NCBI RefSeq assembly: GCF_900696045.1 | Contig: NZ_LR216287.1 | Coordinates: 1,903,854 to 1,967,853, forward strand | Length of the DNA: 64,000 nucleotides | Origin: Candidatus Nitrosocosmicus franklandus | GTDB lineage: Archaea > Thermoproteota > Nitrososphaeria > Nitrososphaerales > Nitrososphaeraceae | Direction: 5' to 3' | Shown here: positions 1 to 64,000 of the stretch, in pieces | How the letters are laid out: each line of letters opens with the position of its first letter | Numbering within the stretch: position 1 is the stretch's first letter | Position numbers and translations under genes: made by a program | The notes under the pieces: generated by a model | What the model saw: the letters and a program-made list of their open reading frames with translations, nothing else | The model's database searches: none | Told to the model about the DNA's origin: nothing

Positions 1-1
1 T

Positions 2-1119
2 GAAACCAACATCTATCTAGAGATATCGAAAGATAATGGTACTACTTTTAGTAATCCAGTAAGAGTGAATGATAAGATTGGTGACGCAACAATGAATGCC
101 TGGACCAGTACAAAAATTGGACTAAGACCCAATAATGAAGTAAATGTATTGTGGCACGCTATAGACGATTCTAATAAAGATTTTGCTTATGGTACCAGTT
201 CTCTGAGATTTGCAAAATCAACAGATGGTGGGCAAACTTTTTCATTTGTAACTTCTCCCGGAAATAATACCGTTACCGAAAAGGCATTCTTTGATCTTGC
301 AGTGTCCAAAAACAATTCTGTTTATATTTCATACTTAGACAGTTTGTCGAATGTCACAGATTTTAGTATTAGCTATCCATCTGAAGTAAAACTATTACGA
401 TCTTCCGATGGAGGAAATTCCTTTGAAAATCCCGTAACTATTGATAAAACTGCATGTGATTGTTGCAAGACAGCTGCTTGACAGACAAAAATGGGGAAGT
501 TTACTTAATATGGAGACATGCTTCCCATATAAACAATCAAACGTATACAAATGGATCCAATCTATACAATTATGAAGGCAAGCTAGAAAAAGGTGTCATT
601 TATGAAGTTATACGTGACATTTATGTAACCCGTTCAAACGACTCTGGAAAGGCTCAAAATTTCTTGCCTGCAGTACGAGTTAACGCTGATAACTGGTACA
701 TGAATGGATGTCCTAGTGCAGGTCCTGATCTTGGATTTGATAGTAAGGGGGTACTGCATGTAGGCTGGGTTACAGGAGGTTGGGAAATGCCCGGTACCTA
801 CTATGCAAATCCTACTACTACAGATAGCAGCCTGAATTTCAGTGAACCCCTGCCTATTTTGGTAGATAACTGGATGCCTACGAGCGAAATCAATCTTGGC
901 GTCGATGGAAGAGATAATGTCTGGATGGCTACGACTGATGCTCGAGATGACAATTATTCCTATGCATTCCTCGCAGTTAAATCTGCTAACGGAGAATTGT
1001 TCAAAAATGGACAATTTGGGATCGGCCAAGATCCTGTCATATCGTCGGTAAAAACAATAACAGGAGTCGTCTGGAAGGATAATGACAATGTCAATCTAGC
1101 TATCTTGAAGCTACGGTAA
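2..1119 (+). pseudogene. Sialidase-like (BNR propeller) secreted protein, 5' partial and frameshifted
   Basis: The reading frame is open from the left edge, so the N-terminus lies outside the window. It runs to a stop at 479-481, and the same protein continues in another frame from about 470 to 1119. Alignment to the intact paralogue just downstream shows the break right after a CDCC motif that matches CECC there; one missing base near 470-478 explains it. BNR-type repeats (SxDGGxxF) are visible, as expected for sialidase-fold beta-propellers, but no sialidase activity can be claimed. A later GC pair (NGCPSAG) matches GGCVHVG in the paralogue. It is either a recent pseudogene or a sequencing error; the rest of the frame is well conserved. 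It lies upstream of a second propeller and a thioredoxin-CcdA gene. Confidence 0.75.
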
Positions 1120-1446
1120 ATTTTGATTAGTAAATCATCTCTATCCATATTTGAAATGTCAAAAATACAATAGCCTTTATCCTTTCTCTCTTACAATTGT
1201 GAAATCCAGCAATAGTTGATCTTTTTACCACTTATCACAAAAGTCGTCAACAGCTACTTTTGTATTGTTGATGTTATTACTGTTTATAAAAACCAAATCC
1301 ACAAATTTGAATATCTTGCTACAGAACAGTTATTAATGACCATAAAATAGTTGATTCTCTATATTAATACTAGCTCTTGTAGTTATGAAACTACAAAAGA
1401 AATAGTCTGTATTCATTTTGATTCATAAAGTTATGACATTCGAAGA
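1120..1446. other. Intergenic, A+T-rich
   Basis: No supportable gene. It presumably carries the terminator of the first propeller gene and the promoter of the second; several T-rich runs are present but no distinct hairpin was identified. Confidence 0.4.
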
Positions 1447-1488
1447 ATGTACAAGAATTCATATATATTTTCTTTGGACACTATCGAA

Positions 1489-2859
1489 ATGAAATTTTCT
1501 ATGGCTAAAGCTGCCTTACTGTCTACGTGCTTTATTCTGATACTGCTTTTAGGAGGAAGTCAAACGTCTCAAACATTTGCACAACAACAACAACCGCAAA
1601 CTAATGATACTACAAACGACTACGTGTCATTAATTGTTGATGGTGACGGTTCACATGGAGCCGATTTGTTTGTAGATCCAAATACCAATCAAATCTATGT
1701 TACGTATATAAAAACTGAGAATGATAGCTCAGATTTATACTTTACAAAAACCATTGATGAAAACTTTACACTTTCTGAACCTGTTAGGGTAAATGATAAA
1801 CCTGGAGATGTTATGTGGGATGGCAGAGTACCACCACAAATTGAAGTTACTGATAATGGTACTATCTATACACTATGGGTATCCTCAAAAGAGGCACCTG
1901 CATTTGCTCCACATGGGTTTAGAACGCTAAAGATGGCTTATTCGTTAGATGGTGGGGAGACATTTACACCTGCGGTCAATGTAACAAACAAAGACGATGC
2001 TACCCAAGCAAAGGCTTTTCAAACATTTGACATTGGAAATGATGGCAAGATATATGTTGGATCATTAAATTACGATGCTCAAATATTAGAAAATGGAACA
2101 ATTATTTCTACAGATGAAGAAAATGGGACCCAGGCTAGCATAGCTGTATCAACAGATGGCGGAAAGACTTTCAACCCCACACTAAATATAGACAAATTTG
2201 CTTGTGAATGTTGTAATGTAAATGTACTAGCTGCTTCTAGCGGTGATGTATATGTTTCATGGAGGGACAAATTTCCAGTTGCACCAAACACTAACCCACA
2301 AGTAGATCCTGTCGTAAGAGATATGGTTGTAGCACGTTCTTCTGATGGTGGTATGACCTTTGATTTACCAAATAAGATAGCAAATGATAGTTTTGTATTT
2401 GGTGGGTGCGTGCATGTAGGAGCACCAATGGTAGAAGACAGTAAAGGTAACATACATGTAGTCTGGTATACGGGAGCCGAAGATCATCCTGGAATCTACT
2501 ACGCATATTCTACTGATAAGGCTGCATCTTTTAGTAAACCACTTCCGGTATTAACCGGAGACTGGGTACCTCCTCTACGATCCGATATAGCCGTGGATAA
2601 CGAAGACAACATTTGGATTACTTGGGAGGACTCATTTGGACTAACTGCACTGGATGAAAAATGGGTATTTGAAAATACATCCGCGATGATACATTTGGGA
2701 AAAATTGAAAATGGTACTTTAGTTAATTATCCGCCAGTCAATTCTGAGAACGGTCGTGAGCCTTCCATCGGCACGGGCAATAATTTAGTTGCCGTACTTT
2801 GGAACGGTGACGATTCAGTCAATATGTCGATACTGAGACCAGATGAACTAACGAGTTAA
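1489..2859 (+). CDS. Secreted sialidase-like BNR-repeat propeller protein with CxCC motif
   Basis: A protein of about 456 aa with a clear N-terminal signal peptide: MKFSMAK, then a hydrophobic stretch ending in QTFAQ, followed by a Q-rich linker. I prefer the ATG at 1489 to the one at 1447, because the charge and hydrophobic pattern of the signal starts there. The body has repeated Asp-box-like motifs (SxDGGxxF) typical of BNR/sialidase propellers. A CECC cluster (nucleotides 2203-2214) and a later GGC are conserved in the neighbouring paralogue, suggesting a metal site or disulfide. The stop is 34 bp from the next gene, a thioredoxin-CcdA fusion, so co-transcription is likely. The family is often labelled exo-sialidase; the substrate and activity are unknown. 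Confidence 0.8.
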   Translation: MKFSMAKAALLSTCFILILLLGGSQTSQTFAQQQQPQTNDTTNDYVSLIVDGDGSHGADLFVDPNTNQIYVTYIKTENDSSDLYFTKTIDENFTLSEPVRVNDKPGDVMWDGRVPPQIEVTDNGTIYTLWVSSKEAPAFAPHGFRTLKMAYSLDGGETFTPAVNVTNKDDATQAKAFQTFDIGNDGKIYVGSLNYDAQILENGTIISTDEENGTQASIAVSTDGGKTFNPTLNIDKFACECCNVNVLAASSGDVYVSWRDKFPVAPNTNPQVDPVVRDMVVARSSDGGMTFDLPNKIANDSFVFGGCVHVGAPMVEDSKGNIHVVWYTGAEDHPGIYYAYSTDKAASFSKPLPVLTGDWVPPLRSDIAVDNEDNIWITWEDSFGLTALDEKWVFENTSAMIHLGKIENGTLVNYPPVNSENGREPSIGTGNNLVAVLWNGDDSVNMSILRPDELTS

Positions 2860-2893
2860 ATCCATTGGAGATGAAAAAGGGAAATATAGACAA

Positions 2894-4477
2894 ATGACTC
2901 TCTCAATTCTTTCTTTTTATTCATTAATTACCTTCTTTTCTTTTATGTTGCTTTTGAACACAAACACTTTGAATGCAGATGAAAATGAAGTCGTAAATTT
3001 AATTGCATTTGGCCAAACTACGGCATCAACACAAGCTGATGATAATAATCAACCTAATCAAGCTATTCCAAAGGAACGTATAAAAGGATATGAAGCTTTG
3101 TCTTTAGAAAACGGAAAACCCATTACAATATCAAATGTTACTGGCAAAGTGATAATATTGAATTCGTGGGCCACATGGTGTATCCCTTGCAGAGAAGAAA
3201 TGCCAGGACTACAACAGCTATATGAAGAATATAAGGGCAGCGGTCTAGAAATCATTGGTGTAAGCGTTGATAGTTTTGGAATGGAAAATAGGATTAAACT
3301 CTTTACTGAGCAAATGGGTATAACATATCCGATTTGGCATGATCCAAATGACTTCTTTACTAGGACATTCAAAGCTATTGGAGTACCAGAATCGTATTTA
3401 ATCGATGGTAATGGGAACCTATATCATCAATGGAAAGGTCAATTCAATCCTATATCTGATAACACAAAAGCTTTGGTAGAAGATGCGCTTTCAAAAGTAG
3501 CTCCAACATTTACATCATCAAGGACAATTTCTAGTTCAACTAATTCTACTACAGATCTTGGTTCATCAGGTTCTACCAGTATTGAAAGATCTACTTCTGT
3601 CGAAAGTGACATTACCACAATAGGGATACCCGTAGCATTCGCTGCTGGTCTATTGAGTTTTCTGTCGCCATGTATTTTACCGATAATTCCAAGCTTTGTT
3701 GCCTTCATTACGGGTATGAGTTCTGACGAGTTGTTGAATAGGAACAATAAGAAAAGAAATGAAGGAAGCTCATCAAGAGTAGGTGAATCTTATGACAGTT
3801 TGGGTTCTGATATTCACAACAGGATTGATTCAAAGACCGCTTCATCTGGTGTAGGAGAAGAATTAGAAAAACAAGAATCCGTTCACAAGAGGACATCCAT
3901 AAAGTCAACTACCTTTCTAAGAGGATGCTTGTTTATTCTTGGATTCTCCTTGGTTTTTGTAGCTTTAGGAGCTTCCATTACGGCAATCGGATCTGCATTT
4001 CACGAGTATAGCCGATGGATTGAAATCATAGGTGGAATTATGATTATATTATTTGGACTTAATCTTCTTGGGATTTTAAAGATACCTGGAACTCAAAGGG
4101 ATCGAGGATACAAATTCACAAAGAGACCTGCTGGACACATTGGCTCTTTGTTAATAGGAATGGGATTTGGAGCAGGCTGGACTCCGTGTATTGGGCCGAT
4201 ACTTGCTAGTATATTGACGATTGCAGCTGTAACTACATCAATGTACGAAGGAATACTGCTGTTGACTGTCTATTCAGCCGGATTGGCTATTCCATTTCTA
4301 ATATCCGCACTAGCAATTGACAAATATCTCGTGACTTACAAGAAATTAACTAAGTATATGCCATGGATTCACAGGATAAGCGTTGCGCTCTTAATAATTA
4401 TGGGGATTCTATTACTCTCTGGATATCTAACTCTGGTCACAACCTCTTTGGCAGGAACATTTCCAATGTTAGGTTAG
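2894..4477 (+). CDS. TlpA/ResA-type thioredoxin fused to CcdA (DsbD-like) membrane thiol transporter
   Basis: A 527-aa two-module protein. After an N-terminal membrane/signal segment there is a thioredoxin domain (about residues 65-200) with the redox motif WCIPC (Cys96/Cys99) in a TlpA/ResA-like context. A Ser/Thr-rich linker leads to a CcdA/DsbD-gamma membrane domain with the paired cysteines SPC (Cys260) and TPC (Cys432). A long hydrophilic insert (about 275-335) separates the first helices from the rest. CcdA moves electrons from cytoplasmic thioredoxin across the membrane, and ResA-type domains reduce apocytochrome or other extracytoplasmic thiols. Having donor and acceptor in one chain implies direct hand-over. 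It is probably in an operon with the CxCC propeller, which is a plausible but unproven substrate. Confidence 0.9.
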   Translation: MTLSILSFYSLITFFSFMLLLNTNTLNADENEVVNLIAFGQTTASTQADDNNQPNQAIPKERIKGYEALSLENGKPITISNVTGKVIILNSWATWCIPCREEMPGLQQLYEEYKGSGLEIIGVSVDSFGMENRIKLFTEQMGITYPIWHDPNDFFTRTFKAIGVPESYLIDGNGNLYHQWKGQFNPISDNTKALVEDALSKVAPTFTSSRTISSSTNSTTDLGSSGSTSIERSTSVESDITTIGIPVAFAAGLLSFLSPCILPIIPSFVAFITGMSSDELLNRNNKKRNEGSSSRVGESYDSLGSDIHNRIDSKTASSGVGEELEKQESVHKRTSIKSTTFLRGCLFILGFSLVFVALGASITAIGSAFHEYSRWIEIIGGIMIILFGLNLLGILKIPGTQRDRGYKFTKRPAGHIGSLLIGMGFGAGWTPCIGPILASILTIAAVTTSMYEGILLLTVYSAGLAIPFLISALAIDKYLVTYKKLTKYMPWIHRISVALLIIMGILLLSGYLTLVTTSLAGTFPMLG

Positions 4478-4972
4478 GTTAGAAAATTTACTAACTATAT
4501 TTCATTCAACTCCATTGTTGGCTCGCACGACATAAAGGAATATAATTGAATTTGGTTATTCTTTTATCATATCCTTATCTCTATAGTTTTGATAATCTAT
4601 TTCAAAAGCATTTGTTCTAGGTTTGTACTTTAGACCATATACAAAAATATTCTGATCAACAATTGTAATTCGAATATATGATATATCAAAAGAAGAGATA
4701 TCAAACGGACCCGGTCGGTTTAGTATAGATATATTACGAGTCCGATTTGTCAAGTAGGTTGCTTTAAACTGGTTGTAATATTCTGTATTATTAATTGACA
4801 TAGGTAATCGATCATCTAAAAAACAACTGCAAATATTTATTCGGAATCATGTTTAAGATGTGATAAAATTTCTATTAGTTTGTGCATAGGTTATTTTTTA
4901 GATTCTTATCATTATATTTAACACGGGATCAATCGAATTCGTTGTATTATATTATAATAGTTTCTAGATTAT
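4478..4972. other. Intergenic carrying the left att-like repeat
   Basis: No convincing gene. An 81-codon minus frame (4556-4801) spans the repeat and is probably fortuitous. The stretch contains the left copy of the direct repeat listed separately and the likely promoter of the gene that starts at 4973. Confidence 0.4.
4692..4720 (-). repeat. Left att-like direct repeat of element A (tRNA 3'-end derived)
   Basis: The sequence starting GAAGAGATATCAAACGG and continuing with ACCCGGTCGG matches 26 of 29 positions with 18800-18828 in the same orientation. Read on the minus strand, the second half resembles a tRNA acceptor 3' strand. No tRNA body is present here, as expected for the copied 3' end left by a tRNA-targeting integrase. 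Confidence 0.6.
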
Positions 4973-5404
4973 GTGAAAAATATGGTCGACGATGTCGATG
5001 ACAAACGAAAAACTGATCGCTCACAGCAGTATCTTGCAAACGAAAGGACATTTCTATCGTGGGTAAGGACTAGTATTGCGCTGATAGGCCTTGGATTCAT
5101 AATATCCAAATTTGGTTACTTTTTGACAGAATTTCGAATTATAATTTATCGATATTCAGTAGACTAGCCTGAATTAAATCCATACCAAATCCCATCTTCA
5201 ATCGATCAATTATCTAATTGGATTGGAATCGCTACTATATCTTTAGCGATTGTATTGATATTGTTTGCATTGAAGAACTATCTCATTACACACAAATCAA
5301 TAAAGACGCAAACCTACTTACCAAATCTTACGTTAATTTATTTTACAACTGCAATAATTATACTTTTGAGCATATTTGTTTTTATATATCTATTACTTGT
5401 TTAG
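4973..5404 (+). pseudogene. DUF202 (YidH-like) small membrane protein, interrupted by an in-frame TAG
   Basis: The frame starts at GTG 4973 (or ATG 4982) and has the DUF202 signature [17 protein letters not shown] followed by a hydrophobic helix, then meets TAG at 5165-5167. The same frame, with no shift, continues past the stop into two more hydrophobic segments (from WIGIATISLAIVLIL near 5219 to IIILLSIFVFIYLLL) and ends at TAG 5402-5404. The three-helix layout and total length of about 143 codons fit the family, so one amber codon splits an otherwise complete gene. It is a recent nonsense mutation or read-through. Family function is not established. It would be cargo of element A if the border at 4.7 kb is right. 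Confidence 0.75.
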
Positions 5405-5481
5405 TTCAGGCCATCTCACAATTCATTTATTTTTCTGCAAGATCCATTTTTATATACTTTGCATTTGGATCGAAACCGTGT

Positions 5482-6348
5482 ATGTCAACTTTTGATCCCA
5501 ATCAGTTTAAGGAAGGTCAACGTCAAGGTTGGAATAATGTAGCAGATGGATGGCTAAAGTGGTGGAATATAACCGAGACAGCAGGTAAAAGTCTCACTAA
5601 ACGGTTGATAGAACTTGCAGGGATAAAACAAGGTTCAAAGATTCTTGATATAGCCACTGGTATAGGAGAACCATCTATAACAGCAGCACAACTAGTAGGG
5701 GAAAATGGACATGTATTGGCCATAGATATATCCCCTCAAATGCTGGCAGTTGCAAAACAGAGGTCTATATCTATGGGTTTACAAGATGTGATGGATTTCA
5801 GGGAAGGGGATGCAGAAACTATTAACTTGCCATCTTCCACCTTTGACGCAGCTCTCTGTAGATTTGGCCTCATGTTTTTACCTAACGTCAAAGCAGGATT
5901 ATCAAACATTCACAATTCATTGGTAAATGACGGAATATTTGCTGCAGCGGTTTGGGCTTCTCCTGATAAGGTTCCGTTTATTTCACTACCTTTTAATGTA
6001 TTATTGAAGGAAACTAACAGCCCGCCACCTCCAATGAATGCACCTGGTCCTTTCAGTCTATCTGATGAAAAATTACTAAAAGAATATATTAACAGCTCGG
6101 GATTCAAAGATGTTACTATTGAAAGACAGGATATGATCTTTAACTTCAAGTCAGCAGAAGAATTTACAAATTTTGTATGTGAAACAGCGTCTCCAGTTCA
6201 GGTAATACTATCCAAGCAATCAGAAGAAAGAAGAAAAAAGTTACTGCAAGCTATAACTGAAGCAGCAGTAAATAGCAATGTTGATAAAAATTCAGGTTCA
6301 ATAAGTTTTAGTAACGAAGTCATATGTATTGTAGGAACAAAACAATAG
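5482..6348 (+). CDS. Class I SAM-dependent methyltransferase (UbiE/COQ5-like)
   Basis: A 288-aa protein read from the ATG at 5482 (MSTFDPNQFKEGQ). The frame is open further upstream, but that part overlaps the coding sequence of the broken DUF202 gene in another frame and looks non-coding. Motif I is ILDIATGIGEPS, followed by an acidic strand end (LAIDIS) and the motif GDAETINLP, all typical of UbiE-type Rossmann methyltransferases. The motif FRFGLMF-like segment after it (CRFGLMFLPN) fits the post-motif strand. Substrate unknown; small-molecule methylation is typical. It follows the DUF202 pseudogene by 77 bp. Confidence 0.85.
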   Translation: MSTFDPNQFKEGQRQGWNNVADGWLKWWNITETAGKSLTKRLIELAGIKQGSKILDIATGIGEPSITAAQLVGENGHVLAIDISPQMLAVAKQRSISMGLQDVMDFREGDAETINLPSSTFDAALCRFGLMFLPNVKAGLSNIHNSLVNDGIFAAAVWASPDKVPFISLPFNVLLKETNSPPPPMNAPGPFSLSDEKLLKEYINSSGFKDVTIERQDMIFNFKSAEEFTNFVCETASPVQVILSKQSEERRKKLLQAITEAAVNSNVDKNSGSISFSNEVICIVGTKQ

Positions 6349-7001
6349 CAAATAACATTGGAGGATAATTTAATACAAGAAATTAGTCAGAGTAAAAATA
6401 TGTTCTTCTAGATATGTTCTTATCAAAGGATCGATTAACGTATTCCATAGATTCGTTTTCAGTCAACTGATTCATCTCACAATTTATAACAAGCATTGCT
6501 AGTATCAGTTTTTTCTTCTCACTGAATTGAGGCACACTACAATAAAAAAAAGAACAAGATATAAATTTTGACTCTTGATCTTAGTATACAAATCTGTGTT
6601 TCTGTTCTTCAGTATATCAAGTCTCATTGGATATGTTCCTTTACGCAATGCAGTATTTAATGACAACTTTATTAAATAATTTGGGTTGAAATCGAGTCTT
6701 CTTATTTTATTGCATTTTGACAATCATTCTGCTAATACACTATAAGTATAAGTCATTCTTTTGATGTTCATTAAATACGGAGACAAAATCAAATAATAGA
6801 GCTTGTTTCCACTACAAAAGCAGATCATCTTTGATCTTTCTAGAGCAAAATATCACTTTTGGATCACTAATGTACTTTATAAACTAAGATCTGTACAGTT
6901 TTTGTAAATTACTGCTATATTTTAGATATATTTATCAATATAATGTAATTATCCTAGCTAATTAAACAAAAGTTTTATTTAACCAACTCATCAAATTATT
7001 A
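6349..7001. other. Intergenic, A+T-rich
   Basis: About 650 bases without a supportable gene. A 72-codon minus frame (6505-6723) has no recognisable features and I leave it out. The last 100 bases are very A+T-rich and should hold the promoter of the large gene starting at 7002. Confidence 0.4.
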
Positions 7002-10000
7002 TTGAAGTCAATAAATACCACTTCAGATGAATTATTTAGATTTTTTGTAAGAAGAATGCCTGAGAAACATATTTCTAATAAAATGAAAAAATTAGTATTA
7101 GAACCTTATATTCAGGAGTTATCTATTCCAATTATAAGAGTAAACGATGAAAATAAAGTTAATAATCAAAGAATAATAAATCAGATTACAAAATTAGAAG
7201 ACGACATTATAGAAGATTTTGTTCAAGATAAAGATATTGCAACACAAATTGACAATCATAAAAACTTTAGAGAGAAAATAAAAGCTAATATGGATCAAAG
7301 AATTGATAGAGTAAATACAATAATAGACCATTTTATAAAATCCGAAAAATTTGTATCAGATTTGCAAAAATTAAAAGTAAAAGAAATAGAGAACTTTGTA
7401 TCTTGGATCATTTCCAATATCAATAGTGATATCTCCAATAGTAAAAAATTAGAAATAGATGACTACAAAAAAAAGATTACTGAAATATTCTCTAGATCAG
7501 TTGAGGATTTTATAAACTCTGAAGAATTTCAACAAGATAAATCTAGTATCTATAACAGCATTTTATCATCTAGTTTTATCGATTCGGCTAGTTCGACCTT
7601 AAGAGACAACCTTTTTATGTTAGCAAAAATCATAAATTTTATAGAACAGATAGGAAAAGGTGATCCATTACTAATATCCGAAAAGGGATTGGAAAATCCA
7701 TTAGATATAGAGATTGTATTTCCTACAAAAATTTTTGATGATGGTAATGATTCAAACATAGTCAGCCAGTATCAGGATTTTGAAGATTTTATTGTAGAAA
7801 AAATAAATGTAAAGGCACAGGTTAAAAAATTACGGGATTTAAAACATACGAGAAAATCATTGTCAAACATTGAAGATAATCAATTAAAGTTAATAAGTTC
7901 AAAACAACAACAACCAAACAAAGATTCAAAAATAACAGCGACAGTTGATAGAGATTCAAATTTGACAGCAAATATAGTAGATGAAGAAGATGAGGAGGAG
8001 GAGAAAATAGGAGGAGAATTGGATTTGGTTCTAACAGAGGAAACAATAAAAAATTTGGATGATGTTTCTAAAAATACATTAAAAGAAGAAAACATTCCGT
8101 TTACCAATTTTTCTATGACTACCACTAGCTCCAAAATAGGAAAAAGAGTAAAGGAAGTTAATCGTATACTCTATCCTAAAATAGGAAAAGAAATTTTCAA
8201 AGATCCAGATGATATACTTGAATCCATCAATAAGGATGTATTAAATCGAAAAGTAGTAGCAAAACCAATAGGTCATTCTTTGAATTTAGATCAGCTAACG
8301 GCAGATTTAGATACCATACAGAAATTCCCAAAGTTTGTATCTGGAATAGGTGATTTAAAGAAGGTCAAGGATAAAATAGTCAGATATACTTATGGAGAAA
8401 TAGCCCACGTAGAGAATATTTTAACAGGTGAATTAAAAGAAAGAGTGCATAAAAAACTTACCAAGACAGAAGAAACTATAACAGTTGAAGAAAAAACAAC
8501 AGAGGACATTACAAACCATCTTGAATCAACTGAAAGATTTGAATTAAAAAAAACATCAAATGAAGTAATAGAAACAGAAAATAAAATTGATTTTGGAGTA
8601 AAAATTACTGCGGGATATGGACCATTCTTTGAAGCAACATCATATTTTGATATGGGAATAGGAACCTCTACAAAGGAATCTAACGATTTATCATCTACTT
8701 ATTCTAAAAATGTCATTGATAAGAGCATCTCAAAAATTCAACGAGTGATGTCAGAAAAAAGAGTTACAACAATAACTCAACAAATTGAAGAGATCAATAC
8801 TCATAAACTTGACAATACGACAAGAGACTTTAATGTACATGGTGTTTATCAATGGTTGGATAAAATCTACTGCGGTGAGTTATATGTTTATGATAAACGC
8901 TTATTGTTGGAGTTTATAATACCTGAACCCGCAAGGTTTTATAAGGCGATATTTAGACAAAATAAAATTCAAGCTATCGATTTAATGAACAGTAACATAA
9001 TTATCCCTCCAAAACCAGAAGAATTTCTCACACTAGCAGAGTACGAAGAAGACAACAAACCCAAAATCATAACACCAGAAGATATTACTGAAGATAGTTA
9101 TATGACATATGCTTCTTGGTATGATGCAGAGGTGAGCCCACCTCCTTCAAAATACATTTGGCTTGCTGAAACATTTAAACAAGATGAATTTATAAAAACA
9201 AAAGAAACAGATACAGAAAGTGTATCTAGCTACGTAGCAGAGAGAAAGGTACCAATTCCAGAAGGATATAAAAGGATAGCATGGTGGTACGAATCTGAGG
9301 GAAATTCGCTTGATGAAAATAAAGATTTTGATGTCCGCCTGAGACCAAAATTTTCTCAAGGTGACGAAGTAGAAGGGACAGTCGGAATTATAATCGATAC
9401 TCGTCACTATCTCTCCTATGCGGTTGTAGTAAATATACGATTAAAAAGAACGGATAATTTATTTGATAAATGGCAGTATAATACCTGGCTTAAGATTCAT
9501 GAAGCCTATTTGAATAAAATGGCGTTATATGAATCGAAAATGTCCGAAAAGGCAATTGCGGAAGGAATCGAGATAGTTGGAAATAATCCGTTATTTAATC
9601 GAGAAACTGAAAAGGTGGAGTTAAAGAAGTCCGCAATAATGATACTTACAGAGAACCATCTTGTAACAGATGGTGCATATTACAAAAACAAAGTTGGGGA
9701 CTATAAATATCCCTACCTAAATTTTAAGACAGCAGAAAAACTGGGTAAGCAGATTCAGTTCTTTGAACAGTCAGTAGAATGGCATAACATACTATATATT
9801 TTTTATTCATATTTTTGGGGAAAACATAAATACTGGGTAGAAAATCTGTTTCGTAATGACGTAGATCCACTTTTTAATAATTTCTTAAAAGCAGGAGCAG
9901 CAAGAGTGGTCGTCCCAGTAAGGCCAGGGTTTGAAAAAGCCATTTTATATTTTCTAAAAACAAAAATAATCTGGGAAGGAAAAGATGTTCCCGTTATTAA

Positions 10001-10211
10001 TGAACCTATGTACTTGGATATAGTAGAAGAGATGAAAGAAAAACTCGATGTGCTAAACTATGATGGAATACTTCAGGATTCTTGGGAGTATAAAGTTCCT
10101 ACGTCTTTAGTATATCTTAGAAATAATGATCTTAGTGACAGTGAAGATAATCTTCCAAGCTGGCAAGGATGCAATGATATGGATAATAACATACCAGAAC
10201 CAGAGGGATAA
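7002..10211 (+). CDS. Large uncharacterised protein (1069 aa), convergent with a calpain-like protease
   Basis: I do not recognise this protein. Its start is TTG 7002 or ATG 7056 (MPEKHISNKMKK). There is no signal peptide and no clear transmembrane helix. The N-terminal ~450 residues are highly charged, Lys/Glu/Ile/Asn-rich and likely helical, with an acidic run (DEEDEEEEK, about residues 328-336). A middle segment is rich in Thr and Glu (about 480-590). The C-terminal 400 residues are more globular, with many Trp and Tyr, and include a conserved-looking segment GAARVVVPVRPGF. Codon use is extremely A+T-rich. It sits inside putative element A, with its 3' end 54 bp from the end of the calpain-like gene. 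Functional coupling with that protease is only an inference from position. Confidence 0.8.
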   Translation: MKSINTTSDELFRFFVRRMPEKHISNKMKKLVLEPYIQELSIPIIRVNDENKVNNQRIINQITKLEDDIIEDFVQDKDIATQIDNHKNFREKIKANMDQRIDRVNTIIDHFIKSEKFVSDLQKLKVKEIENFVSWIISNINSDISNSKKLEIDDYKKKITEIFSRSVEDFINSEEFQQDKSSIYNSILSSSFIDSASSTLRDNLFMLAKIINFIEQIGKGDPLLISEKGLENPLDIEIVFPTKIFDDGNDSNIVSQYQDFEDFIVEKINVKAQVKKLRDLKHTRKSLSNIEDNQLKLISSKQQQPNKDSKITATVDRDSNLTANIVDEEDEEEEKIGGELDLVLTEETIKNLDDVSKNTLKEENIPFTNFSMTTTSSKIGKRVKEVNRILYPKIGKEIFKDPDDILESINKDVLNRKVVAKPIGHSLNLDQLTADLDTIQKFPKFVSGIGDLKKVKDKIVRYTYGEIAHVENILTGELKERVHKKLTKTEETITVEEKTTEDITNHLESTERFELKKTSNEVIETENKIDFGVKITAGYGPFFEATSYFDMGIGTSTKESNDLSSTYSKNVIDKSISKIQRVMSEKRVTTITQQIEEINTHKLDNTTRDFNVHGVYQWLDKIYCGELYVYDKRLLLEFIIPEPARFYKAIFRQNKIQAIDLMNSNIIIPPKPEEFLTLAEYEEDNKPKIITPEDITEDSYMTYASWYDAEVSPPPSKYIWLAETFKQDEFIKTKETDTESVSSYVAERKVPIPEGYKRIAWWYESEGNSLDENKDFDVRLRPKFSQGDEVEGTVGIIIDTRHYLSYAVVVNIRLKRTDNLFDKWQYNTWLKIHEAYLNKMALYESKMSEKAIAEGIEIVGNNPLFNRETEKVELKKSAIMILTENHLVTDGAYYKNKVGDYKYPYLNFKTAEKLGKQIQFFEQSVEWHNILYIFYSYFWGKHKYWVENLFRNDVDPLFNNFLKAGAARVVVPVRPGFEKAILYFLKTKIIWEGKDVPVINEPMYLDIVEEMKEKLDVLNYDGILQDSWEYKVPTSLVYLRNNDLSDSEDNLPSWQGCNDMDNNIPEPEG

Positions 10212-10265
10212 ATTTTGGTAAGTAATGCTTTTATTCATTGCTACTGGTGAAATTGATTGACAAAG

Positions 10266-11750
10266 TTATTTTGATTTTTTTGATTTTCCCAAAACAGGTT
10301 GAATCAAAATATAAAAATCAGCACGTAAATCCCTAAATCTTATTGTTATAGTTGCAGGAAACATGGCATCCCGAAGTTGAATGAGATCTCTAGATCTATT
10401 ATAACCTACTACAGCAAAAGCATGATTGGCATTTAATTCTTGTTCGCCTTGGACACCAGGAATTGTTACCAGTGTTGTAGTATTTGGGAGGGTTGCAACT
10501 ATGGTTGGTAGTTCATTATGTCTTTGTAATCTTGATCTTAAAACTCGATCTGTTGTTAAAGTGGGTAAGTCAAAATTTCCTACATCTCTTTCTTCTCTCC
10601 AGTCGGGATGATGCCTTATAACAAATTGTAGAGCTGGCCCGACAACATCTTCCATTGCTTTTTCTGGGGTTATGTCATGCCAAAGATTTTGATAAGTTCT
10701 TTGAAATCTCACATCGCCTCTTATTTCTTGAATACCGCCAGTAGTAGGATATTTGCCGTATATGGCTACATATGCCTTTTCAATTATTGAGGGCCATAGA
10801 TTTCCATTTATGGAACTTGCATAATAAAGCTCTCCATTTATTGTATATAGAACAGGAGTAACTGCAACTGCTGGTTTTGTTCTGAATTTCACTGTAAACC
10901 ATTTCTTATTGCGAAATCCAGGTACTGGAGACTTTTTTTTGGCGAAATTGTTTATAGGATCCAGGTCATGAGGTAAAAGTGGAAGTATCTCATCATTTAG
11001 TTGTCCATCTGAATCAAAAAAATGCATTGGACCTGACCTCTTATTTTTTTCTTTATTTTTTGTTTTTCTTATATATTTCTCTACCTTAGTTCCAAAGACA
11101 TCCTCTATTTCAACTTGATAATCACCATCTTTTTCCAAAAAAACAAGGAATTCTTTTTTTGTTTTTCTTATTGGTTGTCCTCCATCATCTTTGAGTATGT
11201 TGCCTTTTTTATCTTTTAAATAATCCCAAGTACGATAATCAAAATCCATGTTTGCACTGGTATTCTGTTTATTGTAGTCTTGTGGATGTGGTCTATATTC
11301 AAATATTTCTCTTGTTCTTATAGTTAAGAAAACGAAATTATTTGCTGGTCTATTTTCTTTTACCATATCTACTATAATTTTTTTAGTCCTTGAAACATGT
11401 GCTGTAGCTACAAGCACAGCAATAAGTGGACATGTGCCTACTGCTCCTTGCTTTACTTCATTTGGATCAGGATTGGGTCTTGTGCCAGAATTAAATAGAC
11501 TGGTTTCAAATAACTGCATCTTAAGTTGATCCCCCAGTCTACCTATATAGTCTGGATCAGGTTCATGACTAAGTGGTAAAACTAGAGGCACCAATAGTAA
11601 ATTAAAGTATTTGTAATATTTTTGCTTTATTATTATGATAAGCTGTTGATATTTTGAGACATTGAAGAATTGAATATTGAACTCCTTATGAATAAGTTTT
11701 ATGATACATTGTAAGATCCCACTTAGGAAGCAGTAAGGGATTCCAACCAA
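10266..11750 (-). CDS. Calpain-like (family C2) cysteine protease
   Basis: Up to 494 aa. The start may be TTG at 11750 or a later codon such as ATG 11519 (Met78); the first 60 residues look unlike the rest. The calpain signature is clear: QGAVGTCPLIA (Gln101, Cys107) corresponds to the oxyanion Gln and nucleophile Cys of QGxxGDCWLLA. LWPSIIEKAYVAIYGKYP matches the calpain segment before the His, and NHAFAVVGY (His443) plus LIQLRDAMFP match the His and the HAYxV...LIRxRNPWG region. The usual catalytic Asn is Asp461 and the Trp after Cys is Pro108, so activity needs testing. A charged insert lies between Cys and His. Calpain-like proteases are uncommon in archaea. No signal peptide is evident, so it is probably cytoplasmic. 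Confidence 0.8.
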   Translation of the reverse strand: MVGIPYCFLSGILQCIIKLIHKEFNIQFFNVSKYQQLIIIIKQKYYKYFNLLLVPLVLPLSHEPDPDYIGRLGDQLKMQLFETSLFNSGTRPNPDPNEVKQGAVGTCPLIAVLVATAHVSRTKKIIVDMVKENRPANNFVFLTIRTREIFEYRPHPQDYNKQNTSANMDFDYRTWDYLKDKKGNILKDDGGQPIRKTKKEFLVFLEKDGDYQVEIEDVFGTKVEKYIRKTKNKEKNKRSGPMHFFDSDGQLNDEILPLLPHDLDPINNFAKKKSPVPGFRNKKWFTVKFRTKPAVAVTPVLYTINGELYYASSINGNLWPSIIEKAYVAIYGKYPTTGGIQEIRGDVRFQRTYQNLWHDITPEKAMEDVVGPALQFVIRHHPDWREERDVGNFDLPTLTTDRVLRSRLQRHNELPTIVATLPNTTTLVTIPGVQGEQELNANHAFAVVGYNRSRDLIQLRDAMFPATITIRFRDLRADFYILIQPVLGKSKKSK

Positions 11751-12495
11751 ATAAGATTGTAAATTCGATAAAAGATCCAGAAGATATAATCGACTGTGTA
11801 TAACAATTGTTCATAATTTATGTCACCTGAACACAAAAGATCATTCTCACCACTTCTAAGATTACTCAAAACGATTCGTTCTAGATTACCAACAAAAAAT
11901 CAGATGGCTTGAAAGAAATACTCATAGTTTATTATCTCGTTGATGAATTTTACCATCTTGTGTCCTACATGATATCATCACAACCCTATCAAAAGTGCAA
12001 ATGACGAGGTAAATGTATGCCATAATGACGAAGGAAAGAGAGGATCTAAATTTTGCCATCTCCTCAGTTAAACAATGTATTCCACAGTTAATAACAAGAA
12101 AAGTCTGGACTAACTTTTTTTTACAAAAACTGAGACATGATTCTATTACTAATACTACTATATAGTTACCTTAATTACATTTTCCTCGTTCGTAGATGTG
12201 AAATAAATTTATATTTACATTTTTTAGTCTCATTAGCAGTAATTCCTTATTCTTGAGACAATTACATATGGTTTATATGCATGTTTCACCTCCTTTAATA
12301 TAATAAACCTGAAGGAGGGTTAGTAATAATCTACGATGAAATCCAACATCGCTCAATTCTAACATATCTAATTTAAGAAATTGCTTAATATCGAATCTTA
12401 CCTGTTTTTACTCCGATCCAAGTCCAATGCAAAGAAGCGGAAAATACACGAATTAATTCAATTTATTGTAATTTTTATTGATAAATATTCTTGTT
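11751..12495. other. Intergenic of element A with a small hairpin
   Basis: About 745 bases between the starts of the protease side and the end of the replicase gene. No supportable coding region. It contains an inverted repeat near 12.3 kb (separate entry). No iteron cluster like that of element B was seen. Confidence 0.4.
12289..12318. repeat. Inverted repeat CCTCCTT...AAGGAGG
   Basis: A perfect 7-bp inverted repeat (12289-12295 and 12312-12318) separated by 16 bases. It could be a hairpin or a protein-binding site near the 3' end of the replicase gene. The AAGGAGG half resembles a Shine-Dalgarno sequence but no gene begins just after it. Confidence 0.35.
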
Positions 12496-15129
12496 TTATA
12501 GTTTTCTTATTCCTCGAAAGACTTTACTATAATAAACATAATTTTCAACTCCCTGAAAATACCGACTTAACGAACCGAATTTGTTATATTCTTTTACAAA
12601 TCGACATATGCAAATCTGGTTATTCCCTTGATCTAATAATTTGAATAGATTTGCTCTCCCAATTCCGTATTTTATTAAGCCAATAATTTGAAAATCTAAC
12701 CAGTTTTCATCGATTTTATTGTAATTATTAGACATCTTAAGCTTGAAGAACTGTAATTTATTGTCATCAACAGATAAATTCGTGTAATTTATGCATTTTT
12801 CGTTTGTGGAGCTGAATTGGTCTACATCAACAATAGGATAGTATCCGTTTTTTCTCTTGTCCACCTCAGATTGAAAGTCATCGATAAGGCCATTATTTTT
12901 TAGTTCCATGAGGTATATCTTTTTTATAGCATCTGTGGTTAGCGATTTTCCTTTTATTTTTTTGAAATAATCGGATAATTCGTTTGTATAAACTGCTATC
13001 CTATCTTCGCTTTTATCATCTTTTTGTAATGGCTCTTTCTTGGATAAGTATAATGGTATAAAGATTTCAGTAAGAAAATCTACCTTGTAAGAAGGAATTC
13101 CTGTAATATTATGAATTAGTTTTAAAACTTCTTCTAGGTCTGAAAGCAGTGTAATTGTAAGTATTTCTTTACCATAAACCAGCTTGGGTCTGTTATACGA
13201 ATTCACCTTTGTAATTAGAACAAGCATTGAAAAAATTCTATCGGCTATTCTAACATCGGGACCTTTTTCAGATGGAAGCGATTCAGATAATATAGATTGA
13301 AATGGAATCCATACGTTATTAGAATAGTTTAATAGCAATTCTTCCTTGAGTAATAAAATACATTCTTTTGCAAGATCCAAATCTTCTTTTGAGATGATGA
13401 GTTGTTCCTGAACTAACGCAGGAAGACCCTTCTTTTGGGCGATTAAGATATTGGAATCTTGGTATTTTTGCTTTACCATATTAGGAGATGTGATAAAGAA
13501 TCTACTTTGTATCTCAGGCCACATTGACCAGCTTGAATCATCTTTTGCGCTACAAAATATACATGCAGGCCAACCTCTTGTAACGATATGCTTTACTTCC
13601 AGTCCTTTCGTTTCTGTTTTGTAAACATAAGGATGCTCAATTTCTAAAGTATCATGGGATAAGATAGGTTTTAAAATATTCCAGGTGTCAGAATGTGGAG
13701 GCTCCAAGAATACCAAAATCATATTTGAAAGATCAATTAGAACTTTAGAGTCATCATATAATGCTTTAAGCCGTTCTTTCAAGTCGTTTTTAATATTTTC
13801 ATCCTTTTGTTTTTCAATTTGAGATTTTATTTCTTTGACCCTTTCGATAATTGGTTCGTTGTTCTGATCAACCAGAATACCTTTGTCTCGGATCAATACC
13901 TTTGGAGACATATTACCTATCATCCAGACATTTTGTTTTGGAAATAGTTTAATGACTTCTGATACTGCATAAGTCTTTCCCTCACTTGTTGGCGCCACTA
14001 TGCCGAGGTTGAGAGGATCGGAAGTAAAAGTACTTAAAGATGTATATAATATTAGACGGATTAAAGAATCCTCTCTCTTTACTGTTTTTTGAATAATTCT
14101 TAGAATATACTCTACAAGCATTTTATCTGGAATTTTATCAAATATTCTTTCTTTGTCTACCACTATAGACTCGATCTTTGGATTTTCTTTTTGAAACTCA
14201 TATTTGACTTTAGAGTTATCATTTCCTTTATCCAAAGATGAGTCAATTTTCGTATTTATCCAACCCATAGATTGCTTTACTAGGATAGATGCTTCATTTT
14301 CATCTAATGGGGGTTTACAATGAAGGTCATTCCAAGTCATCGCTCTTTTAAATAATTCATCAAATGTCAACACCTTATTAGACAGACTATACCATGAATC
14401 TATTTTTCGTAATAGATTAAGATGGCGATTGTTACCAGCATATACTAGATAATCGTCTTCATCCATTTCCTGAAGACTAGGTAACGAAGGGTATTTTGTA
14501 TAGTTCCCATTATATTTGAGACAAATATTGTCTAAGGCAGTTTTAAGCAAGGATGTTTTTTTATCATCAAGAATTTGGATGGATTTAGTTCCTTGAATTT
14601 CATAATGAAAACCATTCTTGTGGAGTGATCCAGGTCCGATCAGTAATGTGGAACTATCAGTCTTTACCTCAATTGCAGGTAATTCAGAGTTTATTTCCTT
14701 ATTGATAATACTAATTGTGCTAATTCCACAAATCTTGTGAATTGGTTTTTCTACAATCATGTAAATATGAGCTCTCTCACTCTTAGCATCTTCATGTTGA
14801 ACTACTAGGGTGTGTTGAGACAATTCTTGAATAGACTTGATCTCAGTAAAGGAGGCAACAAACTCTTCCATACCTCCGTTATTGTCAATATCTATACATA
14901 TCAAGTATTTTCCTCTATTCGGTCCTCTCCAAATCCTTCCTGTGAACAATGCAAAGCCATTTTTGAATAAACCTTCGTTTTTCAATTTTTCAAAAATTTC
15001 ATTAGGAATAACCTTATCCTGCCATTCTTTCCAGTTTACTAATGGTCGCTTATTTCTCGAATCCATTGGGATTAAATTAATGCCCATTTGATAGTAGAAG
15101 TAATGCAAATTGTCATAAATTGAAGTCAT
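12496..15129 (-). CDS. PrimPol (archaeo-eukaryotic primase) - P-loop ATPase replication protein of element A
   Basis: About 877 aa from ATG 15129; a TTG at 15144 would overlap the upstream gene, while ATG leaves a 4-bp gap. The N-terminal ~200 residues form a bifunctional primase-polymerase domain: CIDIDNN (Asp80, Asp82), then SERAHIYMIVEKP, then IEVKTD and GPGSLH (His170). An ATPase domain follows with Walker A APTSEGKT (Lys385) and a Walker B-like strand MILVFLEPP. The first 110 residues are clearly related to the replicase at 46.3-49.0 kb (shared FTGRIWRG / CIDIDN pattern), but the ATPase modules differ. Such proteins replicate archaeal plasmids and viruses. It is the last gene of a compact operon with two small upstream genes. 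Confidence 0.85.
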   Translation of the reverse strand: MTSIYDNLHYFYYQMGINLIPMDSRNKRPLVNWKEWQDKVIPNEIFEKLKNEGLFKNGFALFTGRIWRGPNRGKYLICIDIDNNGGMEEFVASFTEIKSIQELSQHTLVVQHEDAKSERAHIYMIVEKPIHKICGISTISIINKEINSELPAIEVKTDSSTLLIGPGSLHKNGFHYEIQGTKSIQILDDKKTSLLKTALDNICLKYNGNYTKYPSLPSLQEMDEDDYLVYAGNNRHLNLLRKIDSWYSLSNKVLTFDELFKRAMTWNDLHCKPPLDENEASILVKQSMGWINTKIDSSLDKGNDNSKVKYEFQKENPKIESIVVDKERIFDKIPDKMLVEYILRIIQKTVKREDSLIRLILYTSLSTFTSDPLNLGIVAPTSEGKTYAVSEVIKLFPKQNVWMIGNMSPKVLIRDKGILVDQNNEPIIERVKEIKSQIEKQKDENIKNDLKERLKALYDDSKVLIDLSNMILVFLEPPHSDTWNILKPILSHDTLEIEHPYVYKTETKGLEVKHIVTRGWPACIFCSAKDDSSWSMWPEIQSRFFITSPNMVKQKYQDSNILIAQKKGLPALVQEQLIISKEDLDLAKECILLLKEELLLNYSNNVWIPFQSILSESLPSEKGPDVRIADRIFSMLVLITKVNSYNRPKLVYGKEILTITLLSDLEEVLKLIHNITGIPSYKVDFLTEIFIPLYLSKKEPLQKDDKSEDRIAVYTNELSDYFKKIKGKSLTTDAIKKIYLMELKNNGLIDDFQSEVDKRKNGYYPIVDVDQFSSTNEKCINYTNLSVDDNKLQFFKLKMSNNYNKIDENWLDFQIIGLIKYGIGRANLFKLLDQGNNQICICRFVKEYNKFGSLSRYFQGVENYVYYSKVFRGIRKL

Positions 15130-15133
15130 ATTA

Positions 15134-15403
15134 TTACTCCCCAATAGGCTCGATTTTATCTATTAGAATTTCTTCAATACTTTGACAATCCATTCCAGTT
15201 TCTTTTTCTAATTCTCTACACATTCTTGCAAGAAATTTAATCTTAAATTCTGTCCAGTCATAATATCCGAATAATATAATTCTTGACAAATGGATACGGA
15301 TTTTTCCATGAACATACTTGTCTACCAAAATGCTTTTTGCTACTTGTTTAACTGCTCGAAAAAGTTTATCTTCATTCTCATAGATATTATCAATCATTCT
15401 CAT
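15134..15403 (-). CDS. Small uncharacterised protein in the replicase operon
   Basis: An 89-aa protein from ATG 15403 (MRMIDNIYENEDK), 4 bp after the stop of the AbrB gene and 4 bp before the replicase start. A longer frame to 15460 overlaps the AbrB gene and is less likely. The sequence is mostly helical and basic in the first half (VAKSILVDKYVHGKIRIHLSRIILFG) and acidic at the end. No family recognised. The position between regulator and PrimPol suggests a replication accessory or copy-control role, by inference only. Confidence 0.6.
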   Translation of the reverse strand: MRMIDNIYENEDKLFRAVKQVAKSILVDKYVHGKIRIHLSRIILFGYYDWTEFKIKFLARMCRELEKETGMDCQSIEEILIDKIEPIGE

Positions 15404-15407
15404 GAAG

Positions 15408-15602
15408 TTACACCGCCTTTTCAATGATGATTCTGTTTGAATCATAACGAACCTTGACAAAATCTCCTTTACCTAAACCTAGTTTTAGGGCATATAATTT
15501 CGGAAGAACAATTGAAAAGGAATGTTCTCCTACCAAGCTCTGAACTTTTCTGTATTGTTCTTTGTTGTCTTCTATACTTTCTACATTTTCTGTAATGTTC
15601 AT
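15408..15602 (-). CDS. SpoVT/AbrB-type DNA-binding regulator
   Basis: A 64-aa protein from ATG 15602. Residues ~18-64 fit the swapped-hairpin AbrB fold: RKVQSLVGEHSFSIVLPK, then ALKLGLGKGDFVKVRYDS and IIIEKAV. Such proteins act as dimeric autoregulators or antitoxin-like repressors. It is the first gene of the minus-strand operon, 39 bp from a divergent gene, and probably controls both directions. It is the counterpart of the small ribbon-helix-helix-like gene in element B. Confidence 0.8.
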   Translation of the reverse strand: MNITENVESIEDNKEQYRKVQSLVGEHSFSIVLPKLYALKLGLGKGDFVKVRYDSNRIIIEKAV

Positions 15603-15641
15603 ATATCCTACAACTTGTAAGAAATATTAAGATACTATTTT
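15603..15641. promoter_or_regulatory. Divergent promoter region between AbrB operon and zinc-ribbon gene
   Basis: Only 39 bases separate two start codons facing away from each other. The A+T-rich core (AATATTAAGATACTA) can serve as TATA elements. Both transcripts would be leaderless or nearly so, and the AbrB protein is the obvious candidate regulator. Confidence 0.45.
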
Positions 15642-16766
15642 ATGCCACCCAATAAGAGAGAAACTATCTTAATATGTCCAGTATGCAAAAGGGCGGGTTT
15701 CTTAAGAAAGAAACATGGTAAGTTTCATCTGCCTCAAAAATCTAAAATTACTAGCTTATATACATTTTTAGATTATTTGTCCAAACTATATTTCAAGAGA
15801 TTTGCTAAATCGATTACAAGTGCAAATCATCAAAAACAAATGAAAAGTTTGAATGTCTATAACTCCTTGGTTGTATGCTATAAAACAAGGATAAATAGGA
15901 TCAAGGAATTTGAATTGAAGGCAATTGAAAGTATAGTATCAAAATATCGTGCTCAAAATTACAATATAATATTCAGTGAAGAACTCTTACGGTCGAACCA
16001 TCTAAAAGAATTGAATGGGGTAAACAATTCTGCAAATGATGGGGATAATACAAAGACTGTTTATATATCTAGAGCAAAGTTATTTCTCCTTTTTAACTCA
16101 ATTATTTTTGTCTCTTTGAGCAAGTATTTGGAAATTCATCGTCTAGGCATAGAGGAGAGATTTGAGAAAGAATTTGTGGAAAGAATAAAGAATTTCTTTT
16201 ATTTTTTCGAATCCGATTTGGATAATAGAAGTAAGATTGACATACTTGGGATGTTGGATCCAAATAATCATCTCAATCGTCCTCAAAGAATAAAAAGATG
16301 TTTAAACTGTAAAACTGAGTATCCCGTAAGTCATAAAAATAAATGCAAATGTGGAAGTAGAATCTATTTCCATAAAATAAAGCACTCTAAGAAACAAGTT
16401 AGAAAAAAGTCATTGGAGGTTACTACAAATTTATTAAATGCTCCGAAAGGTCTCTTGTCATATGTAAGCTATATGAATCTTTTACAAGAGAAATGGTTTG
16501 TTATACCGAAATTCAGAAGAGATTTTCAACAACAATTTGATTCACATGAAAAAGCCATACTCAATGGGTTAAACGTGGAAGGAAATGTCTATTATAGTAT
16601 TGTCCATTATCTCAAATCAAAAAAATCGGAATGTCCTATCAATAATGATTCTGACTTTGTAAACATATCAATCAGATCTTCAGAATATAACAAATTAGTT
16701 GAAGATTTTGTAAAATCTGAAATCTATGACACAAAAAAAATAGTCATGTTATCTATCAAAGATTAA
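15642..16766 (+). CDS. Uncharacterised protein with two zinc-binding Cys clusters
   Basis: A 374-aa protein starting at ATG 15642. The N-terminus has CPVC (ILICPVCKRAGFLRKK) and the middle a second cluster, CLNC...CKCG (about residues 223-243), both consistent with zinc ribbons. The rest is basic and mainly helical. No catalytic motif recognised. It is divergent from the AbrB-replicase operon and followed 17 bp later by a small gene in the same direction. The corresponding slot in element B holds an unrelated winged-helix-like protein. A DNA-binding role for the element is likely but not shown. Confidence 0.7.
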   Translation: MPPNKRETILICPVCKRAGFLRKKHGKFHLPQKSKITSLYTFLDYLSKLYFKRFAKSITSANHQKQMKSLNVYNSLVVCYKTRINRIKEFELKAIESIVSKYRAQNYNIIFSEELLRSNHLKELNGVNNSANDGDNTKTVYISRAKLFLLFNSIIFVSLSKYLEIHRLGIEERFEKEFVERIKNFFYFFESDLDNRSKIDILGMLDPNNHLNRPQRIKRCLNCKTEYPVSHKNKCKCGSRIYFHKIKHSKKQVRKKSLEVTTNLLNAPKGLLSYVSYMNLLQEKWFVIPKFRRDFQQQFDSHEKAILNGLNVEGNVYYSIVHYLKSKKSECPINNDSDFVNISIRSSEYNKLVEDFVKSEIYDTKKIVMLSIKD

Positions 16767-16783
16767 TTGATAAGTTGAGAAAA

Positions 16784-17131
16784 ATGAATTTTCCAGAAAG
16801 AGTTTTGGATGAAAAATTTTCAAAGGATTGTTATGAATTTGATAAAAAATATTTTTTGGAGCAAAAATTAAAATCCTATAAATTACTAACGAGTCTATTG
16901 TATAAGAAACTCTTAGAATGTGATGGAGATCCAATCAGAATGTCTGAATGTTTTATTTCCACTTTTACCGCATATCTCCAAACTTTAATAGATGGAAAAA
17001 TGGTTTCAAAGGATGAAAGAGATACTATATTGGAGGTTTCAAGAGTTTTAGATTCAATAAACCAACGTCCGATGACCCCGCAATTATCTTCACTTATACT
17101 TGGAATTATGACCGACTTCTTCGGACGATAG
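16784..17131 (+). CDS. Small uncharacterised protein downstream of the zinc-ribbon gene
   Basis: A 115-aa protein from ATG 16784 (MNFPERVLDEKF); TTG 16775 is an alternative. Helical and charged throughout, with no recognised motif. It is probably co-transcribed with the preceding zinc-ribbon gene. It lies between that gene and the convergent integrase. Confidence 0.55.
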   Translation: MNFPERVLDEKFSKDCYEFDKKYFLEQKLKSYKLLTSLLYKKLLECDGDPIRMSECFISTFTAYLQTLIDGKMVSKDERDTILEVSRVLDSINQRPMTPQLSSLILGIMTDFFGR

Positions 17132-17513
17132 CATGAAAATGTAAAGAAACTAGAAGATGAATGATTTCTGATGGATATTGCCAAACAATAATGGGTACAT
17201 CTCTTGTTCCTTATTGCGATACATTAATCCTATTTCTTGTTTTAACTATGCTTAATTGTGGTAATAGCAAAAACGGAATCTCTAATCCTTGTTAAATTAA
17301 TCATTTGAAAAAAAAGTTTTCTGTATTTAGAATACTATCCACTTATCATTCCAGCCCGTGAGATCTCCTATCATAAATTGTGGCGATAAAATGAGTTTCA
17401 ACAATCACCAAGCCACTCCACTGGGTAGGATTTAAACTTAAACCGACAATGATGACATCTCTCGTTTTGGAGCTTGTTTCTTGATCTAACTTCCAACTGA
17501 TCATGTGAAAATT
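17132..17513. other. Intergenic between convergent element-A genes
   Basis: About 380 bases at the meeting point of a plus-strand gene and the integrase 3' end. No supportable gene or RNA; a mildly G+C-richer patch near 17.34-17.43 kb has no recognisable structure. Confidence 0.35.
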
Positions 17514-18758
17514 CTAATTCTTTAACTTTTGAATTTCATTCATTAATATCATTACTTGATCTGATAACGCCTTAATAGCATCATCCCTCTCTTGAAGTTT
17601 TGAACTAACAAGATGTTCATTATTTTCATTTTTCTCTCTTAGTTCTTTGATCTCTTTTTCAAGTATTGTATTATCTTCTTGGTTTACAGTTAGAAGGGGA
17701 ATTGCCTTTTGGTATTCTGCGAGGATATCTTCTTCTTTAGGACGTAAGTAATGCAAAACTATTCCTGTATCATGTGACATGAGCATTGATACGATGAGTT
17801 CTCTCATAACCTTTTGACATTCTGTTTCAAAAAACTTCCTAAAGCCATGCACACTCTTGACATCGTATTTTCTATAATTGAATTCCCCTTCTTTTGGGAT
17901 TCTTTTCTCTCTTAGTCCTTGAATCTTCCACGCATCGTTTATCAATACTCTGATTCCATTGGCACTAAGTCTTTTTGGATGCTTTGCAAGTCCTAGATAG
18001 TTTCCATATCTTTGACTTTTTATTTGCCAAAGGTTACGTATAATACAAGAATCAGGTCCTATTTTTTCACCAAATGATGCTCGAAAGTCCATCCATTCCT
18101 TCACAGATTGATACGCTTCGGGTGTGACATACGAAAAATAGTAATTCTTTGTCTTTGTGTTAAAAACCTTTAATTTTGCGGCTATTAATCGATCATTCTC
18201 ATATATCGGAGTGAAGTCACTCCATTTAATATAATTCCATGAACTAACTCTGATTCCAGAAGAAATCATTACTAGCACAATTGGTTTAACCCTACGATCG
18301 GGAAATTGAATTAATTTTTTGATTTCGTCCATAGTAGGCGGCCGATCGTTTGAATACCTAATTCCTTTCTTAATCCCTTTAGATATTAGCTTCCAGTTCA
18401 GGGAAATTCCATTCATTTCACAAAATCTTTTGATGGGTTTAAAATAGTTCTTTATCGTTTCTGTGGATATTTCTCCTTTTTCTACCCTTTTATTCTGTAA
18501 TGTGAAAAACTTGAATAATTCATTTTCAAGCCAAGATGTGCCATCTTTCCTTTCTTTTATCCTATTAAAAAAAACGTTGCAATTCTCTTCAATTGATTTG
18601 GATCTTATGTTCATGAAATCCAGAAATACTTGCAATCTTTTTGGATACTGGCGTTTTGATTCTTTAGAGTTTAAAGCATACATGAATTTTTCATAAGGAG
18701 AGAATTCTAGAGGGCTTTTTTGGATTTCCAAATCTTCGAAAGAGGTAAAGGATGCCAT
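17514..18758 (-). CDS. Tyrosine recombinase (integrase) of element A
   Basis: A 414-aa protein. The catalytic set is visible: SSGIRVSSW (Arg170), HGFRKFF (His304, Arg307), MSHDTG (His329) and HYLRP (Tyr337). A C-terminal coiled coil (about 355-414, LEKEIKELREKNE...) could mediate multimerisation. The start (ATG 18758) lies 42 bp from the start of the att-like repeat at 18800-18831, the usual place for the integrase of a tRNA-targeted archaeal element. The gene is uninterrupted, so the integrase is not split by attachment as in SSV-type fuselloviruses. The family resembles archaeal plasmid/virus integrases. Confidence 0.9.
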   Translation of the reverse strand: MASFTSFEDLEIQKSPLEFSPYEKFMYALNSKESKRQYPKRLQVFLDFMNIRSKSIEENCNVFFNRIKERKDGTSWLENELFKFFTLQNKRVEKGEISTETIKNYFKPIKRFCEMNGISLNWKLISKGIKKGIRYSNDRPPTMDEIKKLIQFPDRRVKPIVLVMISSGIRVSSWNYIKWSDFTPIYENDRLIAAKLKVFNTKTKNYYFSYVTPEAYQSVKEWMDFRASFGEKIGPDSCIIRNLWQIKSQRYGNYLGLAKHPKRLSANGIRVLINDAWKIQGLREKRIPKEGEFNYRKYDVKSVHGFRKFFETECQKVMRELIVSMLMSHDTGIVLHYLRPKEEDILAEYQKAIPLLTVNQEDNTILEKEIKELREKNENNEHLVSSKLQERDDAIKALSDQVMILMNEIQKLKN

Positions 18759-18799
18759 TATTTTTGATGACTATATTAATAAACTGGGTCTTAAAAAAG

Positions 18800-18831
18800 G
18801 AAGAGATATCAAACGGGCCCGGTGGGCTTCG
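18800..18831 (-). repeat. Right att-like repeat of element A (tRNA-Arg 3'-end copy)
   Basis: Begins GAAGAGATATCAAACGG, matching the left copy at 4692. Its core from 18814 to 18831 (CGGGCCCGGTGGGCTTCG) is identical to 51725-51742, the 3' end of the tRNA-Arg on the minus strand. No 5' half of a tRNA follows, so this is a 3'-end copy, not a gene. Confidence 0.7.
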
Positions 18832-18897
18832 GATCCATGAGGTAAATGGGAACTGTTACTTTATTAATATTTAGGTTATCTGATAAATAGATTAGAT

Positions 18898-19380
18898 ATG
18901 ATATCATATGTACAAAAAGTTCTTAAATTTATCATTTCAATAATTATTTGTCAATCCGCAGGTATATTTGGTTCATTATTTACTTTTGACTCTATCTCTG
19001 ATTGGTATGTGACACTGGAAAAACCTGCATTTGCTCCACCTAATTGGATATTTGGTCCTGTTTGGATTACCTTGTATTTTCTTATGGGTCTATCTTTGTA
19101 CATAGTCTGGAAAGATGAGTTAAAATCAAAGACTAGAAACGCCTTTTTTGTAGTATTTGGAATTCAATTAATTCTGAATGCTTTGTGGTCATTCTTGTTT
19201 TTTGGATTAAGATCACCATTCTTAGGATTATTAGATATCATACTACTTGATATTATGGTAATAGTTACTATAATTTATGCAAACTCAATTTCTAAACTTG
19301 CTATGATACTTTTAATTCCATATTTAATCTGGATAGTTTTCGCTTCTTTTCTAAACTATGTGATCTTCTTGGTTAATTAG
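18898..19380 (+). CDS. tspO: TspO/MBR family membrane protein
   Basis: A 160-aa protein with five hydrophobic segments. The family pattern is clear: WYVTLEKPAFAPPNW, FGPVWITLYFLMG and NALWSFLFFG. TspO proteins bind tetrapyrroles and other hydrophobic ligands in the membrane; the role in this archaeon is unknown. It starts with ATG 18898, 67 bp past the right att repeat of element A, and it is followed by another tRNA-3'-end-like fragment at 19.43 kb. It may therefore be host DNA or a passenger caught between integration scars. Confidence 0.9.
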   Translation: MISYVQKVLKFIISIIICQSAGIFGSLFTFDSISDWYVTLEKPAFAPPNWIFGPVWITLYFLMGLSLYIVWKDELKSKTRNAFFVVFGIQLILNALWSFLFFGLRSPFLGLLDIILLDIMVIVTIIYANSISKLAMILLIPYLIWIVFASFLNYVIFLVN

Positions 19381-19428
19381 TCCCTTAATTTTTTAATGTG
19401 TTAATTTGAAGAGGATGAAAGTATACAA

Positions 19429-19446
19429 ATCAAACGGGACCGGTGG
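19429..19446 (-). repeat. Degenerate tRNA-Arg 3'-end / att fragment
   Basis: ATCAAACGGGACCGGTGG differs by one base from the central part of the 18.8 kb repeat (ATCAAACGGGCCCGGTGG). It has the same orientation and no tRNA body around it. Confidence 0.5.
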
Positions 19447-19535
19447 TTTCCGCTGCATTTTCACCACTAAAAAAGAACTCGTTTACTATGCAAACGGATC
19501 AAATAAACATTTGCAATCCTTTGAAGAAATGTAAC

Positions 19536-19557
19536 GCCGGGAGAGGGATTTGAACTC
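19536..19557 (-). repeat. 3' fragment of a second tRNA species
   Basis: Read on the minus strand it gives TTCAAATCCCTCTCCCGGCG: a standard T-loop, the 3' half of the T-stem and the acceptor 3' strand. The 5' half of the T-stem and everything before it are missing. It is not a functional tRNA; most likely an att remnant from an element that used a different tRNA gene. Confidence 0.5.
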
Positions 19558-20350
19558 AGTTGCTATACTCGAGGAGACAAAATGAAACTTAATTGTTAAT
19601 CAGGAGATGAGATTTGTTCACATGTCAGATAGGCTAGGCTTCATACGAAAATTCAAAAAATACATTGAATTTTTAATAGTTGATTGGGATCGGGCCTGGG
19701 GTACTGCGAATCCATATGGTACACGGGATCTGTTACTTTTATTTATTTTTTATTTGAATTCGATGATTTGGTTAAATGAAAGTATGCCATCTGGTGAGTA
19801 TGGCAGTTAGGGATCGATTATATCGCGATGAGGGGTTTTAACCTGAGGGTGAATTGGTTATAGGGCTAGTTTCACAATAATAAATCAAGTGCTGAAGGAT
19901 TAAATTTATTTAAAGGTTATCAGTCATTTATAAGTATATGAAAGAGATCAATTCTATATTGAATAAATAGAGTATTTGCTTTACTAATGCAAAAAATATT
20001 GTTATCTTTGTGTCCTATTTCTGGAAACCACATTTCTATGAGATGCAGTAAAGTATCCACAAAAATCTACAATACCTGGTTTACCATGACACATACATTC
20101 ACAATTATTTCCTAATGAAAATCGTTGTCTCACAACCATATGTACCATCCAATCCTTATAATATTATGTAATGATTTGGTTTTAGTATATTAGTTATATC
20201 GGGCCCGTTTTTTTATAAATAGAATGTTGTCAAAGTCTATATTATCATCTATTAAGATTAAATTATCAGAATAGTCAAACTCCGTCACGCAAGTAGGAAC
20301 CTGTTGTCATAGCAAGTTTATTAAGACACTCTACTTCTTTATCCTTAAGA

Positions 20351-20851
20351 TTGGATCTACGAGTTATCTTAGTACCTTACGATAGTTCCTATTTTTCTGA
20401 AAACGCATTGGAGTATGCAGTATATCTAGCCAAAGTGATATTTTTAGGCGACCCAAAAAAACGAATAATCAAGGTCATAATGTTACATGTGATACAAGAA
20501 ATACCACTTACTAAAACTCTTTTAGGTAAAATGAAAATTAATCGCAAAAATAAGAATTTATCTTTGAATGAGCATGCTGATAGTATATACCAAGAAACAA
20601 AAACTCTGATGCAAAAAGATATGGATGAGAAAAAGAAGACTTACAAGTCCATAGACGGAATCAAAATAGAATCACGGATTCTTTATGGCGACCCCGCTAA
20701 TCAAATCATTGATTATTCTAATAGTTACAGAGTTGATTTGATAGTTATGGGAAGTAATGGGCTGCAAGGTTTGGCTAAATTTAAAGGACTTGGTAGTGTC
20801 TCAAGAAAAGTATCAGAAGCAGTTTCACGACCTATGACAATAATAAGGTAA
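20351..20851 (+). CDS. Universal stress protein (UspA family)
   Basis: A 166-aa single-domain USP with the N-terminal strand VILVPYDSSYFSENALEYAV and the C-terminal ATP-binding pattern MGSNGLQGLAKFKGLGSVS (G-x2-G-x9-G-S). The start is TTG 20351. A ~20-residue insert of Lys and Asn (about 52-72) follows the second strand. USP proteins bind ATP or AMP and are associated with stress; partners are unknown. A second UspA gene lies 1.5 kb downstream, with a BASS-type transporter between them on the other strand. Confidence 0.9.
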   Translation: MDLRVILVPYDSSYFSENALEYAVYLAKVIFLGDPKKRIIKVIMLHVIQEIPLTKTLLGKMKINRKNKNLSLNEHADSIYQETKTLMQKDMDEKKKTYKSIDGIKIESRILYGDPANQIIDYSNSYRVDLIVMGSNGLQGLAKFKGLGSVSRKVSEAVSRPMTIIR

Positions 20852-21103
20852 CAATATATTGTATATTCGTAAACGATTAAACCCATCTTTTTGAATCAAT
20901 TATCGAGTAATATTTCAAAACATGTTAATTAAAAGATAATGTAATATGGGATTGTCATTGAAAATTAGATATTTTAATTTACTATCTGGGAGAAGGCAGG
21001 CATAAATCCAAAAGTTATATTAACATTAACTGTTTTTTTGCCAAAATATCTCCTACTAACTTCAATTGAACAAATAGTACAAAATGAAAAACACAATAAT
21101 GTT

Positions 21104-22162
21104 CTATTCAAAAAATAACTTTTTTAAAGGTACCATTAAACCATAGTATGCCAAATTATAGAATGCTGCTAGGGCAGCTACTTCCGTTCCGAAAAATTGA
21201 GATGCAAATACAACTACAAGGGTATTATTTACATAACTCATAATTACAAAGGCAGCAACTCTGGATGATTTGTCCTTTTTTCCTATGATATATGAGGTGA
21301 AATAGCCTATAAATCCATACACAAAGAATAAAGCAAATGCTGTAACAATCATTGTTATTACAAATGAATATTCAGAAATGAAATAGTTGGAGAATTTTGC
21401 ATATATTCCTAGATTCATGAATGATATTAGAATGACTGAAGGTATGAAAGAGCTAACTTCAATTTTTTTTGCTAACTTTGGAGCTTTACCCTTTACTAAC
21501 CAACCTGCAAATAAGGGTAGGAACAGAGCTTCAGCTAATAATATTATCATATCCAAAAGAGGAATATGGAATTTTTCTACATCGACCAACAAATACACCA
21601 GGGAGGGCAAAACAAGCGGAACAACAATAGATGATGATATTATCATTCCCACGACTAACGGCAATTGATGGCTTTTTTCAAAAACGTTAATTACAAATGG
21701 GGCTCCCAACCCAGTTGATATTCCTGAAAGAAGTAATACTGGAATTGCAAGTGATGGATAAATTATATTTGTAACTGCAAACAAAAGGAGAGGAATTGCT
21801 AAAAGCTTGATAACAGTAAATAATATGATGGGAATGGGTCTTTTAAACTGTAATCCTAGTTGTTGAAGATCCATTTTGATCAAATTTAAGAATAGTAAAG
21901 ATCCGAGCAGAACCAGAAGATAAGGTTCAAATATTATTCCAAATGAAGGTACCAATATACCTGTTACTGTAGAAATGGCAATTGCAATAAGGAGAATTAA
22001 ATCATCTTTCTCTAAATTCGGTGTCTGTGAATGCGGTTCGGCTTTACTTTTTGACACTTTCCTTGCTCTTTTTTCTTCATTTGTAATATATTTAACAGTA
22101 TCATTTGTTGAAAATAAATAATGAAATATCTGAAAGGAAATGATTTGTGCATGGACTTGCAA
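21104..22162 (-). CDS. BASS/SBF-like membrane transporter
   Basis: A 352-aa protein with about nine or ten hydrophobic helices after a ~50-residue hydrophilic N-terminus; the true start may be later than 22162. The pattern (ISTVTGILVPSFG, LLSGISTGLGAPFVINVF, MSYVNNTLVVVFAS) resembles the bile acid:sodium symporter superfamily. The substrate cannot be told. It is flanked on both sides by UspA genes reading the other way, an arrangement that often pairs USP regulators with transporters. Confidence 0.75.
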   Translation of the reverse strand: MQVHAQIISFQIFHYLFSTNDTVKYITNEEKRARKVSKSKAEPHSQTPNLEKDDLILLIAIAISTVTGILVPSFGIIFEPYLLVLLGSLLFLNLIKMDLQQLGLQFKRPIPIILFTVIKLLAIPLLLFAVTNIIYPSLAIPVLLLSGISTGLGAPFVINVFEKSHQLPLVVGMIISSSIVVPLVLPSLVYLLVDVEKFHIPLLDMIILLAEALFLPLFAGWLVKGKAPKLAKKIEVSSFIPSVILISFMNLGIYAKFSNYFISEYSFVITMIVTAFALFFVYGFIGYFTSYIIGKKDKSSRVAAFVIMSYVNNTLVVVFASQFFGTEVAALAAFYNLAYYGLMVPLKKLFFE

Positions 22163-22358
22163 TTCTCTATTGACTCTGCTTATATAGTAATAACGTCAAC
22201 GACAGCTAACTGACATTCATGATATAATTAATTTATAAACTTGACAAATTGTTTATCTAACTAACACTACGAATTTGCATATCATTAGTCAATAAGACCA
22301 TTTTTCATTGACATAGACTGGATACTTGCTTATATTGATCGAAATTCATTGTTATTTG

Positions 22359-22826
22359 ATGCCTTTCAAACGCATATTAGTACCATTTGATACTTCAGAG
22401 TTGTCGATTAAGGCCCTAGAAAAGGCTTTGGAATTAGCTATGGTGAATCGATCTCAAATTTTCGTACTACATGTAATTAATGAAATACCATTACCAATTC
22501 ATTATTCAAAAATAGAGTCAAAAAACAATGAGGTGACCATAACTCCACTAGTTAATAAACTCCATAATGAGATAAAGAGTGAAATGATCGAGATTATGGA
22601 GGAGGTGAAAAACACATATGCTAAACAAAACGTTTCAATCACCACAGAAATTAAAATAGGTGAACCAGCAGAAATAATCGTTGATTTTACTAAACAAAAT
22701 AACATTGATCTCATTGTTATGGGTAGTATTGGACATAAGGGAATTTCAGGAATGTTTAAAAAATTAGGAAGTGTTGTAAGAAAGGTTGCAGAAGAAGTAG
22801 ACTGTGCATTGTTAATTGTAAGATAA
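22359..22826 (+). CDS. Universal stress protein (UspA family)
   Basis: A 155-aa protein from ATG 22359 (MPFKRILVPFDTSELS); an upstream TTG at 22326 would add residues not seen in the family. The nucleotide-binding pattern MGSIGHKGISGMFKKLGSV is intact, and the C-terminal strand VDCALLIVR is typical. It is a paralogue of the gene at 20.35 kb but clearly diverged. The start lies 197 bp from the divergent transporter start. Confidence 0.9.
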   Translation: MPFKRILVPFDTSELSIKALEKALELAMVNRSQIFVLHVINEIPLPIHYSKIESKNNEVTITPLVNKLHNEIKSEMIEIMEEVKNTYAKQNVSITTEIKIGEPAEIIVDFTKQNNIDLIVMGSIGHKGISGMFKKLGSVVRKVAEEVDCALLIVR

Positions 22827-23096
22827 CTGTCAAAATTCTATTTGCACAATAGCATCTGATTAGTGTGGTAAGAGAAGTAGGTAAATCGATTAATCCTCTT
22901 ACAGATAATGCATTGATCCAAATAAAAAAACAATTAAATTAATAAAAATTTTCAACCTTTTCGAACTCTGTAGAGGAGACAAAAAAATCTAGAAGAGATT
23001 TTTAAATATTTTAGATAGATTTATGATTACTTTCTTTTACCTCTTGAAATTGTAGAACTAGATGACATGAAACTAAAATTTTTTATTAATTTTTTT

Positions 23097-23405
23097 CTAG
23101 TAAACTACTTGGTCGTCTCTATCATAATTTTGTTTCAGATAAATAGCAAATCCGACATGGCCACAATCTTCTGTATTGCACGTAATACACCAAGGCATAC
23201 CATCTCTATAGGCAACTATAACATTTGTTAACATACTTTTGTCAAATAAAATTACATACTTTTTATCAAAGTAATCTTCAACCACTAGCAAAGTATCGCC
23301 AGGATTCGTATCTTTTGATATTAGCCATTCCATGAACTCTATTGTACTTGGATCAAGGCTATTCAATGCAGAATTCATTACAGATGTTTGAGATTTTCTA
23401 GACAA
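23097..23405 (-). CDS. Small zinc-site protein, paralogue of the gene at 61.4 kb
   Basis: A 102-aa protein whose second half is nearly the same as that of the protein at 61437-61769: KYVILFDKS, then GMPWCITCNTEDCGHVGFA and LKQNYDRDDQ. The C-x2-C-x4-C-x-H cluster is a likely zinc site. The N-terminal part (TIEFMEWL) is also shared. Function unknown; the two paralogues in one window suggest a lineage-specific family. ATG start at 23405. Confidence 0.75.
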   Translation of the reverse strand: MSRKSQTSVMNSALNSLDPSTIEFMEWLISKDTNPGDTLLVVEDYFDKKYVILFDKSMLTNVIVAYRDGMPWCITCNTEDCGHVGFAIYLKQNYDRDDQVVY

Positions 23406-23929
23406 GTCTATTAATTATCCTTCCTTCTCAATCCAAGTATAGGTAAAAAAGGTATTAAGGATATCTATAATCTCTCAGCAAATACTGATCAATTATATAC
23501 ATCATATCCATTTTTTTTAGAATCCAATACTACAGTCAAAAAGAATGGGAAAAAATTGTTTGTTATGCTAAGTTCTATCCATGTCATATATGCTTGTTTG
23601 AGATACCATCTGATTCAGACGAACGTTGTTGTATTTTCTTTTGCCTTGATATTGATAATTAAAATGATTATGAGTGAATAGGTATTGAATCTCAACGCTC
23701 TATGTGAACCATTGAGGAACAGTTCATCATTGGAGACTAAAACATCATCTTTTGGAAATATATCGATTATTACTCCATGGAACACTGGAAATGAAAGAAA
23801 TAATGAAAGTGAACCTGACATCGGTAATATTTTCAATGTGTAGTGATGATAACAGAATTTGTCCGATTCTTTATTAATTTGTCGATAGCAAATTCCTTAT
23901 AATGAGTTAGACTATAAATCAATTAAAAT
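23406..23929. other. Intergenic, A+T-rich
   Basis: About 520 bases with no supportable gene. A 73-codon minus frame (23615-23836) lacks any recognisable feature. The stretch ends at the displaced 3' end of the DUF5678-like pseudogene. Confidence 0.35.
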
Positions 23930-23960
23930 TCAATTATAAATATATTCTATCGCTATAGAC

Positions 23961-24644
23961 GGCCCTGTTAACTTGAGCATAAATCACCTCCCTGTTTGTG
24001 ATGATTGACAAACAGATTCATCCAATTCATCACATGTTTTAGTTTGCAATTTTCCTTTCGACAAGGAAAGTAATCGTCAAAGCATTGGGTTCTATCCTTG
24101 ATATACTGCATAAATTGTTCTATCAGGCTTTTCTCCAAAGAGGAATGGATATGGTGTTTTAATCTAAGGAACCTGCAAGCCTGGGGATACCAAGTACCAC
24201 CATCTGTGGAAACTGGATGCTTTCCATGAATCCTTATCACACCTTAGAGAAACCTTTCTGCTATTAGCATGTTTCTCTCCTTGGATTTATTGGCTAAAAA
24301 AGTGCGAGAATCTGCCTGGTTTCTGGCTCTATTGCAATCCAGACCCATACTAACTCTACCCAACTTTGATTAAAGTCTCATCGACGATGTATTCTTCGAT
24401 CTTCTTTCTTTGAGGATATCTTCCTAGGATGACATTTTTGGATCCAATTCCAGATTGCAATATGGCTTCTCTTGACATTGTGTAAATAAAACATTGCTTT
24501 GGCAACACCTCTGGTTGAAAGTCCAAGAAAATACAAATACAATGCTCGACCAATATCTAATGAAGGTGTTCTGTTTCTTTTGTTGATCATAGAAGAGAGA
24601 TAGAACATCTTCGAGCTATATCATTTCCTTAAGTTAACAGAGCC
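23961..24644 (-). mobile_element. IS6-type insertion sequence, decayed copy
   Basis: Bounded by 17-bp inverted repeats (GGCCCTGTTAACTTGAG at 23961-23977; complement of GGCTCTGTTAACTTAAG at 24628-24644) and flanked by an exact 8-bp duplication CTATAGAC (23953-23960 and 24645-24652). Length 684 bp. Related throughout to the intact copy at 44.4 kb. The 8-bp duplication is typical of the IS6 family. Confidence 0.9.
23968..24608 (-). pseudogene. IS6-type DDE transposase, multiply frameshifted
   Basis: Three out-of-register pieces together match the intact 203-aa transposase at 44474-45085: an N-terminal HTH part (SLDIGRALYLYFLGLSTR), a middle piece with IVDETLIKVG, and a C-terminal piece with HPVSTDGGTWYPQACR and KSLIEQ. 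The first DDE Asp piece runs into a stop right after LIKVG, and indels follow. It cannot make a functional transposase, but its ends are intact and it could be moved in trans. Confidence 0.9.
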
Positions 24645-24858
24645 CTATAGACCTGTCATAATTTTTTATACTTAGTCTTTTTATCAGTCTTTCAAGGTCT
24701 GGGTCGCTATCTAAAATTTGCTACCCCTCAACTACAACATGCTGTCTAGTATATTCTTTCTTTAGGTTCTCGTAATGAGAATTAAACCATCTAAAGTTCT
24801 CTGTCAATTTTTCTAATCTAGTTAGATCGGATTTGACAAGATCATCTAGATCTTGCAT

Positions 24859-25962
24859 TGTAGTTATTATGTATTATTTGGACTCTAAATAAATTCTGAT
24901 ATAATTCTTAGATCTATGGGAATTAAATATTAACAAAGGTCAAGGAATCTGATAATATGAGGGTTAAAAGACCCTTTTATTAGTTGACTTCTTGTATCTA
25001 AATTAACAGTAGTTAAAAATTAATAAGTTTGCAAATCACTAAATCTACATTTTATAAAATCTATAACTATTAAGAGTCAATTCTATTTTATCCCAAATAA
25101 CATCATATTGGTAATTGATTGACATTTCAGTTTGGTCAAAGTTGTCAATTTATCATTTTCTACCTCTTTAAATTTTCTTAACTTAGAGAAGTATCTACTT
25201 ATTTTTCTAATTTCTTTCTCTTTTACAACATAATCCTTTCCTATATCACTTTGAACATGTTATATAAGATGAATGATAAAATATCTAAGGTCATCATTTC
25301 TTTTTCTATGCATATCCAACGTTACAAACAAGTTATTTGGTTTTGGAATTCCACTATTTGGTGATGTTTATTATCCTGATTATAAACCATTTTAAAAAGA
25401 ATTACAAGAAAAAATATTCTTTTAAATGAAAATAAATTCACGAATACATGAGGATAAGTTTGTGGATTCATGTAATCTTCTATAAGCTAGATCATAAATC
25501 AAAATATAATGAATTTGGATGTTTATTGTAATCGTTGAGAAATAGATTCTATCAAATTTGTCCTCTTGTTAAATAGTTTATTATACCATATTATTCGCTG
25601 GTTCCATGACTGGCTGAAGCAGATAATTGCACTAACCTTATCTTTAGGTCTGTCTTTCTGAAACCAAAACAACAAACTCTTTGGATTCATATGTGTAAAA
25701 TTCACAGAGTTTGTTGATCATGGATTTGTCTTTAGAGTATTTCTTTTAATTAAAATATTGTAAAATATGTGGTAACAGTTCTTATTTCTGGCATCAAGCT
25801 TCTAGCAGTAATCATGCTGCAATACAGAGGCATGAAATGAATATCTCAAATTTACTAACAATAATAATGTTAAAATGTATGATAATGGTATAGAAATCGG
25901 CTCGTTAAGATTGAAATAGGAACCCTTATACAAATTGTAATGCATAATAAACTTGAACGAAA
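24859..25962. other. Long non-coding or decayed stretch
   Basis: About 1.1 kb with no supportable gene. A minus-strand frame from about 25257 to 25083 (KDYVVKEKEIRKISRYF ...) is open with charged, coding-like composition but has a stop just before it and no start, so it may be the tail of a dead gene. A 60-codon minus frame at 25523-25705 is unassigned. Confidence 0.4.
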
Positions 25963-27072
25963 GTGAGCGAAGATTTCATTAAAGTTGCTGATACTAAAGA
26001 CATACCACCATCACAAATGAAAGAAGTTCAAGTTGACGGTGAAAATATCTGTATTGCCAATGTTGACGGAAAATACTATGCCATCGGTAGTATTTGTACT
26101 CATGAAGGCGGTCCATTAGCAGAAGGCACTCTCGATAGATATGAAGTCGAATGTCCGTGGCATGGTTCCAGGTTCGATGTAAGAACAGGAGAGGTAATTA
26201 GTCCACCAGCAAATGAACCAGAACCGGTTTATGAAGTAAAATTAGATGGCAATAATGTACTAATTATGAAACAAGATAAAAGTAAATCCCCGCCCCAATC
26301 TGAGCTAGAATTATTAGAAAAAATTAAGGTGGAGGGGACCGATATGATGTCGTTTAAGTTTAGTAAACCGAGTAGAGAAATAGACTCGAGTCAACAAACC
26401 CGGTTATCTGATTATGCTGCAGGTCAATTTGCATTTTTTGATATAGGTGGTGTCAATAATGATCCCAAAGGTCCGATCAGGCATTTTACCCTTTCTTCTT
26501 CTCCAACGGAGGACTTTATAATGTTCACAACAAGGATGAGAGACTCGCCATACAAAAAGAGGCTTGCTGCATTAGATGAAAGCGCCAAAGTCAAGGTTAG
26601 GGGTCCTGAAGGACAATTTGTGTTGCACGACGATTATTCAAAGCCAGCTGTGTTTCTTTCAGGGGGAATAGGTGTTACGCCGTTTAGAAGTATGATTAAA
26701 TATGTTACAGATAAACAACTACCATTAAAAATAATAATGTTTGATTCAAATAGGGATCCAGTTAACATCCTTTTCAAAAAAGAATTTGATAGTTGGACAA
26801 CATTAAACAAAAATCTAAATATAATCTATTCTGTTAGTAATGAAGATAAACCTGAGGAAAATCAAGTGACAACTACAAAGGATTGGAAAGGAGAGCATGG
26901 GAGAATAAATAAAGAAATGATTCTTAAACATCTAGACAATACTGTATTAAATAATTCCATATTCTACATTTGTGGTCCTCCAGGTATGTTAAAAGCGATG
27001 CAGTCGTTACTTCAGGAAGAATTAAAAATAGCAGAAGATAGAATAAAGGTAGAAGAGTTTACAGGTTACTGA
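25963..27072 (+). CDS. Rieske [2Fe-2S] - ferredoxin reductase-type fusion oxidoreductase
   Basis: A 369-aa fusion. Residues 1-105 are a Rieske ferredoxin domain with CTH (Cys45, His47) and CPWH (Cys64, His67) ligating a 2Fe-2S centre. Residues ~115-369 are an FAD/NAD(P)H reductase of the ferredoxin-NADP reductase fold: RHFTLSSSP (flavin-binding RxYS-like), FLSGGIGVTPFRSM (nucleotide-binding Gly motif) and YICGPPGMLKAM. The order Rieske then reductase suggests a self-contained electron-transfer partner for an oxygenase or other redox enzyme, none of which is adjacent. The start is GTG 25963; there is no signal peptide. Confidence 0.9.
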   Translation: MSEDFIKVADTKDIPPSQMKEVQVDGENICIANVDGKYYAIGSICTHEGGPLAEGTLDRYEVECPWHGSRFDVRTGEVISPPANEPEPVYEVKLDGNNVLIMKQDKSKSPPQSELELLEKIKVEGTDMMSFKFSKPSREIDSSQQTRLSDYAAGQFAFFDIGGVNNDPKGPIRHFTLSSSPTEDFIMFTTRMRDSPYKKRLAALDESAKVKVRGPEGQFVLHDDYSKPAVFLSGGIGVTPFRSMIKYVTDKQLPLKIIMFDSNRDPVNILFKKEFDSWTTLNKNLNIIYSVSNEDKPEENQVTTTKDWKGEHGRINKEMILKHLDNTVLNNSIFYICGPPGMLKAMQSLLQEELKIAEDRIKVEEFTGY

Positions 27073-27384
27073 TATAGTAATGTTAAGAAAAATGGTATAT
27101 AATTCATAAGGAAATGAGGCAGGACAGTCTGTTAAGTTTTACCAATCCTGTGCTCAGAATTTATAAAATTCTTTCTCTCCTTTGTTATTATCTATTATCT
27201 TCAGAATCTGACAGACACATTAATTTATTTTCGATATAGTCAAGGAATATAATCAAATCATAAAATATAAGAAAATGCTATCAACTATTTCCCAAGTTAG
27301 ATCCAAACTTAATCCGATCCACTTTTGTTTGTTTGTGATAATAGGATAAATGATCAAGGTGAAACATAAAAGTAAATTAAAGTT
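27073..27384. other. Intergenic between convergent genes
   Basis: About 310 A+T-rich bases between two 3' ends; nothing recognisable beyond possible T-tract terminators. Confidence 0.3.
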
Positions 27385-28629
27385 TCATCTAGATATCTTT
27401 TTATTTTTTATAATTTCGTTTGTTTTTTCTTCTCCTTCCCTAATCGAATTCTTGATAGTCTGAGGTGAGAAATCTGCATTTTCAGTCATATGAGGATATG
27501 GTTCTTCACGCTTTATATGGTAGATTTCTTTGATTTCTGCACCATGCTCTAGTTTGTATACTTTATATTTTTGACGTATACTTTTAAGTTGTTTTTCATC
27601 AAGATGTAATTTATCAACATTTTTATCTACTATTTGATAAAGTTGTTCGATATAATCTAAATACCTTGATATCACCTTTGACATTTGTACGTTATGTTCT
27701 GTTTTATCAGAAAACATGATATCTCTCGCTCTGTGGTAAACTTCAGCTAGATTATTTGGCAGACTATCTATGTTCTTTGGATAGTTTTCTACAATGAATA
27801 TTCTTTTATCTCTTACTGGTGTAGCGGTTATAACCTCCCTTAATGGAGTGTTGCTCAACAGGCCACCATCCCATGCAAATACTCCGTCTTTGACTTCTAT
27901 CCAGCGAAAATTGTATAGTGGATAAGCAGATGTTGCAAGGATGTGTTTAGCAGTTATCTGTTCCTTATAGCTATCGAATGTTAAAGGTCGGGCATTTAAA
28001 ACATTTACGGCCGTCAAGATTAACCGTATATTTGAATTTCCACCTGGTCTTAATTTGTCATAACTGATGTATCTTTCTAAAGTTTTTGCTAAAGGCATAT
28101 GATCGTATAGAAAAGTCCATTTTTGTGGTGTAAAATATTCTAGGTCATTTAAAGCGTATTCTGATGACCACCTGGGGATAAACATTTTACTATTTCCAAA
28201 AAAGAAAGAACTGTAAAAAGACTTCATTTGTTTTACTTTTATATCCATTTCAATTCTATCTGAAGAATAGGTTTCTTCTATTCCTGCTACTGCAGCAGAC
28301 AAAGATGAAGGAAAGAGATAATAGTCGAACTTTAATGGTATTTGAAAAGTTTTCATGTACCAATTCCAAACAGAATATGGAGAAAGTTTATCGATATCCA
28401 CAAAGCCTTCAGATAGCTCTAGCCAAAAATCCTCTAAGATCTGATCTGTATTGTCCTCCTTTTTACTACCAGCTATTATTGCAGCATTTACACCACCGAT
28501 GGAAGTGCCTGCAATCACATCTAAATTGACATTATTTTTTAGGAGAGCTTTATAGACACCACATCCAAAAGCACCCAGAGACCCACCACCTTGAAGTATT
28601 AATACATTTTCCAGGGTATTACCAGACAT
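27385..28629 (-). CDS. Patatin-like phospholipase
   Basis: A 414-aa protein with the complete patatin dyad: oxyanion loop GGGSLG (14-19), nucleophile elbow GTSIG (Ser43) and DGG (Asp254). Patatin-like proteins hydrolyse acyl esters of lipids. Archaeal membranes lack acyl-ester phospholipids, so the substrate may be a neutral lipid, polyester or foreign lipid. The C-terminal ~110 residues are charged and helical. ATG start at 28629. It is not clearly linked to its neighbours; the aldehyde dehydrogenase gene lies upstream on the same strand. Confidence 0.9.
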   Translation of the reverse strand: MSGNTLENVLILQGGGSLGAFGCGVYKALLKNNVNLDVIAGTSIGGVNAAIIAGSKKEDNTDQILEDFWLELSEGFVDIDKLSPYSVWNWYMKTFQIPLKFDYYLFPSSLSAAVAGIEETYSSDRIEMDIKVKQMKSFYSSFFFGNSKMFIPRWSSEYALNDLEYFTPQKWTFLYDHMPLAKTLERYISYDKLRPGGNSNIRLILTAVNVLNARPLTFDSYKEQITAKHILATSAYPLYNFRWIEVKDGVFAWDGGLLSNTPLREVITATPVRDKRIFIVENYPKNIDSLPNNLAEVYHRARDIMFSDKTEHNVQMSKVISRYLDYIEQLYQIVDKNVDKLHLDEKQLKSIRQKYKVYKLEHGAEIKEIYHIKREEPYPHMTENADFSPQTIKNSIREGEEKTNEIIKNKKISR

Positions 28630-28696
28630 AGTTTAATGTTCCTCCGTTAGGAATATAATTGATTATTACTACTTTTTTATCTGACATCTCTCGTTT

Positions 28697-30111
28697 TCAC
28701 TCTACATGATGGTTGTGAATCAATTGATCATAAAATCTCACTGATTTTATATTTACAAACTCAAGCATACCGTACCTTGATAACTCCCTGCCAAAACCAC
28801 TTTTTTTAACACCTCCAAATGGAACTCTAGGATCTGAGGCTACGACATTATTAACAGATACCATACCTGACTCGATAATGCTTGAAAGTCTTTCTGCTTT
28901 GTCCAAATCTTGAGTCCATATACTTGCTCCTAGACCATAATCTGAATTATTAGCAATTCTTATGGCTTCTGCATCATAGCCAGCTACAATAATTGGGGCA
29001 ACTGGGCCAAATACCTCTTCTTGAGCTATAGACATTTTGGCTCGATATTCTTGAGAACTGTTGGTCTGTAAAAATTGCCTTTATTTCCTACTTGTTCTCC
29101 TCCTGTTAGAATTTCGGTACCTTCTTTAATTGAGGTTTTAACCTGCGAATCTATTTTCTGTAGACCGCTAGCATTTACAAGCGGCCCTATATCAGTATTG
29201 TCCGACATGGGATCACCCACATTAAGCGTTTCAGTTTTTTGAACGAATTTTTCAATGAACTCGTTAGCAATATCTTTTACTACAATAAAACGTTTTGAGG
29301 CTATACAGCTTTGACCACAATTTATAAAACGTCCCTTTATGGCACCGTCGGATGCTTTCTCGATATCGGCATCTTCACACACTATGAAAGGATCACTTCC
29401 TCCCAACTCTAACACCGTTTTCTTCACCTGAGATGTGGCCCTTTGCGCAACCTTTGCACCTACAGGAACACTTCCAGTGAACGTTACTGCATTAATATCC
29501 GAATCAATTAGTGACTCTGCAATTCTTGAGTCACCTATCAGTGTTTGAAATACTCCTTCTGGAATCCCTATTCTATCGAACGCATTTTCTATATTAATAC
29601 CACATTGCATAGTAACACTAGACGGCTTTAATACAATCGTATTACCGACCATTAACGAAGGTGCTGCAAATCTTAATGCTTGCCAGTATGGAAAGTTCCA
29701 CGGCATAATGCTGCCTACTACTCCAATAGGCTGAAATTTTATCATGGATTTCCTTGCATCAGTATTTATAATTTCATCTGTAGAAATGATCTGTCCATTA
29801 TCGGCGTAATATTCTATCGCCCAAGCACATTTTTCAACTTCGGATCTGGCTTCTTTTATTGCCTTTCCCATTTCATTTGTGGCGGTTCTTGCAAGGTTCT
29901 CTTTATTTTTTCGTAATTCATTAGCAACAGCATAGAGATAATCTATTCTTTTGTTTGTATCTTTTTTCCACTCTTGAAAAGCAATTCTGGATTTCTTTAC
30001 TCTATCCGTTATCTGATCTTTGGTCATATTTTTGTATTTGTTGACAACCTCTCTTGTTGCAGGATTTATAGTCTCAAATTCCATTGCTGAATCTGTCGAG
30101 GAATCTGTCAT
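28697..30111 (-). pseudogene. Aldehyde (succinate-semialdehyde-type) dehydrogenase, frameshifted near the C-terminus
   Basis: The first 358 codons (ATG 30111) carry all usual ALDH motifs: MPWNFPYWQALR, VTFTGSVPVGAKVA, LELGGSDPFIV and the catalytic NCGQSC (Cys269). The frame then ends KNIEPKCL-stop. The natural continuation, SIAQEEVFGPVAPI through PFGGVKKSGFGRE, lies in another frame from 29035 to 28697. The junction is a run of four A on the minus strand (CCAAAATG); a fifth A would restore a 470-aa protein. It is a homopolymer error, slippage site or recent mutation. The start overlaps the stop of the alcohol dehydrogenase by 4 bp, so the two form an alcohol-to-acid operon. Confidence 0.85.
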
Positions 30112-31163
30112 GGATTTATTATCCCTCTACCTGCAATTTTGCCCTCTTTTAACATCGTCAAGGCTTGTGTTGCCTGATCAAGTTTAAATCGATTTGAAAT
30201 TAGTGGTTTTATTACTCCTCTTTTAGCTAATGAAACTAATTCTGCCAAATCATTTATCGTTCCAGTGTATGATCCAATCAACCGGTACGCTCTAGTTGGC
30301 ATACTTACGAGACCCAATTTCAATTCGCCGCCAAATAGTCCTACCAAAACTACTTTTGCCCTTCTTCTAAGAAATTGCATATCAACCTCTACGGTTTTTG
30401 ATGCATTGACAAAATCAATTACTGCGTCAGCGCCAAGATTATTGGTTAGTTCCATTATTGACTTGACAGTATCTTCTTTTTTTGAATTGATTACATCATT
30501 GGCGCCATTATCTTTGGCATTTTTTAATTTGTCGTCGTTGATATCCAGCGCGATAATCCGGGCGCCAGTAACTGATCTCGCTAGCTGTATGGCCATCAAT
30601 CCCAATCCACCTGTGCCAACAATCACAACATTGTCATTTGGTTTTAAATTAGCATTCTTAACTGCTCCATACGCAGTAAGTGCAGAACATGACAATGTAG
30701 CAGCTGCGTCCATATCCAAATCATCATTTATTTTTATTAGATATTTGAAACTTGGTATTAAAACGTACTCTGAATAACCTCCATCTAAATATACACCTAA
30801 TGATCGCGGTTTATCACAAAGGTTTTCCTCACCACTTCTACAAGCAGGACACAAGCCTTCACCTATCCAGGGATATACAATTACTTTTTCATTTTTACTA
30901 AATCCTTCGGCTTGATCTCCTAAACTCTCTATAGTACCCGCTATTTCATGACCTGGAGTCAACGGATATTTTACCCCTCTATCAGTTGTTTTTAAGATTT
31001 GTCCATCAAGGCCTTCATATCCCCCATCCCACAAATGAATATCGCTATGACATACTCCTGAAGAACGAACTTTAACAAGAACCTGTGGTCCCATAGGTTT
31101 GGGAATTTCAAGTTGTTGTACTTCCAAAGGTTCATGTGGTTTAGTAATTCTTGCTGATTTCAT
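30108..31163 (-). CDS. adh: Zinc-dependent NAD(P)-alcohol dehydrogenase
   Basis: A 351-aa medium-chain dehydrogenase. The catalytic zinc site is GVCHSD (Cys38) with GHE (His72, Glu73). The structural zinc ligands are Glu102, Cys105, Cys108 and Cys116 (GEGLCPACRSGEENLC), where Glu replaces the first Cys as in Sulfolobus alcohol dehydrogenase. The Rossmann motif is GTGGLGLMAIQLA, followed by LDIND, whose Asp favours NAD. Length and the opening PKPMGPQVLVKV also match that archaeal subfamily. It overlaps the aldehyde dehydrogenase start by 4 bp (translational coupling), suggesting stepwise alcohol oxidation. ATG start at 31163. Confidence 0.9.
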   Translation of the reverse strand: MKSARITKPHEPLEVQQLEIPKPMGPQVLVKVRSSGVCHSDIHLWDGGYEGLDGQILKTTDRGVKYPLTPGHEIAGTIESLGDQAEGFSKNEKVIVYPWIGEGLCPACRSGEENLCDKPRSLGVYLDGGYSEYVLIPSFKYLIKINDDLDMDAAATLSCSALTAYGAVKNANLKPNDNVVIVGTGGLGLMAIQLARSVTGARIIALDINDDKLKNAKDNGANDVINSKKEDTVKSIMELTNNLGADAVIDFVNASKTVEVDMQFLRRRAKVVLVGLFGGELKLGLVSMPTRAYRLIGSYTGTINDLAELVSLAKRGVIKPLISNRFKLDQATQALTMLKEGKIAGRGIINP

Positions 31164-31355
31164 ATAGGAGTTAGGAAGTTACTGCATATAAAGAATGATC
31201 AATAAAATAGAATGGAATAAAGCATTATCAAGATTTATTTTTCATGAATATTCATCTATGCTCTTGGTAATAGTTATTCAATGCTATCATTTGTCGAGTT
31301 CCTATTAAAAAATAAGTATTTTATTTTATTATTATCGCATAAATGAATTTATTTT

Positions 31356-31499
31356 TTGGCTTATGTAATCCTAATTTCTCTTATAGTGGTCGCCGGACTT
31401 TTTGTTGTAATGATAGTAAATTTTTCACTTTTAAGAAGGAATATACAAATACAAAGTGAACGGCAGATTTATTCTAGAATAAAGGATACAAGGGCTTGA
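31356..31499 (+). CDS. Possible small single-helix membrane protein
   Basis: A 47-codon frame from TTG 31356 preceded directly by an in-frame stop. It encodes one strongly hydrophobic helix (VILISLIVVAGLFVVMIV) followed by a basic, polar tail (LLRRNIQIQSERQIYSRIK), the topology of a real one-pass membrane peptide. It has no family assignment. Stands alone between the alcohol dehydrogenase promoter and a 600-bp gap. Confidence 0.35.
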   Translation: MAYVILISLIVVAGLFVVMIVNFSLLRRNIQIQSERQIYSRIKDTRA

Positions 31500-32113
31500 A
31501 CTCGAAAACACTTAATCGTTTACCAAGATGGCAAAAGAAAGCCGTATTTTTCTAGAGCGAATTTCTTTGGTTGATAATCCCAACGAATACTATAATATAG
31601 TGACATTTCTAGATTTATTCAAATTCTTATTCGCGTTTAACAAATGAGACTTAATTGATTCTGACATATGATTCCGGTGGAAAGGTCTTGTGAGAATAGC
31701 AATGACTATACCAAAATTTAAGTGCGTATGGGATAAAACAAATTACATTCAATCCATTGAATTCAGAAGTTTCACGAATTCTCTTTAAAGTAATTTGAAT
31801 TAGAATAAAGTATCGATCGGAATGGCAATGTTATTTCCCAAAAGTTATTGATATTAATGCATGAGGCCGACCAAAACATAATAGTATCCATACGATAAAT
31901 AGCCATTGAAATCCAAAGTAATCTATTTATAATGATTTTGTAATCCGATTTTAAAAAATCACGAATCTAATCAATTTCTTTGCTGACTTACTGTAATTCA
32001 GTCTCATTAATTGCTATTTTTAGCCCTTATTGTAAAAGGTAAGATACTTCATGTCCCTCCTAACACTTTTTTAGAAAATGTCTATTCAGTCCAAGTGCAA
32101 GTTTTTCTTCTAC
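31500..32113. other. Intergenic
   Basis: About 610 bases without a supportable gene or structured RNA. Confidence 0.35.
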
Positions 32114-32506
32114 TTATTTTTTGATTTTATCTATTACTTCTTTAAATTTTCCAAATTTAACCATGTTTTGCCTTCCCTGTATTTCCTGTTTCCATGCAAT
32201 AAACCCACCTTCAATACTAAAGGCGTTAAATCCTTGTGTGTTAAGCTCATCTGTTGCAATGTCTGCTCTATTACCCACAGTAGAGTAAAGATATAATGGT
32301 ACTTGTCTAAGTCTATCTAAATCCCCATTTCTTGAGTCTCTAATTAACTGTGTAAGTGGTATATTGACAGCTCCAAATATCTTGCTATCACCTCCATCGA
32401 ACTCCTGGCCTTCCAACTCCTTTCCATCTCTTACATCTATAATCATATATTTTCCAGGCTTGCCTCTTTTTTTCTGCAAGTCTCTAGGCGATATTTTATT
32501 TGTCAT
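32114..32506 (-). CDS. Rhodanese-like domain protein lacking the catalytic cysteine
   Basis: A 130-aa protein from ATG 32506. The rhodanese fold is indicated by MIIDVRDGKELEG, FGAVNIPLTQL and the C-terminal GFNAFSIEGGFIAWK. The active-site loop, normally C-x3-G-x-R, reads LYSTVGNR with Ser75 where the sulfur-carrying Cys should be. It is therefore unlikely to transfer sulfane sulfur and may serve as a binding or regulatory domain. It stands alone, with ~360 bp of non-coding DNA upstream. Confidence 0.85.
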   Translation of the reverse strand: MTNKISPRDLQKKRGKPGKYMIIDVRDGKELEGQEFDGGDSKIFGAVNIPLTQLIRDSRNGDLDRLRQVPLYLYSTVGNRADIATDELNTQGFNAFSIEGGFIAWKQEIQGRQNMVKFGKFKEVIDKIKK

Positions 32507-32515
32507 TAAGAGCAA

Positions 32516-32878
32516 TACTACGTGCTAACTATATTTAATTTCCTTATGTACACGAGTAATACCATAGTAAAATAAAGCTAAATTGCAAAAATATATAACA
32601 TGGTTTAGAAAGTTTCTTAGATTAAAGGTAATTGTTAATCATATACATCGACTCTGGGGTATAACCTCTACGAATTTCTTAGTTTAAAGGTTCCATATAT
32701 TACATATACAAGGTATCAATAAACCAGTTAGATCAATGACATTTCTACTTGTTATTTCCAAAAAAATATTGACTTTGATTTGTTTATGAGAGATAATAGG
32801 AATGATGATCCTTAGATTTTATTCTCAAATATAGGAATGTATATACAATAACGTTGCTATAGTTAAGTGATTATATAA
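32516..32878. other. Divergent promoter region of rhodanese-like and malic enzyme genes
   Basis: About 360 A+T-rich bases between divergent starts. TATA-like stretches are present near both genes; no defined operator seen. Confidence 0.35.
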
Positions 32879-34087
32879 ATGGGTCTAGAAGAAGATGCAA
32901 TAAATCTCCATCGAACACTAAAGGGAAAAATCGAAATTCACAATACCATTGATATAAATAAATCTTTTAATGGCAAGAGCGATGTACTTGACCTTATTTA
33001 TACTCTAGGTGTGGCATTTGTATCGCGAGTTATAAGTAAAGATAAAAAATTAGCATTTGATTATACGTCCAAATGGAACAATGTTGCCATTATTTGTGAT
33101 GGGACACGGGTACTGGGATTAGGAGATGTTGGTCCCGAAGCTGCAATTCCAGTTATGGAAGGAAAATCTGTATTGTTCAAAGTTTTAGGTGGAGTGAATG
33201 CTTTTCCTCTGTGTATTGATACCAAAGATAAGGAGGAAATTATTAAATTAGTAAAATCTATTCAACCAATTTTTGGTGCAATCAATATAGAAGATATTGA
33301 ATCACCGAAAGTACTTGAGATTGTAGAAAGACTACAGAAAGAACTTATGATACCAGTCTTCCATGATGATCAACACGGTACAGCAATAATAGCTTTAGCA
33401 GGATTATTAAATGCGCTTAAAATAGTACAAAAGAAAATAGACCAAATAAGAGTGGTAATTGCAGGAGCTGGATCAGCTGGATATGGGATATTCAGAATAC
33501 TGATAGAAGCAGGATGCAAGGATATTGTCGTAACTGACAGTATTGGAGCATTATATGAAAATCGAACCACTGGCATGAAAAATCCATATAAAAGAGAGAT
33601 ATCGGAAAAATCAAATCCTATGAAATTAACTGGAAGTCTTATTGAGGTCATGAAAGGGGCAGATGTATTCATGGGAGTATCTGGAAAGGGTAAATTGATA
33701 AATAAAGATATGATACAAACAATGAATCCTGACCCAATTATTTTTGGTTTAAGTAATCCTGATCCTGAAATTCTACCTTCTGATGCTTTAGAGGCGGGTG
33801 CGACAATTGTTGCTACTGGAAGATCGGATTTTGCAAATCAGATAAACAACGCTGTAGTTTTTCCATCAATACTTCGTGCTCTTTTGGATCTTCGAATCAA
33901 TACGCTAACTCAAGGTATGCTGGTAGCGGTTGCTACAGCCATAGCAAATATACTCGATAATAAACAGTTAAAATCAGATTATATAATACCGAAAGTCGAT
34001 GATCCTCGGATTATTCATATTGTTACAGATACATTAAGAAATGCAATACAAAATCATTTAGAAAATAAAACTGAAACTATAGCATAA
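32879..34087 (+). CDS. NAD(P)-dependent malic enzyme (malate dehydrogenase, decarboxylating)
   Basis: A 402-aa protein of the short, MaeB-like malic enzyme type without the phosphotransacetylase tail. Motifs: IICDGTRVLGLGDVG, the catalytic/metal region IEDIESPKVLEI then PVFHDDQHGTAII, the Rossmann loop VIAGAGSAGYGI, and ATGRSDFANQINN. It converts malate to pyruvate and CO2 with reduction of NAD(P), a link between the TCA cycle and pyruvate. In an autotrophic archaeon it could work in gluconeogenic or NADPH supply roles. ATG start at 32879, after a long non-coding leader region. Confidence 0.92.
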   Translation: MGLEEDAINLHRTLKGKIEIHNTIDINKSFNGKSDVLDLIYTLGVAFVSRVISKDKKLAFDYTSKWNNVAIICDGTRVLGLGDVGPEAAIPVMEGKSVLFKVLGGVNAFPLCIDTKDKEEIIKLVKSIQPIFGAINIEDIESPKVLEIVERLQKELMIPVFHDDQHGTAIIALAGLLNALKIVQKKIDQIRVVIAGAGSAGYGIFRILIEAGCKDIVVTDSIGALYENRTTGMKNPYKREISEKSNPMKLTGSLIEVMKGADVFMGVSGKGKLINKDMIQTMNPDPIIFGLSNPDPEILPSDALEAGATIVATGRSDFANQINNAVVFPSILRALLDLRINTLTQGMLVAVATAIANILDNKQLKSDYIIPKVDDPRIIHIVTDTLRNAIQNHLENKTETIA

Positions 34088-34263
34088 TCAGTTTTTGATC
34101 ACAAACGTATTGGGTTAAGACTTCCTATTACCTATATAATGGTACGCTAATCAGAAGACAAAAAAAATATTCAACCGCTTTCTAGACCAGATAATTTGTC
34201 AATGAATAATAGTCCTAATTATATAGTAACAAGGTTTAAAAAGGAAGACGCGCATAATAATGG

Positions 34264-34482
34264 ATGGCAAATTATGAAAATATAAAAAATTGTCTAGATA
34301 AGAGTGGAGAAGTAATGATAAGACTCGACAACAACGAGAGTATCGAATTGCATAAACATAATGTAACTTTCGATGATAATTCAAAAGAAATCATAATTGA
34401 CGCTGGTACTGAGACCTATTGGATTGGAGCTGAAAAGGTTTCTTACTATTGGATACATAAAGAAGGCTTTAGTAAAGAATAA
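34264..34482 (+). CDS. Small uncharacterised protein
   Basis: A 72-aa protein from ATG 34264. The sequence alternates like a small beta-barrel (GEVMIRLDNNESIELHKHNV, then KEIIIDAGTETYWIGAEKV) and ends HKEGF. The spacing resembles other short thaumarchaeal one-domain proteins, but I cannot name the family. It sits between malic enzyme and a ferredoxin in the same direction. Confidence 0.6.
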   Translation: MANYENIKNCLDKSGEVMIRLDNNESIELHKHNVTFDDNSKEIIIDAGTETYWIGAEKVSYYWIHKEGFSKE

Positions 34483-34684
34483 TACCTTTTCTAGCCATAA
34501 CCATTTGTATCAAATTGATCAAAGTTACAGTATAACAGGAAATCTAGAGCCAAAAGATCCAAAAAAGATAACTAGATTTAAATCATCCAACTTTTATAAA
34601 ATTTATTTCAGTTAGTTAATTGCTGTGCTTTCTAAATAACATTCTATTGTAGTACATTATAAATTTTGTTACAAATACGTACAT

Positions 34685-35179
34685 ATGCCAATAGACCCAG
34701 AGTTTCCAAAGAATCATAAAATTATAGGAAAACATAAAAACGCAGATGGAAGATTTCATTTTGTTTGGGGTCCTGGGAGGACTGATGCTGAATCCTCCGA
34801 AAACGCAGATGTTCAAGATGCGTATAAGCAAAGAAACGAAGAATACGTAGGTCTAGGAGTGCATGGAACATTTGTAGCACTGGATTGGGATTCATGTATT
34901 GCTGATGGAGCTTGTATTGAGGCATGCCCTGTACAGGTGTACCAATGGTACAGATCAGAACAAGACGTTCCTGCCATAGAGATGACCAATACTACTAGTG
35001 AAGGAATAGGTGAGGACCGCAATAGAGAAGGAAGAAAAGATTATACAGATAAATCAGACCCAATAAGAGAAAGGGATTGTATTTGGTGTATGGCATGTGT
35101 GACCGTATGTCCCACCAATTCTATCAAAGTAGATGAAGCCAATTTAACGATACATGATGAGATGTCAAAAAAGTTTTAG
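34685..35179 (+). CDS. Zinc-type archaeal 7Fe ferredoxin
   Basis: A 164-aa protein with two iron-sulfur motifs, CIADGACIEACPVQVYQW and CIWCMACVTVCPTNSIKV, separated by a ~50-residue polar insert. The Asp in the first motif (C-x2-D) favours a 3Fe-4S cluster there and 4Fe-4S in the second. The ~65-residue N-terminal extension contains several His (KNHKIIGKHK, RFHF), as in the zinc-containing ferredoxins of Sulfolobus and Thermoplasma. It is probably the main electron carrier for 2-oxoacid oxidoreductases. ATG 34685; single gene. Confidence 0.9.
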   Translation: MPIDPEFPKNHKIIGKHKNADGRFHFVWGPGRTDAESSENADVQDAYKQRNEEYVGLGVHGTFVALDWDSCIADGACIEACPVQVYQWYRSEQDVPAIEMTNTTSEGIGEDRNREGRKDYTDKSDPIRERDCIWCMACVTVCPTNSIKVDEANLTIHDEMSKKF

Positions 35180-35437
35180 CTGATGTATCCATACAAAACA
35201 ATTTTAATGTTTGATATTATATTATTCAGGGAAAGTGATCGATCTTTCTTCTTTTAGAATCCGAAAAATAAAATGACATTACTGAAAAGTACCTTTAAAA
35301 TCAAGGGACATTTAAACGAGAAACAGAAGGGAAAATATGCTACCTATACAGAGAATCGCAGATAAGTATGGGAATATATTATTTGACCATTAATATTAGA
35401 TTATAACAGGAGTTATTTTATCCCAAGGGAGTAGCAT

Positions 35438-35638
35438 ATGTTACGAGATAAAATTTCAATAAAGAGAAATATTCCAATATCAAAGATGACTGGAGGTATG
35501 ATATCTCTTTTAGTAAATGATTTTCTTGTGCGTGATAAAAAATATTATTCAGTACATTACAAATTAATTCCCTATTTAAGGAAAAGGGTCTATCTGGATT
35601 ATGGAACCGTTCTAAGAGAAACAAGTGCCAAGAAATAA
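35438..35638 (+). CDS. Small basic uncharacterised protein
   Basis: A 66-codon frame from ATG 35438 encoding a basic protein (Lys/Arg/Tyr-rich, e.g. RDKKYYSVHYKLIPYLRKRVYL). No family recognised; it could be a small nucleic-acid-binding protein or a chance frame. The minus-strand frame across it is no better. Confidence 0.4.
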   Translation: MLRDKISIKRNIPISKMTGGMISLLVNDFLVRDKKYYSVHYKLIPYLRKRVYLDYGTVLRETSAKK

Positions 35639-35901
35639 ATCAAAAGATTTATGACTCAACTTATTCGCCATTAATCCTTGTGGTACGACCAATTATTTAA
35701 CTTCAGGCTAAGAATAGATACCATTTCTTTGTTTATCTCAAAATTTCGTTAGATTTCAAGAGAAAGAAAAGAAAAATGATTAACATGTTACGTTACTATA
35801 CCATATGTCATAATTAGATTAATAATTAATTTAGGATATAATAACATATGCAAATACAATCATTTCTTAAGTTATTATAGGATAATGTCATATATAATAA
35901 A

Positions 35902-36732
35902 TTGAGGAAAATTAATATCGAAAATCAAAATAATTATCCATTTATATTCACAAAAACAAAGGAAACTTCCAATGAAATTAACTCTAAAAAAAGTTTAGAG
36001 TTTAAAGAAGACAATGTTTTAGACTTTAGAACACTTTGCAATTTGCGAAAAGGTCGGCTGGAAAGTGTACTGGGTGAAAGATATGAATACAATACATCTA
36101 TCGACAAAGGTCAAAGATTCTTACTTCAACACGTCAATTCCAAAATTCATCTTGTCATAATGTATGCCGATATGGTAGGCTCTACCAAAATGAGCATGAC
36201 ATTACCTACCGAGAAGGTCGTCACTATCATAAAAGCATTTTCTCATGAGTTATCCTCAGTAATAGAAAGTTACGGAGGTTTTGTTTTAAAATATGTAGGC
36301 GACGCTATTATAGCCTTTTTTCCTTCAGGATTTAACAAGTATCTTATTTGTGATAGAGCATACCGTTGTGCTAATTCAATGCTGTCAACAGTAAGAAATG
36401 ACATCAATCCTGTCTTTCGTAGACATGGTTATCCAGTGTTGCAGATTAAAATAGGTATGACTGAAGGAGAAAGTGTTGTTATCCAATATGGAAAAGATAA
36501 CAGTTCTCAAATAGATTTAATAGGCTACGTTATGAACGTTACTGCCAAAATAACATCAAATACACTTCCTAACGCGATTTCTGTCGGAGGAACCTTTTAT
36601 TCGCTATTACACCCTAATTCACAATCCGACTTTAAAAAAGTTCCCTTAGACGACAGAGATTGGAAGTATATTGACAAGCATACAGGCGAGTCATACAAAG
36701 TATATTCTACCAAACGTCCAGAAATCAAGTAG
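35902..36732 (+). CDS. Class III adenylate/guanylate cyclase domain protein
   Basis: A 276-aa soluble protein starting at TTG 35902. After an ~85-residue N-terminal part comes the class III cyclase core: YADMVGST with the first metal Asp (Asp90), the helix of SHELSSVIESYGGFVLKYVGD with the second (Asp134), and IKIGMTEGESVV in the base-binding strand. Then comes GYVMNVTAKITSN in the place of the transition-state Asn/Arg helix. The two metal Asp are present, so catalysis is possible; base choice (ATP or GTP) cannot be fixed by eye. There is no membrane or sensor domain. cAMP-type signalling in this group is poorly known. Confidence 0.85.
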   Translation: MRKINIENQNNYPFIFTKTKETSNEINSKKSLEFKEDNVLDFRTLCNLRKGRLESVLGERYEYNTSIDKGQRFLLQHVNSKIHLVIMYADMVGSTKMSMTLPTEKVVTIIKAFSHELSSVIESYGGFVLKYVGDAIIAFFPSGFNKYLICDRAYRCANSMLSTVRNDINPVFRRHGYPVLQIKIGMTEGESVVIQYGKDNSSQIDLIGYVMNVTAKITSNTLPNAISVGGTFYSLLHPNSQSDFKKVPLDDRDWKYIDKHTGESYKVYSTKRPEIK

Positions 36733-37445
36733 TCCCGCGTAACAAAAGGACAGTACGCTATATAACAAACATACAAAAAAATTAGAAACTAAACTGCACA
36801 TGATAGAGATAAATAATATTTGATTTTTTTTAATTACTATAGATTGGAATGATTATTTTAAATATTCTGTTAATAACCTGTAAACTCCTCTATCTTGATC
36901 ATTTCTTTGGAAATTTTTAATTCTTCCTGTAACAAAAATTGAGTAGCCTTTAACATTCCTGGATGACCAGAGGAGATTATTATAAGAATGTAAACTTGAA
37001 TAATTTAATGGAAGTTAAAGGTTTTTTAAATTTAAAGATTTTTTATTCAATAATTTAAATTGGGCGCAAGGGGGTTTGAGTCAGATATGTAGTAGGGCTC
37101 AATAGCACAATGAACTTTTGGTGGGACGACGAAAACATCAGTATTAGAAAAATTAGACCAAATTATTAAATATAGACATATTTATAATTGATGATAAAAA
37201 AGATTATGAATCAAAGTCTCCTTCAAATTTCCTTTCCAACAATTGTGTAACTTTATTTATCTATCTAATAAGCTCCCGCCCATTCAATACAATGAATTCG
37301 TTCTATCCTCATTACCGTGTCAAGGATGTCACCGAGAGTGAATTTTTAAGATTCATAAATTAGGAATTGGACTAATTATAAAACAAGAAATTATGGCGAT
37401 AGGATATAAACTATATATTTGTTCTAGAAGCAACCGTCATTACTA
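36733..37445. other. Intergenic with a tRNA 3'-end fragment
   Basis: About 710 bases upstream of the large nuclease-NTPase gene. Apart from a tRNA-like fragment at 37064-37086 nothing is recognisable. Confidence 0.4.
37064..37086 (-). repeat. 3' fragment of a third tRNA species (possible att scar)
   Basis: On the minus strand it reads CTCAAACCCCCTTGCGCCCA: a T-loop-like heptamer, C-rich T-stem 3' strand, acceptor 3' strand and discriminator. The T-stem 5' half and the rest of a tRNA are absent. It lies 360 bp before the defence-like gene and may mark the edge of a transferred segment. Confidence 0.4.
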
Positions 37446-40133
37446 ATGATTCATGATCTTAACAAGCTTGGACATGAAGATTTTGAAAAGCTTGCACAAG
37501 CCTTGGTTCAAAAAATCATATCTCCTTCTGCCAAAATATATGGGCGTGGAAGGGATGGAGGGAGAGATGCTGTTTATACAGGAACGGCACTGTATCCGTC
37601 CCCAGTAGAAAAATGGGATGGGCATTGGATATTTCAAGCTAAATTTCATGACATTGGTAGATTAGGTCAAGACCCTGCACGTGATGCATTATTAAAAGAA
37701 ATAGAAACTGAATTAGAAAAAATAATCGTCAAGAACAGTCTTCCATGTGATAATTATATTATGATAACCAATGTTAGCCTTACTTCCACACTCGGATCGG
37801 GAACTAGAGACATTTTAGAAGGACTGTTTAATAAATTGAAACCAAAATACAAAATAAAAAATATCGATATATGGAGCGCATCGGAAATAGAAACATTTCT
37901 TATTAATTATCCTGAGATTACCAAATCATTCTATGAATTAAGACAACCACTAGATATTGCAAATGAAATAGTTGTAGGATTGAATAAGAATCAATTAGAA
38001 GTATCATATACAGTCATAGACTTAAACGGTAAACCTGCAGTAGAAGTATATGAACTCTTGTCTAAACTACTGAACGTTCAAAATCAAATAAATCGACAGG
38101 AGATTCCGTTTATCATCCCCGAAAGATTGGAGCATTTGTATGAAAACAGCTTATTGTTCTTACATGGTAGAAGTGGAATAGGTAAATCAAGAACTTTACA
38201 TGAGGTAACAAAAAAACTCATGAATGAAAAAAAGACTATTTACGTAATCAATCCCTATTCAGTCAGTAATTCATACATTAGATATGAAGGTCTTTGGTCA
38301 ATACTATCAAGAATAGGTCCAGATGATGTTCTTGTATGGGATAACTTTCCTAATGGTTTACTTCAAAGGAACCCCGAAACAGGAAGATCCTCATTGGATT
38401 TAATCGGTTCAAGAAAAGTGAATGCAATTATTTCGTTAAGTCCTTTATTTCCTGAAAACTATGTTAATTTTGTGGAAATGATTCCTGATATTCATATTCA
38501 CAAAATTGAGTTTTCTTCAAGAGAAATTAAGCAATTAATTGAGGCCTACGGTCTTAAGCTTAATCCATTTCGAGAAATATATAAGAATCATATCGAACAA
38601 AACCTTGAACAGATATCTGAAATTCTATGGAAAAAGGAACCATCACCTCTATTAGTTTTAGAATATTATAAACAGGTATTAAATACAAGTAACAAGCTAT
38701 CAGATCCGTCACAAGCCATCAAAATTGCGGAAAATTTGGAAACTCCAGGAGAATATTTTGTAAAACAATTCAAATATTTGAAAAAGAGCTCGGAGAACAA
38801 GAACGACATTCATTTTCTCTATACCCTAAAGTTTTGTTATCAACTAGGGATAAGCCGCGAATTATCTCGATTGGATACAATTCAAAAAAATCTTTTTGGG
38901 ACAACATATCCCCTTGAACCTCTACAAACACTGGATTCTTGGATCTATTTATCGGGCCAATATTATTCCTTACATGACCTAGCATTGGAATCAATAGAAT
39001 TGACTAGAGATATCCTGCTCAAAATAATCCAGTATCTGACGAAGGAACCCACAATTATGATGGATAGTGATGATTCTCTTTATCTAGGCGGAGTTTTTGT
39101 TGGCACGCACGTTCAATACTTGCTACCTGTTAATGAAGAAATTTTCCTGCCCCCTAGTTTTGATATTTTGATGAAGGGTGTAATTTCTTTGAAAGAAAAA
39201 ACGATTGAAATGGTGAATTATTGTAACAAAAATAATATTACCATGCACGACCCAGAATTCGCAAAAATGATGGCGGATTTTGTTAACAATAATAGGAGGG
39301 ACTATTTTGGTCTAGGGTTAGGTAAGGGTCTAGCACAATTTTTGGTAAGTTCGGACGAAAACACCCGTTCAAAGAACTGGAAAAAACTTTGTGAATTCAT
39401 TGATCCATATTATGAGATTAGCTATGGATTTGGCCAACAAATAGGAAATGTTTTCAAATCGGTCAGATCCATAGAGAAGGCTGAAATTTGGGATCGTTTA
39501 GTTGATTTATGCAAAATCAATGGAGGTTTTGCTTCTGGATTGGGAGAATCAATGAGCAATTTAATAGAGTTCCTCAATGAAGATGATTTAAATCAGATTG
39601 AAATGGTTTCATTTAATAATCCAGAGTTTTTACCAAATTTTTCTCTACATTTAATGATCCGAATTCAATCATATGAAACAGTTTATTTGAAAGATCATCT
39701 AACCTACCTTCTAAATAATAATCCTAAATTCGCGAATTTGTTCAATAATATGTTCAAAAGGGAATACGATAGTCTGGATAAAGAAGATCAAACACAAATT
39801 GCAAATGAACTAGAGACTCATGACATGATTACTATCATAAGGATTTACGACATTGTATGCGATTTCTGTGGCGAACTAGTTTCAACACAGGGTTATTCCG
39901 AACACATGAAAAAAAATCATTCTGAAATTTTAGATGAAATAATTCAGGAGCAAGGGGAGTATGAGAAGTGCAAATACTGTGACGAAGTAGTCAAAATTGA
40001 TTTTAACGATCTTATCCGACATGCGGGTGATAAACACTATGACACTTTACCAGCAAAACTTAAATCCTTTTATAATGAATGGAAAGCTTCAGGCTTTCCT
40101 CGGATGCAGAGCGATCTAACGAAATATTTTTGA
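37446..40133 (+). CDS. Mrr-like nuclease - STAND-type NTPase - double zinc-finger protein, putative antiviral effector
   Basis: An 895-aa protein. Residues ~1-170 are a PD-(D/E)xK nuclease of Mrr type: GRGRDGGRDAVY (Asp41) followed by WIFQAKFH (Gln64, Lys66). Residues ~220-420 are a P-loop NTPase with Walker A HGRSGIGKS (Lys247) and Walker B DDVLVWDNF (Asp299), like STAND NTPases. A ~380-residue helical region follows. The C-terminus has two C2H2 zinc fingers: Cys805/Cys808/His820/His825 and Cys842/Cys845/His859/His864. The nuclease-NTPase-sensor order matches the plan of Avs-type antiviral STAND proteins; the double zinc finger at the sensor end is unusual. There is no partner gene nearby; it stands alone, next to an IS element and mobile genes. 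Confidence 0.8.
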   Translation: MIHDLNKLGHEDFEKLAQALVQKIISPSAKIYGRGRDGGRDAVYTGTALYPSPVEKWDGHWIFQAKFHDIGRLGQDPARDALLKEIETELEKIIVKNSLPCDNYIMITNVSLTSTLGSGTRDILEGLFNKLKPKYKIKNIDIWSASEIETFLINYPEITKSFYELRQPLDIANEIVVGLNKNQLEVSYTVIDLNGKPAVEVYELLSKLLNVQNQINRQEIPFIIPERLEHLYENSLLFLHGRSGIGKSRTLHEVTKKLMNEKKTIYVINPYSVSNSYIRYEGLWSILSRIGPDDVLVWDNFPNGLLQRNPETGRSSLDLIGSRKVNAIISLSPLFPENYVNFVEMIPDIHIHKIEFSSREIKQLIEAYGLKLNPFREIYKNHIEQNLEQISEILWKKEPSPLLVLEYYKQVLNTSNKLSDPSQAIKIAENLETPGEYFVKQFKYLKKSSENKNDIHFLYTLKFCYQLGISRELSRLDTIQKNLFGTTYPLEPLQTLDSWIYLSGQYYSLHDLALESIELTRDILLKIIQYLTKEPTIMMDSDDSLYLGGVFVGTHVQYLLPVNEEIFLPPSFDILMKGVISLKEKTIEMVNYCNKNNITMHDPEFAKMMADFVNNNRRDYFGLGLGKGLAQFLVSSDENTRSKNWKKLCEFIDPYYEISYGFGQQIGNVFKSVRSIEKAEIWDRLVDLCKINGGFASGLGESMSNLIEFLNEDDLNQIEMVSFNNPEFLPNFSLHLMIRIQSYETVYLKDHLTYLLNNNPKFANLFNNMFKREYDSLDKEDQTQIANELETHDMITIIRIYDIVCDFCGELVSTQGYSEHMKKNHSEILDEIIQEQGEYEKCKYCDEVVKIDFNDLIRHAGDKHYDTLPAKLKSFYNEWKASGFPRMQSDLTKYF

Positions 40134-40749
40134 CAATATGCATCAATTTTCTGTCCATAATATCGTGGGGCCGAAATTTTTCGGAGATATATGAGATAAA
40201 CTTCTCTTAAGAGGATCAACATACTGACCTTGAAAACTAAATAAATTCACTTAAAACGGTCATTAAGATAATCCTTAAATATGAATTATAAAAAATAATT
40301 GAATTCAGAAAATCTACAGAATATTCCAGGACTACTGGCATACATATGGCGATAAATTCTGAATTCGATTGAAAATCTCCCATGGAGGAAAACAATTTCG
40401 CAAGGATTTTGAAATCGAATCAACTAGGAAGATTCAAGAGTTGATCAATCTACTTTAAAAAATGATTGACAAGTAAGCAAGATATTACAAATTATTGGTC
40501 AGTAATAGTCTCCCTTTCTAGTCTTCACAATTTAATTACGAGGTCTAATACAAAAATCATAAAATTGATCTGATGTTTATGGCTATATAGAATTTCCCAT
40601 TCTTACATACCGTTCTACTTTACTGTTATTACACTATAAAAAATTGAGCGAAAGGAATATGAAATTTTTACCTGATAAAACTCCTTGCAAGTATCTTCAT
40701 GAAAATCTGAAGAAATATTATTATTCGAATTGTTTTTGAAAAACCTTTA
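40134..40749. other. Intergenic with inverted repeat and a possible dead coding tail
   Basis: About 615 bases. It holds a perfect 10-bp inverted repeat GAATTCAGAA / TTCTGAATTC (40301-40310 and 40357-40366). A short open frame to a stop near 40459 (KQFRKDFEIESTRKIQELIN) looks like a protein C-terminus without a start, perhaps a remnant. Confidence 0.35.
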
Positions 40750-41787
40750 TGCTTTGTTTCCTAATTCCTTGTTCTTCAATCAATCCCTTTCCCATTCTCT
40801 ATAATCTCCTAAACAGGTTGTAGAGTGACACTTTTATCATCATCTCCTTTACCATGTTATCAAACTTGGTGGCTGATACATACTCACCAAATATTCTCTT
40901 TATTGTCGAAAAGGCCGTCTCAGCCATCCATCTATGTCCGTACTTTCTTTTCTTCTTCCATTTTAGTAGATCCACCTTTGTTTGTTGTATTACTTCCTTG
41001 TTCCTCAACCTATTGTTTTCAAGAGAAACAACAGAATTCTTCCTTACCTTTATACCAGGCGTGATCCCCTTCTCCTGAAGATATTGAAAGTTAGCATTGG
41101 AATCATAGGCTCCATCTCCTAAAGCAGATTTTATCTTTATTACCATCTTGCTTGATCCTCTAGTTGTTGTTGTGGTTGTGGTGGTGGAACAATCCAGAAC
41201 TTGGTTGACCAGTTTCTTTAACACCTTACCATCATGTACCTTCTCATCTGTTACATCCAGAGCAAGTATTTCCTTGGTCTTTATATCCACAGCAACATGA
41301 ATCTTGAGGTAGCCTTTTCTGTTTTGTATTTTCCACTTCTTATCCATCCACTGACCTCTGTTGGTTACCTTGATACCAGTACTATCTATAGAAACTATGA
41401 TGTAATCTTCGTTATAATCAACTGTCTTTTTTCTCTGAATGTCGATGTTTAACTTGTTGATTCTTTTACAGATATGACCATAACTAGGTGGTTTTTCGGG
41501 TAGCCTTTTTCCTGTGGCCTTGATTATCCCTTCGGTTTGCCTGTATGGTAACTGCAAGGAGTAACGTATGTAACCAATGACCAAGATGAAAGAATCTGGG
41601 AATGTAAATGGTTTACCTATCTTACCTTCATTCATCCTATCGAGTTCACAATCCCAACCATCGAGAAAATCGTATGAGAAAAGTATCTCTCCACGTCTTA
41701 CAAGTGATCGGTTATAGGAGGGCCAATCTATCACAAGTAAATAATCTGTGCAATCCCAGCTAAATAGGCTGAGTTAGGCGACAACGC
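40750..41787 (-). mobile_element. IS5-type insertion sequence
   Basis: The transposase gene is flanked by imperfect terminal inverted repeats (GCTTTGTTTCCTAATTCC at 40751 against GCGTTGTCGCCTAACTCA read inward from 41787, 13 of 18 matches). Just outside is an exact direct repeat AAAACCTTTA (40740-40749 and 41788-41797), consistent with target duplication. Length about 1.04 kb. Confidence 0.75.
40799..41734 (-). CDS. IS5-family DDE transposase
   Basis: A 311-aa full-length transposase. DDE residues are seen in VSIDSTGIKVTNRGQW, ALGDGAYDS and RWMAETAFSTIKRIFGEYV; the last is the IS5 family Y-x2-R...E region. The N-terminal part (FPDSFILVIGYIRYSLQLPYRQTEG) is the usual IS5 helical domain. A run of eight Thr (nucleotides around 41161-41190) comes from a trinucleotide-like repeat and may be length-variable. 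No interruption; probably active. Confidence 0.9.
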   Translation of the reverse strand: MIDWPSYNRSLVRRGEILFSYDFLDGWDCELDRMNEGKIGKPFTFPDSFILVIGYIRYSLQLPYRQTEGIIKATGKRLPEKPPSYGHICKRINKLNIDIQRKKTVDYNEDYIIVSIDSTGIKVTNRGQWMDKKWKIQNRKGYLKIHVAVDIKTKEILALDVTDEKVHDGKVLKKLVNQVLDCSTTTTTTTTRGSSKMVIKIKSALGDGAYDSNANFQYLQEKGITPGIKVRKNSVVSLENNRLRNKEVIQQTKVDLLKWKKKRKYGHRWMAETAFSTIKRIFGEYVSATKFDNMVKEMMIKVSLYNLFRRL

Positions 41788-41970
41788 AAAACCTTTAAAT
41801 TAAAAACTTCATAATTAGGTAATTTTTAAATACAATATCAAATTGTATTCTAGTTTGATGTTCTGAAATTTGCTACTCTTTTCCACATATGGTAAGAATA
41901 TCTTAATACTAGGATTGCATGACGACCAGAACATAAAAAGCTAAATGCTTGCTCATCTAAAACAACTACA

Positions 41971-42678
41971 TTGTCAAGAAATAAGGGAGATAAGGATTAT
42001 ACTAAAACTGAGAAAGAGATCCTCATTTCTATGATTAATGATTATCAGATGTTTAGGTTTACTGATGTAGAGATTATGGATCTGTTATCACAAAAATTAG
42101 GTAAGAAAATAGGAAATACTACTTTCTATCGATTAAAGAAAGTAGCAAACAAAAGAAAAATTAGCTCGGTACAATGGCTAGATAACTTTGTAAAATTTGG
42201 GTTGTTGGATTTCTACAAGGAGAGACTAGAAGAAATGATATTGGTTCAAAACTTATTGATAAAGGAATATCTGAAAGAAGCTCATAAGAAAGATGATGTG
42301 AATAAAGATAAGTATCAAAATAAACTCCTAATGAATCAACTTGCAAAGACGATTAGTGATAATTCCAAGATCATGTCAGAAATTGCAGTCGGCCCTGCTA
42401 CTATGGCGAAATTGCTTTCAATAATCCCTAAACAACTTTTGGAAGGGGATATATCATGTGTTGAGAACCATTTTAAAAATATGGATAAAGAAGAAAGAAT
42501 TTTGTGGCCAGGGGGGTCAAGTGAAAATCAAGCATTAGATAATCCTGAAAAAGTAGACCCTTCTAAAGCTCCAACTGCTATATTACCTGCTATAGAAGTC
42601 CCAGTAAACAGTAAATCAGATAAAGATTCAAATCTCGATGAAGAAGCAACAGCCCAAGGTGACCAGCCAATATTCTAA
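41971..42678 (+). CDS. Uncharacterised HTH-like protein in element B region
   Basis: A 235-aa protein starting at TTG 41971. The first ~60 residues (EILISMINDYQMFRFTDVEIMDLL ... KIGNTTFYRLKKVANKRK) look like a helix-turn-helix. The middle is helical (residues 75-160), and the last 60 are low-complexity and acidic with many Pro, Ser and Asp. The plan (HTH, helical body, acidic tail) is reminiscent of small phage packaging or partition adaptors, but no assignment is made. It lies next to the IS5-type element and convergent with the broken mcrC. Confidence 0.55.
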   Translation: MSRNKGDKDYTKTEKEILISMINDYQMFRFTDVEIMDLLSQKLGKKIGNTTFYRLKKVANKRKISSVQWLDNFVKFGLLDFYKERLEEMILVQNLLIKEYLKEAHKKDDVNKDKYQNKLLMNQLAKTISDNSKIMSEIAVGPATMAKLLSIIPKQLLEGDISCVENHFKNMDKEERILWPGGSSENQALDNPEKVDPSKAPTAILPAIEVPVNSKSDKDSNLDEEATAQGDQPIF

Positions 42679-42745
42679 GAATTATATAATAGACCTATGA
42701 CTAAGACATCTAGTTAATTTTCTTTTATCCGTCTTATCTAGTAGA

Positions 42746-43769
42746 TCATAGAAATAATTCCATGATGCATCTCTCTACATCATCCACGAACGTCTTACAT
42801 TTTTCTTTGAACTCCTCAAAAGTGTTACCAGTCAAATCGATATTCTTGAGTAATATTTTGTATCTACTAGATAGCAAAGTTCTTGAAAATGGTGCTTCAA
42901 AGTATTGAGGATAAACGAGTATGCCTGTGGAAACATTTAACGAAATACAGTATATCCACATTTGATTCAAATCATCATCCTTTATTGATGTCTTGTATTT
43001 AGTATCAAGAATCAAAACAATTATGCCTTTTTTCTTGACTATGATATCTGGTCTTATTAATGTTCTTTGTTCTTCATCGATATGTCTGTTAAAGTCATTT
43101 TTTACAGAGTCCCTTTTCTTTAAGGTTTGATTCAAGTAATCTATAAACAAATTTCTCAAATAACTTGTCCATATCGACTAGAAATGATGAAAATTTTACT
43201 TCACCTCTTTTCTCAACATATAGCGAGCTATTTGAAATTACCAGATCGCAAAGAGTAACTATTGTACGATAATGAAATGTGAGTTTATCAAATATGATAG
43301 TTGGAAATTTAGAATAAGAGATCAAAGAAACAGGTTCAAAATAATGTAACAACCTTTTTGCTTTTCGATACAAATCAGGGTTTGTAAAGTATATTTGAGA
43401 TAGATGATACAAAGTATATTTTATTATTCTATTTTCAACGGTATCTGGACCAAAATCAGAATATCTGCAATACATTTTGTTTTTGTAGACCAGATTGTAT
43501 TTCAAATTCTCTTTGATTAATATTCTACCTTTGACATAAGAAAGATTCTCCTCGGTATCATAGTATTTTTTGGAAATTCCTTTTCGACATAAATCTTCTA
43601 CTCTTCTTAACAAATCAGCAACAATTAATTCAAACATGATATTCTCATTCTCCTTTTGGTAAGAAAGATCTTGTTTTCTAAAATCGATTATTTCAATAAC
43701 AGTAGATAACATATATGAAAAGTTTAGTGGATTTACCTTTTGAATTGGGAAAAAAGAGGTATAGTTCAA
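42746..43769 (-). pseudogene. mcrC: McrC-like restriction component, frameshifted
   Basis: Two overlapping frames make up one McrC-like protein. The upstream piece (43769 to 43095) has the N-terminal and middle McrC features: LSTVIEIIDFRKQDL, YCRYSDFGPDTVENRIIKYTL and FEKFVYRLLESNL. The downstream piece (ending 42746) has the PD-(D/E)xK core RPDIIVKKKGIIVLILDTKYK. The shift falls within the A-rich tract at about 43.10-43.13 kb. McrC is the nuclease partner of the GTPase McrB in modification-dependent restriction. No McrB is present on either side, so it is an orphan as well as broken, a leftover defence gene. The upstream edge is only ~30 bp from the iteron cluster. Confidence 0.75.
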
Positions 43770-44421
43770 GTTGTATTACTAACCACAAGTTAAAATTTCA
43801 ACTTGTTTTGACAGTTCTTGATTAACTGTCAAATTACTGTCATTTGTAGATAATTCAGTTTTCTTCTTGATTTGTGCTCATTTAGTTACCAGATTAGGGT
43901 CTGATTTGACGGTTTGACAGTTCTGACGGTAGTTTGTAAATTACTAGGAAAATGAATAGACGGTCTTCATTGTTCTGTTTTTCCTCTAAACAACTAGATC
44001 ACTCCAGTCATCATAGCATTTTTAAAACAACTGTCAAGACCGTCAAACTGTCAAAAAACACTAGATTATTGAAAATACATGATTTTCCTTCACAAATATA
44101 TCAAACATTTCAAAAATCAAACAATATCGATTTGACAGTTCTTTGACAGTATGACAGTAACTGTCAAAATAAGATGAAAAGAATTCAAAACTCATGTGAC
44201 ATAATACAGTTTGAATCATCGTCCTTCTTTATCCCATTCAAGTTTTTAGACTTAGGATTGTCTACAGTGCCAGGAGATAAGAAAACATGCAATCCAATAA
44301 TTATTAGACTCTATTTCAATTCTGCTCGTGTATGTATTAATCCATGTATGTAAAAGTTAAGGCAAATCTGAATTTGTTAAATAGATCTTAGACAGGTTAT
44401 ATTAGTATTAATTCCAAATTA
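43770..44421. other. Non-coding origin-like region of element B
   Basis: About 650 bases without a real gene between the broken mcrC and the IS6-type element. It holds 13 copies of a 7-bp motif (separate entry). The 64-codon plus frame at 43952-44146 runs through the repeats and is an artefact. Confidence 0.6.
43809..44166. repeat. Cluster of 13 TGACAGT/ACTGTCA iterons, candidate replication origin
   Basis: The heptamer TGACAGT (variant TGACGGT) occurs in forward orientation at 43809, 43907, 43915, 43924, 44133, 44144 and 44152. It occurs inverted at 43825, 43836, 44030, 44039, 44047 and 44160. Many neighbours are 8, 9 or 11 bp apart. Two triplets are mirror images: forward G-A-G variants at 43907-43930 (spacing 8, 9) and inverted at 44030-44053 (spacing 9, 8), separated by a ~100-bp A+T-rich spacer. 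Such iterons bind initiator proteins at plasmid and viral origins; here the replicase gene lies 2 kb away. A single extra ACTGTCA occurs at 46270, just past the replicase stop. Confidence 0.75.
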
Positions 44422-45097
44422 GGCTCTGTTAACTTAAGAAAATGATATAGCTTGAAGATGCTCTATTTCTGATATGTTCAGTAAAAGAAACAGAACATCT
44501 TCGTTAGATATTGACCATGCTTTGTATTTGTATTTTCTTGGTTTATCAACTAGAAGTGTTTCCAAAGCAATATTTCATATAAACAAGGTGAAGAGAAGCC
44601 ATGTTGCAATTTGGAAGTGGATTCAAAAGTATAAACCACAGAAGATATCGATCAAAAAGAAAAGGATTTCAGAATTTATCATAGACGAGACGTTGATCAA
44701 AGTTGGACCAGAGTACATTTGGTTATGGGTTACAATTGAACCGGAAAATAGGCAAATTCTCGCACTATCCATCTCTAAGGAAAGAAACATGTTTGTAGCA
44801 GAAAGGTTCCTTGATAGTTTGATTAAGAGTCACGGAAAACACTGTGTATCGACCGATGGTGGAACATGGTATCCTCAAGCCTGCCGATTCCTGAAACTAA
44901 GACATCATATCCATTCCTCTCTAGAGAAAAGCCTGATAGAAAGGACTATGCAATACATCAAGGACAGAACGGAAAGTTTCGATGATTACTTTCCATGTAG
45001 AATAAAGAATTGTAAGTTGAAGCATATACGAAACTGGCTGAATCTGTTTGTCAACTATCATAACAAGGAGCTGATCAACGCTTAAGTTAACAGCGCC
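44422..45097 (+). mobile_element. IS6-type insertion sequence, intact copy
   Basis: Ends are 17-bp inverted repeats matching at 16 positions (GGCTCTGTTAACTTAAG at 44422; GGCGCTGTTAACTTAAG read inward from 45097). It is flanked by an exact 8-bp duplication CCAAATTA (44414-44421 and 45098-45105). Length 676 bp. Related to the dead copy at 24 kb. Confidence 0.92.
44474..45085 (+). CDS. IS6-type DDE transposase
   Basis: A 203-aa protein filling the IS. An N-terminal helix-turn-helix (SLDIDHALYLYFLGLSTRSVSKAI) precedes the DDE core: FIIDETLIKVG, VSTDGGTWYPQACR and EKSLIERTMQYIKDR. Both its length and the 8-bp target duplication fit small archaeal IS6/IS240-type transposases. No interruption is present, so it is probably active and could also mobilise the dead copy. 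Confidence 0.9.
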   Translation: MFSKRNRTSSLDIDHALYLYFLGLSTRSVSKAIFHINKVKRSHVAIWKWIQKYKPQKISIKKKRISEFIIDETLIKVGPEYIWLWVTIEPENRQILALSISKERNMFVAERFLDSLIKSHGKHCVSTDGGTWYPQACRFLKLRHHIHSSLEKSLIERTMQYIKDRTESFDDYFPCRIKNCKLKHIRNWLNLFVNYHNKELINA

Positions 45098-45337
45098 CCA
45101 AATTATGAGATATCGGATCTCTCCATAGCAAGAATTTATTTTGGTATATTTTCTTATAATTTAACTATATCAAAGGAGATCTTTTGGATAATTATTAGAT
45201 CTTTTAGGACTAATATTTCCTTGACTAATAAACAACAACATTAATCATTTCTCAAATGTTATTCTATTATTACGAATTATCCAAGTAATTCATAGATAAC
45301 TATTTTAACCCGACTTAAAAAATAAAATTCTAGTTTT

Positions 45338-45887
45338 ATGATTAAAACTGTCGATGAACATACTGTATCAGAAATTATAATAACAAAAAGACTTTACGAA
45401 GAAATCCATGATAATATTATAAACGGTATCATTAAAAAAATTAAAGGCTGCAGGAAGAATTATCGAATTTGATTTAGAAATTTCTGCGGGGTTGTTTACT
45501 TAAGCTGTAGATGAATTTGGAAAATTATTGATATTAGAGAGAAGCCAAAATACCAAGAATAGGGATATCAAAATTCTATATAAGAATCAATTTACTAACC
45601 ACGGATACAAGTTTACCATTGCGTTTGATTATTTTAACGAAAATAATCTCGAAGATTGTATGACCATAAATAATGAAGGAGATTATTCTATCCATGATTT
45701 TTACTGGAAGGATTTTCATGTTGGACTATTAGCTGATTTTAATAGTCGATTATTTGTTTTTTATTCCGATTTTGAAAGGTATTATGATAATTCAAATGAA
45801 TACAAAATAGTAAAAATGGAAAAGATCGATAAAGAATTTCTGGCAAATGCAATAAAGCGGCTATTGGATCTGGTAACAAAAATATAA
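45338..45887 (+). pseudogene. Uncharacterised gene with a frameshift and an in-frame stop
   Basis: A start at ATG 45338 gives MIKTVDEHTVSEIIITKRLYE ... to about 45445. The frame then shifts (KLKAAGRIIEFDLEISAGLFT), meets TAA near 45502, and continues in the same register as AVDEFGKLLILERS and a 119-codon run ending 45887. Together these give a ~180-aa protein of unknown family with charged and aromatic-rich C-terminal half. Two lesions make a true pseudogene likelier than a sequencing error. It follows the IS6-type element. Confidence 0.55.
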
Positions 45888-46301
45888 CTTTTGATCATAC
45901 GTAGTCTCGTTTCTACTTAAGAAGTAAACAGTATCTAGAATTAATAACTATCAAGCATGGCCGGATTTCAAAAAATAACTTCCTTAAACTGCTATTAACC
46001 ATTAAAAAGTAGATTCTTTAATAGTCTGAGCAAGTAAATTTTCGTATAATTGATTAGAATGTAAACTTGATGATTTTCCTACTGCTTGTATATCCAGAAG
46101 AGCAGATAATTCTATTGACACCCAAATACTCACCCATTTTAGATATACCTTATATTGTCTAATTGTATTTTATTAGACAACGTATTTTAGAGCTTATTTC
46201 GGAATGAAATTAAATATTCTACTAAAAAAATAACCTCATCAATTTTACAATGAATAAAGGGACTCATCAACTGTCAATTATTTTTTAGCAATTTCCTAAT
46301 T
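45888..46301. other. Intergenic 3' of the element B replicase
   Basis: About 410 A+T-rich bases. One isolated iteron-like ACTGTCA at 46270-46276; otherwise nothing recognisable. Confidence 0.35.
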
Positions 46302-48986
46302 TTAAAGTCGTTGGCCACTACAGATATGACTTTTCATCAAATGGATATCACCTACTAAGGGACATAAGTGACATTCAAAGTTATCCGAATAACCTATCCT
46401 GTGTATATTGGGATGGAATTGACTGCTATCTTTTCGGTTAGACGATTCTAAAATATCCTTTTTCATACTGACATTACACCTGCTATTTTTTCTCAGGTTA
46501 TGAACTTTGATAATTCTGTTTCCATGATTATCCCTTTCTCCGGTTATCACTTCAATACCTTTTTCTTTTAGATTATTAGCAAAGCTATTTAGTATAGATG
46601 TTAATTTGTTTGATGCTTTGGGCCATTCTTTGCTTCTTTTTAATTCTGGTTTTATCTGGTCTATTATGTCTGTTAGCTCTCTGTAGAGTCGAGTGGGACT
46701 ACCTTCCCAATATTCTTTTTCCATTTCAAACATAAATAACAATAATGCTTCTGCAACTGGAGAAGATTCTATTACTTCATCATTTTGATTGGCAATATTA
46801 TCATAATAGGCATTCAGGAATTCATTATCTTCATAACCCAAACACCTGGAAATAATTTCACCCCATTCTGCAAAATCAGCCATTCTGGGATAGCCATTTT
46901 TTAGAATCTGTTCATTCGTATGTTCCTGTTTATATTTTAACACTTTGACCAGCATATCAAAAATGAATCCTAAAACTAAAGGTTTTAACTCTTGAAATTC
47001 CTTGTTTATTTCCTCCTCTTTTCTTCTTTTTTCCTTTTCTATTCTTTTTACCTCTATAATTAAAGATCTATCAAGAAAATCTGCTCTTGTTGAAGCCAGA
47101 TTAATCCCATTAATCCCAATACACCTTTTATACTTGTAGATGAAATCAGTATCAGTTGTGTATAATGCCCTCTTCATATTACCCGAGCCAGTTACAGCTC
47201 TACATAACAAATCAGAAACCTCGTCAGAAATGTAAGAAACATTATCAAAAAAATTTACATAATGGTGATCCAAAGTTTGAACCAAATCGTTGATTTGTTT
47301 AGGAAATGAGAACGTATCAATACTGCCTGGATCAACAATCTCTTTTATCATTCTAAATGTGGTGGTCTTTGCTCCACCCCCTGTTCCTCTAATAATCAGA
47401 ATTACTTTGGGAATATCTGGGATGAATAAGGATACAAGATAAACTGAAAATAGTAGAATATCATTTTTTGATTGAAAGTTGAATAGCTTTAAGAATTGCT
47501 CAAAAATATCCTTTGCATATGTTTTTGATGGATATATCTGTGGAGAACTATTATTTTCGTATCTTTTAAAGATAGGTTCTTGGTTATCCGCGACGATTTT
47601 CCATCCTTCATCTGCACATACCTTAACAATCTCCCATTTTGGTGTAGTCAGATCATAACAGAAAATATAATTGTTATTTTCCTTGTCCTGGTCTTGATCT
47701 AACTTTGCTACTCGTAAACTCAAATTAATTCTTCTTATGTGGTCATCAAACATTGATTGAGATTCGATTAGTTTCAAAACTCCATCTAATTTTTCATCGC
47801 TTATCAGCGTCCCTGTTTTATCAAAAAATTCTTTTCTAATAATACTTTTAAATCTATTACTCTGCAAGGGTATAGATTCAATATGATCATTTATCTTTAT
47901 ACCGACATAGAATACATTAATTTGATCTTGGAATATTTCAATGCTTCTTTCCTTTATAGAGGATATTAAATCTGGAATTGATATTTGTGGTAAACCAGTT
48001 TCAGATTCCTTTTTTTCAATAATTGAATTTACCTGTAAGAATTTCTTGCTACATGCCCATTGATATTCAAATTTTGAATCATCTAGTGGAGGTTTGCAAT
48101 GTTTCTGATTCCACTCATGACACATGTCTTTAATTTTCTCTTCTGAATAAATACCTTTGAGTCTTTGAATTAAGGATTCCATGATTCTCATCAACGCTTC
48201 ACTTCTGTTATTGTTCTCATAAATCTCAAAATCTGTCTTGAATAACTCCTCAATTGGAGTTTTATCATCATCTCCATTCCCTCCTTCATGTTGTTGTGAT
48301 TGAAAACTATATTTAGCATAGATTTGATTAATTCTGTTTTCTAATTCTTGGGATTGTTCTGCATTCAATACAGCTGGAACTCTTGTTCCAATAATTTCAT
48401 ATCTAGATCCATCTTTATGAAAAGAAGGAGAACAAAACATTATACCATGTTTACCTTCTGATTTAACTTCAATAGCAGGAATAATTTCAGAATCTGATCT
48501 ATTCTTTGAGCTGTTGCTACCAATTCCAGATTTCTTGGATAAGGGTTTTTCTACTATAAAATATACATGGGCTTTGTTCCTATTGTCAGGATGCCACTCT
48601 GCTAACGTCTTTTCTGCCAGTTTTTCTAAAGAATTATTTTTACCCCATTGACTCAAAAAATTGTCTATCCCACTCTTATTGTCTATGTCTATAGCACACA
48701 AGTATTTTCCTTCATATTTTCCCCTCCACACTCTACCTGTTACAATTGCGCAACCATTGATATATTCGCCATTTCGTTTTTTCTGTTCATATTCTACATC
48801 AGACATTGAGTTGTTCTGCCACTGACCCCAATCCTCAAAAGTCTTCTTGATCCTAGTGTCAGAACCGATGATATTTACTCCTATATTGTAAAACCAAAAA
48901 TCAGTATCTATATCCATATCTCTCATCATGATTACATATGTTAGAATCTCTTGAACTGGTCCTCTCAAGGCTGTATTCCTTACCAT
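46302..48986 (-). CDS. PrimPol - helicase replication protein of element B
   Basis: An 894-aa protein from ATG 48986. The primase-polymerase domain (about 25-210) has CAIDIDN (Asp100, Asp102), NKAHVYFIVEKP and AIEVKSE with CSPSFH (His190). A helicase-type ATPase follows: Walker A RGTGGGAKTT (Lys540) with Ala in place of the usual Gly/Ser before Lys, Walker B YVNFFDN, and RADFLDRSLIIEV in the arginine-finger region, like SF3/phage primase-helicases. The C-terminal 40 residues have a zinc-finger-like CHLC...HIC. It shares its N-terminal 110 residues with the replicase of element A but not the ATPase. It is downstream of two small regulators on the same strand. Confidence 0.85.
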   Translation of the reverse strand: MVRNTALRGPVQEILTYVIMMRDMDIDTDFWFYNIGVNIIGSDTRIKKTFEDWGQWQNNSMSDVEYEQKKRNGEYINGCAIVTGRVWRGKYEGKYLCAIDIDNKSGIDNFLSQWGKNNSLEKLAEKTLAEWHPDNRNKAHVYFIVEKPLSKKSGIGSNSSKNRSDSEIIPAIEVKSEGKHGIMFCSPSFHKDGSRYEIIGTRVPAVLNAEQSQELENRINQIYAKYSFQSQQHEGGNGDDDKTPIEELFKTDFEIYENNNRSEALMRIMESLIQRLKGIYSEEKIKDMCHEWNQKHCKPPLDDSKFEYQWACSKKFLQVNSIIEKKESETGLPQISIPDLISSIKERSIEIFQDQINVFYVGIKINDHIESIPLQSNRFKSIIRKEFFDKTGTLISDEKLDGVLKLIESQSMFDDHIRRINLSLRVAKLDQDQDKENNNYIFCYDLTTPKWEIVKVCADEGWKIVADNQEPIFKRYENNSSPQIYPSKTYAKDIFEQFLKLFNFQSKNDILLFSVYLVSLFIPDIPKVILIIRGTGGGAKTTTFRMIKEIVDPGSIDTFSFPKQINDLVQTLDHHYVNFFDNVSYISDEVSDLLCRAVTGSGNMKRALYTTDTDFIYKYKRCIGINGINLASTRADFLDRSLIIEVKRIEKEKRRKEEEINKEFQELKPLVLGFIFDMLVKVLKYKQEHTNEQILKNGYPRMADFAEWGEIISRCLGYEDNEFLNAYYDNIANQNDEVIESSPVAEALLLFMFEMEKEYWEGSPTRLYRELTDIIDQIKPELKRSKEWPKASNKLTSILNSFANNLKEKGIEVITGERDNHGNRIIKVHNLRKNSRCNVSMKKDILESSNRKDSSQFHPNIHRIGYSDNFECHLCPLVGDIHLMKSHICSGQRL

Positions 48987-49000
48987 ATTCCAAAAATTGA

Positions 49001-49219
49001 CTACAAAGTACGAATTTCATAATTTTTTACCCCCTGTTTTTGCATGAATCCATCAATGCAGTATGAACATAGATTTAAAATTAGATTACCAAAATGTTCC
49101 GTAGATATTGTTATTCTTGTACTGGCCTTTCTTGAACAACCAATATATTCGCAAAGTTCAATATTATCAACTAGATTTTTGTTGCTTTTCCTATACTCAT
49201 TCAATTCCATTTTATTCAA
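49001..49219 (-). CDS. Small four-cysteine protein in the replicase operon
   Basis: A 72-aa protein from ATG 49219 with CEYIGC and CSYC (two Cys pairs 28 residues apart), a likely zinc knuckle. It ends 14 bp before the replicase start. No known family. It is probably a DNA-binding accessory for replication or its control, by position. Confidence 0.6.
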   Translation of the reverse strand: MNKMELNEYRKSNKNLVDNIELCEYIGCSRKASTRITISTEHFGNLILNLCSYCIDGFMQKQGVKNYEIRTL

Positions 49220-49243
49220 CTCCTTCCCAATTCAGCTAATGCG

Positions 49244-49390
49244 TTATGTACTCAAGTTATGGTAGTTTTCTGAATTTTTATTTTGTTGTATCAGGTTTTT
49301 TATTATTTGGTCATACGTTTGTTTTTTATTTCCAAGTTCTACGAGCGCATCTCTCGTCTTTTTTTCTATTAGAATAGTAGTTTTTCCCAT
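49244..49390 (-). CDS. Small ribbon-helix-helix-like protein
   Basis: A 48-aa protein (ATG 49390, stop 49244). MGKTTILIEKKTRDALVELG is the strand and first helix of an RHH-like fold, and KKQTYDQIIKNLIQQNKN the second helix. Close relatives are common among archaeal antitoxin-like small proteins. First gene of the minus-strand operon (then the Cys protein and the replicase), directly next to the repeat-bearing divergent promoter it may bind. It is the functional counterpart of the AbrB gene in element A. Confidence 0.6.
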   Translation of the reverse strand: MGKTTILIEKKTRDALVELGNKKQTYDQIIKNLIQQNKNSENYHNLST

Positions 49391-49455
49391 ACATACAATA
49401 CAGAATTATATATAGTTATATATGATGATATACTACTATACGACACTATACAGTT
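49391..49455. promoter_or_regulatory. Divergent promoter/operator of element B
   Basis: Sixty-five bases between the starts of the RHH-like gene and the winged-helix gene. It is almost pure A+T with two direct ACTATAC copies at 49435 and 49445 (10-bp spacing, one helical turn) and a tandem TATATAGTTATATAT. A 10-bp phased repeat is a typical RHH operator layout. Confidence 0.5.
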
Positions 49456-50319
49456 ATGACCGATTTTGTAACAATTGAGAAACAGGAATACGATAATTTA
49501 TTATACTATAAAAATTACGTTGAGGAAAGAGACGCTAGGCTGAATATCATGGCCCTTCAGATTGATAATATAAAAAGAAAGTTAGACCTAGATAATTATG
49601 GCAAACCTGAAGCAACGGAAGATAACCTTTCTCAAAGACACTTGGATGTTTTACAAATCTTAAAGTCAAATCCAGGTTGCAATAAACAATTCATCGTTAA
49701 TTTCCTTGATGGAAAATATTCTCGGGTAACAGTCTTCAAATTGCTTGATGATCTAGTAAAGTGGAATTTAATAGATATAGAGAGAGAAAAATTGAATAGT
49801 CAAAATCTTAAATTATTTCTCAAGGATGAGGACTTGCAGATTGGATTAATAAAAGATCTAGACTTGTTCGAAAGGTCCTTTTTTGAACTGACATATAAGA
49901 TCAAAAAGGAAAACGATAGATTGTTATTATTTGAAATACTGAGAATATTTTTTGATTTTATTAGCTTGTCCTTCCTTATTTCTTTTATCAATTGGACTCA
50001 TGAAATAAAGAATAAGAAAATCCTTTATTATATCAATAGATTGACATTTGAAAAATTATTAGGATTTCAATCAAATCTTATGATAGAACTCGAAGGTATA
50101 GATCAATCCATATTAAAAGATTTTTTGAATTTCATTTCGGAAAATCAGTTGCGATTTTTGTCTTTAACTTCGTATTCAAATTGTTACAATAAGTTTAAAG
50201 AAAATAACCTAGGTCATGAGATAGCAGTTATACTCGATTTTCTTTTTGACTTGAGAAATAAATTGATAGATGACCTTTCTTTTCGACAAATTGGCAAGTG
50301 TCAAGATAATATATTTTAA
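49456..50319 (+). CDS. Winged-helix-like regulator of element B
   Basis: A 287-aa protein from ATG 49456, leaderless. N-terminal ~50 residues look like a coiled coil (EYDNLLYYKNYVEERDARLNI). Residues ~55-110 resemble a winged helix (SQRHLDVLQILKSNPGCNKQFIVNFL, then VTVFKLLDDLVKWNLIDIE). The remaining ~170 residues are helical and hydrophobic-rich (LEILRIFFDFISLSFLISF), perhaps a dimerisation or ligand domain. It ends overlapping by 4 bp the 3' end of the integrase gene on the other strand. It faces the replicase operon across a shared promoter. Confidence 0.65.
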   Translation: MTDFVTIEKQEYDNLLYYKNYVEERDARLNIMALQIDNIKRKLDLDNYGKPEATEDNLSQRHLDVLQILKSNPGCNKQFIVNFLDGKYSRVTVFKLLDDLVKWNLIDIEREKLNSQNLKLFLKDEDLQIGLIKDLDLFERSFFELTYKIKKENDRLLLFEILRIFFDFISLSFLISFINWTHEIKNKKILYYINRLTFEKLLGFQSNLMIELEGIDQSILKDFLNFISENQLRFLSLTSYSNCYNKFKENNLGHEIAVILDFLFDLRNKLIDDLSFRQIGKCQDNIF

Positions 50320-51662
50320 AATTTATTCTCCAATGACTCTCGCTTGATAAAAGCTAAACCAGGATTCTGTTGAATCAAAGATAGGATCTTGTTAAATTTA
50401 TTATCCATATCAGTCTTCAGGGTGGCCATATTCCTGTCATGCTCCTGTCTGAGTCTATCTATTTTTTCGTCCTCTGACCTCTTAATTTCGTCGAAAGCTT
50501 CTGGAACAAGCGGATAAGAGCAAGATGAACAATACTTATTTTCTATTGCATTAACCAATTCACATCTAGGGCAGTTTGCTACTGACGGTTTCCTATTAGA
50601 CATTTCTTCTGAAATGATTCCATTATGTTCTAATATTTTGATTTTTAATTCGTTACCCATTCTCTTCTTTATGTAGCGAGCGCCTTGCTTTGAGTTCATA
50701 CTCCATCGAACCTTCTTCTTTAAGGCGTATTCTGGAAGGTAGTCAGAATCATACGAGATCGATGAATGGCGTATGCAATATGGATTCCATTTCTTTATTC
50801 TAAGTAAATAGCGAATCTGTTCTAATTCCTTGGAATCAGTAATTTCATTATAGTCAATTAACCTCTGAATTCTTTTCTTAAGTTGTCTCATTACGTCATA
50901 TATTTGGTCTGGTCCAATAGATGACCCAGTTAGCAGATTGCATATTAACCTTGCTTCAGGTTCGTTTTTGAAAGGGTGCTCATTTAACCAATCTCTTACA
51001 TAAGGAAAAGAGAACGTAAGTAACATGGGACCACTACCAGTTTTTGCTTCATGTGGTATTTCCCCCTCTCCATATTTTTCCTTTAATCTAACGTGTTTGA
51101 TTTTTAATAATGTGATCTCGTGAGGTCTTGCATCTAAATCCCATAATAAAGATAGAATTGCCTTGTTCCTTTTGTATGGTTCATATTTTATTATTGTAGT
51201 CAATTCATCTCTATCCCAAATCTCTGTTTCCAAATAAGGACTTAGTCTCTTTGTTCTTTTCATTTTTATGTTGATAAAATCTGGTGTATTCCAGGTGTCA
51301 TACGATTTTGCATTTATTCCTTTATCTCTAGCATTATTTAGCCATCGGTAGAAATATTTTAATCTCCAAAGGTAATCATTCCATGTAGTGATCCATTTTT
51401 TATCTGGATCATCCTTGTCAGATTTTCTTTTCGAATCTAGGAAATTTAATATTTGTTCTTTTTCTTGAATCTGATAAAAAGTTGTATACACTCCTATATA
51501 TTCTGCATATCTTATCAGGACCTTAAGTAATCCATTCTGATAATTTTCAGAAGTGTCAATAGTTTTTAGGTATTCGTAAAATTCCTTTATTATTTGTCTA
51601 TTGGTCTGATTTGCTACTTTGACGTCTATATTTTTGATTGTTGTGATTAACTTAGCGGGCAA
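50316..51662 (-). CDS. Tyrosine recombinase (integrase) of element B with C-terminal zinc ribbon
   Basis: A 448-aa protein. The catalytic elements are DLDARPHEI (Arg179), EAKTGSG (Lys207), NPYCIRHS (Tyr295, Arg298; the usual His of H-x2-R is Tyr) and QGARYIKK (Tyr330). A zinc ribbon follows (Cys364/Cys367, Cys378/Cys381), then a charged coiled coil. The start is 63 bp from the 3' end of tRNA-Arg(TCG), the same arrangement as the integrase at 18.8 kb, although the two integrases are only distantly alike. Integrases next to a tRNA 3' end typically use that tRNA as att site. Confidence 0.9.
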   Translation of the reverse strand: MPAKLITTIKNIDVKVANQTNRQIIKEFYEYLKTIDTSENYQNGLLKVLIRYAEYIGVYTTFYQIQEKEQILNFLDSKRKSDKDDPDKKWITTWNDYLWRLKYFYRWLNNARDKGINAKSYDTWNTPDFINIKMKRTKRLSPYLETEIWDRDELTTIIKYEPYKRNKAILSLLWDLDARPHEITLLKIKHVRLKEKYGEGEIPHEAKTGSGPMLLTFSFPYVRDWLNEHPFKNEPEARLICNLLTGSSIGPDQIYDVMRQLKKRIQRLIDYNEITDSKELEQIRYLLRIKKWNPYCIRHSSISYDSDYLPEYALKKKVRWSMNSKQGARYIKKRMGNELKIKILEHNGIISEEMSNRKPSVANCPRCELVNAIENKYCSSCSYPLVPEAFDEIKRSEDEKIDRLRQEHDRNMATLKTDMDNKFNKILSLIQQNPGLAFIKRESLENKF

Positions 51663-51724
51663 CTATGACCTCCTTTCTCCTATTGTTATGTGTGACGCAG
51701 AAATATTTGAACCCATGTGAATAA

Positions 51725-51799
51725 CGGGCCCGGTGGGCTTCGATCCCATGACCTGCGGTTCCGAAGACCGCCGCGATATCCTGACTACGCTACGGACCC
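51725..51799 (-). tRNA. tRNA-Arg (anticodon TCG), integration target
   Basis: The minus strand folds as a tRNA: acceptor GGGTCCG/CGGGCCC (one G-T pair), D-arm with GG in the loop, anticodon stem GCGGT/ACCGC around CTTCGGA (anticodon TCG, Arg CGA codons), discriminator G. The T-loop reads ATCGAAG where TTCGAAT is expected, and the outer T-stem pair is A-C. These oddities lie in the 3' part that the integrated element would supply. The 3' end is copied at 18.8 kb and, less exactly, at 4.7 and 19.4 kb. Confidence 0.85.
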
Positions 51800-52063
51800 T
51801 CTTTTTCTTTATATTGATATGGCAGTTATATAATTTGCCATGCTACAATGATAGATAATTACTGAAGATAAGTGGATTTATTCATATATTCCGATAACTA
51901 TCTTTAACATGTCCTGTTCTTTCTTAAAACTAACGATGAAAATAGACATATCATGATATTTCTTTTTATAAGAACCTGGTCAAATGTTGTAAAATGATTT
52001 AGAAGGTAAATAAAAAAGGTTAATTGAACAGCAATGCTATTTTTACTAACGATGCACACGTAT

Positions 52064-52279
52064 CTACATGGAATCTGTCGAGTTTCCAGTGTTGGCTTCG
52101 GCCGTTGCGTTTCCACCACCATACGTCGCATTACCTCCACCAGTCATATTAGAAGATCCTGTCTCCTCATCTGGTGGTAGAGTCTGAGCAAATGATGGTT
52201 GCGCGGCAGTAAACGTTGCAGCTACTAGAGAGGCTGTTGCTAATATGCTAGCTATTGCAAATAAGTATATTTTGTTCAT
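52064..52279 (-). CDS. Small secreted Gly/Asn/Thr-rich protein
   Basis: A 71-aa protein with a typical signal peptide (MNKIYLFAIASILATASLVAA ... AQPSFA-Q) and a short mature part of about 40 residues rich in Gly, Asn, Thr and Ser with several N-glycosylation sequons (NMT, NAT, NST). Mature chains like this are common in secreted or surface proteins of ammonia-oxidising archaea; function unknown. ATG start at 52279. Confidence 0.75.
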   Translation of the reverse strand: MNKIYLFAIASILATASLVAATFTAAQPSFAQTLPPDEETGSSNMTGGGNATYGGGNATAEANTGNSTDSM

Positions 52280-52596
52280 GCGTTTTGTTATCTAATTTTA
52301 TTTCATATAGCTATTATCATAAAATATACTACAAATTTGTTATACTAGGTTTATATACTTTATTTATTATTCTTATCTTCTCACAATCGTACATCGTGAT
52401 GATGGAGAATATGTTACCAAATATGATAATTATTACGGAACATTTGTCTCACACCTTCTCATTCTTATTTTACCAACTATGCTGAAATCTCTTGTTAGCT
52501 GCAGTATTCAAATATGGTCATCTCTTAATAACAAATATTTTAATCTATAACACTTGTGAATAACCAATAAATTAGAGAAATGGAGAAGCTGGTAAG
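52280..52596. other. Intergenic
   Basis: About 315 A+T-rich bases between divergent genes; no supportable gene. A 76-codon frame at 52255-52485 overlaps the secreted-protein start and is not convincing. Confidence 0.35.
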
Positions 52597-52749
52597 ATGA
52601 AAACTAATCCCGTTTCAGATGAGAAAAAGTTGTGTAAACAGTGTTCTCATCAAAGACAGGATCATATCTATGATACCAGTGATCAAGGTAATGATCTAAA
52701 ATGTAAATTCACTAATTGTAAGTGTAATCAATTTGTTGAATGGATGTAA
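52597..52749 (+). CDS. Small Cys-rich zinc-site protein
   Basis: A 50-aa protein (ATG 52597, stop 52747-52749). It has CKQC followed by a His-containing stretch, then CKFTNCKC (Lys and Asn between), ending FVEWM. The C-x2-C ... C-x4-C-x-C spacing suggests a single zinc ribbon. Too short for most gene callers, but the composition and preceding purine-rich GGTAAG support it. Small proteins of this kind are frequent in Nitrososphaeria. Confidence 0.65.
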   Translation: MKTNPVSDEKKLCKQCSHQRQDHIYDTSDQGNDLKCKFTNCKCNQFVEWM

Positions 52750-52946
52750 CAGAATTCTATAATCTTGTTCCAATTCCAGGATTTAAGAATAATAAAGCCA
52801 TTACAACTCATGCCGATTGGATCTTAAAAATTAAATTTAATCTTTCTATAGATACGTAATTAACTTTTATCCTCTATTACTGGAATTTTCCTTGTATTTT
52901 TGTAACTCTAATAAAACTACTTAATTAGGAATATGAAACGTAGAAC

Positions 52947-53357
52947 ATGAGACGCAATGTTTCATCTGGAACAAAATGGGAATTAGAAGTTGGATACTCT
53001 CGATTAGTCAAGATTGGCCCAATGATATTTGTATCAGGAACTGTTGCAGTAGATGAAGATGGGGATATTGTAGGGTTAGGAGGTTCGTACACCCAAACCA
53101 AATACATAATTCAGAAGATAGGTCGATCATTGGAACAAGTGGGTGCAAATCTGTCTTCAATTGTCAGAACAAGAATCTTTACCATCTCTATTATTGAATG
53201 GAGGAACATTGGTAGAGCTCACGCTGAATTCTTTAAAGATATAGGTCCCGTAACAACAATGGTAGAAGTTAAGAGTCTCATACAACCAGAATTGATAGTC
53301 GAAATGGAAGCTGATGTCTTTCTTTTCGAAGCCGTGAATGAATGGAACGGTTTTTGA
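52947..53357 (+). CDS. ridA: RidA/YjgF-YER057c-UK114 family protein
   Basis: A 136-aa protein with the RidA pattern: YSRLVKIGPMIFVSGTVAVDEDG, IVRTRIFT carrying the conserved catalytic Arg, and GPVTTMVEVKSLIQPELIVEMEAD at the end. RidA proteins hydrolyse reactive enamine/imine intermediates (2-aminoacrylate) and protect PLP enzymes; some relatives do other jobs. The length is typical. ATG 52947. Confidence 0.88.
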   Translation: MRRNVSSGTKWELEVGYSRLVKIGPMIFVSGTVAVDEDGDIVGLGGSYTQTKYIIQKIGRSLEQVGANLSSIVRTRIFTISIIEWRNIGRAHAEFFKDIGPVTTMVEVKSLIQPELIVEMEADVFLFEAVNEWNGF

Positions 53358-53952
53358 GATGATGACTGGCATTTAACGTATTAGATAGTAATTTCGAATT
53401 TGAAAATAGTCCTGGTATTGTGAAATAGTCGGTCTTAATTCTTTATATTGATATTTCAATTTTATCATCTGATTATCCGATACAGGATCTTATCCCCTTT
53501 ATTACAAAACTCTGGTACTATTAAGAAGATATGGGTAAAATTTATGTAACCAAATGCAAATAACTTTGGGTTATTCTTGAATAGTTTATAATAGTTAATT
53601 GTCCCTGACCCTAATGGTTAATTTATATGGTTCCTAATCTTTTTCTTTGCCTTACTTTATTAGTAACGATATTGTTCCAAAATATTCAGTGCAAATAGAA
53701 TCGTATATTATTGTTTTTATAAAATAAGATATAATGGTTGAATATCTTTGTTCATAGCAATCGCAAGTCAGTGACATGACATCAATTTGCATTGAACAAT
53801 TAATTAATTAACTTGATTGTGAGATAATATTTGACAAAAAGGAGTAGCTTGAGGAATAAGTACTTCTTCCACTAACTAAGATAATATAATAAACTCCTTA
53901 CTTGTCCTAATTGTCTGACAGAAATTAGATGGTGTTCATATCTAAAATAGAT
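53358..53952. other. Intergenic
   Basis: About 595 bases between convergent genes; no gene, tRNA or clear structured element. Confidence 0.35.
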
Positions 53953-54585
53953 CTATTTTACCATGACAGTGCCTGACATCCAAGGATGAAGTACACAGAT
54001 ATAGTAGTAGGTGCCAGGGTTTTCAAAAGTTACAGTGAATGAGGTAATTGGCGGTGCACCTGGCGGAACTAGGCCTACCGGAAACATCCAGCCGGAATTA
54101 ACATAACTTTCATTGCCTACAAAAGAATAATTCGAGTTGGGTTGAAGGTATGTTATATCTGTCCTGTTGTTGTCAATAACAACAGGGGAGGATGCTCTTA
54201 GGTTGTCCACTATTACTAGTTTATTGTTTGGATTTGAGTCGTCGGATATAATCGTTGGTTCTACATTTGGAGAGGGTACAGCAGGAATAAATTCAGTATC
54301 GTTTGAAACACTAAAGGGTGCAACTAAGGGTGGAATCATCTGCTTATCTTTAATAAACGTGACTGTGTGAGGTTCTACCACACTCATTGTGTTGGTCCAT
54401 GTAACATTTTCACCAGCATTGATAGTTACATTTTGTGGGATAAATTTGTCCCACCTCTCACCATCTGCTCCAGCACTAACATTACTTGAAATGGCATTAG
54501 CATGTTCATAGTAGAGAGCTCCAATCACTAGAATATACGATATTGCAATCAAACATGAATAAATGCTTATACTACTATATTTCAC
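53953..54585 (-). CDS. Secreted/anchored cupredoxin (plastocyanin-like)
   Basis: A 210-aa protein with an N-terminal hydrophobic segment (CLIAISYILVIGALYY) then a blue-copper domain. Ligands seen: EPHTV (His73) and YYYICVLHPWMSG (Cys197, His200, Met203), the standard type I Cys-x2-His-x2-Met loop for this group. A ~120-residue insertion with Asn-rich segments separates the first His from the C-terminal triad. Ammonia-oxidising archaea use many small copper proteins instead of cytochrome c for electron transfer outside the membrane, and this protein fits that role. ATG 54585. Confidence 0.9.
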   Translation of the reverse strand: MKYSSISIYSCLIAISYILVIGALYYEHANAISSNVSAGADGERWDKFIPQNVTINAGENVTWTNTMSVVEPHTVTFIKDKQMIPPLVAPFSVSNDTEFIPAVPSPNVEPTIISDDSNPNNKLVIVDNLRASSPVVIDNNRTDITYLQPNSNYSFVGNESYVNSGWMFPVGLVPPGAPPITSFTVTFENPGTYYYICVLHPWMSGTVMVK

Positions 54586-55137
54586 GGTCTTTTCATGCCA
54601 TCAAAATATATAAGAGATCCTATACTCGGTTAATTGTGTTTTGATATCTATTAAATCCATCCATCCATCCATCCATCCCATGAATTCATAATATATTGGA
54701 AGTAGCAGGAAGGAACTATTCAAATACTATTTCCACAATCTCTTTTGATTTGACATTAATCCGATCAAAATATTATCGCAGTAGCTATAATATCAGATTC
54801 ATTCTAATCGATATCACACCACTTAACAATCTATCAAAATTACTTTTATTATTACTATTATTCTTATTTCATTCATTAAGTAGATCATCCACCTATATCT
54901 ATACCTCTAAAATATCAAATTTCTATTACTTGGAATTAAGGTTTGTTAACCTCAAAGGCGTTTGAATCTCTAATTGATGACATTGCAACCAGCATCAAAT
55001 GCTCTATTGAACGGTAACAAACTGTGTGATTTTGTTTTTCTTCAATATGTAAACATTACAGGCAAGAATTGCTCTTTGTTTCATCAAGTTTTGTAGTTCA
55101 AAGATCACAATGCCTTGAAACAACTGACAAAATTAAT
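54586..55137. other. Intergenic with a CCAT microsatellite
   Basis: About 550 bases. Five tandem CCAT units lie at 54657-54676. The 89-codon plus frame at 54696-54965 has a low-complexity Leu run and no coding signs. Confidence 0.4.
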
Positions 55138-55410
55138 CTAATCTGTCGCTTTCAAAATGGATAGTATTTCATCTACTTTCTCTTCCAGATTCGATAGGCG
55201 ATTATTAATTTTTTGAATTTGAGCAAACACTATCTCTCTCTTTTTATACTCGGGTGATTGATTAAATACTCGTTGTCGAACTTCCATCTGTTCCCTTTCG
55301 ATATCACTTGCTTGAAGGTTACGATCACTTTCAAACCCTAATGACTGTTTTTGATCTTTTGTAATCCCGTTTAGATCATTCTTGTTATTCCTGTCAATTT
55401 CGTTTATCAT
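55138..55410 (-). CDS. Small coiled-coil protein
   Basis: A 90-aa protein from ATG 55410 (a TTG at 55419 is possible). The N-terminal half is polar (NKNDLNGITKDQKQSLGF) and the C-terminal half is a clear heptad coiled coil (IQKINNRLSNLEEKVDEILSIL). No family recognised. A trimeric or dimeric adaptor is likely. No partners beside it. Confidence 0.6.
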   Translation of the reverse strand: MINEIDRNNKNDLNGITKDQKQSLGFESDRNLQASDIEREQMEVRQRVFNQSPEYKKREIVFAQIQKINNRLSNLEEKVDEILSILKATD

Positions 55411-55419
55411 TGCTAACAA

Positions 55420-55910
55420 TCAAAGAGAGTGATGATAAAAGGCTTTCTTCCACTTTATAGCATACTTGGATAAGATATTATGGTGATCTCTTGTTGATAT
55501 CTGTTAATTCTAAAAACAACTTAAAAAGATATATAACAATCGCATTAGTAATTGCACCTATTTGCAAATGATTACTATTTATTTATATCTTACAATTTGC
55601 TAATTAAATATTAAGTGAACCAATAACGAGATGAATCGCATCAAGGTAACGATCTACATCGCTCATCTATCAAATTTGCTCTGATCCGTTTATATATTTG
55701 ATAGGTAGATCGCTACCTTTAGGTTACTTAAACTTGGTTAATGGTACATGTACAATAAAATGTGACATTTGGAATCGTTTTTTGTGCTTATCTTATCTTG
55801 AATTATGGGTAGATCTTTCTCTCTATAAAACTAATATGACTTCTATCGTAAACAACACAAAGTCTATAACTAACTAGTAGTCATGATCCGTAAAAGCTTT
55901 AATACATAAT
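55420..55910. other. Intergenic with an imperfect inverted repeat
   Basis: About 490 A+T-rich bases; the inverted repeat at 55643-55719 is listed separately. Otherwise no gene. Confidence 0.4.
55643..55719. repeat. Long imperfect inverted repeat
   Basis: The left arm AAGGTAACGATCTAC (55643-55657) and ATCTATCAAAT (ending 55675) pair with ATTTGATAGGTAGATCGCTACCTT (split here: ATTTGATAG and GTAGATCGCTACCTT, 55696-55719). Only a few mismatches and an 8-base bulge occur. It could be a stem-loop or a dyad operator upstream of the gene at 55911. Confidence 0.5.
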
Positions 55911-56912
55911 ATGGAAAAATCCTTGATATTGGATGATTCAACATACCAGCAGTTAAGGAAATCAAAATTTTATCATCCTGAGGTGACAGAAGTCATCTAT
56001 GATGTTGATCAGCTAGAAGGTATGATTGCAGGAGCCATAAACGTAGTTGAGAAGGGGTTTGATATGGTGTGGGATAAAATGATGTTTAATTTTCACTTTA
56101 ATCTTTTACATGAAGGATATGAAGCAATGGAAAGATTAATCGATGAAAAAAACCTAAAGATAAGGTTAATAGTTGAAGCAGTTCCAGAAAATATTGAACA
56201 AATAAAGTCAATACCTAACTACGAAATAAGACACTTGGACGATATTAGAAGTAATTTTGGAATTCTAGACAACCGGGCCTATGTCGTTTCCATATTTCAT
56301 AAAGGCAGCCCAAAACCACAGCAAGTATTCTTTAGTAATTCACGAGCATTGATAGATAAACAACAAGCGCTGTTTGATCAGTTATGGGAAATTGCTATTC
56401 CTCTTGAAAAGCGTATAAAACAATTAGAAACGCATGAAGGTTCAAGATCAGATAGAATCATATTAAATTCAGATGAAATAGAGGATGAAATTATCTCCTT
56501 AATTAACAAATGCAACAGGGAATTAATTATATTCTCATCCATTCACATCTTTAAGCATTTTATTTATTCCAAAAATATTTGGAAGTATTGTTCAATATTA
56601 CTTGCGAGAAATGCAAGAATCAAGATTTTAGTTGACAGTTTTGATCCTGATTTACTTTATAATGTACAATTGATAAACCAAAAGACTAAAGGTAATCTTA
56701 TTCAGTTAGAATATTCAGCGAAACTTGAAAGCCTTAATGAATGTTTGATTATTATCGACGGGAGTCAATTATTGCGGATAATCCATGATCATCGTAATAT
56801 CCACCCTCCTCTGATCGCATCCTCTACATCAGATAGAAATTATGTTCTCGTTCAAGAAATTTTGTTTGAAAAGTATTGGAACGAAATCAATAATCTCACC
56901 ATGTTTGGCTAA
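55911..56912 (+). CDS. Putative sensor-domain protein of thaumarchaeal signalling type
   Basis: A 333-aa soluble protein from ATG 55911. It appears to have two related domains: about 35-170 (DMVWDKMMFNFHFNLLHEGYEAMERL ... VYFFSNSRALIDKQQALFDQLW) and about 185-333 (ELIIFSSIHIFKHF ... LLARNARIKILVDSFDPD). Both have the shape of PLD-fold effector domains but without HKD motifs. Such domains commonly precede histidine kinases in Nitrososphaerales; here no kinase follows. Binding role inferred. Confidence 0.55.
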   Translation: MEKSLILDDSTYQQLRKSKFYHPEVTEVIYDVDQLEGMIAGAINVVEKGFDMVWDKMMFNFHFNLLHEGYEAMERLIDEKNLKIRLIVEAVPENIEQIKSIPNYEIRHLDDIRSNFGILDNRAYVVSIFHKGSPKPQQVFFSNSRALIDKQQALFDQLWEIAIPLEKRIKQLETHEGSRSDRIILNSDEIEDEIISLINKCNRELIIFSSIHIFKHFIYSKNIWKYCSILLARNARIKILVDSFDPDLLYNVQLINQKTKGNLIQLEYSAKLESLNECLIIIDGSQLLRIIHDHRNIHPPLIASSTSDRNYVLVQEILFEKYWNEINNLTMFG

Positions 56913-57172
56913 ACCACATTTGTATCCTAAATTAGTAAAAAGTTCTTGGGTGAGTTATTCTATATCCTATCAAATAGAAATATGACTTTTTTAACTATAC
57001 TTCCAAGTAATTTGTATTTTACATATTTGATTTTTGGTTATTGGAAATAGTTATTTGATTTCTATTACTCTATCGCGGCTGTCAAGTGTACCATCAGTAG
57101 TATATACATTAAATAAAGATCAATTTAGTAACGATGTTAGACATGAACATAAATAATAACCTGTCAGTGATT

Positions 57173-57988
57173 TTATCGTCTTGCTATTGTTATTAGATAT
57201 CCTAACCTCAATTCGTTATGCAAAATATATCGCTTCAAAACCTTGGTGTAGTCGTCTCTAAATGATCTTATCTTATTTTCATTATTCTGTTTTTTCAATT
57301 CTGTCATCACTTTAATCATAAAACCCGACTTGGTAATTGTGTCCTGCCAGTAATGATTTGGACTCAAAACCGGAATCTTGATTGTATCTCTTTCAAAATA
57401 AATTTCTCTGATACCCGGTAATAGTCGTTTCACTTTATCAGTAACTCCCCAATTATATGGAGAAAACGCCTCAGAAGATGCAAATGGGTTGTATTTGGAA
57501 ACAACCTCTGATAACTTTCCAACAGCGAGTTCTGGCGGCCAACTTGTAATACCCAATCGCCCTCCTTTCTTTAGAACCCGTACTATTTCCTTTCCTGCTA
57601 ATTCTTGATTTGGTGCAAAAATATGGCCAAACGTTGATAGTACAACATCAAATGTCTCATCTTCAAATGGTAGGTTTTCTGCATCACCTTCCCTCCAATC
57701 TATCCCATCAATGTAAGCTGTCTTCTCTTCCTCCTTTGCCAATGCCAAAAGCTTTGGTGTAATATCCATTCCGGTTACCTTTGCACCCTTAAATCGTGCA
57801 GTTATTGAGGTATTGCCATACCCACATGCCACATCTAACACCAATTCATTTGCTTGTAATCCTACAAGTTCAGTCAAACGGGCCGAAACAGGAGGAAAAA
57901 ACTGACCTCTGTTCCTATAATCTCCCATGCTCCAAATTTCCTTGACAGCTTCTTTACTCGAAATCACTCTTGATTCTATATCGACCAA
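57173..57988 (-). CDS. Class I SAM-dependent methyltransferase
   Basis: A 271-aa protein. Motif I is VLDVACGYGNTSI, motif II-like TGMDITPKLL, and GDAENLPF then FDVVLSTFG complete the UbiE-type core. A C-terminal ~100-residue part (from SPYNWGVTDKVKRLL) would form the acceptor-binding cap. Substrate unknown; it is only distantly like the methyltransferase at 5.5 kb. Start at 57988; a single gene. Confidence 0.85.
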   Translation of the reverse strand: MVDIESRVISSKEAVKEIWSMGDYRNRGQFFPPVSARLTELVGLQANELVLDVACGYGNTSITARFKGAKVTGMDITPKLLALAKEEEKTAYIDGIDWREGDAENLPFEDETFDVVLSTFGHIFAPNQELAGKEIVRVLKKGGRLGITSWPPELAVGKLSEVVSKYNPFASSEAFSPYNWGVTDKVKRLLPGIREIYFERDTIKIPVLSPNHYWQDTITKSGFMIKVMTELKKQNNENKIRSFRDDYTKVLKRYILHNELRLGYLITIARR

Positions 57989-58961
57989 TAAGACAAATAT
58001 AAAACTAAAAGTCCGTAGATTATCAAAAAGCTAACTATTATTGGTTAGTAAAATTGATATTTTTATTATTAGAATCTGTTTTGTCCCTCTAAAGATAGAT
58101 AAAATCTCATCTTGATACTGTCAAAATCTTAATTGAATGATTGACTATCTTTCTTATATCAATACCAATATGATACATGATTGGGTTCATTGCCTTTCTA
58201 TTGCAAAAAAACTATTAGTTCGGTTTACATGCAAATTTTTTTCCTTTTAAATATCCCCTAATGTATATACATGCCTAATCGGAATAATAAAAACCCACGT
58301 CTTTTTTTTGACTGCTTGAAGAATTTGCATACTTTATTTAAGAAGAAAAATTAGAGTTGCAGGAACATAAAGTAGTAACGCTTGATGCCTTTTAGTATCT
58401 GTAGATGGTTTGATAGCGAGTCCTAAAATGTCATAGCGATTGTGGATACGCAAACGCCTCAGGTTAATGACAATTAACTATCCAATAAATAATTATGTTA
58501 ATCCTTTTATCAAGACAATCACAAATTCTACTTATAGTGTTTCTGAACATGAAATACTTGACATCCTGAGTGATATCTAATACTAAGAAAATGTGAATAA
58601 CCTTTTTCCATTAGTTAATGATGGTAATACCCTTAAAGGGTAAAATACTTTGATGGTTAAGACATATGTGGTGACGCTGTTATACCTATGTTCATATCTC
58701 ATGGTAATGAGAACTTCATTATGATGCTGTATGGTAATATTGTCCTTAAAAGACTTTAAACATGGTTTTATAAATTCAAAAATAGCCTACTTTAACTCGC
58801 TTAGTTGTATCCATAATAGTCTTCACTTTCTTCATCTTTATCATCAAAAGTCAAGCAATTACCATCAGCAACCCTATTACATACAATACAGTATTTTGCT
58901 AATTACATGGTATATTCTAGTTGCGTACTGATTTTTATTGGGATAATATGTACATTATCTG
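57989..58961. other. Long intergenic stretch
   Basis: About 970 A+T-rich bases between divergent genes. No gene is supportable; a 66-codon plus frame at 58731-58931 has no coding signs. No tRNA or clear repeat seen. Confidence 0.35.
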
Positions 58962-59369
58962 ATGAATTATCCAAGTACAAATATGATATCAGATGATTCC
59001 GCCGGCCAAATAGCTATTTTCTTATACCGTGCTCCCAAGGTAAATCATGATGCTTTAGTAAAGGTTAACAAACATTCCCATGATTTTTTCATGAAACACG
59101 GTGTGTTGAAATTTGAAGTTTTTACTCTCACTGCTAGAGGGAATATGATGGAATTCATAAACATTGCAAAAACCTTATCCGCACGCGATGATGAGGAAGT
59201 ATGGATGGAAATACAATCATATCGAGATGCCAAACACGTTCAGGAATTCATTAAGGCTATGGAAGGAGACAAGAGCGGGGATGAGATGTACGCTGAATTT
59301 ATGAGGCTCATAATTCCAGGTTCAGTAGTTACATTCGGAAATTTTAGCAAATTAGATGAAATTTCTTAA
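58962..59369 (+). CDS. DUF1428-like (YbaA-like) small protein
   Basis: A 135-aa protein from ATG 58962 (or 58983). The pattern (IFLYRAPKVNHDALVKVNKHS, KHGVLKFEVFTL, DEEVWMEIQSYRDAKHVQEF and GDKSGDEMYAEFMRLI) resembles a dimeric alpha/beta-barrel protein of the DUF1428 type. The function of the family is not known. No operon context. Confidence 0.55.
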   Translation: MNYPSTNMISDDSAGQIAIFLYRAPKVNHDALVKVNKHSHDFFMKHGVLKFEVFTLTARGNMMEFINIAKTLSARDDEEVWMEIQSYRDAKHVQEFIKAMEGDKSGDEMYAEFMRLIIPGSVVTFGNFSKLDEIS

Positions 59370-60062
59370 ATCACTTTTGCATTTGATGATTCTATAGTAT
59401 GCTTTGTCATAATATCCTCTTAATAGATGTGGTCAGAATGATTGGCATTCGAAGAATAGTTAAAGGTATATCGTACCAATTAGCCAATGACCATCAGTAA
59501 TTAGATATTAAATTCTATTTGCAAAAATTTGATTACTTTTATACAAGATTTATGTAACAATTTTACTTGAATTTATCCTATAATTCTTTAGTAGATTAAG
59601 GAAAGATATTTCATATATATTCAGTGAATGTACATTATTCCAGAGGCAGAGCACAAAAAGAGATCAAAATGATCGACGGACATTAATAAGAATATGAATA
59701 GGGTCAGTGAACCTGTCTAGCTTTGGCTTCCTCTTAGTTCTTGCCCCTAGGATAATGTCCGTACTGTTTGGTGGAATGGAAGTGATTACAAAGGCAATGC
59801 AATAGGTTAGTAATTATTTTTCAGGATCAATAATCCAATTCTTCTCCTTAAAAGTCGTTAATTCAGAATTTTCACTCTGCATTAACTACCTCATACACAG
59901 TCTGTGAACTATATGACCAGGACTACAAATAAACATAAAGTTTGATAATTTATTAAAATATGACAGAATTCAGAAATTTATATAAAATCCTATTGTATTT
60001 GGCTAAATTCTAATAAAAATACAAAAATAATAATGATTGTTGTACATTATTCTTAATGCTAA
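59370..60062. other. Intergenic
   Basis: About 690 bases. A 32-codon frame around 59709-59807 (start GTG; SSFGFLLVLAPRIMSVLF) is hydrophobic and could be a tiny membrane peptide, but it is too short to call. No other feature. Confidence 0.3.
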
Positions 60063-60299
60063 ATGAACCATCCTTGTAAGGATGCAGTCAGCCATTTTGT
60101 GGTAGATAGAATATCATATCAATCTAACACGCGCTATTTTGATAGAATAGTATGTTTTGTGAGTGGATGCCTTGCTAAACCCATAGCAAGATGCGTGAAA
60201 TGCTCAAAACACTCTTGTTATTTTCATTTACAGACGTGTATTCAGCATCATTCACACGAAATTGAAATTATTAACCGATTAGAATTATTTGATTACTAA
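60063..60299 (+). CDS. Small zinc-finger protein (B-box/AN1-like Cys-His pattern)
   Basis: A 78-aa protein from ATG 60063 with a dense Cys/His pattern: CFVSGC, CVKCSKHSC, FHLQTCIQHHSHE. The order of pairs resembles B-box or AN1-type zinc fingers, which in archaea occur as single small proteins of unknown role. The other small Cys proteins in the window (23.1, 52.6, 61.4 kb) are of different types. Confidence 0.6.
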   Translation: MNHPCKDAVSHFVVDRISYQSNTRYFDRIVCFVSGCLAKPIARCVKCSKHSCYFHLQTCIQHHSHEIEIINRLELFDY

Positions 60300-61436
60300 A
60301 TCCAATGATTTCGATCTTTTATTGACACAAGAGAATTGTTTGAACGTCACCTATTTCTGTGAAAAATATAAGGTGATAAATGAAATTGAATCAAAATACC
60401 TTGATCCTATATTGTATAATAAAGTCGGTTTGACCTTTGATTGTAATGTTAATTACCTATAAACTGAGTAGGTTGAAGGGTAAATATCTCAATATCAATA
60501 TCACGTTATGGTATCAAACCGTTAAATTTGTGTAACTATTTGTTAAAGTTCTTATGAATTTTTGTTCTAATACAGAATAAAAACTCATAATTTTGATATC
60601 TGAGATTTCCTCTATTAGATCGGACCGTGCTGTTTGACAATGGCACAGTTTTTCAGATCCAGGGAGAGATTTTTTGATTAATATGACATGTTTATCATGT
60701 TACTGTTACTATAGTAGTAATCGATATTAATATTTTAAAGCCGTTAGAATGGAAATTTGTCAAGATATTTTACTATAAACAGGTAAGAAATAAAACTATC
60801 GTTCTAATTTGGCTAGAGATTCATATAGTAGTAGGGGCTGTCTTATATGGATTTAACATCTTCAGGGCTATTAGTTGTTTAATTGATGATTCAACCGCCT
60901 TGATTGGTTTTTCTTGGATCCTACTTTCTTGGGGATTTTTATGTGTAATTGGAGATAATCCACTCGTCATTTAGTATCGAGTTTCTATTTGTATGATTGA
61001 TATTCTAATCTCATGATAATGGTAGACGAAAAATGTAAGATTATTTCTGAACCATATATTCACAATACAGTTTTAGTCAATCATCTGTTAAACCCTCTTA
61101 TTTCAATGGGGATAATTATGAAGATGGGCATTTGTACAAAGATTCATATTTTTTCGGAAAATATGACTTTATAATCACAAATAGCATCGACTCTGATCTA
61201 ATATCTCAACTTTAAAGTGCTGATTGAAAAGAATGGGGTGTATCATATTACAATGCCTCCAATGTAAAAAATTTGATGAACTTGATTCTACAACTTGATC
61301 TATATAATTGAACTTCAAAACATCTGTACCTGCAATTAGACCTTATCACAATCTTTTTTGAGTTATATAATAATAATGATTGGTTTTCAGGTAGGGTACT
61401 ATAGATATCTTTAATACCCTTGATGATGAAGTAAGA
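60300..61436. other. Long stretch with decayed coding traces
   Basis: About 1.1 kb. A membrane-protein-like frame runs from about 60680 to a stop at 60972-60974 (WLEIHIVVGAVLYGFNIF ... FSWILLSWGFLCVIGD), two probable helices, but no usable start codon. Another trace at 61018-61215 starts ATG (MVDEKCKIISEPYI) and, after a frameshift, continues YEDGHLYKDSYFFGKYDFII to TAA 61213-61215. Both look like remains of small genes. Confidence 0.4.
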
Positions 61437-61769
61437 TTGGAAAGGAAAGATAAGGCAAGGTTGTCTGGAAAATCCCAATTAATCGAAAATGATCATGAGT
61501 TATCAACTCTGGATTTAGGTACTATGGAATTTATGAAATGGCTGATGGAAGAAAACAGGGAATCACGGGATTGCTTAATTGTTGTAAAGGATTTTTTTGA
61601 GAATAAATATGTAATTTTATACGATAAGTGTATTAGGCAATCTGTGATTGTTGGTTATAGAGAGGGTATGCCTTGGTGTATGACATGTAATGCTGATGAC
61701 TGTGGGCATGTCGGGTTTGCAATATGTTTAAAGCAGCATTTTGACCGAAATGATCATATAATCTATTAG
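61437..61769 (+). CDS. Small zinc-site protein, paralogue of the gene at 23.1 kb
   Basis: A 110-aa protein starting TTG 61437. It shares LDLGTMEFMKWL, ENKYVILYDK and GMPWCMTCNADDCGHVGFAI with the 102-aa protein at 23.1 kb. The conserved C-x2-C-x4-C-x-H cluster is a plausible zinc site, and the C-termini match (LKQHFDRNDHIIY against LKQNYDRDDQVVY). Function unknown. The family may be restricted to ammonia-oxidising archaea. Confidence 0.75.
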   Translation: MERKDKARLSGKSQLIENDHELSTLDLGTMEFMKWLMEENRESRDCLIVVKDFFENKYVILYDKCIRQSVIVGYREGMPWCMTCNADDCGHVGFAICLKQHFDRNDHIIY

Positions 61770-62104
61770 ATTTCTAAATCAGTGTTTTTAGCTACTTCAA
61801 AAATAAACAATTCTACTGTTTTTACCCCTTTACCTATTTTCTTATAACATGTTCACTGGTTTCATCAAGTACATGTTTGAGGTATGTTGATCTTTTCACC
61901 GTCTGTGGTGTTTTTTCAAAACTATTTAACATGATGATTTATTGTAAATGAATAAAAAAGCAAGGTTAACTAGATACCTTCGACAAAAAAATTGATTTTT
62001 TCATCTATCGCATAACTCAATTCTGTTAGAGCCTTGATACTTATTTTTCTATGTCTCTACCTGTTCTGTTAAATGTATCACTAATGGAAGTCATACTAAA
62101 CCTC
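61770..62104. other. Intergenic
   Basis: About 335 bases of A+T-rich sequence; nothing recognisable. Confidence 0.3.
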
Positions 62105-62627
62105 TCAGTTAATCCCTCCATAATGATGATCTGACCCAATTATTAATGCTGCGAATCCTATCAACATTCCTACGAAAATTTCTCCTACCACGGGAAATAT
62201 CAATATCAAGACAGATATGTTATAGATAAGATACCTGTGCCTATGTAAAAGCCCTAGACCGTGATTTTTCCTCATGTTTGTTATTAATCTCTTTGATTAC
62301 TCTTGATACGCCATCAAACATCAAAGCAAAACCTACTAAAAAGACTACAAAAATAAATGTAAATGTTGGATAGATTATAACTATACTTGCTATTATAATT
62401 ACCAAGACTCAAACCTGTGCTAGAAAGGCGAGATCTTCCCTGATAAAATAACCCGATAGCAACTGTTCGATTCCAATTATTAGTAATATTATTCCTAAAA
62501 ACAATACAATGGAAATAAAACCTGCAATTGGGTTGATTGTTATTAGAATAGCCAATATGACTACAAGGATACCTAGACCAACCTGTAGAAATCTAAACCA
62601 GTTGGGCGTTTTTATCGAGTTTTTCAA
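62105..62627 (-). pseudogene. HdeD/DUF308-like membrane protein, with an in-frame stop and a frameshift
   Basis: Reading from TTG 62627, the first 72 codons give two hydrophobic helices (VGLGILVVILAILITINPIAG, then VLFLGIILLIIGIEQLLSG), the HdeD repeat pattern, ending at TGA 62409-62411. The same frame continues VLVIIIASIVIIYPTFTFIF and VGFALMFDGVSRVI to a second stop near 62250. A shifted frame then carries the last pair of helices (VLILIFPVVGEIFVGMLIGFA) to TGA 62105-62107. The six-helix plan is complete across the lesions, so it was a full HdeD-type gene. Confidence 0.65.
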
Positions 62628-62930
62628 GTGTATTCTTTTGTATGTATGATCTTCTGGGAGAATGTAAAAATATGTTAGTGTTAGAGATTGACTTTTTTTA
62701 TTTTGGTAAATAATACCAAATTGAATTTTCTATCTGGATAGGGAAAAATATTGCCATGTACTTTTGATTATTAAGTGGTTTTCCTCCTGGTTCCACGGAT
62801 TTTTTCCTCATAGCCCACACTAGATCTGTCTATAAAATTTTCAGTTTATGGAATCAAAATAAAATTAAATTAATTACTTAGAAATTTTGATTGCGATCAT
62901 CTTTCCCTCCATTGGAGAAACTGATTACAT
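62628..62930. other. Intergenic
   Basis: About 300 bases; no supportable gene. Confidence 0.3.
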
Positions 62931-63149
62931 CTATGAAATAGTATTTGACTGTAATTTCCCTTCGAGTCTTGCCTCTAGACTATACAATACCTTATCGATA
63001 AAATCTCTTGTAATCATTGTTGGAGATTCTATTCTTAGCTCCTTGGGTAGCAAATTATTAATTCGAATAAACAATTTGATTTTTGCATCTGTATTCTCTT
63101 CATAGATGCATTTTTTAATCATAGTTTTTATCCTTTTAACGTTAATCAT
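62931..63149 (-). CDS. Small helical uncharacterised protein
   Basis: A 72-aa protein from ATG 63149. Helical with a conserved-looking centre (AKIKLFIRINNLLPKELRIESPTMITRDFIDKVL) of the kind seen in small thaumarchaeal one-domain proteins. The overlapping plus-strand frame is the less likely one. It is divergent from the chorismate mutase gene, 109 bp away. Confidence 0.55.
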   Translation of the reverse strand: MINVKRIKTMIKKCIYEENTDAKIKLFIRINNLLPKELRIESPTMITRDFIDKVLYSLEARLEGKLQSNTIS

Positions 63150-63258
63150 GCTATAATATGGTCAACAATACTTATATCTCTATCCATTACCATTCTATCG
63201 ACCAAAGTGGGTATTAGCTTGTAATTATTTAAATCGTTTTTAGGTATTATAGTATTCG

Positions 63259-63552
63259 TTGACAATATACGAATGCAATTGTCTGGGAGATATCAGAGCG
63301 AACATCGACTTGATTGATGGGAAAATTGTTTCACTACTAGTACAGAGAGGCAAATATGTTATGCAAGCAGCAAAGTACAAGAAAAATATCACAGAGGTTG
63401 AAGATCAGGCAAGAATTAAAAACATAATTACAAAAGTCAGGGGTTATGCAAAGCAAATGGATTTTGATCCAAACACTATTGAACAAATTTATAGATATTT
63501 GATTCAAGTTTATATTCAATTAGAAAAGGAGGCCTTTACAAATTTGAAATGA
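63259..63552 (+). CDS. aroQ: Chorismate mutase (AroQ type)
   Basis: A 97-aa protein, probably from TTG 63259. The AroQ helical pattern is clear: IRANIDLIDGKIVSLLVQRG with the catalytic Arg and the DxxDxxIxxLLxxR layout, KYVMQAAKYKK with the Lys, VEDQARIKNII and the C-terminal IEQIYRYLIQVYIQLE. It converts chorismate to prephenate in phenylalanine/tyrosine synthesis. The aminotransferase that follows 290 bp downstream may serve the same amino acid pathway. Confidence 0.85.
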   Translation: MTIYECNCLGDIRANIDLIDGKIVSLLVQRGKYVMQAAKYKKNITEVEDQARIKNIITKVRGYAKQMDFDPNTIEQIYRYLIQVYIQLEKEAFTNLK

Positions 63553-63843
63553 GTCATTCTTTTGTCTATTTGTTAAATTATGCGGCTATAGAACTCGCTA
63601 CGATTCTAAAACCATTAAAACTAACATCTTGCGCCCGTAAATAGTTGTGACCCATATACTATGGCTCTGCTTAACCGCAAATTAATCTAATTAGATTTAG
63701 ATATAATGATCTTAAAGTAGTGACTGGCTTTTATACTGCTGAGGAATTGTTTTTTGTTGCAATAGCATCAATCAATTGCTTGTTCGATATTAAAAAAATA
63801 CAAATATCTAGTCTCTTAAGATATTATTGGAACTTGATAGTTA

Positions 63844-64000
63844 ATGAGAGTCTCTGATAGGATTAGTCGTGTTGAATATGCAATTAGAGACGTGATGCTT
63901 CATGCAAGAGAGTATCAAAAAACAGGTAAAGAAATAATGTATCTAAACATTGGCGATCCTGTCGCTTTTGATTTCAAAACTCCTAAGCACATAAAGATGG
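63844..64000 (+). CDS. Class I/II PLP-dependent aminotransferase, 5' part
   Basis: The first 52 codons from ATG 63844 to the right edge: MRVSDRISRVEYAIRDVMLHA followed by KTGKEIMYLNIGDPVAFDF and TPKHIK. The LNIGDPVxFDFxTPxHI pattern is typical of alanine/aromatic-type class I aminotransferases. The PLP-binding part lies outside the window. With the upstream AroQ it may take part in aromatic amino acid formation. Confidence 0.8.
   Translation, partial: MRVSDRISRVEYAIRDVMLHAREYQKTGKEIMYLNIGDPVAFDFKTPKHIKM

Follow-up and report, generated by a model that had tools for sequence, protein, structure and literature searches.

A cluster of short repeats at positions 43809-44166 of the window, the 64,000-nucleotide stretch analyzed here from the genome of the soil ammonia-oxidizing archaeon Candidatus Nitrosocosmicus franklandus, is very probably the replication origin of an element integrated at a tRNA-Arg gene, and it is probably recognized by the element's own PrimPol-helicase, which is encoded at 46302-48986 on the minus strand. 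The original prediction had proposed an iteron origin. In support of that reading, the repeats form a compact, non-random cluster that is unique in the genome, and across relatives the array is linked to the gene for the presumed initiator, being kept 3' of the PrimPol gene.

The cluster had been described as 13 copies of one 7-mer in ~360 bp. The count was borne out, but the copies are not identical: ten are exact matches to TGACAGT (43809, 43915, 44133, 44144, and 44152 on the plus strand; 43825, 43836, 44030, 44047, and 44160 on the minus strand) and three are the variant TGACGGT (43907 and 43924 on the plus strand; 44039 on the minus strand). The density of the repeats is beyond chance, as had been claimed, with 13 TGACRGT sites in a 358-bp interval, versus 0.07 predicted from the remainder of the window (Poisson P for at least 13 sites, ~2e-25). 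Seven same-strand pairs of TGACRGT sites lie no more than 12 bp apart in the 2,836,447-bp genome, and all seven are within the array. A motif equally dense elsewhere had been named as evidence against an origin, and the genome-wide count revealed no second cluster in 2.84 Mb. A reading of the array as a dispersed repeat was rejected, as the genome contains no second array.

The repeats are arranged as a dyad in the order outer group, inner triplet on the plus strand, 99-bp gap, inner triplet on the minus strand, outer group. The predicted mirrored triplets are present: TGACGGT-TGACAGT-TGACGGT at 43907, 43915, and 43924 (43907-43930, plus strand, spacing 8 and 9) faces TGACAGT-TGACGGT-TGACAGT at 44030, 44039, and 44047 (44030-44053, minus strand), in which the spacing along the window is 9 and 8. 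The outer groups are roughly mirrored. The PrimPol-distal group (43809-43842), which is also found in relatives, has one plus-strand copy at 43809 and minus-strand copies at 43825 and 43836, and the PrimPol-proximal group (44133-44166) has plus-strand copies at 44133, 44144, and 44152 and a minus-strand copy at 44160. The gap between the inverted inner triplets (43931-44029) is the presumed melting zone. It had been described as an A+T-rich center, a description that holds at most loosely, with 69% A+T versus 67% for the window; in homologous arrays the corresponding gap has 68-81% A+T versus a background of ~67%, the enrichment being weak in several elements. On one side only, between the inner and outer groups, the array carries the conserved element GGTAACTAAATGAGCACAA (43872-43890, minus strand). 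The lone copy of TGACAGT that the original prediction had placed past the replicase stop is indeed present at 46270-46276 on the minus strand, 26 nt beyond the stop, and its position fits that of the first iteron (+11) in the related element L077. This isolated copy may be an array remnant or may be due to chance.

A search for PrimPol homologues in 151 genomes and a plain motif search were run separately, and their matches coincide in several genomes. Rather than having an origin elsewhere without the motif, the related PrimPol elements carry the array directly 3' of the PrimPol gene. The array starts ~10-60 bp past the PrimPol stop in L077 (genome G009), L079 (G006), L080 (G003), L081 (G005), and L082 (G013), and in L077 it extends from +11 to +366 after the stop. 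In L078 (G036) a diverged array at +110 to +330 after the PrimPol stop is accompanied by a second, better array at +1023 to +1357, and in L091 the two halves of the array are split, with opposite orientations, downstream of PrimPol. In L078 and L091, the paired arrays or split halves lie on either side of 0.7-1.4 kb of DNA 3' of PrimPol; possibly the origin was duplicated there, or the site is prone to insertions.

Alignment of eight arrays showed that their geometry is conserved better than the letters of the iterons. The inner triplets have the spacing 8,9 and 9,8 in nearly all of them, the gap is ~80-120 bp, and the one-sided element, with the consensus GGTAACNATTTNAGCAYAA (GGTAAC-NATTT-NAGCA), sits in all eight between inner and outer groups that are 67-72 bp apart. 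A genome-wide search for this one-sided motif with two mismatches gave counts at the control level and was uninformative. The iteron itself varies with the replicase: it is TGACAGT in the window, L077, L078, and L079, TGACAGG in L080, GGACGAT in L081, and TGACGGT in L082, the GACG form being common to the sister replicases L081 and L082. Rigid geometry combined with drifting letters would be the pattern expected for a protein-DNA recognition pair. No TGACRGT-type array was found at the more distant archaeal PrimPols L083, L084, L085, and L086, and at L087, another distant archaeal PrimPol, there are a few CGAACGAT repeats.

The inner triplet was also used for a blind search, in which the pattern DGACRRTNDGACRRTNNDGACRRT was sought in 400 genomes of the order and the same pattern read backwards served as the control. 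The pattern had 18 matches in nine of the 400 genomes and the reversed pattern had none. Twelve of the 18 matches adjoin a PrimPol homologue, five are half-arrays without a PrimPol homologue nearby (four in G004 and one in G036:C171), and the remaining one, in G057, lies within a longer ORF and is apparently due to chance. The half-arrays (L210, L211, L212, and L213 in G004 and L215 in G036:C171) consist of one inner triplet plus outer sites, and three of those in G004 have common flanking sequence and an att-like sequence, also present in L077, at a distance of ~100-250 bp. These half-arrays could be remnants, or they could be origin-bearing elements that are replicated in trans.

The element that hosts the array has a tyrosine recombinase (integrase) gene at 50316-51662 on the minus strand; the product has a weak match to an integrase profile and is 82% identical to the L079 protein, and its relatives match Phage_integrase. 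The attachment repeat at 51723-51742 lies at the 3' end of tRNA-Arg(TCG), the gene for which is at 51725-51799 on the minus strand, and an exact second copy of this 20-bp sequence is found at 18812-18831. This second copy is a candidate for the far end of the element or for a junction with a neighboring element, designated element A. Element A has a second, related PrimPol-helicase gene (12496-15144, minus strand), downstream of which no iteron array was visible, and an integrase-size ORF (17514-18758, minus strand) that adjoins the att-like repeat at 18812-18831. The putative tRNA-Arg element also encodes an alcohol dehydrogenase, malic enzyme, and Rieske proteins, as well as an aldehyde dehydrogenase split by an apparent frameshift (28697-29035 and 29026-30111, minus strand).

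The window array has the same orientation relative to PrimPol as the arrays of the relatives and is separated from the PrimPol stop by ~2.1 kb. An IS240/IS6-type insertion sequence (44422-45097, plus strand; transposase gene at 44474-45085) accounts for 0.7 kb of this distance and has the 8-bp target duplication CCAAATTA on both sides, with identical copies at 44414-44421 and 45098-45105. The other ~1.4 kb holds a 119-aa ORF of unknown kind. Since the array is integrated and lies ~2.1 kb from the replicase, with the insertion sequence in between, its present activity is uncertain. Initiators of the replicase type act in trans on nearby DNA, so a distance of 2 kb need not abolish function, and the pRN1 origin was still functional after being moved (PMC4234260). 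On the other side of the array is an McrC-like gene that is probably broken, as it consists of two overlapping ORFs in different frames (42746-43159 and 43095-43769, minus strand). No McrB gene was identified beside it. An association of the array with the McrC-like gene was considered and rejected because it is not kept in relatives.

The replicase is a protein of 894 aa with an N-terminal AEP Prim-Pol domain, a D5/SF3-type helicase, a putative C-terminal winged helix-turn-helix (wHTH) domain at about residues 735-830, and a terminal Cys/His finger. Residues 330-894 were modeled with AlphaFold2 (mean pLDDT 85), and the resulting structure matches helicases of the D5 type, among them the ASFV PrimPol, MPXV E5/D5, the C-terminal region of the NrS-1 PrimPol, and the SaPI5 primase-helicase 7ola (E 3e-9). 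When the C-terminal piece was modeled alone (pLDDT 88), the predicted order of secondary structure was helix-strand-helix-helix-strand-strand, as in a winged helix. The isolated domain model had no significant match in the PDB (best E 0.08), so the wHTH assignment rests on the predicted order of helices and strands, from which the domain is likely a winged helix; P4 alpha was absent among the 50 PDB matches listed for it. Sequence-profile searches of the PDB with C-terminal alignments returned just short P-loop or helical chance matches. Neither Pfam nor NCBIfam has a family for the helicase; three of 27 members have weak VapE-like matches, and among the members scanned, PHROGs yielded no match to the helicase part. 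As seen in alignment A3, which combines residues 330-894 of the window protein with 26 homologues, this is a widespread family that is almost without coverage in Pfam, NCBIfam, and PHROGs.

The helicase and C-terminal part of the replicase have homologues in bacteria and phage contigs, and in many of these, mirrored iterons with a GACG core occur within the final 350 bp of the gene, past the segment for the putative winged-helix domain. Opposite triplets alternate likewise in L114, L110, and L120, with a spacing of 8-10 bp. At least five copies of one 7-mer are present in the 3' zone of the gene at 46 of 83 loci versus 34 of 543 control stretches (6%), although many of the 83 loci are related to one another, so P values overstate their independence and are indicative only. 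The repeat contains CGTC/GACG at 32 of the 46 homologue loci versus 11 of 45 control repeats, and it occurs in both orientations at 35 of the 46 versus 19 of 45. The embedded iterons encode tails rich in Asp, Asn, Ala, and Ser, such as DANDANDA in L110, and the forward copies mostly keep one frame. When read in its two orientations, one DNA word gives rise to different peptides, an indication that the DNA itself is under selection. Asp-rich, low-complexity tails were observed at the 3' end of the helicase ORFs of L110, L112, L113, L114, L120, and L145, and they seem to have arisen as a side effect of origin iterons lying within the coding sequence. L110 has a Toprim/DnaG-type primase domain in place of the archaeal AEP Prim-Pol, and given this difference the part that comprises the helicase, C-terminal domain, and origin seems to travel independently of the primase. 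We lean towards the view that these three are passed on together, as a cassette, in archaea, bacteria, and phages alike, and that the primase ahead of them is exchangeable (AEP in the archaeal proteins and Toprim in L110). The origin of such a cassette would consist of mirrored GAC[G/A]-core iterons, located within the 3' end of the cassette's gene or immediately past it, and in bacteria it would also shape the protein tail. Separately, two IMG/VR contigs (L184 and L185) have seven to eight copies of mirrored GGTGAAC repeats near the helicase stop, which we take to resemble the P4 type I iteron.

Could the array serve something other than replication? Clusters of mirrored repeats are also known from operator and parS-like regions, and the start of the McrC-like ORF (43769) is only 40 bp from the array, which lies upstream of it. 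The repeats might then be operators for a small DNA-binding protein, acting in the control of the neighboring genes or in partition as a centromere-like site. The neighbor that stays constant across relatives, however, is the 3' end of PrimPol rather than a promoter or an McrC gene, bacterial homologues have such repeats inside the end of the helicase gene, and no conserved partition gene was seen; we regard a regulatory or centromere-like function as improbable. The array as a remnant of transposon ends or of a MITE with several transposase-binding sites, linked to PrimPol through co-mobilization only, is a reading to which we give hardly any credence. Mirrored multi-site ends do resemble those of transposons, half-arrays occur without PrimPol in G004, and several elements (L078 and L091) have a second or split array. 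Against this, the genome has no dispersed copies, the adjacent insertion sequence has separate ends and an 8-bp target duplication of its own, the position and orientation of the array relative to PrimPol are conserved, and the repeats recur in the coding tail of bacterial homologues.

An alternative mechanism for an array that does act in replication is that it works as a structure, its dyad DNA extruding a large hairpin for the replicase, as was proposed for pRN1-type PrimPol plasmids, where the origin is a stem-loop 3' of the PrimPol gene (PMC4234260). The strand does fold better than shuffled versions of itself (z -5.1 for the window and -3.0 for L077), but inverted iterons would fold together anyway, and what is conserved is a series of 7-mers at set distances, among them same-orientation triplets for which a hairpin has no need. 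A hairpin-based origin therefore seems to us quite improbable.

For an iteron origin, we propose a mechanism by analogy with SaPI, SCCmec, and P4 (PMC7581432, PMC6092414, PMC4234260). The C-terminal domain of the replicase would bind the TGACRGT iterons; the original prediction had suggested the replicase or an RHH-like protein as the binder, and presumably the best candidate is this domain, not an RHH protein. The six or seven iterons in each half-array, in opposite orientations, may seed two D5/SF3 helicase hexamers face to face, and the opposed hexamers would melt the gap that separates the inner triplets. Priming of synthesis in both directions could then fall to the AEP domain, which is part of the same protein, before hand-over to a host polymerase.

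Little is known about replication origins in archaeal mobile elements, and the stem-loop of pRN1 is the experimentally supported AEP-PrimPol case that we found. The array described here would give thaumarchaeal elements a concrete minimal origin that can be tested in vitro and perhaps used in vectors for ammonia-oxidizing archaea. It also suggests a rule for locating origins, which is to inspect the 3' end of the helicase gene. The original prediction held that archaeal origins of this design are little described. The design resembles SaPI/PICI origins, and in that respect the claim is refined; our literature search, the coverage of which is incomplete, found no earlier description of iteron origins in archaeal PrimPol or thaumarchaeal elements. 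The Thaumarchaeota cryptic integrated elements are from the same archaeal phylum and have PrimPol-S3H replicases, and the parts of that study covered by a term search contain no description of their origins (PMC6563490).

Among known systems, the pRN1 family (ORF904 PrimPol) shares with the window element an archaeal AEP primase, an SF3 helicase, and, if the wHTH prediction is right, a C-terminal DNA-binding domain, and its origin lies just downstream of orf904 (PMC4234260). That origin is a stem-loop of ~100 bp in which the authors found no iterons, and they proposed stem-loop recognition by the AEP-PrimPol type of replicase (PMC4234260). The conserved unit here, in contrast, is an array of 7-mer repeats rather than a single stem-loop. 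Phage P4 alpha combines a primase, a helicase, and an origin-binding winged-helix domain that acts on repeats in a single polypeptide (summarized in PMC4234260), but its primase is of the Toprim type.

In layout the array follows SaPI/PICI origins. In SaPI/PICI and SCCmec, the replicase works on iterons that immediately follow its own gene (PMC7581432, PMC6092414), and the SaPI/PICI replicase is reported to recognize the origin through its C-terminal domain (PMC6092414, PMC7581432). In both SaPI/PICI and the archaeal elements, two sets of iterons surround a gap, and these sets are mirrored in the window array; they directly follow the replicase gene in L077, L079, L080, L081, and L082, while the window array is displaced by ~2.1 kb. 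A primase and a D5-type helicase are fused or paired in SaPI/PICI, and the window replicase model matches SaPI5 7ola. The archaeal system differs in its host, its AEP primase domain, and its iteron sequence, and the window-type array has four groups, mirrored 8,9 and 9,8 spacing, and a conserved one-sided motif. The array also belongs to an element without identified phage-satellite genes; the element ORFs scanned include none recognized as serving packaging or interference, and we do not claim that the element is a PICI. An earlier description held that, of all bacterial replicons, PICIs alone have the PICI-style origin plan; the array would extend this plan to archaeal elements and, with a related design, to a broad range of homologues in phages and bacteria.
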